Source: Clostridia bacterium
GTDB taxonomy: Bacteria > Bacillota > Clostridia > Christensenellales > Aristaeellaceae
Direction: 5' to 3'
NCBI GenBank assembly: GCA_017544935.1
Contig: JAFYDF010000143.1
Coordinates: 1 to 37,294 of the forward strand
DNA: 37,294 nt
The notes under the pieces were generated by a model. The model saw nothing but the letters and a program-made list of their open reading frames with translations. It had not been told where the DNA came from and made no database searches. Made by a program: the position numbers and the translations under genes. Shown here one piece after another: positions 1 through 37,294 of this stretch (positions are counted from its first letter, which is position 1; each line of letters begins with the position of its first letter).

Positions 1-13
1 TACTGGGCCACTT

Positions 14-89
14 TGGTGGGAACAACAGGGCTCGAACCTGTGACCCTTTGCTTGTAAGGCAAATGCTCTCCCAGCTGAGCTATGCTCCC
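14..89 (-). tRNA. tRNA-Val (anticodon UAC)
   Basis: Read on the minus strand this is a complete 76-nt cloverleaf. The acceptor arms GGGAGCA and TGTTCCC pair (one G-T), the D arm is GCTC..GAGC, and the anticodon stem TTTGC/GCAAA holds a CTTACAA loop with anticodon TAC, which reads GUA valine codons. The T arm carries GGTTCGAGCC, and CCA is encoded at 14-16. It stands alone in this window with its own promoter at 123-151; any further tRNA downstream would lie off the left edge. Confidence 0.96.
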
Positions 90-122
90 CCACGGCGCAC
101 TGTGATCTACAGCGCGTTTATT

Positions 123-151
123 ATCATAGTCCTGTTCGGTGCATTTGTCAA
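123..151 (-). promoter_or_regulatory. sigma-A promoter of the tRNA-Val gene
   Basis: On the minus strand TTGACA (146-151) is followed after exactly 17 bases by TATGAT (123-128). The tRNA 5' end is about 33 bases downstream. This is a consensus-strength housekeeping promoter, as expected for a stable RNA gene. Confidence 0.85.
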
Positions 152-251
152 GGGCTTTTTTTTATTTTGCAAAAAAAGACTGAGAATAATGAGTGACTGT
201 GATGAGTACGTTAGAAACCGGGCAGAAAGATATGCTGATCAACGGCTTTTT

Positions 252-1781
252 TCAGGCTTCTGATTCCGACAGCGCGCGGTGCAGGCTGTTGACCGTTTCA
301 TTTGCCATGCAGTAGCGCCTGTACAGACGGTCATAAGCTTCCTTGCTTCCGGGATCAGGCATAAGGATCCGGTTGCTGACGGCGAGTGCTGAGGAGACTT
401 CTTCAATACTGCCATATACGCCCGAGCCAATACCGGCCAGCATGGCGGCACCCTGGACAGTGGCATCGTCGAAGGGCGAGAGCTCAATGGGCATCTGGAG
501 GAGGTCTGCCTTCATCTGCTGCCAGAACAGGTTCTTTGTACTTCCTCCGGCTACGCATACACCTTCCGGCTGCATTCCGGAAATACGGGCATGCATCTCT
601 ACAATGATCCGCGCCTGACAGCAGAGACCTTCAAAGACGGCGCGCAGAAGGTGCGGCGCTGTATGTTTAACATTGAGTCCGAGAAATGCACCGCGGTCCT
701 GGAGATTCCAGCCGGGAGCGCCGCTCCCGCGAAGATGGGGGATATAGAGCACGCCCTCTGACCCGATTGGGATTTCCGCGCATTTGCCAAGGATAGCATC
801 ATAATCTGGTGAAGTGGAGGTATCTGTCCAGTCTGACATGGAGGCAAGGTGCCTGTAGCCCCAGTCAGCAGAAGCACCGCTGGTCTTGATATCGCCCCAC
901 AGCACATAGCGCTCGGGGTCAAGATACAGGCCTATGCGTGCACCTTCCGGCGTACAGGGCACTTCTGCACCCTTTTCGCTGAGCAGTAGCCAGCTTTCAA
1001 CGGTACCGCTCGAATCCATGAGCTTGCGGCCGCTCATGCACCCGGAAGTAATGGTTGCGCATGGATGATCGTGGCCGCCTGCGAATACGCGCGTACCCCG
1101 CGGCAGACCGGTCTCTTCTGCGGCAGCTGCATTGACTGTTCCGAGCATGCTGCCGCTTTTCCTGACTTCCGGGAAGAGGGTTGCCGGCACCTGTGCGGTA
1201 TTGAGCATTTCTTTGGACCAGGAGCGCGCATGCAGGTCATATGCCAGCGTGCGGCAGGCAATGGTATAGTCTGTGGCAGTGGCGCCGCACAACTTATAAT
1301 AGACATAATCAGCCATCTGCAGCCATTTCCGGGATTTCTCATAGACTTCCGGATGATGGCTGCGCATCCACATCATTTTGGGAAGCGGAAAGGCAGCGTC
1401 AATAGGCAGCCCGCAGATCGAGAAAATGTGGTCCGCGCCGAGACGGGATTCCAGGAATGCCGCCTCATCCTTTGCTACGCCTTCATACCATGCAATGGCA
1501 GGGAACAATGGATGGCCTTCTTTGTCGATCGGAATGATCGCTTCCGCCATGGAGGTAACGGATATGCCGAGAATCTCCTGGCCTGCACAGTCTGCGGCAG
1601 TTTTCTGCAGCAGGTCACACAGACACCGCCACAGTTCCTTAGGGTCATAGTAGTTGAACCCTTCCGGTGATACATGTGTCGGTGTGGGCGCTTTATGGAT
1701 GGCAAACGGTTTGCCGTCCGCTGTGAATGCGGCTGTCTTCCAGTTTGTTGTGCCTACGTCAATGCCTATGAGAATGGCCAT
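252..1781 (-). CDS. FGGY-family carbohydrate kinase
   Basis: This 509-aa protein phosphorylates a sugar or polyol with ATP in the cytoplasm; the exact substrate cannot be read from sequence. The N-terminal FGGY domain opens with GIDVGTTNWK (Asp8 in the phosphate-binding loop). The catalytic base is probably Asp238 in GGHDH, where xylulokinases usually have GGGDQ and glycerol kinases GDQ, so it is not a textbook member of either. The C-terminal domain carries AGGSTKNLFWQQ (411-422), matching the second FGGY signature, and a helix ending in VQGAAMLAG. Length is typical (about 500 aa). The ATG at 1781 is preceded by GAGGAG at good spacing. The gene is monocistronic here, divergent from the MoxR operon, and its partner transporter is not adjacent. 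Confidence 0.88.
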   Translation of the reverse strand: MAILIGIDVGTTNWKTAAFTADGKPFAIHKAPTPTHVSPEGFNYYDPKELWRCLCDLLQKTAADCAGQEILGISVTSMAEAIIPIDKEGHPLFPAIAWYEGVAKDEAAFLESRLGADHIFSICGLPIDAAFPLPKMMWMRSHHPEVYEKSRKWLQMADYVYYKLCGATATDYTIACRTLAYDLHARSWSKEMLNTAQVPATLFPEVRKSGSMLGTVNAAAAEETGLPRGTRVFAGGHDHPCATITSGCMSGRKLMDSSGTVESWLLLSEKGAEVPCTPEGARIGLYLDPERYVLWGDIKTSGASADWGYRHLASMSDWTDTSTSPDYDAILGKCAEIPIGSEGVLYIPHLRGSGAPGWNLQDRGAFLGLNVKHTAPHLLRAVFEGLCCQARIIVEMHARISGMQPEGVCVAGGSTKNLFWQQMKADLLQMPIELSPFDDATVQGAAMLAGIGSGVYGSIEEVSSALAVSNRILMPDPGSKEAYDRLYRRYCMANETVNSLHRALSESEA

Positions 1782-1861
1782 GGCGTTCTCCTCTATACAT
1801 GTACGATGACCAAGGGATGTGCGGCAGGGGAAACATGTCAGGCGACAGATTGCTTATGTTC

Positions 1862-1867
1862 ATTATA
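1862..1867 (-). promoter_or_regulatory. candidate -10 box of the FGGY kinase gene
   Basis: A perfect TATAAT on the minus strand lies about 80 bases ahead of the kinase ATG. The -35 position is poor (TGTTTC-like at 17 bases), so an activator may be needed. Between it and the gene lies TGTCAGGCGACA (1836-1847), a small dyad TGTC/GACA that could be an operator. Inference only. Confidence 0.4.
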
Positions 1868-1944
1868 CAGCAATTCCGGGGCGGGAAACAGCACTTTTAG
1901 TAACAAAAATCGGGAATTTCATGAGGTTTACCGAGGGTTTTTCG

Positions 1945-1973
1945 TTCCATTCGGCAGGAAAGTATGGTATACT
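1945..1973 (+). promoter_or_regulatory. extended -10 promoter of the MoxR operon
   Basis: TATACT at 1968-1973 is preceded by TG at the extended -10 position (TGG-TATACT). A weak -35 (TTCCAT, 1945-1950) sits 17 bases upstream. The first gene starts 32 bases downstream at 2006 after AAAGGAG. Confidence 0.6.
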
Positions 1974-2005
1974 TATTTAGATGGAGAGGGAAAGGAGCCG
2001 ACATT

Positions 2006-2953
2006 ATGCAGCCAGATCGGATCGCAGTACTCGCCGGCCGCATTGTTGAGAATATTTCGCGTGTGATCGTGGGCAAGGAAGAAATGCTGACCCTCATGGT
2101 CACCGCTGTGCTGGCGCGCGGACATATCCTTCTGGAGGATGTCCCCGGCACGGGGAAAACGGTCACAGCGCGCAGCCTGGCGCGTTCACTGGGCGGCAAG
2201 TTTTCCCGTATCCAGTTTACGCCGGACCTGCTGCCTGCGGATATCACAGGCACACGCGTTTACCGGCAGGATGAAGGGGAGTTTGTTTTCCATGCCGGAC
2301 CGGTGTTCGCAAACATCCTGCTTGCGGACGAGATCAACCGTGCCACACCGCGCACACAGAGCGCGCTGCTGGAATGCATGGAGGAGCGCCAGGTCACTGA
2401 GAGCGGCGTGACTCATGCATTACCTGAACCGTTCCTGGTACTTGCAACGCAGAACCCGGTCGAGACACAGGGTACTTTCCCGCTGCCGGAGGCACAACTG
2501 GACCGCTTTCTGATGCGTCTGACGCCCGGCTGGCCGGAAACGGCGGATGCACTGCGGATCCTCGAGCGATTCCTGAAGGATGAGCCGCTGCAGACGTTGC
2601 AGAGCGTTACGACCTGCGAAGAGATCCGTGAAGCGCAGCAGTCATTGCCGCAGTGCGAGGTCTCCGAAGCAGTACGCGAATACATTGTTGCACTTTGCGA
2701 GTTTACACGCAAAGATGAACGCTCGCAGCTGGGAGTCAGCCCCCGCGGCATGCTTGCCCTGATGCGCGCTGCACAGGCGCTTGCACTTGTGCAGGGTCGT
2801 GGATTCGTTATTCCGGATGACGTACAGCGCCTGGCTGTACCCGTGCTCGCACACCGCGTGATCCCGCGCGGACTGTACGGGCGCAGTGATGCTTCCCAGA
2901 AGATCATCCGTGACGCGCTCGCCGCAGTGCCTGTACCGACAGAACGCAGGTAA
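2006..2953 (+). CDS. MoxR-family AAA+ ATPase
   Basis: This 315-aa AAA+ ATPase is thought to act as a chaperone that remodels or activates partner proteins, often von Willebrand-type or DUF58 proteins encoded beside it. Walker A is GTGKT (about residues 48-52) and Walker B is ILLADE (about 104-109), followed by INRATPRTQSALLE, a hallmark of the MoxR group. ATQNPVETQGTFPLPEAQLDRF, the sensor/arginine region, is also present in the middle of the protein. I chose ATG 2006 because AAAGGAG lies eight bases ahead; an upstream in-frame ATG at 1964 falls inside the promoter. It is first in a plus-strand operon and is followed four bases later by a DUF58 gene, the classic MoxR-DUF58 pairing. Confidence 0.92.
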   Translation: MQPDRIAVLAGRIVENISRVIVGKEEMLTLMVTAVLARGHILLEDVPGTGKTVTARSLARSLGGKFSRIQFTPDLLPADITGTRVYRQDEGEFVFHAGPVFANILLADEINRATPRTQSALLECMEERQVTESGVTHALPEPFLVLATQNPVETQGTFPLPEAQLDRFLMRLTPGWPETADALRILERFLKDEPLQTLQSVTTCEEIREAQQSLPQCEVSEAVREYIVALCEFTRKDERSQLGVSPRGMLALMRAAQALALVQGRGFVIPDDVQRLAVPVLAHRVIPRGLYGRSDASQKIIRDALAAVPVPTERR

Positions 2954-2957
2954 GCAG

Positions 2958-4034
2958 ATGGACGCGCTGCTGATCGCCGTCATATTCTTTGCCCTGGCAC
3001 TGGTGCAGTCAGTGCTGGTTACACGCTTCGGTCTGCGCGGCTTTTCCTACCGCCGCGATTTTCCGCAGCGTGCGGCATCCTGTGGCGATACAGTGGATTT
3101 TATTGAGGTCATCCGCAACCGTAGCCCGTTCCTGCTGCCATGGGTGCGCCTGGAGATGCGTATCCCGCCTTCTTTCCTCTTTTCCACCAAGGAGGAAGTG
3201 GATATCCGCGGGAACAACTATCACAAGAGCGTATTTACCCTGACTCCGTTCTCACAGGTCACGCGCAGGCATCGCGTGAAACTGCAGCACAGAGGACACT
3301 TTGTGCTGACGCAGACCTCCATGACAGCGAGCGACCTTTTCGGAATGAACCGTATTGACCGTGACCTGGAAGCGCCGGCGGAGCTGTTTGTATATCCCGC
3401 ACTGCTTGATGCTTCGGCTGCGGATCTGCCTTCATCCAGGGCTCAGGGCGAGGTCAGCGTAATGCGCTGGATCCAGCCGGATCCGTTCCTGATCAACGGG
3501 ATCCGTGCCTACCGGGCAGGGGATGCGGAGCGTGATGTGCACTGGGCGGCTACAGCACGCACAGGGGAACTGCAGGTCAAGACCCATGATTTTACAGCCG
3601 ATCCGCGGCTGATGGTGATCATTAATGCCCAGAAGGGCGAAGACCAGTGGAGTGACCTGATGGATTACGAGCAGCCGCAGATCGAATACGCGATCTCACT
3701 GGCTGCCACGATGTGCATGAACGCCCTGGAACAGGGCACGGAAGCAGGGTTTGCTGCGAACATGCCGCTGGAGGAAGGCGGCGACTGTGCAGTACTGCTG
3801 CCGGCACGCGGTGCCGGACGCCGGGAGGAGATCATGCGCGCCATGGCCTGCCTGCTGATCCGCCGGATCCGCAGCTTTCCGACTTTCCTTGAACAGCTGG
3901 ACCAGCTTCACGGTATGGATATCGTGCTATTGTCCAGTTATGACAGCCCGACCATCCGTGAAAAGATGGAACTGCTTCGCCGCCGCGGGAACAGCGTAAC
4001 GCTGAAAGTACTGGAGGCGATAGCAGATGCGTAG
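2958..4034 (+). CDS. DUF58-domain protein
   Basis: This 358-aa protein is the usual partner of MoxR ATPases. It starts with one or two hydrophobic segments (about residues 3-22) and then a beta-rich region. The DUF58 signature follows near residue 180: IRAYRAGDAERDVHWAATAR and then LQVKTHD, matching the family pattern of a charged D-x-x-R-x-I-x-W-x-x-x-A-R motif. After that comes a VWA-like part. The function of DUF58 proteins is not settled; roles in envelope or spore-related assembly have been suggested for MoxR/DUF58 loci. ATG 2958 is preferred over an upstream in-frame ATG inside moxR because it follows the moxR stop directly. The next gene overlaps it by eight bases, so translation is probably coupled. 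Confidence 0.85.
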   Translation: MDALLIAVIFFALALVQSVLVTRFGLRGFSYRRDFPQRAASCGDTVDFIEVIRNRSPFLLPWVRLEMRIPPSFLFSTKEEVDIRGNNYHKSVFTLTPFSQVTRRHRVKLQHRGHFVLTQTSMTASDLFGMNRIDRDLEAPAELFVYPALLDASAADLPSSRAQGEVSVMRWIQPDPFLINGIRAYRAGDAERDVHWAATARTGELQVKTHDFTADPRLMVIINAQKGEDQWSDLMDYEQPQIEYAISLAATMCMNALEQGTEAGFAANMPLEEGGDCAVLLPARGAGRREEIMRAMACLLIRRIRSFPTFLEQLDQLHGMDIVLLSSYDSPTIREKMELLRRRGNSVTLKVLEAIADA

Positions 4035-5259
4035 AAGTGTCATTCTGAGCAAAGCTTTCGCCACGTTAGGTGCTTTCCTGCTGATCGCGCCCGTCTTTCT
4101 GCTTGTTGGGACAGGCATGACACCTGAACGCCCGCTGCCCTGGCTGCTGCCTGCTCTGGCTGCACTGCTGTTCGCATGCGCGGTGCGTGCTCTTCCGCAC
4201 AGGCTGCGTATTCCTGGAGCAATTATTGCGCTGGTCATGACAATTGGCGGAACCCTGGCCATTGGCTGGGGTTATCACAATGTGTTCGGCCTGTACTTTA
4301 TTGCATTGCTGACGATCCCTGTGACGTTGCTGCATCTCCTGGCCTTGACGCAGCAGAGCGGGGAGGAGTATCATCAGGCCGTATGGTATGCAGGTATGAT
4401 GGCATACCTGCTCGCACGTGCTGTAACCGGTTCAATGGCGCTTCGGCCTGCGAGACCTTTGCTCATGAACCTGTGCCTTGCCTATTTTGTGTATGCGGTC
4501 TTTGCAATGAATGCACAGTCCCTGCATGACGGAATGGGCGGGGGACGTGCTCCATCCAGGCTTATGCGCCTGCGCAACAGGCTGACTTCACTGCTGATCT
4601 GTGCCGCTTTGCTTGTGCTGACGCATATTCCGCAGCTGAAGCAGGCGCTGGAAACGGCAATCGAGGCTATAAAGCGTGCTATCATCTGGCTGCTCAGCCT
4701 GTTTTCTTTTGCCAGGGAGAGCGTGCGGGACGCTGGAGAAGCTGGAAGGCCTGATCTGGGACTTGGTGATCCGGCCGGAGAACCGTCCGCGTTCCTGGTC
4801 TTCCTTGAGAAAGTATTGCGGATAATCGCAATCATTCTCGCCGCAGCCATTGTGAGTTATGTGCTGTTCCTGCTCGGCCGTGCCGTAGTCAGGGGAATAC
4901 GTTGGCTGATTCGAAAGCTGCGCGATTATGCTTCTACAGTAACTGAGGCGTATGAGGATACGGTGGAAAGCCTCGTTGACTGGGGCGATGTGAAAGCGGC
5001 ATTGCGCGAACGCCAGCAGAAGGCAAAGATCCGGCGCGAAGAACGCGTGCCATGGGAACGGCTGACTCCGCGGCAGCGGGTTCGGAGAAGCTATCAGATC
5101 TTCCTGAGACGGCACCCGGATGTGCCTGACTGCCGTACAGCGCGACAGACACTGGACCGCCAGAAAGAAATGGCAGCCATATATGAGGAAGCGCGCTACA
5201 GCAGCGCGGAAATCAGCGAGACAGCCGCGGAGAGCACACGTGCGCTGCAGAAGCAATAA
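4027..5259 (+). CDS. polytopic membrane protein with C-terminal DUF4129-like tail
   Basis: This 410-aa protein has several hydrophobic helices in its first 200 residues, a further one near residues 265-290, and a basic cytoplasmic tail. The tail (ERLTPRQRVRRSYQIFLRR and later YEEARYSSAE) resembles the DUF4129-type ending found on transglutaminase-like proteins of MoxR/DUF58 operons, but I see no transglutaminase Cys-His-Asp domain, so this may be a reduced form. It overlaps the end of the DUF58 gene, which points to a membrane complex with it. The DUF4129 call is from the C-terminal pattern only and is moderate; the membrane-protein call is firm. Confidence 0.7.
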   Translation: MRRSVILSKAFATLGAFLLIAPVFLLVGTGMTPERPLPWLLPALAALLFACAVRALPHRLRIPGAIIALVMTIGGTLAIGWGYHNVFGLYFIALLTIPVTLLHLLALTQQSGEEYHQAVWYAGMMAYLLARAVTGSMALRPARPLLMNLCLAYFVYAVFAMNAQSLHDGMGGGRAPSRLMRLRNRLTSLLICAALLVLTHIPQLKQALETAIEAIKRAIIWLLSLFSFARESVRDAGEAGRPDLGLGDPAGEPSAFLVFLEKVLRIIAIILAAAIVSYVLFLLGRAVVRGIRWLIRKLRDYASTVTEAYEDTVESLVDWGDVKAALRERQQKAKIRREERVPWERLTPRQRVRRSYQIFLRRHPDVPDCRTARQTLDRQKEMAAIYEEARYSSAEISETAAESTRALQKQ

Positions 5260-5277
5260 ACCGATAAGAGGGGCAAA

Positions 5278-5949
5278 ATGAAAGCAATTATCTGGGACAT
5301 GGACGGCACAATAACGGATTCAGAACAGTTCTGGACGGCAAATCCGTTCCGGATGCTGGAACATTTTGGCGTGCCTGACCCCCGTGGGAAGAATGCGCCA
5401 TGGTTCCAGACGCATTACTCGGAGTCGATCAAGGCATACCTAGAGTCTCCTGACTGCAAGCTGAACATGACATTTGAGGAGTGCATCATCTGGGGCAAGA
5501 ACTATGTCTATTCACATGCGTACTCTGAAGGAACTCCCATGAAACCGCATGCGCGCGAGTCACTCGAGGCAGCCAGCGCCCTGCATATTCCCATGTGCCT
5601 TCTTTCCGCGACCGAGCAGCAGGCGCTCAAATATACGCTGTTCCGGAACAACATGGAGCACTATTTCAGCTTCTGGCTGACAACCGCGAACCGTCCGCTG
5701 AACAAGCATCATCCTGAGCTTTTCCAGCAGGTCGCTGACCGGATGGGCGTAGCCCTGACAGACTGCCTGCTGATCGAGGATTCCCTGTACTCCATGAAAA
5801 CAGGCAAGGCGGTGGGATGCAAGGTCTGGGCAATCGAAGATCCCAAGCATGTACGGGACAAGGAGAAGATCATTGCTCTGGCTGACCGCTACTTTGAGGA
5901 CCATGTCCAGCTCGCGAAAGCGCTGCGCGAAGATTTTAAGGTTAACTGA
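5278..5949 (+). CDS. HAD-superfamily hydrolase, beta-phosphoglucomutase/phosphatase type
   Basis: This 223-aa cytoplasmic protein has the HAD motif I WDMDGTITDS, with nucleophile Asp7 and acid/base Asp9. Motif II lies at CLLSAT. An acidic motif IV (LLIEDSLYSMKTGKAVG, about residues 163-180) is the magnesium site. A helical cap lies between motifs I and II, as in the CbbY/Gph group. The substrate is unknown: a sugar phosphate or phosphoglycolate is typical. It lies 18 bases after the membrane gene, with AGAGGGG ahead of its ATG, and is followed at 18 bases by an AlaX gene. Co-transcription with the phosphoglucomutase two genes later fits a sugar-phosphate role, but this is inference. Confidence 0.85.
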   Translation: MKAIIWDMDGTITDSEQFWTANPFRMLEHFGVPDPRGKNAPWFQTHYSESIKAYLESPDCKLNMTFEECIIWGKNYVYSHAYSEGTPMKPHARESLEAASALHIPMCLLSATEQQALKYTLFRNNMEHYFSFWLTTANRPLNKHHPELFQQVADRMGVALTDCLLIEDSLYSMKTGKAVGCKVWAIEDPKHVRDKEKIIALADRYFEDHVQLAKALREDFKVN

Positions 5950-5967
5950 GATGCTGCGGAGGGTATT

Positions 5968-7137
5968 GTGATCACCGATCGGCTTTACTATGATGACGCA
6001 TATCTGACTGAATTTGACGCGCATGTCATCTGCGTGCGCGCGGACGGCTGGATCGCGCTGGACCGCTCGGCTTTCTATCCGACGTCCGGCGGACAGCCCT
6101 ATGATACCGGCATTCTGGAGACGGACAATGCTACGGCCCATGTGACCGATGTCCAGGTGGACAAGGATGTAGTGTGGCATTGTGTAGATATGCCGCTGCA
6201 TGAAGGCCAGCGCGTTCATGGACGTATTGACTGGACACGGCGCTTTGAGCATATGCAGCAGCATGCAGCCGACCATATGCTGGCCGGAGCCGCATGGGAA
6301 TTATATGGCGGCGTGACGATCGGCCTGCATCTCGGACGTGAGGACAGCACAATCGACATGGAACTGCCCGGCGGACGCACCCGCCTGACGACAGAGGAAA
6401 CAGACACGCTCGAGGCACTTGTGAACGCACGCGTGCAGCGGGATGACATGATCCAGTGCTGGTTCCCTTCCCCAAGAGAGCTTGAAGGCCTGCCGCTGCG
6501 CAAACGGCCTACGGTCAGCACACATGTGCGCGTTGTAGCCATGGGCGATTATGAAATGGTCGCCTGCGGCGGTACGCATCCGAGCACGACCGGACAGATC
6601 GGAATGATCAAGATCCTTGACTGCACACCGGCGCATGGGAAGATGCGGCTGAGGTTCGTTGCAGGCATGCGTGCCGTGCGTTATCTGCAGCGTGCCGTAC
6701 GCTGCGCAGATGCTGTTGCGTCAGCACTGTCAGGGGATATAGACAACGCGGCGGAACTGCTGCAGCAGGAGCGTGATCATGCGGCGGAAGAACGCAGGGA
6801 ACTGCGGAAAAACCTGACAGGTGCTGCTGTAGAGATGGTAATGGCCAAAGGCAAAGACGGTATCTATGCCGCACACCTGTCCTTCGCAGACAGGGAGACA
6901 CTGCTGCGTGTGGCGAGCGAACTGACGCGCGACCCGCAGGCAACGGTTCTGCTTTCCTGCCCGCAGGCGAACGGCAGCTGTGCGCTGGTGTTCGGCAGGG
7001 GTACTGCGGTCGAGACGGACATGGCGGCACTGCTGCGTGCCAGCGGTGCGCGCGGCGGCGGGAAGCCGGACCTCGCGCAGGGAAGCGCACAGGATGAAGG
7101 AGCACCGCAGCGGGCATACGCCCTGCTGTGCAAATAA
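5968..7137 (+). CDS. AlaX-type alanyl-tRNA editing protein with DHHA1 domain
   Basis: This 389-aa protein resembles the editing half of alanyl-tRNA synthetase and should hydrolyse mischarged Ser- or Gly-tRNA(Ala). The zinc ligands are visible: H95 and H99 in EHMQQHAADH, and C200 and H204 in CGGTH. SAFYPTSGGQPYDTG (34-48) is the typical N-terminal editing-fold loop. The C-terminal DHHA1 domain ends with the glycine-rich RGGGKPDLAQGSA. No aminoacylation domain is present, and the length fits the long AlaX class. It starts with GTG at 5968 behind GGAGG (5958-5962). It is fifth in the MoxR operon, so its link to the other genes is probably only transcriptional. Confidence 0.9.
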   Translation: MITDRLYYDDAYLTEFDAHVICVRADGWIALDRSAFYPTSGGQPYDTGILETDNATAHVTDVQVDKDVVWHCVDMPLHEGQRVHGRIDWTRRFEHMQQHAADHMLAGAAWELYGGVTIGLHLGREDSTIDMELPGGRTRLTTEETDTLEALVNARVQRDDMIQCWFPSPRELEGLPLRKRPTVSTHVRVVAMGDYEMVACGGTHPSTTGQIGMIKILDCTPAHGKMRLRFVAGMRAVRYLQRAVRCADAVASALSGDIDNAAELLQQERDHAAEERRELRKNLTGAAVEMVMAKGKDGIYAAHLSFADRETLLRVASELTRDPQATVLLSCPQANGSCALVFGRGTAVETDMAALLRASGARGGGKPDLAQGSAQDEGAPQRAYALLCK

Positions 7138-7168
7138 ATATGATTCAATAATGAGGGAGGATATACAC

Positions 7169-8860
7169 ATGAACGAAGTGATCACCAAGCGTTACGAGAC
7201 ATGGCTGGCTGAGGTGACCGATGCGGAGCTGGCTGCCGACCTGGCAGCTATGAAGGGCAAGGAAGACCTGATCGAGGATGCATTTTTCCGGGAGCTGGAG
7301 TTCGGCACAGGCGGCATGCGCGGTGTGCTGGGTGCCGGCACCAATCGTATGAACATCTATACCGTTGCGCGCGCGGCGCAGGGATTGGCGAACTATGTGG
7401 TCGCTAACTTCGCTGAGAAGGACCGCAGCATTGCCATTAGCTATGACAGCCGCATTCATTCCTTCGATTTTGCACGCATTTCCGCTGCCGTATTCGCTGC
7501 TAACGGCGTTCACGCATATATCTATCAGCAGCTGATGCCCACGCCCTGCCTGAGCTTTGCCGTGCGCGCCCTGAAGTGCGCTGCGGGCGTCATGGTGACC
7601 GCGTCGCATAACCCCAGCAAGTATAACGGCTATAAGGTCTATGGCTCTGACGGCTGCCAGATCACGACTGAAGCGGCCGATATCATTCTGGGCGCGATCG
7701 AAAGTGTAGATACCTTCCGTGATGTGAAGAAAGTCACTTTTGAACAGGGACTAGAGGGCGGCCTCATCGAATGGACTCCTGACTGGGTATACAATGATTT
7801 CGTGGCGGCTGTGCACGGCCAGTCCATGCTGACTGAGGCGGACAAGGTAGATAAGAACGTGGCCATCGTGTATTCACCGCTGAACGGCACCGGCCTCAAG
7901 CCTGTGACCCGTACGCTGAGCGAGAGTGGCTTCACCAACATAACCGTAGTCCGTGAGCAGGAAAAACCTGATGGGCATTTCCCGACCTGCCCGTATCCGA
8001 ACCCGGAAATCCGCGAGGCTATGCAGCTGGGCATGGAGTATGCGGAGCGCGAGAACGCTGACCTGCTGCTTGCGACTGACCCCGACTGCGACCGCGTTGG
8101 TATCGCGGTGCGCGATGAGAAGGGTGAATATGTATTGCTGACGGGTAACCAGACCGGCTTGCTGCTGCTCGACTTCGTCTGCAGCCGCCGTGTTGCGACC
8201 GGCCGTATGCCGGAGCGTCCCGTTGCCGTGAAGACCATCGTGAGCATGGATCTGGCGACCCGCATTGCCGAGCACTATGGCGTTGAGATGCGCGATGTGC
8301 TGACCGGCTTCAAGTTCATCGGCGAACAGATTGCGCTGCTTGAAAAGGAAGGCCGTGAAGATGCCTATATCTTCGGCTTCGAAGAGAGCTACGGTTATCT
8401 GTCCGGCAGTTATGTCCGTGACAAGGATGCTGTTGACGCTTCATTCCTGATCTGCGAGATGTTTGCCTGGTATAAGAGCCAGGGCATCAGCCTGCTGGAC
8501 AAGCTGAACGCGATCTATGCAGAGTATGGCTACTGCCTCAACAATACTCACAGCTACGCCTTTGACGGTGCTGCCGGCTTTGAAAAGATGAAGGGCATTA
8601 TGCAGTCCTTCCGCGGTGAGATCAAAGCGTTCGCCGGTATCCCCGTACTGGAATGCCTGGATTATGCTAAGGGCTTGAACGGACTGCCCAAGTCTGATGT
8701 GCTCAAGTTCCGCATGGAAGGCAATTGCTCTGTTGTAGTACGTCCCAGCGGAACCGAACCCAAACTGAAGGCTTATATCTCTGTCAGCGCGCCGGACCGC
8801 GAAGCTGCTGAGAAGATCGAAGCCGCTATTGCCAAGGATCTCGAAAAGTATTTCGCATAA
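7169..8860 (+). CDS. phosphoglucomutase/phosphomannomutase (alpha-D-phosphohexomutase)
   Basis: This 563-aa enzyme interconverts hexose 1-phosphate and 6-phosphate in the cytoplasm, supplying sugar nucleotides for wall and polysaccharide synthesis. The four-domain family is clear: catalytic Ser146 in VTASHNPSKYNGYKVYG, the metal loop DPDCDR, the sugar-binding GFEESYGYL and the phosphate loop RPSGTEPK near the C-terminus. Size matches Firmicute PgcA-like enzymes (about 570-580 aa). ATG 7169 follows GGGAGG at 7155-7160; an upstream open extension overlaps alaX and is not needed. It is last in the operon and is followed by a strong terminator at 8874-8926. Confidence 0.94.
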   Translation: MNEVITKRYETWLAEVTDAELAADLAAMKGKEDLIEDAFFRELEFGTGGMRGVLGAGTNRMNIYTVARAAQGLANYVVANFAEKDRSIAISYDSRIHSFDFARISAAVFAANGVHAYIYQQLMPTPCLSFAVRALKCAAGVMVTASHNPSKYNGYKVYGSDGCQITTEAADIILGAIESVDTFRDVKKVTFEQGLEGGLIEWTPDWVYNDFVAAVHGQSMLTEADKVDKNVAIVYSPLNGTGLKPVTRTLSESGFTNITVVREQEKPDGHFPTCPYPNPEIREAMQLGMEYAERENADLLLATDPDCDRVGIAVRDEKGEYVLLTGNQTGLLLLDFVCSRRVATGRMPERPVAVKTIVSMDLATRIAEHYGVEMRDVLTGFKFIGEQIALLEKEGREDAYIFGFEESYGYLSGSYVRDKDAVDASFLICEMFAWYKSQGISLLDKLNAIYAEYGYCLNNTHSYAFDGAAGFEKMKGIMQSFRGEIKAFAGIPVLECLDYAKGLNGLPKSDVLKFRMEGNCSVVVRPSGTEPKLKAYISVSAPDREAAEKIEAAIAKDLEKYFA

Positions 8861-8873
8861 GACAGTATACTAT

Positions 8874-8926
8874 AGCCGCCAGGGAGCTTCTTCCATGCCG
8901 GAAGCATCTCTCTGGTGGCTTTTTTT
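8874..8926 (+). terminator. intrinsic terminator of the MoxR-pgcA operon
   Basis: AGCCGCCAGGGAG (8874-8886) pairs with CTCTCTGGTGGCT (8908-8920) with two G-U pairs. An inner TTCC/GGAA pairing is present, and a run of seven T follows. It sits 13 bases after the phosphohexomutase stop. Confidence 0.9.
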
Positions 8927-9394
8927 GAATTATCATAAGACGGAATGATCTAATCTATTCGCTGACTTTCACCATTCGGTAGCCTATGCCGACATGGATA
9001 AGAGTAGTGTTAGTAATCCTAGTGCACGTATAAAGAAAATATTAAGATTCATCAGTAAAGGAGTTCCGGTTATTCTGATTCTGCCGTCTATGCGGGATAT
9101 GCCTGGATGTATCGAGATGATAATGGCATTACTTATGATGCTTGATGCAGTGATTGCTTATCAAGCCTGCTTTTCTGTTGAGATGACCACCGGTTTGTAT
9201 TATACTGGATCTGCCGCTAACGGCTAAAAGCAGCTCTGGCAGTGAGATTGTACTCATCGCATTTTGTGATTGTTTTCTGCTTGCCGGAATATGCATTTTT
9301 TTCGATTTCAGAAAAGGGAAATGCCTGTGATCATCCCATTGTCCGGCGGATGCAGGCGTTAAGCAATAATAAAGATCAGGAACCGTGAGAAACC
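8927..9394. other. intergenic stretch without a convincing gene
   Basis: About 470 bases. One open frame at 8994-9227 (77 codons) has no ribosome site and reads like random sequence. In another frame, 9059-9145 reads a more protein-like tail (YAGYAWMYRDDNGITYDA then stop), which could be the worn end of a lost gene, but nothing upstream is in frame with it. No tRNA, riboswitch or transposon ends were recognised. The piece is AT-richer than the flanking operon. Confidence 0.4.
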
Positions 9395-9793
9395 ATGGAG
9401 AATACTGCTGAACAATACTTCGTACAGACATATATTAAGAAAAACCGGCGCGATCGTCTGCTTTTTGAGCTTTCAGCTGAAAAAAGAAGATATGACGGAC
9501 TAAGCAGATTCTGCCATCAGGCAGGAGAACTGCTAGACCCTGCGAAAATCATTGCAGCAGGCGATGATCTGGAACGGCGACCGGAGTTCCTGCGATTTGT
9601 AAAGCATCACGACGACACATGTTATGTCATTTCTCCGGATTATGAAATGGATGGCAGAACCTTGCAGACGAAGGACGCGGTCAGTCTGGCAGCCGCTTTC
9701 TATGATGCTGTTATTATTATTGGAAGCACATTTGCCATCATCTTTGGCGAGCCCATGAAGGGCGGCAGGGATAAGTACTTGCTGTCAGAATGA
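9395..9793 (+). CDS. conserved-looking hypothetical protein, 132 aa
   Basis: I do not recognise this family with certainty. The protein is soluble, begins with an aromatic/basic helix (QYFVQTYIKKNRRDRLLFEL), then has an acidic stretch with DLERRPEFLRF and HHDDTCYVIS, and ends in a mixed region with AAAFYDAVIIIGSTFAIIFGE. The composition and even spacing of hydrophobics look like a real folded protein rather than a chance frame. The translation start is supported only by a weak AGGA at about 14 bases. It lies between the spacer and a double-GNAT gene. Possible roles cannot be assigned from sequence. Confidence 0.6.
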   Translation: MENTAEQYFVQTYIKKNRRDRLLFELSAEKRRYDGLSRFCHQAGELLDPAKIIAAGDDLERRPEFLRFVKHHDDTCYVISPDYEMDGRTLQTKDAVSLAAAFYDAVIIIGSTFAIIFGEPMKGGRDKYLLSE

Positions 9794-9803
9794 CCATGCA
9801 ACG

Positions 9804-9835
9804 GCCAGTCGGAAACTGGCTGTGATTGTTTTGTT
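9804..9835 (+). terminator. weak possible terminator after the 132-aa gene
   Basis: GCCAGT (9804-9809) pairs with ACTGGC (9815-9820) around a 5-base loop, followed by a T-rich but interrupted stretch (TGTGATTGTTTTGTTG). It starts 10 bases after the stop codon. Confidence 0.4.
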
Positions 9836-9911
9836 GTCGATTCAGGAGAGCATCAATAATCAATGCAACAGAAGATGTTTCCAAGAGGAATACGGGACTG
9901 AGGGTACGCAA

Positions 9912-10874
9912 ATGCTGGAAACAAAAAGACTGCTTCTTCGAAAGTGGAAAGAATCAGACGCGGAAGAATGCTACAGATATGCAAAGGATCCCCGGGTAGG
10001 ACCGATAGCCGGATGGCCGGTTCATACAAGCGTCGAGAACAGCCGGCAGGTTATACGAGACATACTGGCCGTTCCTGAGACGTATGCGATTGTACTGAAG
10101 GAGACTGGCCTGCCGATTGGGAGCATAGGACTGCATCACAATGATCTTGCAGAAAAGGACGATGAAGCCGAGCTCGGCTACTGGCTGGGGGTACCTTACT
10201 GGGGACGTGGCATTGTGCCTGAAGCGGCACGGGAACTTCTTCGGCACGCATTTGAGGATCTGAAGCTGAAACGGGTCTGGTGCGGATACTATAAAGGAAA
10301 TGAAAAGTCGAAGCGAGTACAAGAAAAACTCGGGTTTAAGTTTCAATGGACTACGGAAAACGTACCGGTTCCGCAAATAGGCGAAACGCGCAAAGGATAC
10401 GTTAATCTGATGACAAGAGAGGATTGGCTGAACACTATGAAGATTAAACCTGCAACAATTGATCACGTCGTACGTTATGGCGAGATCTACGCAGCTGCGT
10501 TTTCGGGTGAGCCGTGGAATGATCCATGGAAAACGGAAGATGCCCAGATCCACGTCCGGGAACTTTTGGAAACAAAAACATCTTATGGGCTGGAATATGT
10601 GGAAGAGGGCAAGGTAGTTGGTTTCCTTGTCGGCACTTCAATGCTGTTCCACTACGGCCGCACATTTGAGATCAATGATCTGGCAGTTGATCTTGATTAC
10701 CAGGGACGCGGAATAGCAAAGCAGCTCCTTGAACGATGCATACAGGATATGAAGGAGCGCGGCATTGTTGGGATCCATCTGATCACCAGCGGGGAAGGTT
10801 TCCTTCCGGAGTTCTATGGACGCCATGGCTTTAAACAGGAGAATGAAGTGATCCTGATGGGAATGGAACTGTAA
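9912..10874 (+). CDS. tandem double-GNAT N-acetyltransferase
   Basis: This 320-aa protein is two acetyltransferases in one chain. Residues 1-172 are a RimJ/RimL-type GNAT: they open with METKRL-like MLETKRLLLRKW, contain the acetyl-CoA loop YWGRGIV (about 97-102), and end with the usual LMTREDW. Residues 176-320 are a second, different GNAT beginning MKIKPATIDHV, with its acetyl-CoA loop YQGRGIA (263-269) and FYGRHGFK near the end. The internal Met176 (10437-10439 region) sits exactly where a separate downstream gene would start, so this looks like an in-frame fusion of two neighbours. ATG 9912 is chosen because GAGGG lies 8 bases ahead and the family N-terminus begins there. Substrates are unknown. 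Confidence 0.85.
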   Translation: MLETKRLLLRKWKESDAEECYRYAKDPRVGPIAGWPVHTSVENSRQVIRDILAVPETYAIVLKETGLPIGSIGLHHNDLAEKDDEAELGYWLGVPYWGRGIVPEAARELLRHAFEDLKLKRVWCGYYKGNEKSKRVQEKLGFKFQWTTENVPVPQIGETRKGYVNLMTREDWLNTMKIKPATIDHVVRYGEIYAAAFSGEPWNDPWKTEDAQIHVRELLETKTSYGLEYVEEGKVVGFLVGTSMLFHYGRTFEINDLAVDLDYQGRGIAKQLLERCIQDMKERGIVGIHLITSGEGFLPEFYGRHGFKQENEVILMGMEL

Positions 10875-10908
10875 CGGATTCAGTACCGGGTTAATCCCGG
10901 AGAAAACG

Positions 10909-10960
10909 AAAAGGCGCGCATGCTTATCATCCGAATGAATGATGGAGCAGGCGCGCTTTT
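10909..10960. terminator. bidirectional terminator between the GNAT gene and the M29 gene
   Basis: AAAAGGCGCGC at the left pairs with GCGCGCTTTT at the right (ends 10960), with further inner pairing (GCTTATCAT with ATGATGGAGC). The A-run and T-run flank both sides, so it can stop the plus-strand GNAT transcript and the minus-strand aminopeptidase transcript arriving from the right. Confidence 0.8.
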
Positions 10961-11026
10961 ATCTGCAGAGCCTTTTTCTCAAATGAGAGGGATCGATACT
11001 GCAGCATATTCAGTTTCTGATATTGA

Positions 11027-12250
11027 TCAGAAAGCCCATTTACCCTTCCGGAAGATAGCGACCGTTTTTCCGTCGCGGGTAACGGCATCTATATCCAAAC
11101 CTTCGTAGCCGATCATGAAATCGGTATGAATCATGGAGTCGTTGATGCCCAGAGCACGGCATTCCGCGAGAGTCTTGTTTTCAAAACCCTTGATCGTATC
11201 CGCAAACCCTCTGCCAAGTGCCAGATGGCAAGCAGCATTTTCGTCAAAGAGAGTGTTGAAGAACAGCAGGCCAGATTCGGAAATGGGAGAATCTACAGGC
11301 ACCAGGGCACATTCGCCCAGATAGGCAGCGCCTTCATCCATGGAGATCATCTGTTCCAAGAGGGCCTGATTCTTTTCTGCTTTGACTTCTACAGCCTTAC
11401 CGTTTTCAAAACGGACTGAGAAGTTCTCAATAAGCTCGCCACGGAAAGACAGAGGCTTGGTCGCATAAACAATACCTTCAGCCTTGCCGCGCATAGGCGA
11501 AGTGAAGCATTCTTCGGTAGGAATGTTGGGATCGAAGAAAACTCCCTGGATGGTAGTATCTCCGCCGCCCTTGAATTCCGCTTCGGGAATCATACCGACA
11601 GTCAGGTCAGTGCCGTTGTCACCTTTATAGTGGAGCTCGGCAATGCCCAGACTGTTTAGATAGGCACAGCGAGCCTGCAGATCCTTATTGTGGGCATCCC
11701 ACGCCGCAATGGGATCGTCGGTCACACGGGCTGCGAACAGAATGGCCTCCCATAGCTTTTCGATCGCTTTGCCCTTAGGCAATTCGGGGAAAAGCTTCTT
11801 AGCCCATGCTGCACCGGGAACAGCTGCAATGCACCACTGGCATTTGTTTTCCATTTTATCCATATAGGGCTTCAAAATCGGATAACGCTTCTGACTCGAT
11901 TTTGCGATTTTCGATTGATTGATGCCTTTCAGACCGTCAGGATCCCGGGAAGCTAAAGAGATACGGCAGGGAAGTACATCAGCGTAATGCTGCAGGCGTG
12001 CGATCTCCCAATCATCGACTTTGGACATGGTGGTAACGGTCTGGTGGCGAACTTGCAGCTTTTCAAGACGTTGGTAATTGAACTCGACCGTGACCTTTTT
12101 AGCGCCTGCTTTATAGCATTCATCTACCAGCAGTTCGACAAACTTTGGCTGATCGAGGTCACAGCGAATAATGACTTCCTGGCCTTTTTGAATGTTTACG
12201 CCTGTTCTTGCGATCAGGCGCGCATAATTGCGAAGAACTGTTTGTTTCAT
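11027..12250 (-). CDS. M29-family aminopeptidase (copy A)
   Basis: This 407-aa metallo-aminopeptidase removes N-terminal residues from peptides in the cytoplasm and uses two divalent metals. The M29 ligands are visible: E247 in EECFTSP, E313 in LGECALVP, H342 in NAACHLALG, and H375 and D377 in MIHTDF. The N-terminal half forms the dimer and substrate-gating region of the AmpS/AmpT family, and its length (about 410 aa) is typical. The ATG at 12250 is preceded by AAGGAGA. It is a paralogue of the gene at 12497-13720, with the same length and an identical stretch SPMRGKAEGIVYATKPLS; each has its own promoter. The two may differ in specificity or expression. Confidence 0.92.
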   Translation of the reverse strand: MKQTVLRNYARLIARTGVNIQKGQEVIIRCDLDQPKFVELLVDECYKAGAKKVTVEFNYQRLEKLQVRHQTVTTMSKVDDWEIARLQHYADVLPCRISLASRDPDGLKGINQSKIAKSSQKRYPILKPYMDKMENKCQWCIAAVPGAAWAKKLFPELPKGKAIEKLWEAILFAARVTDDPIAAWDAHNKDLQARCAYLNSLGIAELHYKGDNGTDLTVGMIPEAEFKGGGDTTIQGVFFDPNIPTEECFTSPMRGKAEGIVYATKPLSFRGELIENFSVRFENGKAVEVKAEKNQALLEQMISMDEGAAYLGECALVPVDSPISESGLLFFNTLFDENAACHLALGRGFADTIKGFENKTLAECRALGINDSMIHTDFMIGYEGLDIDAVTRDGKTVAIFRKGKWAF

Positions 12251-12306
12251 AATAAAGGTCTCCTTAAAGTGTACTTTTCGCGGCTATTTCCGCAGCAGAT
12301 AGCCTT

Positions 12307-12335
12307 ATTATATGGGGCAGTCCTGTATTTATCAA
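12307..12335 (-). promoter_or_regulatory. sigma-A promoter of M29 copy A
   Basis: On the minus strand TTGATA (12330-12335), a 17-base spacer and TATAAT (12307-12312). The coding start is 57 bases downstream. Confidence 0.8.
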
Positions 12336-12433
12336 GTTTAAAAACTGTATTAATGGATCAAGGCGGTGTTCAGCTGTAATATGCCTGTCGCTAGTTCGGG
12401 TTATAGTAATCTATTAGCTCCGAATAGTGTTAG

Positions 12434-12474
12434 AAAAAGCGAAGGAGATGCCTTGCACAGACACCTCCTTCGCT
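12434..12474 (-). terminator. intrinsic terminator of M29 copy B
   Basis: On the minus strand AGCGAAGGAG (12465-12474) pairs perfectly with CTCCTTCGCT (12439-12448), followed by TTTTTC. It lies about 20 bases after the stop codon of copy B, so copies A and B are transcribed separately. Confidence 0.85.
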
Positions 12475-12496
12475 GTTGTTCAGGCAGGACAGGGGA

Positions 12497-13720
12497 TCAG
12501 AAAGCCCACTTGCCCCTGCGGAAGATCGGAACAGTCTTGCCGTCACGGGTGATGGCATCGATGTCCAGTCCCTCATAACCGATCATGAAATCGTTGTGTT
12601 CCATGGAATCGTTGATGCCCATTGCGCGGCACTCTTCCAAGGTCTTGTCCTCGAAACCGCTGATGGTATTGGTAAAGCCCATGCCCAGCGCGAGATGACA
12701 AGCAGCGTTCTCGTCGAACAGCGTGTTGTAGAACAGGAGTCCCGACTCGGAGATGGGGGAATTCACGGGCACGAGCGCGCATTCGCCCAGATAGGCCGCA
12801 CCTTCATCCATAGAGATCATCTGTTCAAGGAGTGCCTGGTTCTTTTCAGCTTTGACTTCAACGGCCTTGCCGCCTTCAAAGCGTACGGAGAAGTTCTCGA
12901 TCAGCTCGCCGTTGTAGGATAAGGGCTTGGTCGCATAGACGATGCCTTCCGCCTTGCCGCGCATCGGGGAAGTGAAGCATTCCTCACTGGGAATATTGGG
13001 ATTGAAGCCGATGCCTTTCAAACTGGTCTCAATGCCGCCCTGGAACTCCGCTTCGGGGATCAGACCGACGGTCAGGTCAGTGCCGTTATCGCCCTTGTAG
13101 TGAAGCTCAGCAATGCCCAGACTGTTGAGATAGGCGCAGCGATCAGCCAGATCCTTGTCGTGGGCTTCCCACTCGGCTACGGGATCATCCGTAACACGGG
13201 AAGTGGAGAGAATAGCCTCCCACAGCTTTTCAATGGCTTTGCCTTTAGGCAGGTCGGGGAAAAGCTTCTTTGCCCAAGCAGCGCCGGGAACAGCGGCAAT
13301 GCACCATTGATACTTGTTTTCCATCTTATCCCAGAAAGGCTTGACAATGGGATAGCTCTTCTGATCAGCCTTTGCCATCTTCTCCTGATTGATGCCCTTG
13401 AGCCCATCGGGATCGTCAGAGTCCAGATAGATGCGGCAGGGCAGGGTGTCCACATAATGCTGAAGGCGGGCCTTCTCCCATTCAGTGACCTCACTCAGAG
13501 CCTTAACAGTCTGATGACGTACATGCAGCTTTTCCAGGGGCTGATGGTCGAATTCAACTTTGACCTTGCGGGCACCGGCTTTATAGCACTCGTCTACCAG
13601 CATTTCAACGAATTTCGGCTGGTCCAGGCCGCAACCAATGATGACATCCTGTCCCTTCTGGATGTTGATGCCCGACTGGGCAATCAGACGCGCATACTTG
13701 CGAAGAACTGTTTGTTTCAT
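12497..13720 (-). CDS. M29-family aminopeptidase (copy B)
   Basis: This 407-aa protein is a paralogue of copy A and keeps the same metal ligands: EECFTSP, LGECALVP, NAACHLALG, and an H-N-D triad in MEHNDF replacing H-T-D. Divergence is concentrated in the first half (for example the KALSEVTEWEKARLQHY region) and near the SLKGIGF segment, while the catalytic half is nearly the same. The start is ATG 13720, preceded by TGGAGA; an upstream in-frame extension to 13816 runs through the promoter and is discarded. A consensus promoter at 13776-13804 and its own terminator make it a single-gene unit. The tandem arrangement points to a duplication. Confidence 0.92.
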   Translation of the reverse strand: MKQTVLRKYARLIAQSGINIQKGQDVIIGCGLDQPKFVEMLVDECYKAGARKVKVEFDHQPLEKLHVRHQTVKALSEVTEWEKARLQHYVDTLPCRIYLDSDDPDGLKGINQEKMAKADQKSYPIVKPFWDKMENKYQWCIAAVPGAAWAKKLFPDLPKGKAIEKLWEAILSTSRVTDDPVAEWEAHDKDLADRCAYLNSLGIAELHYKGDNGTDLTVGLIPEAEFQGGIETSLKGIGFNPNIPSEECFTSPMRGKAEGIVYATKPLSYNGELIENFSVRFEGGKAVEVKAEKNQALLEQMISMDEGAAYLGECALVPVNSPISESGLLFYNTLFDENAACHLALGMGFTNTISGFEDKTLEECRAMGINDSMEHNDFMIGYEGLDIDAITRDGKTVPIFRRGKWAF

Positions 13721-13775
13721 AGTAATAATCTCCATTAATCTAATATTTTGATCGTTTCTACAACAGATCAATTTA

Positions 13776-13804
13776 AGTATATTTGGCTGCGCAGTAACAA
13801 GCAA
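13776..13804 (-). promoter_or_regulatory. sigma-A promoter of M29 copy B
   Basis: On the minus strand TTGCTT (13799-13804), 17 bases, TATACT (13776-13781). The start codon is 56 bases downstream. Confidence 0.7.
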
Positions 13805-13844
13805 GCTCAAAAACATTTATAAATGAATTTGCTCACGTTATTGC

Positions 13845-16244
13845 TTAATCGTTAAGATTATAGTAATCCGGGATAAATACGCGCCCTCCGCGGGAGTTGT
13901 GGCGTCTGTAGCAGCTGTCGCATAAACGGTAGGGCCAGTTCCACGGCAGGTGCTTTTTACAGCTGTGGCATACCTTCTGCTGAAGCTTCTGTGTAGACAG
14001 GATATGAATGATCCCTTGCGAGATCAGGTCCTTGCGGCGCTGGATCTCATCCAGGATGATGTCCGGGTCTTCCAGAAACAGACGTGAGTAGTTGTAATAC
14101 AGATCACACCGGCGGTAGTCTGCTTCCAGAGCATCCAGCATCCATATGGTGCATTCTTCCGGATTCAGCAGGCGGGGGATCTGCGTGAGCACTTCGATGT
14201 GTTCACCCTGGCTTTCGGCATGATACATGGCTTTCCATCGCGTCAGCAGATCCGGTTCAGTCTCATCAAAGGGAATACACAGGAAGCGGTAAAGCAATTC
14301 CTTGTTGGTATGCTTGGTTTCCAGCATTGCTGCCAGGGTTGCCATGCGCACCGTTGAAGCCTTGGAAAAACAGCCTTTATCCTGCATCAGCATCCATTGG
14401 TTAATGATCTGTGTCAGGGGCAGGGGAATACCCAGCAGCGATTCGGGGAAACGGATGACTGCTTCTGTAAGCGGTCGCAGGGGTTTGCTGAGAGCGGATG
14501 CTACCAGGCCCTTGAAACCGTAAGCATTGACGTAACCGATGTCATAGATGCCGTAGCGTCCGGCGCGGCCTGCGATCTGCTTGATCTCGGCGTCTGTCAG
14601 GGTGCGTGTGATATCACCATCGTATTTTTCCGATTCCAGGAATACTACGCGCTCAATGGGCAGGTTCATACCCATGGCGATGGCATCGGTGGATACCACC
14701 ACATCGGTTTCGCCCTGGTGGAAGCGTTCCGCCTGATCGCGGCGAACATCCGGCGGCAGAGCACCGTAGATCAGGGACACGCGATATCCTTTGCTGCGCA
14801 GTTCAGCTGCCACGGCATGCACACGGGCTTTGGAGAAAACGATCAGCGCATCGCCCGGGCGTACGGAACCGGGGAACTGGAAACCTTCTTTTTCAACCTC
14901 CAGCGGAGTCATGCGTTCGTGACGTACGATGGAAAGCTCATCGCCGCAGTCTGTGATCATACGGGTCAGGAGCGCCTCCGCATCCGGGCTGGCGCAGGCA
15001 TGGATCTCATCTGCGCAAAGGCCCAGGATAGCTGCTGTCCAGGCTCCGCCGCGGTCCCAGTCAGCGATCATCTGGCATTCGTCAATGACAGCAACGTCAT
15101 AATGGGTATTGAGGTCGGCCATCTCCACAGTACTGGACTGAACGCGGCTGCCGGGTACCCGGATCTGCTCTTCGCCGGTCACCAGCGAGCAGGGCACATC
15201 ATCCATGTTAAGGGTCTCGAACTGCTCTGCGGCAAGCAGACGCAGTGGACCCAGGTAAATGCCATGCCGGGCGCCGCGAAGCCGCTGAACGCCTTCATAG
15301 GTCTTGCCGGAATTGGTGGGCCCCAGATGCAGGATAAATCTGCGCTTCATCTGCCTGGCCAGGGGATAAAGATCACGGTAGTGCTCCGGAATAGCATTCA
15401 GAAGTGCAGTGCGCAGACGCTGTTCTTTTGCCATGCGCGCGTCGTTCTGCTTCTGCAGACGCCGCAGGGACGGATTTTCAGTGATAAGCCTGCGTATGCG
15501 CTTTTCGGGGAACCTGCGCCGGATCTCACCGCACAGGCTGTGCTGGGCATTGCTCACTTCAGCCTTGATCAGTGTGCTGACCTTTTCGCCGTTAGGAGTA
15601 ATGATCCCGCCGCAGGCCGTCAGTTCAGGATGCTCCCGGGTGATCTCTTGCCGAAGCAGGGTGGTCAGGGACTCGGGAAAATACGAGTCTATGATCATGT
15701 TGTTGGAGAGGCCTTTCTGAAAACGGTTCTCCAATACATATGCAGCCACATGCTCGGCTTTCTGCGGGCTTTTGAGGCCTGAAACCAGATCACCCTTTTT
15801 CAGAAAACGTTCTACACGGGCTTCGGTCTCGGTCAGATACTGACCGCGTTTTTCTTCCAGGATCTTTCGGGGAATATGATCATGCAGCAGATTCAATGCT
15901 GCATGCGCCTTGGCCAGTGGTACGCGGCTGCGTTCTACCGACCGCAGGAAAGGCAGGTCTGCTTTGCCTTCTGCCATGATCAATCCTGCCAGACTTTCAA
16001 ACTCTTCCTGGTTATAATCCGAGAAGAGCTCTCCGCGCAGAAGCATCTGGTAGGTCTTGTCCCGGCGCTTTAACTGATACAGCGTATTTTGAAATCCCTG
16101 GCTCTGCAGGTACTTTTCCTTTTCCGCTTCGGACATGTCGCGCGTGACGGGCTTGACTTTTGTCAGTGCCCGCTTGTAAAGATAGTCTTCGCGTTCCTTT
16201 GCTGCAGCCTGAGCATATAACTCCTGCGCTTTTTGCCTGTCCAT
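13845..16244 (-). CDS. SUV3-like DExH-box RNA helicase with C-terminal zinc ribbon
   Basis: This 799-aa protein is an ATP-dependent helicase of the SUV3 type, the group that in mitochondria unwinds RNA for degradation. Walker A is GPTNSGKT (about 308-315) with the SUV3-typical LHLGPTNSGKTYE context. Motif II is VIDECQMI (about 387-394), and DRGGAWTAA follows. The second RecA lobe has LIVFSKARVH, DAIAMGMNLP (motif V) and IKQIAGRAGRYG (motif VI). The C-terminus ends in CHSC..CDSC (about 755-780), a likely four-Cys zinc ribbon. The first 300 residues are basic and helical and match nothing I recognise. The ATG at 16244 is chosen over a GTG at 16253 because AGGAGG is eight bases upstream of the ATG. 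It follows the tautomerase gene at 68 bases on the same strand. Confidence 0.88.
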   Translation of the reverse strand: MDRQKAQELYAQAAAKEREDYLYKRALTKVKPVTRDMSEAEKEKYLQSQGFQNTLYQLKRRDKTYQMLLRGELFSDYNQEEFESLAGLIMAEGKADLPFLRSVERSRVPLAKAHAALNLLHDHIPRKILEEKRGQYLTETEARVERFLKKGDLVSGLKSPQKAEHVAAYVLENRFQKGLSNNMIIDSYFPESLTTLLRQEITREHPELTACGGIITPNGEKVSTLIKAEVSNAQHSLCGEIRRRFPEKRIRRLITENPSLRRLQKQNDARMAKEQRLRTALLNAIPEHYRDLYPLARQMKRRFILHLGPTNSGKTYEGVQRLRGARHGIYLGPLRLLAAEQFETLNMDDVPCSLVTGEEQIRVPGSRVQSSTVEMADLNTHYDVAVIDECQMIADWDRGGAWTAAILGLCADEIHACASPDAEALLTRMITDCGDELSIVRHERMTPLEVEKEGFQFPGSVRPGDALIVFSKARVHAVAAELRSKGYRVSLIYGALPPDVRRDQAERFHQGETDVVVSTDAIAMGMNLPIERVVFLESEKYDGDITRTLTDAEIKQIAGRAGRYGIYDIGYVNAYGFKGLVASALSKPLRPLTEAVIRFPESLLGIPLPLTQIINQWMLMQDKGCFSKASTVRMATLAAMLETKHTNKELLYRFLCIPFDETEPDLLTRWKAMYHAESQGEHIEVLTQIPRLLNPEECTIWMLDALEADYRRCDLYYNYSRLFLEDPDIILDEIQRRKDLISQGIIHILSTQKLQQKVCHSCKKHLPWNWPYRLCDSCYRRHNSRGGRVFIPDYYNLND

Positions 16245-16312
16245 GCCCGTCACCTCCTTACAGCCTGTTTTACGGTGATGTGCCGGATATAACCGGCAAT
16301 CATCCGTTCAGA

Positions 16313-16654
16313 TCAGAAATTGCTTCCGTTCCAGCCCCAGTCAGTCACGGGGTGATAAGTCACATAGATGGCATCCCCGGGGATACCCAGTTTGTCTTTG
16401 AACAGTTCACAGATCTGACCTGTAAGCTTATCATAGTCCTGACTTGAAGCGTGGCCATAGAGACTTACGGCCACATAAGCGCCCTTAGCCAGCTTTTTGC
16501 CGGCCAGCCAGAGGTCGCAATTATCGGTGATGCCAACCATCAGGTAGGTCTCACTCTTATGTAATGTCGTGATCATCTTTCCCAGAGCGGACTTGATCTC
16601 CTCCTTGGTCTCGGGAGCAACGGGAACGGTAATTTTGGAATCGATAAAAGGCAT
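16313..16654 (-). CDS. MIF-like tautomerase
   Basis: This 113-aa protein belongs to the tautomerase/MIF superfamily, whose members use the amino-terminal proline as a catalytic base after Met removal. Pro2 is present (MPFIDSKITVPV), and the overall pattern fits MIF: a first beta strand, a helix with KEEIKSALGKMITTLHK, YLMVGI, and a helix with QDYDKLTGQICELFKDKLGIP before VYVTYHP-like IYVTYHPV. The ending WGWNGSNF matches the MIF-type C-terminus. Phenylpyruvate tautomerase or D-dopachrome-like activity is possible; the true substrate is unknown. GAGGAAA lies ahead of the ATG. It sits between a DUF218 gene and the SUV3-like helicase and may be co-transcribed with the latter. Confidence 0.85.
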   Translation of the reverse strand: MPFIDSKITVPVAPETKEEIKSALGKMITTLHKSETYLMVGITDNCDLWLAGKKLAKGAYVAVSLYGHASSQDYDKLTGQICELFKDKLGIPGDAIYVTYHPVTDWGWNGSNF

Positions 16655-16746
16655 GACTGTTTCCTCCTTGATTTTTTATGGCAGATTACTTGCCGTCCTT
16701 TTCAGCGTTGAGGCATATTTAGTAGATTGCTGCCAGGAACCGGAAT

Positions 16747-17583
16747 TCATTGAGCCGCCTCAGAAAGCGGTGGAAGCTCATGGCTACCGTATGTATTATA
16801 ATAGATTTCGTACGCTGTTTCCATATCGTCGGGAAGGTCCAGCAAGGCATTGGCCTGAAATATAGGGGAAAGCGTGCCGCTGGGAGCATGCCATGCGGCA
16901 TTACTGACAATGCTGATGTCACTGTCCCTAAGAATCGCTGCAGCACCAAACAAAAGCGTGCCTGTGGCGATATGATAGTCGCTGGAAATAATGGCGAGAT
17001 GTCTGATCTGAGGGTAGTTATCTGCGAGAATCTCAAAAGAAAATGCGGCATTCTGGGCGGTCGTAAGGGATTGGTCCTCAACGATCAGACGTCGAGCCTC
17101 GACACCCTGCCATCTCAGCCATTCGGCCATCCTGCCTGCTTCTGTTGCGGAAGGGTTGTTGATTGCTGTCGCACCACCCGTGCAGATAATGAACGCATTC
17201 GGATACTTTTGGGATGCTGCCAGTACGACTTTCAGTCGTTCGATCAGTTCATTGCGCATCGAACCGTCCGTATTCAGCCGGTAGCCGAGTGCGACAAGAC
17301 AAAGTGAGTCATCTTTCGGCAGATCGTCTGGAAGTTCACTGTTGACAGTAACGGGAGTCTCCCATAGGTCCAAGATACGCATCCATTTTAATCCGAGTGC
17401 CGGATCAAGGGCAACAAGTTCGAAAAGGGCAGGCTTGTCTCTTTCTCCGGAAATACCATAGGATGCGACAACCCGTTCAATCAGGGGCCGCGCCGGGGCG
17501 TAACCTTCTTCTGCTTTGCAGGGAAGCATTGCCGCAACACATATACACATTAAAACAAGAAATGCGATTCTGCGGGATCTCAT
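16747..17583 (-). CDS. exported DUF218/YdcF-SanA-like protein
   Basis: This 278-aa protein has a hydrophobic N-terminal signal (RRIAFLVLMCICVAAMLP) and a cleavage-like KAEEG, so it is likely outside the membrane. The DUF218 domain runs from about residue 95 to 240: LVALGYRLN, then AFIICTGGATAINNPSATEA, then LTTAQNAAFSFEI, then LAIISSDYHIATG. These match the YdcF/ElyC/SanA pattern (A-L-G, TGG, E-A, S-D-H). The family has a Rossmann-like fold and is linked to envelope functions, but no biochemical activity is certain. The start ATG follows CGGAGGA. It begins just downstream of the permease hairpin at 17605-17630, so read-through from the ABC operon is possible. Confidence 0.82.
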   Translation of the reverse strand: MRSRRIAFLVLMCICVAAMLPCKAEEGYAPARPLIERVVASYGISGERDKPALFELVALDPALGLKWMRILDLWETPVTVNSELPDDLPKDDSLCLVALGYRLNTDGSMRNELIERLKVVLAASQKYPNAFIICTGGATAINNPSATEAGRMAEWLRWQGVEARRLIVEDQSLTTAQNAAFSFEILADNYPQIRHLAIISSDYHIATGTLLFGAAAILRDSDISIVSNAAWHAPSGTLSPIFQANALLDLPDDMETAYEIYYNTYGSHELPPLSEAAQ

Positions 17584-17604
17584 GAACTTCCTCCGTCTAT
17601 ACGA

Positions 17605-17630
17605 AAGGAGCTGCCAGAGGACAGCTCCTT
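17605..17630 (-). terminator. hairpin after the ABC permease genes
   Basis: On the minus strand AAGGAGCTG pairs with CAGCTCCTT around an 8-base loop, followed by only a short T-run (TTTCGT). It lies 19 bases after the permease stop and just before the DUF218 ribosome site, so it may be a partial terminator. Confidence 0.55.
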
Positions 17631-17648
17631 ATGATTGCGCATAACTGC

Positions 17649-18512
17649 TTATTTGATGCCGCTGTGAGCGAAAGATTCAATGAACCGCTTCTGGAAGAAG
17701 AAGAACAGGATCAGCAGCGGAGCGACAGTCAGCAGTGTCGCGGCGCAGGTATCGGACCATAGGGCACCAATTTCGCTGGCCTGTGCGAAGATCGCCAGAC
17801 CGACGGTCAGCAGACGCTTGGAGGGCTTGTTGATAACGATCAGGGGCCACAGGAAGTTATTCCACTGATAGGAAGCGGCGATCAGACCGTGAGCGATGAA
17901 GCAGGGTACCAGCAAGGGCAGGTAGATGCGGATGATCATCACGAACAGGTTGCAGCCGTCGATCTTGGCGGCTTCTTCAAGCTCGTAGGGGATGGTCTTG
18001 ATGGTCTGGCGCATCAGGAACGTGCCCATGGCAGATGCGAAGAAAGGCATCATGGCACCAAGCAGCGTATCGTTCAGGTGCAGGCGTGTAATCGTCATGT
18101 AGTTGGGCAGGATCAGAACGTCAGCCGCAATCATGATCTGCGTCAGGAACAGGATGAACAGCGTGTTCTTGCCGTAGAAGTTCAGGCGGGCGAATGCGTA
18201 GCCGGCCATCGTGATCGTGACGAACTGTGCGCCAAGAACGCCTGCGACCAGGATCAAAGTATTGACATAGTAGTTGCCCCAGGGCGCCATACTCCAGATA
18301 CGGGTGATGTTGGAGAATGTCGGCCACCAGCCGATGGCCAGCATTTTCAATTCGAGCTCCCTCGGAACGAAGGCGGTACGTACCAACCATACCAGGGGGA
18401 TCAGGCAGAGAATGGCGAAAGTGTACATGAATACGTAAAGCAGGAACTTGCCGGGAGTCATTTTCCACGCGGCAGCATGTTCACGCTTCTTTTTCTCGGT
18501 AATGGCAGTCAT
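17649..18512 (-). CDS. ABC sugar transporter permease, MalG/UgpE type
   Basis: This 287-aa inner-membrane protein has six predicted transmembrane helices. The EAA loop that contacts the ATPase is visible as YELEEAAKIDGCNLFVMIIRIYLPLL (about 180-205), with the conserved E-E-A-A-x-x-D-G core. It pairs with the permease at 18528-19454 to form the channel. I place the start at ATG 18512, because AGAGGGGGT is at the right distance; a GTG at 18521 would overlap it. The gene starts 15 bases after the stop of the partner permease, so the two are translationally linked. No ATPase gene is in the locus; a shared MsiK/UgpC-type ATPase encoded elsewhere is expected. Confidence 0.92.
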   Translation of the reverse strand: MTAITEKKKREHAAAWKMTPGKFLLYVFMYTFAILCLIPLVWLVRTAFVPRELELKMLAIGWWPTFSNITRIWSMAPWGNYYVNTLILVAGVLGAQFVTITMAGYAFARLNFYGKNTLFILFLTQIMIAADVLILPNYMTITRLHLNDTLLGAMMPFFASAMGTFLMRQTIKTIPYELEEAAKIDGCNLFVMIIRIYLPLLVPCFIAHGLIAASYQWNNFLWPLIVINKPSKRLLTVGLAIFAQASEIGALWSDTCAATLLTVAPLLILFFFFQKRFIESFAHSGIK

Positions 18513-18527
18513 TTCTTTCACCCCCTC

Positions 18528-19454
18528 TTACGAATAGAACGTGCGTTTATCCTGGGTGAAGAACTGCACGCAGGTAACGATCAGCAGAACAACGATGACG
18601 ACCACAGTGATAGCGGAAGCCATACCGTAGTTGGTCTGGTCAAATGCCTTCTGATATACATAGAACAGAAGCATGTTGGAGGCATTGCCCGGGCCACCCT
18701 TGGTAAGGATGTAGAGGTGGTCCACCATCTTGAAGGCATTGGTCATGGTGATGATCATCACGTACAGCGTGGTGGGCATCAGCATAGGCCAGGTGATACG
18801 CCAGAAGGTCTGTGTCGGATTCGCGCCGTCGATGGTGGCTGCCTCATACAACTCGGGGTTGATATTCTGCAGGCCCGATATGTAGAAGATCATTACATAT
18901 CCAGCCTGTTTCCAGATCATCATGACAATTAATGCCCATAGTACTGCTTTCGGGTCTGTCAGGAAATGCCACGTATTATTATTAAAGATATACGCCAGCA
19001 TACCGTAACTGGGCGTGTATATAAACAGCCAGATGTTTGCCACGGCAACCATCGGGAGAAGTGTCGGATAGAAGAAGGAGACGCGTACCAAGCCTTTACC
19101 GATCTTGACCTTATTGGCGAAGATAGCCATCATGATTGCCAGGGCAAGGGAGATAGGCACGGTCACAACGGCCACAATGATATTATTCCAAAAGGCCTGC
19201 TTGAAGATCGAGTCTTTGGTGAACAGGGAAATGTAATTTTTCAGTCCGATATATACCGGGCCTGTGCGGATCGTTGCGTTATTATCCTTGTACAGGGAAT
19301 TCCATACGCTGTATCCGATCGGATAAAAAGTAAACATGGCCAGGAAGATAAAGGAAGGCAGCAAAAGCATCCAGGCCAGACGGGTCGTGCGCCACATTCT
19401 TCTTCTTTCACGCACGAGGGATATGCTGTTTTTGTCGTTCACAACAGAGGTCAT
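18528..19454 (-). CDS. ABC sugar transporter permease, MalF/UgpA type
   Basis: This 308-aa permease starts with a basic cytoplasmic N-terminus and then six hydrophobic helices. The EAA loop is ELYEAATIDGANPTQTFW (about 222-239). The context LLPSFIFLAMFTFYPIGYSVWNSL is typical of UgpA-like proteins that import sugars or glycerol phosphates. The start ATG is at 19454. A strong hairpin (19480-19510) separates it from the upstream binding-protein gene, a common device for making more binding protein than permease. The partner is the gene at 17649-18512. Confidence 0.92.
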   Translation of the reverse strand: MTSVVNDKNSISLVRERRRMWRTTRLAWMLLLPSFIFLAMFTFYPIGYSVWNSLYKDNNATIRTGPVYIGLKNYISLFTKDSIFKQAFWNNIIVAVVTVPISLALAIMMAIFANKVKIGKGLVRVSFFYPTLLPMVAVANIWLFIYTPSYGMLAYIFNNNTWHFLTDPKAVLWALIVMMIWKQAGYVMIFYISGLQNINPELYEAATIDGANPTQTFWRITWPMLMPTTLYVMIITMTNAFKMVDHLYILTKGGPGNASNMLLFYVYQKAFDQTNYGMASAITVVVIVVLLIVTCVQFFTQDKRTFYS

Positions 19455-19479
19455 ATCATCATCCCCAATTTCCAGAATA

Positions 19480-19510
19480 GGACTTCCCCGCTGTGAAAGC
19501 GGGGAAGTCC
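19480..19510 (-). repeat. 13-bp stem hairpin between binding-protein and permease genes
   Basis: GGACTTCCCCGCT (19480-19492) pairs perfectly with AGCGGGGAAGTCC (19498-19510) around the loop GTGAA. On the minus strand it follows the binding-protein stop by about 20 bases and has no T-run, so it is likely an mRNA-stabilising or processing element rather than a full terminator. Confidence 0.75.
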
Positions 19511-19529
19511 TGTATCCTACAAGGACAGA

Positions 19530-20843
19530 TTAACGGTAGTCTTCGAGGATTTCGTCAGCTTTCTGCTGAGCTTCGTTCAGAGCGGTCTCGGCATCCTTCA
19601 AGCCGGTCATGACTTCTTCAATCGCGGTATCCAGGATATCCTGAACGGTCTTCTGATCGTATACGGAGAATTCAGCGGAAGCTTCGGTCAGCTGGTCACG
19701 GGCAGTCAGTGCGCTCGGGAACTCAGCAGCGTACTTGATCATGCGCTCGGTCTCGTAAGCTTCGGGACGGGTCGCAACATAACCGGTATCGATGGACCAC
19801 TGGGCAACACGGTCAGGATTGTTGGTCATCCACTTGATGAAGGTGAAGGCCGCCTGGGTCATTTCGGGGGTGATGTTGTCGCCCTTGAAGATGTAGAAGT
19901 TACCGCCGCCGGTGGGGGAGCCCCAGCTGGTCTTGGCAGGCAGGTAGCTGGTGCCGAACTCGAACTGGGCATCCTTCTTGACGCTGGTCAGCTGGCCGGT
20001 GGTGTGATACATCATGGCGATGGTGCCGTTTACGAAGTCGTTACGGGTGTTGGCCCACTTGGGAGCAACGGGCATTGCGCCGATGTCGCTCAGGTGCTTC
20101 CAGAAGTTCAGACCGGTGATGGTCTTGGGATCGTTGAAGTATACTTCGGTACCATCATCGCTCATCAGGTTGAAGTGATCCTGAGTCAGGGTGAAGGTCT
20201 GCAGCATCCAGTAAGCATAGCCGGCCTTGTCGGAGGGAACTTCGATACCGTAGCGGACTACGTTGCCGTTCTCATCCTTCTTGACGAGCTTCAGAGCATA
20301 ATCTTCGAGCTCTTCCCAGGTCTTGGGGGCGACTTCGGGATCGAGGCCAGCCTCTTTGAAGGCTTCCTTGTTCCAGTACAGGATAATGGTGGAACGCTGC
20401 CACGGAATACCGTAGGTCAGGTAGCCGCCATTGCCGTCGGGCAAACGGGAGTTCTGCATGAAGCCATCATAGAAGCCATTCAGCCAAGCCTGGTCTTCCT
20501 CGGTGACGCAGTACTGGTTGTAGTCCTGGATCACGTCGAGGGAGAAGAGCTGATACAGGTCGATGGAGAACATCAGAGCGATAGCGGGGGTGTTGCCGGC
20601 CTTGATGTCAGCCATAACCTTGGTGGTGGTGTCAGCATAGGAACCGGCATAGATCGGGTTGATCTTGATGCCAGGATTTTCCTCATGGAACTGATCGCAC
20701 AGAGCGCTGATCAGCTGATCGGGGCCGCCGCCGACGGAGACGGGGAAGTACATGTTCAGCTCGATGACATCATCGGCCTGAGCAAAGGACACGATGCCAA
20801 ATACGAACAGCATCGCAAGGAACAGGGACAACAGCTTCTTCAC
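19530..20843 (-). CDS. ABC transporter extracellular solute-binding protein (family 1), copy 1
   Basis: This 437-aa protein captures a sugar-like substrate outside the cell for the adjacent permeases. It begins with a signal (MKKLLSLFLAMLFVFGIVSF) ending AQADD, which looks like a signal-peptidase I site rather than a lipobox, since no Cys follows. The UgpB-like pattern is present: INPIYAGSYADTTTKVMADI, then GIPWQRSTIILYWNKEAF, then AFTFIKWMTNNPD near the end. It starts with GTG at 20843 behind AGAGGAGG. It has its own promoter (20929-20958) and is the first gene of the transporter unit. Substrate unknown; it resembles binding proteins for glycerol phosphates or oligosaccharides. Confidence 0.9.
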   Translation of the reverse strand: MKKLLSLFLAMLFVFGIVSFAQADDVIELNMYFPVSVGGGPDQLISALCDQFHEENPGIKINPIYAGSYADTTTKVMADIKAGNTPAIALMFSIDLYQLFSLDVIQDYNQYCVTEEDQAWLNGFYDGFMQNSRLPDGNGGYLTYGIPWQRSTIILYWNKEAFKEAGLDPEVAPKTWEELEDYALKLVKKDENGNVVRYGIEVPSDKAGYAYWMLQTFTLTQDHFNLMSDDGTEVYFNDPKTITGLNFWKHLSDIGAMPVAPKWANTRNDFVNGTIAMMYHTTGQLTSVKKDAQFEFGTSYLPAKTSWGSPTGGGNFYIFKGDNITPEMTQAAFTFIKWMTNNPDRVAQWSIDTGYVATRPEAYETERMIKYAAEFPSALTARDQLTEASAEFSVYDQKTVQDILDTAIEEVMTGLKDAETALNEAQQKADEILEDYR

Positions 20844-20896
20844 AGAGATTCCTCCTCTTTTTACGGGAACGATTTCCCGATTCTGAATATTTTGAC

Positions 20897-20915
20897 GGAA
20901 AGTACCCCACTTTCC
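20897..20915 (-). repeat. leader inverted repeat of binding-protein copy 1
   Basis: GGAAAGT (20897-20903) and ACTTTCC (20909-20915) pair around a 5-base loop just downstream of the -10. A second small hairpin, GGGAA/TTCCC at 20865-20878, lies directly before the ribosome site. These could be an operator or 5'-UTR structure. Confidence 0.45.
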
Positions 20916-20928
20916 TGTCGATGTGCAT

Positions 20929-20958
20929 ATTATATCACGCAGGCAAAAATACTGTCAA
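20929..20958 (-). promoter_or_regulatory. sigma-A promoter of the ABC transporter unit
   Basis: On the minus strand TTGACA (20953-20958), 18-base spacer, TATAAT (20929-20934). The start codon is about 85 bases downstream. The promoter is near consensus, so repression or catabolite control is likely. Confidence 0.85.
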
Positions 20959-21008
20959 CGGTTCATATACTTTTTTACCGTTTTATACATATCCGTAACA
21001 TCCGTAAC
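20957..21008. repeat. inverted repeat and tandem 9-mers upstream of the ABC promoter
   Basis: AACGGT (20957-20962) and ACCGTT (20977-20982) form an inverted repeat that touches the -35 box. ATCCGTAAC occurs twice in direct tandem at 20991-20999 and 21000-21008, about 35 bases upstream of the -35, where activators often bind. Both are read directly; a regulatory role is inferred. Confidence 0.45.
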
Positions 21009-21017
21009 AGGTTATCG

Positions 21018-21049
21018 AATAAATAAAACTGCGGGAGAAACCCCGCAGT
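21018..21049 (-). terminator. intrinsic terminator of the lacI-SBP2-PHP unit
   Basis: On the minus strand ACTGCGGG (21042-21049) pairs with CCCGCAGT (21028-21035), followed by TTTATTTATT. It lies 19 bases after the PHP gene stop and separates that unit from the transporter promoter. Confidence 0.85.
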
Positions 21050-21067
21050 ACGGAAACTATATATATG

Positions 21068-22093
21068 TTATTCCACAATACCTTCAAGCGAGTATGCATG
21101 GCTGAAAGCCTTCTTGCAGTGCTCGTCCGTAACTTCGATACGGATATAGCCATCTTCCTTTTGGAGCGGAATGACAGCCTCTGTAATGGTCTCACCAATG
21201 GGCGCATAGACACTTCCGCGGATAGTAGCGCGGCCTACAGTACGGATTGCGACACAAGTAGCGGGCGAACAGGAGACATGCAGGGCATTGTCTTCTATAT
21301 ATGCATCTTTGATCTCCGGGCCCTGGGATGCATAGAAATGGCCTTTTTCAAGTGCGTCAATCACAGCTTCATAGGTAAGTGCTTTCGCCTTGATCATGTT
21401 GAATCCGCCGAAACTGTCACAACGTGGATCGCCGTATGGGAATTTATTGTGATTGTCGTCATTGGCCAGACACCAGATCATTTTACCCAGACGCAGCATC
21501 TGGTCATAAGCCCAGGCATCGTTCTCATAGAAACCTTCCATGGAAGTGTTGTAGTTGGAAATCTCCATGGCATATACGCCGTCATATTTGCTGAAGTCTT
21601 CAAAGTTCTCAAGGGACCAGCCTGGATGGTTATAGGAGACGAGATATCCGTTTTCGTTTGCTTCCCGGATAATACGATTGAAATCGCGTGCACAGAAGTG
21701 GCGGTCGCAAATACCACCGACGCGCGGGATATCCTCGAGCTTGATCCCATTCTTGTCGATATAACGCAAATACTTTGGATCGAGAGCGATCTGCTTTTTC
21801 ACATCAGGAGTGCGAGCAATCAGATTAATGTGGAAGTTTTTTGCAATACGCGGGGCGTCCTGCCGCTCGCGCACATAGATTTCATAGCCATTGATCATAA
21901 GAAAATCAGGAAGAGTAAGATCGGTATGATCCGCCATGATTTCATGATCAGTGATTGCCAGAATACTGTATCCATGCTCACGGTAAAAATCACGCATTTC
22001 GACTGGAGTCAACTTACCGTCGGAGATGGTGGAATGGGAATGCAGATTTGCTTTATAGAAAGTTCCCTCGCAAGGAAACAGGTCATATCGCAT
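21068..22093 (-). CDS. PHP-domain metallophosphoesterase
   Basis: This 341-aa cytoplasmic protein belongs to the PHP superfamily, which uses two or three metals to hydrolyse phosphoesters or phosphodiesters. The first metal motif is NLHSHSTISDG (H18, H20, D25), the second AITDHE (D49, H50, E51), then INGYEI, LVSYNHPGWS, MEIS and NDDNH near residue 220, the expected ligand set. There is no signal peptide. The ATG at 22093 follows AGGAGG eight bases upstream; a TTG at 22111 is not preferred. It lies between two binding-protein genes of a Ugp-like importer, so hydrolysis of an imported phosphodiester or sugar phosphate is a reasonable guess, not a proof. Confidence 0.88.
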   Translation of the reverse strand: MRYDLFPCEGTFYKANLHSHSTISDGKLTPVEMRDFYREHGYSILAITDHEIMADHTDLTLPDFLMINGYEIYVRERQDAPRIAKNFHINLIARTPDVKKQIALDPKYLRYIDKNGIKLEDIPRVGGICDRHFCARDFNRIIREANENGYLVSYNHPGWSLENFEDFSKYDGVYAMEISNYNTSMEGFYENDAWAYDQMLRLGKMIWCLANDDNHNKFPYGDPRCDSFGGFNMIKAKALTYEAVIDALEKGHFYASQGPEIKDAYIEDNALHVSCSPATCVAIRTVGRATIRGSVYAPIGETITEAVIPLQKEDGYIRIEVTDEHCKKAFSHAYSLEGIVE

Positions 22094-22129
22094 AGTAAGA
22101 TCCTCCTGCAATTTAGGCGTGCGGATGAT

Positions 22130-22158
22130 AAAAGGGGCAGCGTGCTGCCACGCTGCCC
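22130..22158 (-). terminator. attenuator-type hairpin between binding-protein copy 2 and the PHP gene
   Basis: GGGCAGCGTG (22135-22144) pairs perfectly with CACGCTGCCC (22149-22158) around CTGC. On the minus strand it is followed by CTTTTATC, a short U-tract. It is 12 bases after the binding-protein stop, so part of the transcripts may stop here, giving more binding protein than PHP enzyme. Confidence 0.65.
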
Positions 22159-22170
22159 GTGAGGAAAAGA

Positions 22171-23490
22171 TCAGTTGAACAGATGGGCGCTATCCGCCTT
22201 GACCTGCTCAAAGGCTTCTTCGGCAGTAATGCTCTGTTCCTGAATCAGCAGGGAGGTGGAAGCCTTGATGATGTTCATGAACTCCATGCGCTCAGGGAAG
22301 TAAGGAGTTTCGTTGCCGGTGCCATAGGGCAGTTGGTCATATGCGACCTTGTAATTCGGATTCTCTGCCCAGAAAGCTTTCATGGTCTCGTTCTCTTCCA
22401 TGTTCTTCAGGGTCGGAACATAACCGGTGGTCATGGCATCCTTAGCGATCTGTTCGGGACTCAGGAGGAACTGGATGAATTCCCAGCCGGCACGCAGACG
22501 TTCTTCGCTGTTGCCTTCGAGAAGGATCAGATTACCGCCGCCGATACCAACTGCACGTTCGGTGTAATAAGGAATCATGCAGACGCCTAGCTCAAAGCCA
22601 GCTTCTGCAGAGTATTTTGCAATGTTGCCCATGCTGCCACAGGAAGCGACGAGGGAAGCAATCTTGCCTTGATAGAAACGCTGCTGTGCCGCAGTGCCTG
22701 CACTAGAGGAGTCATATGGACGGCACCAGCCCTCATCTACCCAGCGACGCCAATCGCTGAACAGTTTGAGCAGGGAGCCTTCGTCCAGACAGGGGGAAGA
22801 AGTTGTACCATCTTCGTTGATCTTGGCGAAGCCGGCACCCTGGCTCAGCAGGAAGGCACCCTGATTGAAGCTAGTGTCCTCATAGAACTCGAAACCATAG
22901 GTGGTGGGTTCCTCACCGGCCACTTCGCTTGGCACATACAACGCTTTGCAGAACTCTTCCATCTCAGCAACAGTCTCAGGAGCTTTTAGGCCTTTAGCGT
23001 CCGCCATAGTTTTATTATAATAGAAGACCGGAGTAGAACGGACATAAGGCAGTGTATGCACTTCTCCGTCATGAATAGCGGGCACGTTCAGCAGGGAATC
23101 CACGAACTGATTGAGGTCAAAACCGGTCTCAGCCATGAATGGAGCCATGTCTGCAGTCAGACCGTCATCCAGCAGCATAGCGGTATGAGCACTGGAGGTC
23201 ACACCGACGACGGGGTAGGTCTCATCGATACTTTGGGATGCCAACTGCATCTTGGTGACGTTATCCGCATATGACCCTTGGAAAACGGCGTCGATGATGA
23301 TGCCCTTTTCCTTACCAACGGTTTCATTGAAACGCTCGACGGACTCGGTCAGTACTGCACCGTTGGCGCCGCTGCCACGGGTATGCCAGAAGGGGATGTG
23401 TATGGGATCATCTGGACCGTAGGCCAGTGCGCTGCCGCAAAGGCCAAGCAGTAGTGCTGCTACCATAAGCAGAGTAATGAGTTTCTTCAT
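22171..23490 (-). CDS. ABC transporter extracellular solute-binding protein (family 1), copy 2
   Basis: This 439-aa UgpB-like binding protein starts with a signal peptide (MKKLITLLMVAALLLGL) followed by CGSALAYG. A Cys is present but the -1 residue is Leu, so it is not a clear lipobox, and an ALA-YG signal-peptidase I site fits better. Typical family segments are IDAVFQGSYADNVTKM, VRSTPVFYYNKTMADAKG and EFIQFLLSPEQ. It is only distantly related to copy 1 but shares the GSYAD motif. It is 21 bases downstream of lacI and has an AAGGAGG-like site. Copy 2 is probably made with the regulator, and copy 1 with the permeases. They may deliver related substrates to the same channel. Confidence 0.9.
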   Translation of the reverse strand: MKKLITLLMVAALLLGLCGSALAYGPDDPIHIPFWHTRGSGANGAVLTESVERFNETVGKEKGIIIDAVFQGSYADNVTKMQLASQSIDETYPVVGVTSSAHTAMLLDDGLTADMAPFMAETGFDLNQFVDSLLNVPAIHDGEVHTLPYVRSTPVFYYNKTMADAKGLKAPETVAEMEEFCKALYVPSEVAGEEPTTYGFEFYEDTSFNQGAFLLSQGAGFAKINEDGTTSSPCLDEGSLLKLFSDWRRWVDEGWCRPYDSSSAGTAAQQRFYQGKIASLVASCGSMGNIAKYSAEAGFELGVCMIPYYTERAVGIGGGNLILLEGNSEERLRAGWEFIQFLLSPEQIAKDAMTTGYVPTLKNMEENETMKAFWAENPNYKVAYDQLPYGTGNETPYFPERMEFMNIIKASTSLLIQEQSITAEEAFEQVKADSAHLFN

Positions 23491-23511
23491 GGGAAATACC
23501 TCCTTATATTG

Positions 23512-24528
23512 TTATGGCGCTTTGCCATTAGGTACACAATAAACGGATTTGCCCTCGATATAAGTGCATTTCAGATTTTCCGTGACGATACGTTTATCAT
23601 CGGGATCGGCAAGAATCTCGAGCATCCTTTCAGCTGCACGCAAGCCAATCTCGGCGTTAGGCTGCTTGATGCCATCCATTGGAGGGTTGCATAGTGGCAT
23701 CCATTCATAGTTCGCAAAAGAAACTAGGGAGATGCGCTCTGGGACGCTGATGTTATGAGAATTGATATAGTTCATTGCACCGACCGTCAGAGGACTTGAA
23801 GCGAGCAGTACAGCTGTGGCTGGAGTTTCTTCGAGCAAATACTGAATAGAGTGAGCGCCTTCTTCCTGTGTTGTAGGACCGCAGCAGATCAGTCTGTCTT
23901 CAACGGGAAGACCTGCGCTTGTCAGCATGTCGCGGTAGCCACGGATGCGGTTCATGGTTGGTGCGAACCGTGGAACTGCACCCATAAAACCGATCTTATG
24001 GTGCCCTGCTTCAATCAAACGTTGCATGGCACGGCAGGTAATCTCATAGTTATCCACATAAAAACCACTGACTGTTTTGAGATTTGGTTCACGGTCGATT
24101 AGCACAACAGGGCACGGGATGAGGCTGTAGTCGTAATCGTTATCTGATAACACCATGATGATTCCGTCTACTTTCCATTCGAGAAGCGCGCGTATGCTTT
24201 CCTGTTCCTGAAGTGGCTGATCACCCGAAGTGCGGATTAGGAGTTGGTATCCGCTTTGTTCAAGGCGCTTCCCGATCCTGCTCAGTGCTCTGCCATAAAA
24301 GTATCCGGGATCGATCTTGGGAATGATGATGCCGATGGTATTGGTCGAGCCTCTTCGCATGGCACGCGCAATAATATTCTGACGATAGCCTGTTTCGGCT
24401 ATGGCTTGTCTTACACGTTCTTCGGTCTCTGGCGTAACATAATGCGTACGGTTCAGAACGTGCGATACTGTGCCTGTCGACACACCCGCACGCGCGGCGA
24501 TATCCTTAATGGAAATGCCTTTCGCCAT
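23512..24528 (-). CDS. LacI-family transcriptional repressor
   Basis: This 338-aa cytoplasmic DNA-binding protein has the LacI helix-turn-helix at its start: SIKDIAARAGVSTGTVSHVLN (about residues 5-25), followed by the hinge region with the minor-groove helix near IARAMRRGSTN. The effector domain shows the usual IGIIIPKIDPGYFY and DGIIMVLS motifs. The first in-frame GTG is 12 bases upstream, but ATG 24528 begins the family N-terminus (MAKGISIKDIA). A consensus promoter and a palindrome at 24541-24560 lie directly ahead, so it probably represses itself and the co-transcribed binding protein and PHP gene. The ligand is unknown. Confidence 0.93.
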   Translation of the reverse strand: MAKGISIKDIAARAGVSTGTVSHVLNRTHYVTPETEERVRQAIAETGYRQNIIARAMRRGSTNTIGIIIPKIDPGYFYGRALSRIGKRLEQSGYQLLIRTSGDQPLQEQESIRALLEWKVDGIIMVLSDNDYDYSLIPCPVVLIDREPNLKTVSGFYVDNYEITCRAMQRLIEAGHHKIGFMGAVPRFAPTMNRIRGYRDMLTSAGLPVEDRLICCGPTTQEEGAHSIQYLLEETPATAVLLASSPLTVGAMNYINSHNISVPERISLVSFANYEWMPLCNPPMDGIKQPNAEIGLRAAERMLEILADPDDKRIVTENLKCTYIEGKSVYCVPNGKAP

Positions 24529-24540
24529 ATCATTCACCAC

Positions 24541-24560
24541 TCATTTAAACGTTTCAATGA
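24541..24560. promoter_or_regulatory. LacI-type operator
   Basis: A 20-bp palindrome, TCATT-T-AAACGTTT-C-AATGA, matches its own reverse complement except at one symmetric pair of positions. The central CG and the TGAAACGTTTA core are typical of LacI/CcpA-family operators. It begins immediately after the -10 box, so a bound repressor would block initiation. It could also be read by CcpA, whose cre sites are similar. Confidence 0.82.
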
Positions 24561-24561
24561 A

Positions 24562-24590
24562 ATATTAGCATTGATGCTCTGCTTTGTCAA
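24562..24590 (-). promoter_or_regulatory. sigma-A promoter of lacI
   Basis: On the minus strand TTGACA (24585-24590), 17-base spacer, TAATAT (24562-24567). The operator abuts its downstream edge. Confidence 0.85.
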
Positions 24591-24601
24591 TATTTCCTGA
24601 A

Positions 24602-24635
24602 AATAAAAAGCGTACAGGATAATAAACCTGTACGC
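24602..24635 (-). terminator. intrinsic terminator of the aminotransferase gene
   Basis: On the minus strand GCGTACAGG (24627-24635) pairs with CCTGTACGC (24610-24618), followed by TTTTTATTTT. It lies between the aminotransferase stop and the lacI -35 box. Confidence 0.9.
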
Positions 24636-24652
24636 CATAAGAGGAAGGATGT

Positions 24653-25852
24653 TTACTGCAGACTTCTGACAAAAGCAGTGATGCGGCGGATGGCCTCACC
24701 GATCTGGATGTCGTTAACGGCATATGAGAGGCGGACAAAACCGCTGGCACCAAATGGGGTGCCGGGGATGACCGCCACATGTCCGTGCTCGAGCAGCATG
24801 GCCGCAAAGTCGGCATCGTTTTCCACGGTCTCTCCGTTCAGCTGTTTGCCCAGATACGGGCGGATATCCAGCAGCATGTAGAAGGCACCTTTGGGCATAG
24901 CACCGGGCATAAGGCCGTTCTTTGCGAGCAGGAAGAGCAGCAATGTACGGCGGCGTGCGAAGCAAGTGGCCATATCCATCACGCAGTCCTGAGGAGCGCG
25001 CAGAGCGGTGAGCGCAGCATACTGGGTGATGCTGTTGGGGTTGCCGGTTGCATGGCTCTGCAGAGCAATCATTGCCTTGATCACATAGCGGGGACCTGAC
25101 GCATAACCCATGCGCCAGCCGGTCATGGCGTAAGCCTTGCTGAAACCGGAGACCAGGATGGTGCGCTGCTTGGCGTCATCGCTGATCTGTGCGGGAGAGA
25201 TGTGCGTATAGCCGTCATAGCACAGGTCTTCATAGATCTCGTCGCTGATCATGAAAAAGTCATGCTTGCGGGCCAATTCAGCAGCGGCGGCGATCAGAGA
25301 ACGCGGCCAGATATTGCCTGTGGGGTTATTGGGCGAATTGATGATAATCGCCTTGGTGTGTTCGGTTACAGCTGCCGCAAGCTGTTCAGGAGTTGGAAGG
25401 AAGTCAGTGTCAGGCGTGGTAGAGATGAAAACGGGTTTGCCTCCCGCGATCTTGATCATTTCCGTATAACTGATCCAGTACGGAGAAGGAAGGATCACTT
25501 CGTCCTGCGGATCAAGAATGGCCTGCAGGGCGAGAACAATTGCCTGCTTGGCACCGGAGGATACGATGATCTCATCGGGTTCATAGCGCAGCTTCTTATG
25601 TTCAAAGATATGATCTACGATTGCCTTGCGCAGTTCCGGAATACCGCTTACGTCGGTATAACGGGTTTTGCCTGCATCGATGGCTTCCTTTGCGGCCTGG
25701 CGGATATGGTAGGGCGTGTCAAAATCCGGTTCGCCTGCTCCCAGGGAGATCACATCCACACCCTGGCTGCGCAACTGCGCCACTGTGGCATTCAGGCCTA
25801 GTGTTGCAGATGGGGAAATAGAGCTGGCAATCGCGGATAGTTCAAGGGACAT
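24653..25852 (-). CDS. class I/II pyridoxal-phosphate aminotransferase (aspartate type)
   Basis: This 399-aa cytoplasmic enzyme exchanges amino groups between an amino acid and a 2-oxo acid. The PLP lysine lies in SGFSKAYAMTGWRMGY (about residue 236). Other family landmarks are LGAGEPDFDTP (substrate loop), INSPNNPTGNIW (PLP Asn) and ISDEIYEDL (PLP Asp). RLSYAVND near the C-terminus carries the carboxylate-binding Arg. These fit the Iγ aspartate aminotransferase group, though alanine or aromatic specificity cannot be excluded. The ATG at 25852 follows AAAGGAG. It is a single-gene unit with its own promoter and terminator, immediately downstream of dnaA on the same strand. Confidence 0.92.
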   Translation of the reverse strand: MSLELSAIASSISPSATLGLNATVAQLRSQGVDVISLGAGEPDFDTPYHIRQAAKEAIDAGKTRYTDVSGIPELRKAIVDHIFEHKKLRYEPDEIIVSSGAKQAIVLALQAILDPQDEVILPSPYWISYTEMIKIAGGKPVFISTTPDTDFLPTPEQLAAAVTEHTKAIIINSPNNPTGNIWPRSLIAAAAELARKHDFFMISDEIYEDLCYDGYTHISPAQISDDAKQRTILVSGFSKAYAMTGWRMGYASGPRYVIKAMIALQSHATGNPNSITQYAALTALRAPQDCVMDMATCFARRRTLLLFLLAKNGLMPGAMPKGAFYMLLDIRPYLGKQLNGETVENDADFAAMLLEHGHVAVIPGTPFGASGFVRLSYAVNDIQIGEAIRRITAFVRSLQ

Positions 25853-25898
25853 AAAAAAGGGCTCCTTTCAAAACGCAAGAAAAACGGTTAGTAATTGC

Positions 25899-25927
25899 AT
25901 TATAAACCATTCAATGCGCTTTTACAA
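25899..25927 (-). promoter_or_regulatory. sigma-A promoter of the aminotransferase gene
   Basis: On the minus strand TTGTAA (25922-25927), 17 bases, TATAAT (25899-25904), 46 bases ahead of the ATG. It lies between the dnaA stop and the aminotransferase. Confidence 0.8.
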
Positions 25928-25955
25928 GCCCTAAAATGAAATTCTGAAGAAGAAA

Positions 25956-27272
25956 TTATTTATTTTGGAGACTATGACGGATGTCGTCCACAAGGCCTGC
26001 CAGGCTGGGGGAGGTGCGAAGGTCTTCAGCGACCTTATCACAGCCGTGGAGTACTGTGGTATGGTCACGCTTGCCGATAGCGTCGCCGATACGGGACATC
26101 GAGCAGGCGGTCATTTCACGGCAAAGATACATGGCGATCTGGCGCGGAACGCTGACCTCGCGGTTGCGGCGCGGGCCTTTCAGATCCTCAGGCGTGACAT
26201 TGTAATAAGAAGATACGACACGGAGCACATCCTCACAGGTCACATTGTGCGGGGCGTTCTCGGCGAATACCTCGCGCAGCGCTTCCTCAGCCAGCGCTTT
26301 GTCGATGGGACGGTGCGTCAGTGAGGAATAGGCAGAAAGACGGGTCAGACTGCCTTCGAGTTCACGGATATTGTTTTCCACCCGCTCGGCGATCAGGTGC
26401 AGCACTTCGTCATCGCAGTCAAGCATTTCCTCCTGAGCACGGCGGCGCAGGATCGCGATGCGCGTCTCGAGGTCAGGACGCTGGATATCTGCGATCAGGC
26501 CCCATTCGAAACGGCTGCGCAGACGCTCTTCCAGACGCGGGATCTCGCGCGGGGGACGGTCACCTGAGATTACGATCTGCTTACCGGCGGAATGAAGGGC
26601 ATTGAATGTATGGAAGAACTCTTCCTGCGTGCTCGTGGCACCGCCGATGAACTGGATATCGTCGATCATCAGTGCATCGACATTGCGGTATTTTTCACGG
26701 AAAGCTATGGTCTGACCGGTCTGAATGGCTGAGATCAGCTCGTTCATAAACGTTTCACTGGTCACATAACAGACCTTACGGTTTGGATTCTCATTCAGCA
26801 GATAATGGCAGATGGCATGCATCAGATGCGTTTTTCCAAGACCCACGCCGCCATATACGAACAGTGGGTTATAAGCATCTGCCGGGGATTCGGCTACGGC
26901 CAGGCAGGCGGCGTGCGCGAACCGGTTGCTGTTGCCTACGACAAAGGAATCAAAGGTGTACTTTGGATTCAGGAAGGCAGGCTTCGGAACGGCGGATACA
27001 GCAGGCTGACGGTAGGTTTCCGCTTCTTCCGGGGTCATAAAGCGCACATGAAGCGGGCGGGAAGCGGCTTTGGAAAGCGCGTTCTCGATCTGGATGGTAT
27101 AACGTGAAGACAGGTGCTGCTTGAAAAACAGCGTCGCTGTCTGCAGAACAAAAGTATCGCCGTCCAAAGCGATCGGTTTGAGCGGTGCCTTGATCCAGGT
27201 ATCATATGTGACGCTGGTCATATCAGCGCGCAGTATATCACAGGTCTTCTCCCAAAGCTGGGCGGTATCCAA
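25956..27272 (-). CDS. dnaA: chromosomal replication initiator DnaA
   Basis: This 438-aa AAA+ protein binds DnaA boxes and melts oriC. Domain I covers residues 1-80. A short linker of about 20 residues follows, then domain III with Walker A GGVGLGKTH (141-149), Walker B MIDDIQFIGG and the LEERLRSRFEWGL sensor region. Domain IV ends with the DnaA signature RDHTTVLHGCDKV. The start is TTG at 27272: CGGAGGCG is eight bases upstream, the frame is open, and MDTAQLWEKTCDILR matches family N-termini. The linker is short, so the protein is a little smaller than B. subtilis DnaA (446 aa). It is not followed by dnaN; an aminotransferase lies downstream. Confidence 0.97.
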   Translation of the reverse strand: MDTAQLWEKTCDILRADMTSVTYDTWIKAPLKPIALDGDTFVLQTATLFFKQHLSSRYTIQIENALSKAASRPLHVRFMTPEEAETYRQPAVSAVPKPAFLNPKYTFDSFVVGNSNRFAHAACLAVAESPADAYNPLFVYGGVGLGKTHLMHAICHYLLNENPNRKVCYVTSETFMNELISAIQTGQTIAFREKYRNVDALMIDDIQFIGGATSTQEEFFHTFNALHSAGKQIVISGDRPPREIPRLEERLRSRFEWGLIADIQRPDLETRIAILRRRAQEEMLDCDDEVLHLIAERVENNIRELEGSLTRLSAYSSLTHRPIDKALAEEALREVFAENAPHNVTCEDVLRVVSSYYNVTPEDLKGPRRNREVSVPRQIAMYLCREMTACSMSRIGDAIGKRDHTTVLHGCDKVAEDLRTSPSLAGLVDDIRHSLQNK

Positions 27273-27666
27273 GAAAAACGCCTCCGTTTACAGATCAGTG
27301 TATAAGGCATGTATAGACTGCGGGAAAATGCAGAGCGTAAAAAATAAGCCGTTCGCTGTCATACGTGCGACCGGTGGATAAATCAATGTGGATAAATCCG
27401 TCGTCGTGCCTCTTGAACGTCATTATCATAGCAGATTAAGCGAAAAATGGCAAGAGTTATCCACAATCGCGGGCTTGCGGAAGAGTATACGGTGGATAAC
27501 GACTGCTTGTGGCGGGAAAGCATCGCTGCCACAAAATATCTGGTTTAGCGCATAAATAATCACAAATATATACAAAATCAAAAATATTTCGCTCAGATGT
27601 TACAAAAAAGTAATTTTTATCATACAGCCGGCCGCGCTTTTTATTGTACAGCCGGTCGTGCTGCGG
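27273..27666. other. probable chromosomal origin of replication (oriC)
   Basis: The non-coding stretch between dnaA and the divergent parAB operon holds four 9-mers matching TTATCCACA or TTATCCACC: reversed at 27373-27381, 27387-27395 and 27491-27499, and forward at 27457-27465. The first two are five bases apart. A strongly AT-rich segment (about 27541-27622) is a candidate unwinding element. A clear DnaA-trio run could not be picked out by eye. No canonical 16-bp parS site was seen in the window. I saw no convincing -35/-10 pair for dnaA itself. Confidence 0.82.
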
Positions 27667-27680
27667 TGGACAAACAGCCG
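27623..27680 (+). repeat. ACAGCCG direct repeats at the right edge of oriC
   Basis: A 16-bp unit (TACAGCCGGCCGCGCT) at 27623-27638 recurs with two changes at 27647-27662. The core ACAGCCG occurs a third time at 27674-27680. The spacings are 24 and 26 bases, about 2.3-2.5 helical turns. The third copy lies inside the promoter spacer of the next gene, so the repeats may bind a regulator of the parAB operon or an origin factor. Confidence 0.6.
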
Positions 27681-27695
27681 CGGATGTGTTATCTT
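27667..27695 (+). promoter_or_regulatory. promoter of the parAB operon
   Basis: TGGACA (27667-27672), 17-base spacer, TATCTT (27690-27695), with the first start codon at 27726. The -35 overlaps GGTGGACAA (27665-27673), a one-mismatch relative of the TTATCCACC boxes, so DnaA could touch this promoter. Confidence 0.65.
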
Positions 27696-27725
27696 TATTT
27701 ATTAGTAGGAAAGGGGGCATGCGGC

Positions 27726-28205
27726 ATGGTGCAGGCAGAAGAGATCAGTGTTCTGCTGCATCCCTGGCTCGGAAAAGCGCTGCTGCTCCGGAGTGATGTC
27801 TGTGAGAAGGCTGCTTCACTTCTGAATGGCTTTATGCCGGAAGCGGGTAATCTGGAAAGCCTTGAAAAATCACTGGACACACTGCTTTTCCGTACAGTCC
27901 ACAGCATGACGCAGGGCGATATGCGTATCCTGCTGGATGACGGCCGGATCGTGCGCGTGCGCATGGATGATTTCGCCATGATGGCGGATGACCTGCTGTA
28001 CTTGAAGATGCGCGAGATATCGCGCATGCCGCGTGGATACGAACGTATACGCAGCTATGCAATGTCACATAGCAGCCTGGCAGCATTGCGGGCACTGCTG
28101 GTTGACCTGGCATCCATGCAGAGTGAAGAAGAGCTGGCGGCGGTTGCACAGACGGTGCGATCCTGCCATCCGCCCTTTCGCTGGCAATACTGGCTGCAAA
28201 ACTGA
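27726..28205 (+). CDS. hypothetical protein, first gene of the parAB operon (159 aa)
   Basis: I do not recognise this family. The 159-aa protein is soluble and mostly helical by pattern. It starts VQAEEISVLLHPWLGKALLL, has a central acidic/hydrophobic stretch (DMRILLDDGRIVRVRMDDFAMMADD) and ends with the aromatic tail HPPFRWQYWLQN. It has no signal peptide, no transmembrane segment and no nucleotide-binding motif. ATG 27726 is supported by AAAGGGGG at proper spacing; the frame is open further upstream but only through the origin repeats. It is 17 bases ahead of parA on the same strand, so a link with chromosome segregation or origin control is plausible by position only. Confidence 0.75.
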   Translation: MVQAEEISVLLHPWLGKALLLRSDVCEKAASLLNGFMPEAGNLESLEKSLDTLLFRTVHSMTQGDMRILLDDGRIVRVRMDDFAMMADDLLYLKMREISRMPRGYERIRSYAMSHSSLAALRALLVDLASMQSEEELAAVAQTVRSCHPPFRWQYWLQN

Positions 28206-28222
28206 TAAAAGAGGGGATTTAT

Positions 28223-28993
<771 letters not shown>

Positions 28994-29011
28994 GATTGTG
29001 AGGAATGCGTA

Positions 29012-29857
29012 ATGGCAACCAAGAAAGGTCTTGGACGCGGGCTGGATATCCTGCTGCCGGAAAGCGATATGCCCGGCGGAACGACCGAGATTGCCCTGAA
29101 TGATCTGGATCCAAACCCTGAACAGCCGCGCCGCGCGTTTGACCGCGAAGCGCTGGAAACGCTGGCTGAGAGCATTCGCCAGAGCGGAGTCCTGCAACCG
29201 CTGCTCGTCACGCCCGAGGGCGCCCGCTACCGCATCGTAGCCGGTGAGCGCCGCTTCCGTGCTGCGCGCATGGCAGGACTGCAGACGGTACCTTGCGTTG
29301 TGCGTGAAATGGATGAACGCGAGCGCATGGAGGCCGCGCTGATCGAGAACTTGCAGCGTGAAGACCTGAACCCCATTGAAGAAGCGAACGGTATCCGTGC
29401 GCTAATGGATGAGTGCGGGTACACGCAGGAAACGGCCGCACAGCGTGTCGGCCGTTCGCGTCCGGCAGTGGCAAACCTTCTGCGCCTGCTGAACCTTCCC
29501 GAAGATATTCAGGCACTGGTAGAAAGCGGCGAGATATCCGGGGGACATGCGCGTGTCCTGGCCGGCATCCGCGATGAGGCCTGGCAGCATAAGCTGGCAC
29601 AGCGCATTGTTGCGGAAGGACTCAGCGTCCGCGAGACTGAGCATCTGGCTGTCATCCCGGAAAAAGTACCGGTCAAGCATGAGCCTGTACCGATCGCGGC
29701 AGAGCTTGAGGACATGCGTGCCCGCCTGCAGACGGTCCTCGGTGTGCGTACTGCTTTGCGCGGTAACCTGAAGCGCGGCAAGGTGGTGCTGCAGTATAAT
29801 TCTGCCGAAGAACTGGAAGCCATTTTTGAAGCCATGGAAAGGCTTGAAAACGGCTAA
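29012..29857 (+). CDS. parB: ParB/Spo0J-family partition protein
   Basis: This 281-aa protein binds parS, uses CTP to clamp and spread on DNA, and recruits SMC. The N-terminal KKGLGRGLDILLPE is typical of Spo0J. The CTP-binding core is visible as GVLQPLLVTP and GERRFRAARMAG (about 75-90), then ENLQREDLNPIEEA. The helix-turn-helix follows in ETAAQRVGRSRPAVANLLRLL. A C-terminal dimerisation region ends the protein. It starts at an ATG with GTGAGGA upstream. It lies between parA and uppP with short gaps. Confidence 0.95.
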   Translation: MATKKGLGRGLDILLPESDMPGGTTEIALNDLDPNPEQPRRAFDREALETLAESIRQSGVLQPLLVTPEGARYRIVAGERRFRAARMAGLQTVPCVVREMDERERMEAALIENLQREDLNPIEEANGIRALMDECGYTQETAAQRVGRSRPAVANLLRLLNLPEDIQALVESGEISGGHARVLAGIRDEAWQHKLAQRIVAEGLSVRETEHLAVIPEKVPVKHEPVPIAAELEDMRARLQTVLGVRTALRGNLKRGKVVLQYNSAEELEAIFEAMERLENG

Positions 29858-29869
29858 GAGGAGATATCT

Positions 29870-30700
29870 ATGGCGTTTCAATTGCTGAAAGCAGCACTGA
29901 TGGGACTCATTCAGGGAATTGCTGAATGGCTGCCTATCAGCTCAGGCGGACACCTGTTGCTGCTTAATGAATTCCTGCCGCTGCAGGGAAGCGATTCATT
30001 TTTCCAGCTGTTTGATGTACTGATCCAGCTGGGCTCTATCCTGGCAGTGGTGGTGCTTTATTTCCGCCGTTTGAATCCATTTGCGCCGAGTAAGTCCCGT
30101 CAGGAAAAACAGACGACCTGGTCGCTTTGGTTCAAGATTATCGTTGCAGTGATCCCCAGCGGTGTGATCGGAGTCCTGCTGGATGACCTGATTGAGGAAA
30201 AGCTGAACGGACTGCCTGTTATTGCAGCCGCCCTGATCATTTACGGAATCATCTTTCTGTTCCTGGACCGGCTGGAGCGTGGAAAGCATGCTAGACGCAT
30301 CCAGAACGCTGAAGAAATCGATTATAAAACGGCTTTCCTTGTCGGCTGCTTTCAGATACTTGCGCTGATTCCCGGCACGTCCCGCAGCGGCAGCACCATC
30401 ATCGGCGCCCTGCTTCTGGGACTTGCGCGTCCTGCGGCTGTGGAGTTCAGCTTCTTCATGGCTATCCCGACGATGCTGGGCGCAAGCCTGCTCAAATGCG
30501 CTAAATTCGTTATGAATGGCGGAACTCTGGCCGGCGGTGAGATCGCAGCGATCGTAATGGGATTTGCAGTAGCTTTTGCGATCTCCCTGGCTGTTATCCG
30601 CGTGCTGGTACGGTATATCCGTACACATACATTCCGTGCGTTTGGAATTTATCGTATTCTGCTGGGCTTGGCTGTGATAGCCTGGCTGATCCTGAAATAA
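29870..30700 (+). CDS. uppP: undecaprenyl-diphosphatase UppP/BacA
   Basis: This 276-aa integral membrane enzyme removes a phosphate from undecaprenyl diphosphate, recycling the lipid carrier of wall synthesis and giving bacitracin tolerance. The first motif is QGIAEWLPISSGGH (15-28), the usual E-x-x-P-I/V-S-S-x-G-H, and the second PGTSRSGSTI (168-177) contains the catalytic region Arg and Ser. About eight hydrophobic helices are seen. The ATG at 29870 is 12 bases after the parB stop, with GAGGAG upstream. Being last in a parAB operon is unusual for this gene and could couple wall supply with the division cycle, but co-transcription may be accidental. Confidence 0.95.
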   Translation: MAFQLLKAALMGLIQGIAEWLPISSGGHLLLLNEFLPLQGSDSFFQLFDVLIQLGSILAVVVLYFRRLNPFAPSKSRQEKQTTWSLWFKIIVAVIPSGVIGVLLDDLIEEKLNGLPVIAAALIIYGIIFLFLDRLERGKHARRIQNAEEIDYKTAFLVGCFQILALIPGTSRSGSTIIGALLLGLARPAAVEFSFFMAIPTMLGASLLKCAKFVMNGGTLAGGEIAAIVMGFAVAFAISLAVIRVLVRYIRTHTFRAFGIYRILLGLAVIAWLILK

Positions 30701-30706
30701 CAGACA

Positions 30707-30735
30707 AAGCATCCTTCTTTACGGAGGGTGCTTTT
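30707..30735 (+). terminator. intrinsic terminator after uppP
   Basis: AAGCATCCTTC (30707-30717) pairs with GGAGGGTGCTT (30723-30733) with two G-U pairs, followed by TTTT. It ends the parAB-uppP unit. Confidence 0.85.
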
Positions 30736-30775
30736 ATCAAGACGACAAAATAGAAATGCTGGAGGAAAATTCATT

Positions 30776-31465
30776 ATGTGGGATGGCAAGATGAAGGCAC
30801 TCACGCTGAGCTATGATGACGGCGTGGAACAGGATATTCGTCTGATTTCGCTGATGGACAAGTATGGGATCAAAGGTACATTTAACCTGAATCCGGGAAG
30901 GCAGAATTATTCGGACACTTTTCAGAAACATGATGTAACGGTGCATCATTTGGATCTTAAGGATCTGCCTAAAGTATATGCCGGTCATGAAATTGCGGGA
31001 CACAGCTGCACACATCCGCATCTGGAAAACCTTACCGGAATTCGTCTTCGTGAAGAGGTTATAGGCTGCCAGGAGCAGCTGAGCCAGCTTTTCGGACGGA
31101 AAATGTATGGCTTCGCTTATCCATATGGTACTTATAATGACGAAGTCAAGGCTGTTGAAAAAGAAGCCGGGATCCGTTATTCACGTACTGTTATGGAGCA
31201 TCATAGGTTTGATTTGTGCGAAAACCTGCTGGAGCTCCCTGCTACCTGCCGCCACGAAACACCCGAGCTTCTGGAACTTGCCGAGCAGTTCGTTAAACTG
31301 AAACCCGAAACTCCTCAGATGTTTTATCTGTGGGGACATAGCTACGAGTTTGATGAGTTTGACCACTGGCAGCTGATCGAAGACTTTTTCAAGATCATTT
31401 CTGGAAAGGAAGATATATTCTACGGTACAAACTGTGAAGTGCTGCTGGATATGAAGCAGGTCTGA
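30776..31465 (+). CDS. polysaccharide deacetylase family protein
   Basis: This 229-aa protein belongs to the NodB-type carbohydrate esterase 4 group. Motif 1 is LSYDDGVEQD (catalytic and metal Asp), motif 2 is HSCTHPHL (two metal His, about residues 79-86) and FAYPYGTYND follows. No signal peptide is seen, so it may act in the cytoplasm on a soluble sugar or be exported another way. ATG 30776 has GGAGGAAAA at proper distance; an earlier in-frame ATG at 30728 falls inside the terminator hairpin. The reading frame ends before a bidirectional hairpin. Substrate unknown: peptidoglycan, chitin-like sugars or a small acetylated sugar are all possible. Confidence 0.87.
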   Translation: MWDGKMKALTLSYDDGVEQDIRLISLMDKYGIKGTFNLNPGRQNYSDTFQKHDVTVHHLDLKDLPKVYAGHEIAGHSCTHPHLENLTGIRLREEVIGCQEQLSQLFGRKMYGFAYPYGTYNDEVKAVEKEAGIRYSRTVMEHHRFDLCENLLELPATCRHETPELLELAEQFVKLKPETPQMFYLWGHSYEFDEFDHWQLIEDFFKIISGKEDIFYGTNCEVLLDMKQV

Positions 31466-31473
31466 TCAAACAA

Positions 31474-31507
31474 AAAATGCACTCAGCAAAATAGCCGGGT
31501 GCATTTT
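31474..31507. terminator. bidirectional terminator
   Basis: AAAATGCACTC (31474-31484) pairs with GGGTGCATTTT (31497-31507), one G-U. A-run on the left and T-run on the right mean it can serve both the deacetylase gene (plus) and the SH3b gene (minus). Confidence 0.85.
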
Positions 31508-31578
31508 CCATGAAAGGATCTTATATTCCTGTTTATTTACGTGGTATCAGGCAGAATTCAGAACCATCTGGTTTTTAG

Positions 31579-32580
31579 TTATTTGCTGAGGATGATCTGT
31601 ACATTTTCAACATTATAAACGAACCAGACAGGTTCTGCTTTTTTTGCCTGTTTCTGTACAGCGGAGTCAAAGGAGGACTGATTGGATTTTTTACCATTCA
31701 CATATGGGACGCCGCTTTGCAGATAAGTGAAAGGTTTGAAGTTTGCTTTTCCGTTTTTAAAGTTAATACGGGCAAAACCACTGTCAGCTGCGCCGCTGGA
31801 GTAGGAGAAGGTGCCATCTATCTTTATCTCATTCATAGCGCGGTAGTAGACCAGATAGGCTGTAATATTGCTGTTCTTGCTGTCCAGAACAATTGATCCC
31901 AGTCCGCCACGGATAGTGAGCACGACTTCAGTAGCATTGTCGCCGTCCAGATCAAGAACGGCGAAGCTTTCATACTGGAAAACACTGCCGTCCAGGCCAA
32001 GCTGATTCAGATACAGTTTTGCGCCTGTTTCCGCATATGTCACCTGCTGTCGGTTCAGCATGACATCCAGATACTTCATGCTCTTGGGCAGATTCAAGTT
32101 AGCGCTTATATCATCATGGAATACATAACCTGTCATTGTGCCTGCAGATACATAATACCAGCGCTCTGAGGTTTCTCCCTGAATGGTTACGGCGCTGCCG
32201 CGGGGTAGAGTGGCAACGGCTCTTGCTGTAGCATTTGGACGGGTACGCAGCACGACACCATCTGCAGCCTGTACATAGCCTATCGGCTGACGGCTTTTGA
32301 CATTGCCGCTTTTGCGCAGATATTCAGCTTTCATATACCCGGTTTCACTGCCGATGGTAACCTTGACCCAGGTCTTGTTTATATCCGATTCACATGTCAC
32401 GACGGTGCCTGTAAAATACAGGCCTTTAGACTTGCTTTTGATATCAGCCTTCTCGCGAAGATGCGCTCGGTCTGAAGTCCTTGCATCGACTACTGCTGTC
32501 CCATAGCTGCCGTCTGCAAGAACTGTGGCGCTGAGCAGGCACACCATGATCAGCAGGGCAGCAATGATTCTCTTTAACAT
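31579..32580 (-). CDS. exported protein with bacterial SH3 domains
   Basis: This 333-aa protein has a signal peptide (MLKRIIAALLIMVCLLSATVLA) and probably cuts after VLA. Two SH3b domains follow: one at about 28-90 (ARTSDRAHLREKADIKSKSKG ... WVKVTIGSETGYMKAEYLR), and a second at about 95-155 (VVLRTRPNATARAVATLPRG ... WYYVSAGTMTGYVF). Such domains bind wall peptides or polymers. The C-terminal half (about 165-333) with LDLDGDNATEVVL is a calcium-loop-like or FG-GAP-like part, and its function is unclear. ATG 32580 is supported by GGAGAGAAG. A consensus promoter at 32621-32649 drives it. Role: likely cell-surface binding, perhaps with an enzyme encoded elsewhere. Confidence 0.85.
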   Translation of the reverse strand: MLKRIIAALLIMVCLLSATVLADGSYGTAVVDARTSDRAHLREKADIKSKSKGLYFTGTVVTCESDINKTWVKVTIGSETGYMKAEYLRKSGNVKSRQPIGYVQAADGVVLRTRPNATARAVATLPRGSAVTIQGETSERWYYVSAGTMTGYVFHDDISANLNLPKSMKYLDVMLNRQQVTYAETGAKLYLNQLGLDGSVFQYESFAVLDLDGDNATEVVLTIRGGLGSIVLDSKNSNITAYLVYYRAMNEIKIDGTFSYSSGAADSGFARINFKNGKANFKPFTYLQSGVPYVNGKKSNQSSFDSAVQKQAKKAEPVWFVYNVENVQIILSK

Positions 32581-32620
32581 AATACTTCTCTCCATTTCCA
32601 CTGAAGAATACAGCCTATGT

Positions 32621-32649
32621 ATTATAGCCAAATTGAACCATGATTTCAA
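32621..32649 (-). promoter_or_regulatory. sigma-A promoter of the SH3b gene
   Basis: On the minus strand TTGAAA (32644-32649), 17 bases, TATAAT (32621-32626), 41 bases ahead of the ATG. The 8-bp inverted repeat CATGCTGC/GCAGCATG (32657-32664, 32682-32689) behind the SGNH gene may be a weak terminator. Confidence 0.8.
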
Positions 32650-32736
32650 TATAATTCATGCTGCCGACCCAAAAACGATCAGCAGCATGGATGCGATTTC
32701 GATTGGAATAATCAGGACAAGCCTTTGTAGAGCCTC

Positions 32737-33816
32737 TTACTTCTGGGAATATAGCAGCCCCCGCAGCACAGGTTCCACCATGTCCGCCATTCTGAGGAAT
32801 CCCAGGTCATTCGGGTGCGAACCGTCGACAGTACACATATCGCGGTCTTCTTTGCCAAACATTTTCTTGCCATCGACGAAATAGACGTTTTTGTCCCCCT
32901 CGGTGAGAGCATGCGCATATGTACCGCGAATGATATTTCGGCATATCGTGCCTGTATTGGGGTCTTTATCAAAGTCAGGACGGCTGATCATGATGATCGG
33001 CAGGTCCGGCTGCGTTTCGCGTATGATCCGATAGAAAGGCTCATGTGTTTTCAGAAGATGCTCCGGCGTAGGCGCGTTATGGTCATAATCCAGGACAAAC
33101 ACGCTCATGGGCAGGGAAGCAATATAACGTGCGATGATCTCTTCGCCCTTTGCGTTCCCGGAAAAACCGAGATTGATCTGCGCAGCATCCAACCTGCGGC
33201 AGAGGATCGTGGAATAACAGGATCCCGCTTTACAGGCACACCCGCCCTGCGTAATAGACGATCCGTAGAACACGACCGGCTTTTCCACCTTTGGAGTACG
33301 GCCGGGCAGGATCTGTGCTCCTTCCGGGAATCCGATCAGCAGCTGCTTTATGCCATTATATAGGGGCAGATACAGTACGTAACTGCGCATCCCGCCAGGA
33401 AGAGCAAAACTGCAGCTTTGATTCTTTCTGCAGCCGTGGCCTTCATTCATGGCGGGGATAAGATTCTTCACATAACGTGTCCCGCTATCTGTTTCCTCAA
33501 ACAGTTCCAGCCCGCTTTGTCCGCTGGCGGCGAAGTGCGGCATGTTCCCGGTCTCAGTCAGTTCCCAAAGCACAGCGGCTTGTTCAGCATCAGTGGAAAA
33601 GCGGATGCAGGCTCCGGCAAGATGATAGGCCAGACGCTTGATCCCATTGCTGCATTCGGAAAGCAGATCTTCAGGCAAACGGCAGAGTACGCCGCGCTTG
33701 TTCTGCGCGACACCCCAGATGCTGAATGGAGTATCAAAGGGATCATAAAACTTCATGCCATCGGGAACGGTTTCGGAAAGTCGGAAGTTCGGATCGATAT
33801 CAGATATGCTTTTCAC
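32737..33816 (-). CDS. SGNH/GDSL-family hydrolase
   Basis: This 359-aa esterase-like protein has an N-terminal beta domain (residues 1-165) and a C-terminal SGNH domain. Block I is VFYGSSITQGG (nucleophile Ser in GSS), block II is INLGFSGNAKG, block III is the LDYDHN region, and block V is VDGSHPNDLGF with catalytic Asp and His. The layout fits the SGNH_hydro_2/3 group, often carbohydrate esterases acting on acetylated polysaccharides. It has no signal peptide. The GTG start at 33816 follows AAGGAGG at seven bases, and a promoter with a 17-base spacer precedes it. It is a lone unit. Its substrate cannot be read from sequence. Confidence 0.85.
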   Translation of the reverse strand: MKSISDIDPNFRLSETVPDGMKFYDPFDTPFSIWGVAQNKRGVLCRLPEDLLSECSNGIKRLAYHLAGACIRFSTDAEQAAVLWELTETGNMPHFAASGQSGLELFEETDSGTRYVKNLIPAMNEGHGCRKNQSCSFALPGGMRSYVLYLPLYNGIKQLLIGFPEGAQILPGRTPKVEKPVVFYGSSITQGGCACKAGSCYSTILCRRLDAAQINLGFSGNAKGEEIIARYIASLPMSVFVLDYDHNAPTPEHLLKTHEPFYRIIRETQPDLPIIMISRPDFDKDPNTGTICRNIIRGTYAHALTEGDKNVYFVDGKKMFGKEDRDMCTVDGSHPNDLGFLRMADMVEPVLRGLLYSQK

Positions 33817-33847
33817 GGTAATGCCTCCTTGAGGATTCCTTCAGCCT

Positions 33848-33876
33848 ATTCTAGCACGTTGGTTTTTGCGCAGCAA
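33848..33876 (-). promoter_or_regulatory. promoter of the SGNH hydrolase gene
   Basis: On the minus strand TTGCTG (33871-33876), 17 bases, TAGAAT (33848-33853), 32 bases from the GTG start. Confidence 0.7.
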
Positions 33877-33901
33877 GGGGAATCAGAAAACTGTTATAAA
33901 C

Positions 33902-33956
33902 TGATATGCTCTCTTCACGTGGCATTTTTTCTGCCTTCCATGAAGGGAGCATATCA
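33902..33956. repeat. 16-bp near-perfect inverted repeat
   Basis: TGATATGCTCTCTTCA (33902-33917) matches the reverse complement of TGAAGGGAGCATATCA (33941-33956) with one mismatch. A small hairpin GGCA/TGCC sits in the 23-base loop. It lies between the flavin reductase stop and the SGNH promoter. There is no T-run, so it is not a standard terminator. Confidence 0.7.
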
Positions 33957-33987
33957 TTACGATTGCCTGACTCTTATAGACAAGTGT

Positions 33988-34560
33988 TTACTTTTTCATC
34001 AATGCGGCACCGGCATTCCAGGCCTTGCCGACCTGCTCTCCGGATACATAGTAACCGTGCTTGAACTGGTCGAAGATCAATGCATTCAACTTTGCGGGAT
34101 CGATCTTGCCCTGCTCATCCAATACTGCTTCTTCAGCTGCCACATTAACGATCTTGCCAACAATGGCATACATGTTTTCGGTGTTGATGACTTCAGCCAG
34201 CTCACATTCCATCACGACCGGGAACTCCTCCACGATGGGGGCGTTCACATGCTCACTTTTTACAGCATGATATCCGGTACGTTCGAATTTGTCGTCCATT
34301 TTGTTGCCCGTTGCAATACCAAAGAAATCGGCGATGTCCATGTGTTCACGATCCGCCAGCGCAACGGTGAATGCCTTTGTCTTCAGCAGGTTCTGCGTTG
34401 TCTTATGATCCTCATCGATGAACAGAGCGATTTTATCCATGGCGCAGATCATGCCCCAGGCGGCATTCATGACATTGGTCTTGCCGGTTTCGTCATACGC
34501 GGCGACCATCAGAACAGGCATAGGGTACACGGCCTGTAAAACACCTAGATTCTTCTTCAT
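33988..34560 (-). CDS. flavin reductase-like (FMN-binding split-barrel) protein
   Basis: This 190-aa protein fits the flavin reductase domain family, which binds FMN and often reduces flavin or a substrate with NAD(P)H. Typical pieces are VYPMPVLMVAAYDETGKTNVMNAAWG (flavin loop), ENLLKTKAF-like QNLLKTKAFTVALADREHM and ECELAEVINTENMYAIVGKIVNV. The ATG at 34560 follows GGAGGGG; an upstream ATG at 34602 falls inside the 5' region. It is divergently transcribed from an HxlR regulator across a 114-base gap, a common arrangement for flavin or quinone reductases responding to redox or electrophile stress. It is likely repressed by that regulator. Confidence 0.88.
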   Translation of the reverse strand: MKKNLGVLQAVYPMPVLMVAAYDETGKTNVMNAAWGMICAMDKIALFIDEDHKTTQNLLKTKAFTVALADREHMDIADFFGIATGNKMDDKFERTGYHAVKSEHVNAPIVEEFPVVMECELAEVINTENMYAIVGKIVNVAAEEAVLDEQGKIDPAKLNALIFDQFKHGYYVSGEQVGKAWNAGAALMKK

Positions 34561-34606
34561 GAGTAGATCCCCTCCTGATATACGTGATTGCCTTTTCGGC
34601 AATTAT

Positions 34607-34662
34607 ATGATACCATGAGCCAGAGAGCACGACAAGTACCCACATTAAGGTAAGGTACTTAC
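34607..34662. promoter_or_regulatory. divergent control region with HxlR-type operator
   Basis: On the minus strand TTGTCG (34630-34635), 17 bases, TATCAT (34607-34612) is the flavin reductase promoter. AAGTACC (34634-34640) and GGTACTT (34654-34660) form an inverted repeat overlapping its -35. GTAAG-GTA-CTTAC (34650-34662) is an overlapping dyad, and a further GTAAGTA lies at 34669-34675. HxlR proteins bind GTAC/TTAC-type dyads, so this is a likely operator. A leader hairpin ATTGCC/GGCAAT (34587-34603) follows the promoter. Confidence 0.65.
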
Positions 34663-34674
34663 ATGGAGGTAAGT

Positions 34675-35007
34675 ATGGGAACGAAACGTATAGATGAAGC
34701 GGACTTTGCTTCTACCGGATACAGCTATACTTTATCCCTGATCACGGGGAAGTATAAGCCGATTATCCTGTACTGCCTGATGGAATATGAGCCGGTACGG
34801 TTTAATGAAATGCAGCGGTATCTCGGCCGAATAGCTGATAAAACTCTCAGTCAGCATCTGAAGGAACTGGAACGGGACGGCCTGATCCATCGTGAAATGT
34901 ATCCTGAAGTCCCGCCTAAAGTGGAATACACTTTGACAGAGCGCGGCCATTCCCTGATGAAAGTGCTCGATCAGCTGTGTGACTGGGGAAATGCAAACCG
35001 TTTATAA
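34675..35007 (+). CDS. HxlR-family winged-helix regulator
   Basis: This 110-aa DNA-binding protein has the HxlR core: GKYKPIILYCLMEYEPVRFNEMQR, then a recognition helix ADKTLSQHLKELERDGLI, then the wing VEYTLTERGHSL. Members sense electrophiles, quinones or redox change through cysteines; Cys near the start of the first helix pair (YCLMEY) and near the C-terminus (QLCDWG) are candidates. I prefer ATG 34675, with GGAGG at 34665-34669, over ATG 34663, which leaves a poorer site. It is divergent from the flavin reductase gene and probably controls it and itself. Confidence 0.9.
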   Translation: MGTKRIDEADFASTGYSYTLSLITGKYKPIILYCLMEYEPVRFNEMQRYLGRIADKTLSQHLKELERDGLIHREMYPEVPPKVEYTLTERGHSLMKVLDQLCDWGNANRL

Positions 35008-35025
35008 GATGAAGACCGATTCAAT

Positions 35026-35053
35026 GCGTCGTCTGAAAGGACGGCGTTTTTTT
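35026..35053 (+). terminator. intrinsic terminator after the HxlR gene
   Basis: CGTCGTCT (35027-35034) pairs with AGGACGGCG (35038-35046) with a G-U pair, followed by TTTTTTT. It lies 20 bases after the stop. Confidence 0.85.
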
Positions 35054-35143
35054 CTAACATTATGTGTAACCTATTAGCACATGTATTCAGGATGATGGTT
35101 TTTGTAAAAACAGAATTGGTCCAGGAGCAGAAAACAAGCGCAG

Positions 35144-36298
35144 TTACACGTAACGGTTGATTCCGATAGCAGCCAACAGGGCAGCACCACGGTACAGGCC
35201 GCTTTCATCTACGCGGAATGTGGATGTATGGAGACCTTCCTGACAGCCAGACCCAATATAAAGCTTTGTGCCCGGAACAAGCTGCTGGTAGAAACCGAAG
35301 TCTTCTCCGCCCATGCTTGCGTTCTTAAGAATCGTCACAGGAGTATCCGCAAACAGTTCTTCTGCCAGACGGACAGAAAAATCAGTTTCGGTCTCATCGT
35401 TCCTGCAAGTGCAGTAGTTCTGTACATATTCTATCTCCGCACTGCCTCGGTACATTGTGGCGGTACCGGTGACTATATCATTTATCCTTTGCCGGATATA
35501 TTGCCTTTTCTCTTCACTGAGCGTTCTGAGCGTGCAGTCAAGGGTCACTTCTTCACATACGATATTGCGTGCCTGTCCGCCGTTTATCTTTCCTATCGAC
35601 AGAACTGCATTATCATGTGCGCTGATCTCCCGTGAGATGATCTCCTGAAGCGCGAGTACTGTATGAGCAGCAATCAGAATGGCGTCTACGCCTTTCTCGG
35701 GGTTTGCACCATGACTCTTTCTGCCGTGAATACGGACCAGGAATCCATCACTGCTGGCGTGGATCAAACCGGGCTTGGTAGCGAAAACCCCGCTGGGCAT
35801 CCCGGGCCGCATATGCAGACAGAAAATCGATGAAACATTCTCTACGGCACCTGCGCTGATTATACCGCGCGCACCGCCGCCGCCTTCTTCGGCAGGCTGA
35901 AATATGAGACGCACCGGACCGGGCAGATGATCCTGGAAATGGGACAGGATAGCAGCGGTATTCAGCAGCATGGCAGTATGGCAGTCGTGGCCGCAGGCGT
36001 GCATGTATCCAGGATTACAGGATGCGAATTCAAAATCGGTCTCTTCAGTGATGGGCAGGGCATCTATATCTGCACGCAGAGCAACAAGCTTGCCGGAAGC
36101 TGGGCCGATATCGGCAATCGTCCCCGTTCCGCATTCTTTATAGCGGATATTCAGATGTTCAAGCTCAGCACGTATGACTTTTGCAGTTTCATATTCATGA
36201 TATGCTACTTCCGGACAGCGGTGTATCTGGCGCCTGAGGCTGATCATTCGTTCTTCATTTTGTTTCGCGAGATTTATGATTTCATTCATGTACTTCAT
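35144..36298 (-). CDS. M20-family amidohydrolase (N-acyl-amino acid/hippurate hydrolase type)
   Basis: This 384-aa cytoplasmic metalloenzyme cuts amide bonds of N-acylated amino acids or related compounds. M20D landmarks are ALRADIDALPITEET, HACGHDCHTAMLL (metal His/Asp, about residues 96-108), FQPAEEGGGGA (metal Glu and general base) and MGGEDFGFY near the C-terminus. The length matches the family (about 380-400 aa). I place the start at ATG 36298 with AAGGAG nine bases upstream; longer in-frame extensions run into an AT-rich promoter. A dyad overlaps the -10. It is a lone unit and lies beside an IS66 element that inserted about 120 bases upstream of its start. Confidence 0.9.
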   Translation of the reverse strand: MKYMNEIINLAKQNEERMISLRRQIHRCPEVAYHEYETAKVIRAELEHLNIRYKECGTGTIADIGPASGKLVALRADIDALPITEETDFEFASCNPGYMHACGHDCHTAMLLNTAAILSHFQDHLPGPVRLIFQPAEEGGGGARGIISAGAVENVSSIFCLHMRPGMPSGVFATKPGLIHASSDGFLVRIHGRKSHGANPEKGVDAILIAAHTVLALQEIISREISAHDNAVLSIGKINGGQARNIVCEEVTLDCTLRTLSEEKRQYIRQRINDIVTGTATMYRGSAEIEYVQNYCTCRNDETETDFSVRLAEELFADTPVTILKNASMGGEDFGFYQQLVPGTKLYIGSGCQEGLHTSTFRVDESGLYRGAALLAAIGINRYV

Positions 36299-36329
36299 GA
36301 CGTTATTCTCCTTGCCATATGAATTTGAA

Positions 36330-36363
36330 AGATAAATTATCTGGAATATTATTATGACATCAA
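36330..36363 (-). promoter_or_regulatory. candidate promoter and dyad of the M20 gene
   Basis: On the minus strand TTGATG (36358-36363), 16 bases, GATAAT (36336-36341). The -10 lies inside the perfect palindrome AGATAA-A-TTATCT (36330-36342), a possible operator. The call is moderate because the region is AT-rich throughout. Confidence 0.5.
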
Positions 36364-36603
36364 TACTAACAATAAACATTTCAACAAAAGTGCTCATTTT
36401 CCTTTATCATCCAAGGGCTAATTAATCGTAAGCGACAAATGATTGGTGTATAACCAGAATCCTTACATCGAATTATACTCTTTCATATCGCATCAGGGAA
36501 GACCCCGCAGCCAAAACTCTCGCGGCTTTGACTGCGGAGTCTGAAAGATCCGGAAACTCTCCCGGACTCAGTCTCAAAAATCTCATTTTGTATCGCAGAA
36601 CTT

Positions 36604-36642
36604 CCAAAACCCCAAAAACTCCCGGGAGTTTTCGGAGTTTTG
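36604..36642. repeat. palindromes in the IS66 end
   Basis: A perfect 18-bp palindrome AAAACTCCCGGGAGTTTT (36615-36632) is nested in a wider hairpin, CCAAAAC (36604-36610) with GTTTTGG (36636-36642). A second dyad, CCGCAG...CTGCGG, lies at 36507-36538. They sit 3' of the transposase gene and may act as terminators or transposition-control structures. Confidence 0.65.
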
Positions 36643-36652
36643 GGACTGCCTG

Positions 36653-37294
36653 TCAGGCAATGCCACTGCTGCCCGCAGCGGATCGGCATTGCATCAGCTT
36701 TGGCGGCTCGTCAGAAGCGTTCAGCCGGTACTTCCGGATCAGTTCGGTCTTCTCCCTCTCCGTATATCTCCTGAATGCTTCCGACCATGGCATCATGTCA
36801 TCCAGGAAACTGAAATCATGATCGTCCATATGCCCAGGCATGCTGTCCAGCAGGTATTTCAGATAGTAATAGGGATCAGCATTGTTGGCTTTTGCCGTTT
36901 CTACCAGCGTAAAGAGAATGGCAGATGCCTTCGCTCCGTCAATGGTATTGCAGAACAGCCATGCCTTCCTTCCGGTAGCAAAAGGACGTATATGCCGTTC
37001 GCATGCCCCGTTGTCACAGGGAATATGACCGTCATCCAGGAACCGGCGCAGTTCGGCTTCGTGATTCAGGGCATAACGGATCCCTTTCTTCATCTGCTCA
37101 CTGTATTCCGGATCATCCGGATCCAGCGTACGAACGATCCCGAAGAATTCGTCCAGCAGCGGCCGCGCCTTTTCGTTCCTGAGTACTTTCCGTTCATCCG
37201 CGGACAGATCACGGAAAGCCTTTTCCAGTTCAAAAACCTCAGCCAAAATCTGCAGTACTCTGTGTTCCGGCATGGTCTTCTGCTCTTTCTCCGA
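36653..37294 (-). CDS. tnpC: IS66-family transposase (TnpC), C-terminal part, incomplete
   Basis: This fragment has 213 codons to the window edge and the frame stays open there, so the 5' part is missing. It carries the end of the DDE catalytic domain and the IS66 C-terminal domain: a helix EVFELEKAFRDLSADERKVLR, then PCDNGACERHIRPFATGRKAWLF with the third catalytic Glu in NGACERHIRP, then the LVETAKANNADPYYYLKYLL ending typical of IS66. The stop TGA is at 36653-36655. No internal stop or frameshift is seen in the visible part. It moves the element by cut or copy with the partner Tnp proteins; whether it is active cannot be judged. Confidence 0.9.
   Translation of the reverse strand, partial: SEKEQKTMPEHRVLQILAEVFELEKAFRDLSADERKVLRNEKARPLLDEFFGIVRTLDPDDPEYSEQMKKGIRYALNHEAELRRFLDDGHIPCDNGACERHIRPFATGRKAWLFCNTIDGAKASAILFTLVETAKANNADPYYYLKYLLDSMPGHMDDHDFSFLDDMMPWSEAFRRYTEREKTELIRKYRLNASDEPPKLMQCRSAAGSSGIA

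Follow-up and report, generated by a model that had tools for sequence, protein, structure and literature searches.

Helicases of the SUV3 family have been studied almost solely in mitochondria. A literature search returned mitochondrial work or general reviews, with a 1999 Rhodobacter homologue cited, and nothing on the function of a bacterial SUV3. Yeast Suv3 depends on a 3′ single-stranded tail or overhang and passes the RNA to Dss1 (PMC5758563). Together with PNPase, human SUV3 carries out the ATP-dependent degradation of structured RNA with 3′ overhangs, and the same pair resolves R-loops in mitochondria (PMC12599292). The N-domain of the human enzyme, which is the most diverse region of the SUV3 family, contacts mtPAP (PMC10253155).

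The gene described here lies in a window of 37,294 nucleotides, the whole stretch of DNA that was analysed, from a Clostridia bacterium. Its open reading frame is intact on the minus strand, from the ATG at 16244 to the stop at 13845, and it is single-copy in the source genome (G000; 2.0 Mb, 87% complete). The gene called at this place by the initial annotation is real, and all the motifs quoted there were found in the 799-residue protein: GPTNSGKT at residues 308–315, DECQ at 388–391, IAGRAGRYG at 557–565, and the cysteine pairs CHSC and CDSC at 759–762 and 775–778. The ORF finder proposed a frame of 802 residues with a GTG start; this GTG falls within the Shine-Dalgarno sequence AAGGAGGTGA and is an unlikely start. 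Coordinates of the gene and its domains are collected in Table 1.

Table 1. Positions in the window of the helicase gene, its domains and its ribosome-binding site
Feature	Position	Strand	Basis
SUV3-family RNA helicase gene, 799 aa + stop	13845..16244	minus	ORF, translation, Pfam matches
Shine-Dalgarno AAGGAGGTGA	16250..16259	minus	5 nt before ATG 16244; sequence read directly
N-domain, residues 1–285, all-helical, basic, fast-evolving	15390..16244	minus	AF2, conservation, pI
RecA1, residues 286–450, motifs I GPTNSGKT and II DECQ	14895..15389	minus	DEXQc_Suv3 291–441
RecA2, residues 451–600, motif VI QIAGRAGRYG	14445..14894	minus	Helicase_C 462–565
SUV3-type C-terminal all-helical domain, residues 601–752	13989..14444	minus	structural alignment to human SUV3
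Putative zinc ribbon/knuckle CHSC-x12-CDSC with LPWNWPY loop, residues 753–782	13899..13988	minus	Cys conservation
R/G-rich disordered tail, residues 783–799	13848..13898	minus	pLDDT <50

The motor had been read as SUV3-type from its motifs, and profile searches, structures and conservation all agree. The Pfam profile DEXQc_Suv3 (PF22527) matches residues 291–441 with an E value of 6.6e-60 (201.6 bits for a cut-off of 27), and Helicase_C (PF00271) matches residues 462–565 (E 4.8e-15, 56 bits). Among 61 relatives, the Walker A residues K314 and T315, the motif II residues D388, E389 and Q391 and the motif VI residues Q556, R560 and R563 are invariant. The nearest PDB entries by sequence are yeast Suv3 (E 4.5e-72) and human SUPV3L1 (7e-71), far ahead of Ski2/Mtr4, and both reach about 1e-98 in a profile search of the PDB. 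With full-length orthologues as low as 54% identity added to these Pfam and PDB values, a match beyond chance is confirmed at the level of sequence. The AF2 model of the whole chain has a pLDDT of 87.9 and a pTM of 0.61, so that it does not fix how the N-domain sits against the motor. This model superposes on SUV3 with Z scores of 41–42 for the two best entries, the next families standing at about 20, and the superposition covers RecA1, RecA2 and the C-terminal helical domain, from model residues 274–286 through 757–769. The latter domain was recognised by structure, the alignment to SUV3 extending to its residue 689; the Pfam profiles SUV3_C and Suv3_C_1 gave no sequence match in this part of the helicase, and SUV3_C does match a relative from Azospirillum lipoferum. 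The motor is acidic (pI 5.2), and mean majority identity reaches 0.87 in each RecA domain. The protein is thus almost certainly an SUV3-family RNA helicase, with a strongly supported complete two-RecA motor and an SUV3-type C-terminal helical domain, and it belongs within this family beyond mere similarity.

Compared to human SUPV3L1/SUV3 (PDB 3rc3, 3rc8, 7w1r), the RecA1-RecA2-C-domain arrangement is alike, with a Z score of 41.2 over 477 residues (rmsd 2.7, 33% identity) and an alignment spanning approximately model residues 274–769 of the bacterial helicase. The N-domain of the latter is different and about twice as long, DECQ stands where the human protein has DEIQ, and a C-terminal zinc ribbon and R/G tail are added, without a mitochondrial leader. 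Suv3 of the Candida glabrata mtEXO (PDB 6f4a) is equally close, its motor and C-domain aligning over 421 residues with a Z score of 41.8 (rmsd 2.2, 34% identity). The partner of Suv3 in mtEXO, Dss1, is an RNR-family nuclease, whereas no RNB-domain protein was found in the source genome. Closer to home, proteins of Lachnospiraceae annotated ‘helicase-related protein’ (Butyrivibrio proteoclasticus B316, Lachnospira eligens) are 40–50% identical in the motor and carry the same C-terminal CxxC-x12-CxxC, but mostly have short N-regions; a few long ones share the N-domain remotely. The DEAD-box proteins RhlB and CshA also have an RNA helicase fold and a presumed role beside PNPase, but they belong to another branch of superfamily 2, and with the NCBIfam models for CshA/RhlB the helicase stays far under the cut-off (CshA 27 versus 646 bits). 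The distinction from bacterial degradosome helicases that had been suggested is therefore upheld in family terms, as SUV3 versus DEAD-box. We also observed an SUV3-like motor in the 440-kb Salicola phage SCTP-2 (MF360958.1, 67798–68892), annotated hypothetical and 39% identical over query residues 289–645.

The part of the protein that sets it apart lies upstream of the motor. The initial annotation had noted about 300 N-terminal residues with no recognised domain, and this was borne out: nothing above cut-off was found in residues 1–300 with Pfam, NCBIfam or PADLOC, and 55 homologous N-domains gave neither a family above cut-off nor a Suv3_N match. Pfam matches to RCS1 (5.8e-4) and Uricase were below cut-off and recurred in few homologues. 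Folded alone with its relatives, the N-domain gave an AF2 model with a pLDDT of 94.4 and a pTM of 0.80, almost entirely helical, with 17 helices. It is basic (pI 9.6) and fast-evolving, with a column identity of 54% compared to 87% in the motor (mean majority identity 0.54), and only 5 of its 285 positions are invariant. A Foldseek search with this model against the PDB and viral structures gave no match at E ≤ 0.001 and none below E 0.7. CNOT1, considered as a fold relative, had a best Z score of 5.5 with an rmsd of 6.9 on a second look, which is in the chance range for helical proteins, and was set aside. The fold-search lists hold no SUV3 N-domain either, an absence that is compatible with a relationship. 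On the modelled structure the N-domain thus appears without a known fold match, which is not proof of a new fold. It is a real, unrecognised and lineage-restricted addition, and the unusual part of the helicase.

Full-length orthologues, 52–95% identical and here called class A, occur in about 60 of 200 genomes of the source family; in named records their hosts are uncultured rumen or gut Clostridiales, Clostridia, Christensenellaceae or ‘Christensenella sp.’. Elsewhere in the order the N-domain profile had no match, the only genomes matched among 248 being those of this same family. Some paralogues of the family and some Lachnospiraceae proteins have N-regions of 300–345 residues. These were compared with the class-A N-domain by profile comparison excluding shared members (shuffled sequences gave P values of 0.18–0.73). 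Links were obtained for the L158 type (P 3.7e-12), L044 (2.6e-6), L160 (5.6e-6) and L156/L043 (2e-4), and none for the L162 type, L045 and L174. Most Lachnospiraceae forms have about 30–200 residues before motif I, and no N-domain homology was detected in these short forms by the same comparison. At the sequence level, the N-domain is therefore strong in one family of rumen Clostridia and appears remotely in paralogues and Lachnospiraceae. As N-region length and homology both differ among bacterial SUV3s, the N-terminus is their variable module. Two SUV3 paralogues coexist in some genomes, a class-A protein and another whose N-domain has diverged (L165/L170 in G732; L166 and L158/L171 in G731).

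At the other end of the protein, all 60 aligned sequences have C759, C762 and C778, and 59 have C775, the exception being one C775F, so that the cysteine pairs are conserved in orthologues. Neither of the two outcomes named in the initial annotation as refuting it, a standard SUV3 N-domain or unconserved cysteine pairs, was thus observed. Two CxxC pairs at ribbon spacing point to a zinc ribbon, with zinc binding predicted. Class-A tails following it have 27% Arg on average, and R and K together make up 30% compared to 14% for whole proteins. The ribbon had also been taken as a mark of a special architecture, which did not hold. C-x2-C-x12-C-x2-C ends nearly all Clostridia SUV3s examined, forms with a short N-terminus included, and the ribbon was found in Butyrivibrio proteoclasticus, Lachnospira eligens, a protein of another Bacillota family (L057) and Azospirillum lipoferum. 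It is absent from L044, L048–L050, L055 and L176 and from the relatives in Azospirillum brasilense, Ideonella and Pseudomonas. A motor tree gives class A as a single clade (support 1.0) and unites all Bacillota sequences (0.90). Support for the deeper branches within Clostridia is low (0.52–0.73), so that gains and losses of the ribbon are not countable. As judged from these cysteine patterns, the ribbon is a general accessory of bacterial SUV3s and ordinary among relatives. One ribbon-bearing homologue (L206) is carried by the Butyrivibrio proteoclasticus plasmid pCY186 (61579–63678), where it is annotated only as ‘helicase-related protein’.

We then consider the exoribonucleases with which such a helicase could work. 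No RNB domain (PF00773; RNase R/II) was found in the source genome (87% complete) or in 11 sampled genomes of its genus, control genomes being matched as expected; an RNase R partnership is therefore unlikely here. In four genomes of genus g26 assembled in one or two contigs (G091, G132, G163 and G185), the SUV3 gene is present and no RNB was found, and incompleteness is not the reason there. Of the 200 family genomes, 47 encode an RNB-domain enzyme; RNB was not found in about three quarters of the sample, near-complete one- or two-contig genomes included. PNPase (TIGR03591) scored above cut-off in 198 of the 200, the source genome among them. Hence, of the exoribonucleases that accompany SUV3 in the known degradosomes, the RNB-domain enzyme of an mtEXO-like complex was not found in the same genome, and the PNPase of a SUV3-PNPase complex is encoded. 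Replacement of RNase R by SUV3, at which the pattern in the source genus seemed to hint, was considered and rejected. By genome, the SUV3/RNB association is weakly negative (p 0.03–0.07, uncorrected for kinship); by genus there is no avoidance, class-A SUV3 occurring in 12 of 50 genera, RNB in 15 and both in 5, for 3.6 expected. As the SUV3 gene is patchy (about 65 of 200 genomes) while PNPase is universal in the family, PNPase does not need the helicase.

The gene neighbourhood gave no indication of a partner. A MIF-like gene and a DUF218 gene lie upstream of the helicase and two M29 aminopeptidase genes downstream, none with an RNA-related function, and no structured RNA family was found close to the gene. 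RNase R and PNPase had been put forward as conserved neighbours. Across 79 named loci no conserved neighbour was found, neither these two nor another, no operon with either and no genomic link to any RNase; the commonest neighbour families are dispersed, and since neighbour ORFs were picked mechanically, a conserved partner under 70 aa could escape detection. Some other features of the window may be mentioned. The two aminopeptidase genes (11027–12250 and 12497–13816) are in tandem, closely similar and directly downstream of the helicase; dnaA lies at 25959–27272, about 10 kb away, and the window is probably near the replication origin; a 380-residue ORF without a Pfam match at 28058–29197 may be a spurious antisense frame.

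By analogy with its family, the helicase would grip a 3′ single-stranded RNA tail and translocate 3′ to 5′, and its ATP-dependent unwinding of structured RNA would let a 3′ to 5′ exoribonuclease degrade it. PNPase would be the most likely exonuclease partner here, as for human SUV3, since PNPase is encoded in the genome and RNase R/II was not detected. Around the conserved acidic motor, the basic N-domain, the basic ribbon and the R/G tail would probably provide extra grip on RNA and docking for a partner or substrate, and the fast evolution of the N-domain suggests a lineage-specific contact. We infer a role of the kind already proposed in the initial annotation, in RNA decay or in tRNA/rRNA quality control, and lean towards an assistant of RNA decay; that it would assist decay with PNPase specifically is a more tentative proposal.

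Other readings have to be weighed against this one. The same basic N-domain, basic ribbon and R/G tail are typical RNA-binding add-ons, and together with the lack of a genomic link to nucleases they would suit a helicase that remodels ribosomes or structured RNA (rRNA/tRNA quality control, assembly, stress or cold) with no exonuclease, the N-domain and ribbon docking it on an RNP; since characterised members of the SUV3 branch are linked to decay by exonucleases (PMC5758563, PMC12599292), we regard this as unlikely. Quite improbable is an R-loop- or DNA-directed helicase acting in genome maintenance or in mobile-element or phage defence. The mitochondrial SUV3-PNPase precedent for R-loops (PMC12599292), the patchiness of the gene and its plasmid-borne relatives (for example on Butyrivibrio pCY186) speak for it, but PADLOC gave merely generic helicase-domain matches, all to the RecA2 half, on which a defence system was rejected, and neighbourhoods show no recurring defence or mobile-element signature.

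A further alternative concerns the N-domain and is compatible with assistance to RNA decay: it could derive in part from the standard SUV3 N-domain, diverged and enlarged by an insertion, which would make the architecture ordinary. Both domains are helical and stand just before the motor, and no part of SUV3 proteins is more diverse than the N-domain (PMC10253155); the missing fold match is compatible with such an origin. However, Suv3_N (PF18114, 116 positions) has no match in the source genome at E ≤ 10, and a search of the PDB with a profile built from the 55 N-domains did not retrieve any SUV3 chain even at E ≤ 10. Structural alignments to SUV3 begin at model residues 274–286, and about 285 residues are to be accounted for, compared to a human N-domain ending near residue 172, mitochondrial leader included. 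A standard SUV3 N-domain was thus not recognised by sequence, and a diverged one seems doubtful. As the N-domain varies widely across the SUV3 family, Suv3_N was not treated as essential for membership. In the opposite direction, the N-domain could be a new helical fold docking the helicase on PNPase (or RNase Y/J), which we hold to be decidedly unlikely. If true, Clostridia without RNase R would have a mitochondria-like, SUV3-based degradosome instead of a DEAD-box one.

The protein is a genuine SUV3-family helicase from a poorly studied bacterial branch. With its common ribbon and variable N-domain, this clade of rumen and gut Clostridia would allow the ancestral role of the family to be tested in bacteria, and since some of these genomes are without RNase R, how structured RNA is cleared in them becomes a concrete question.
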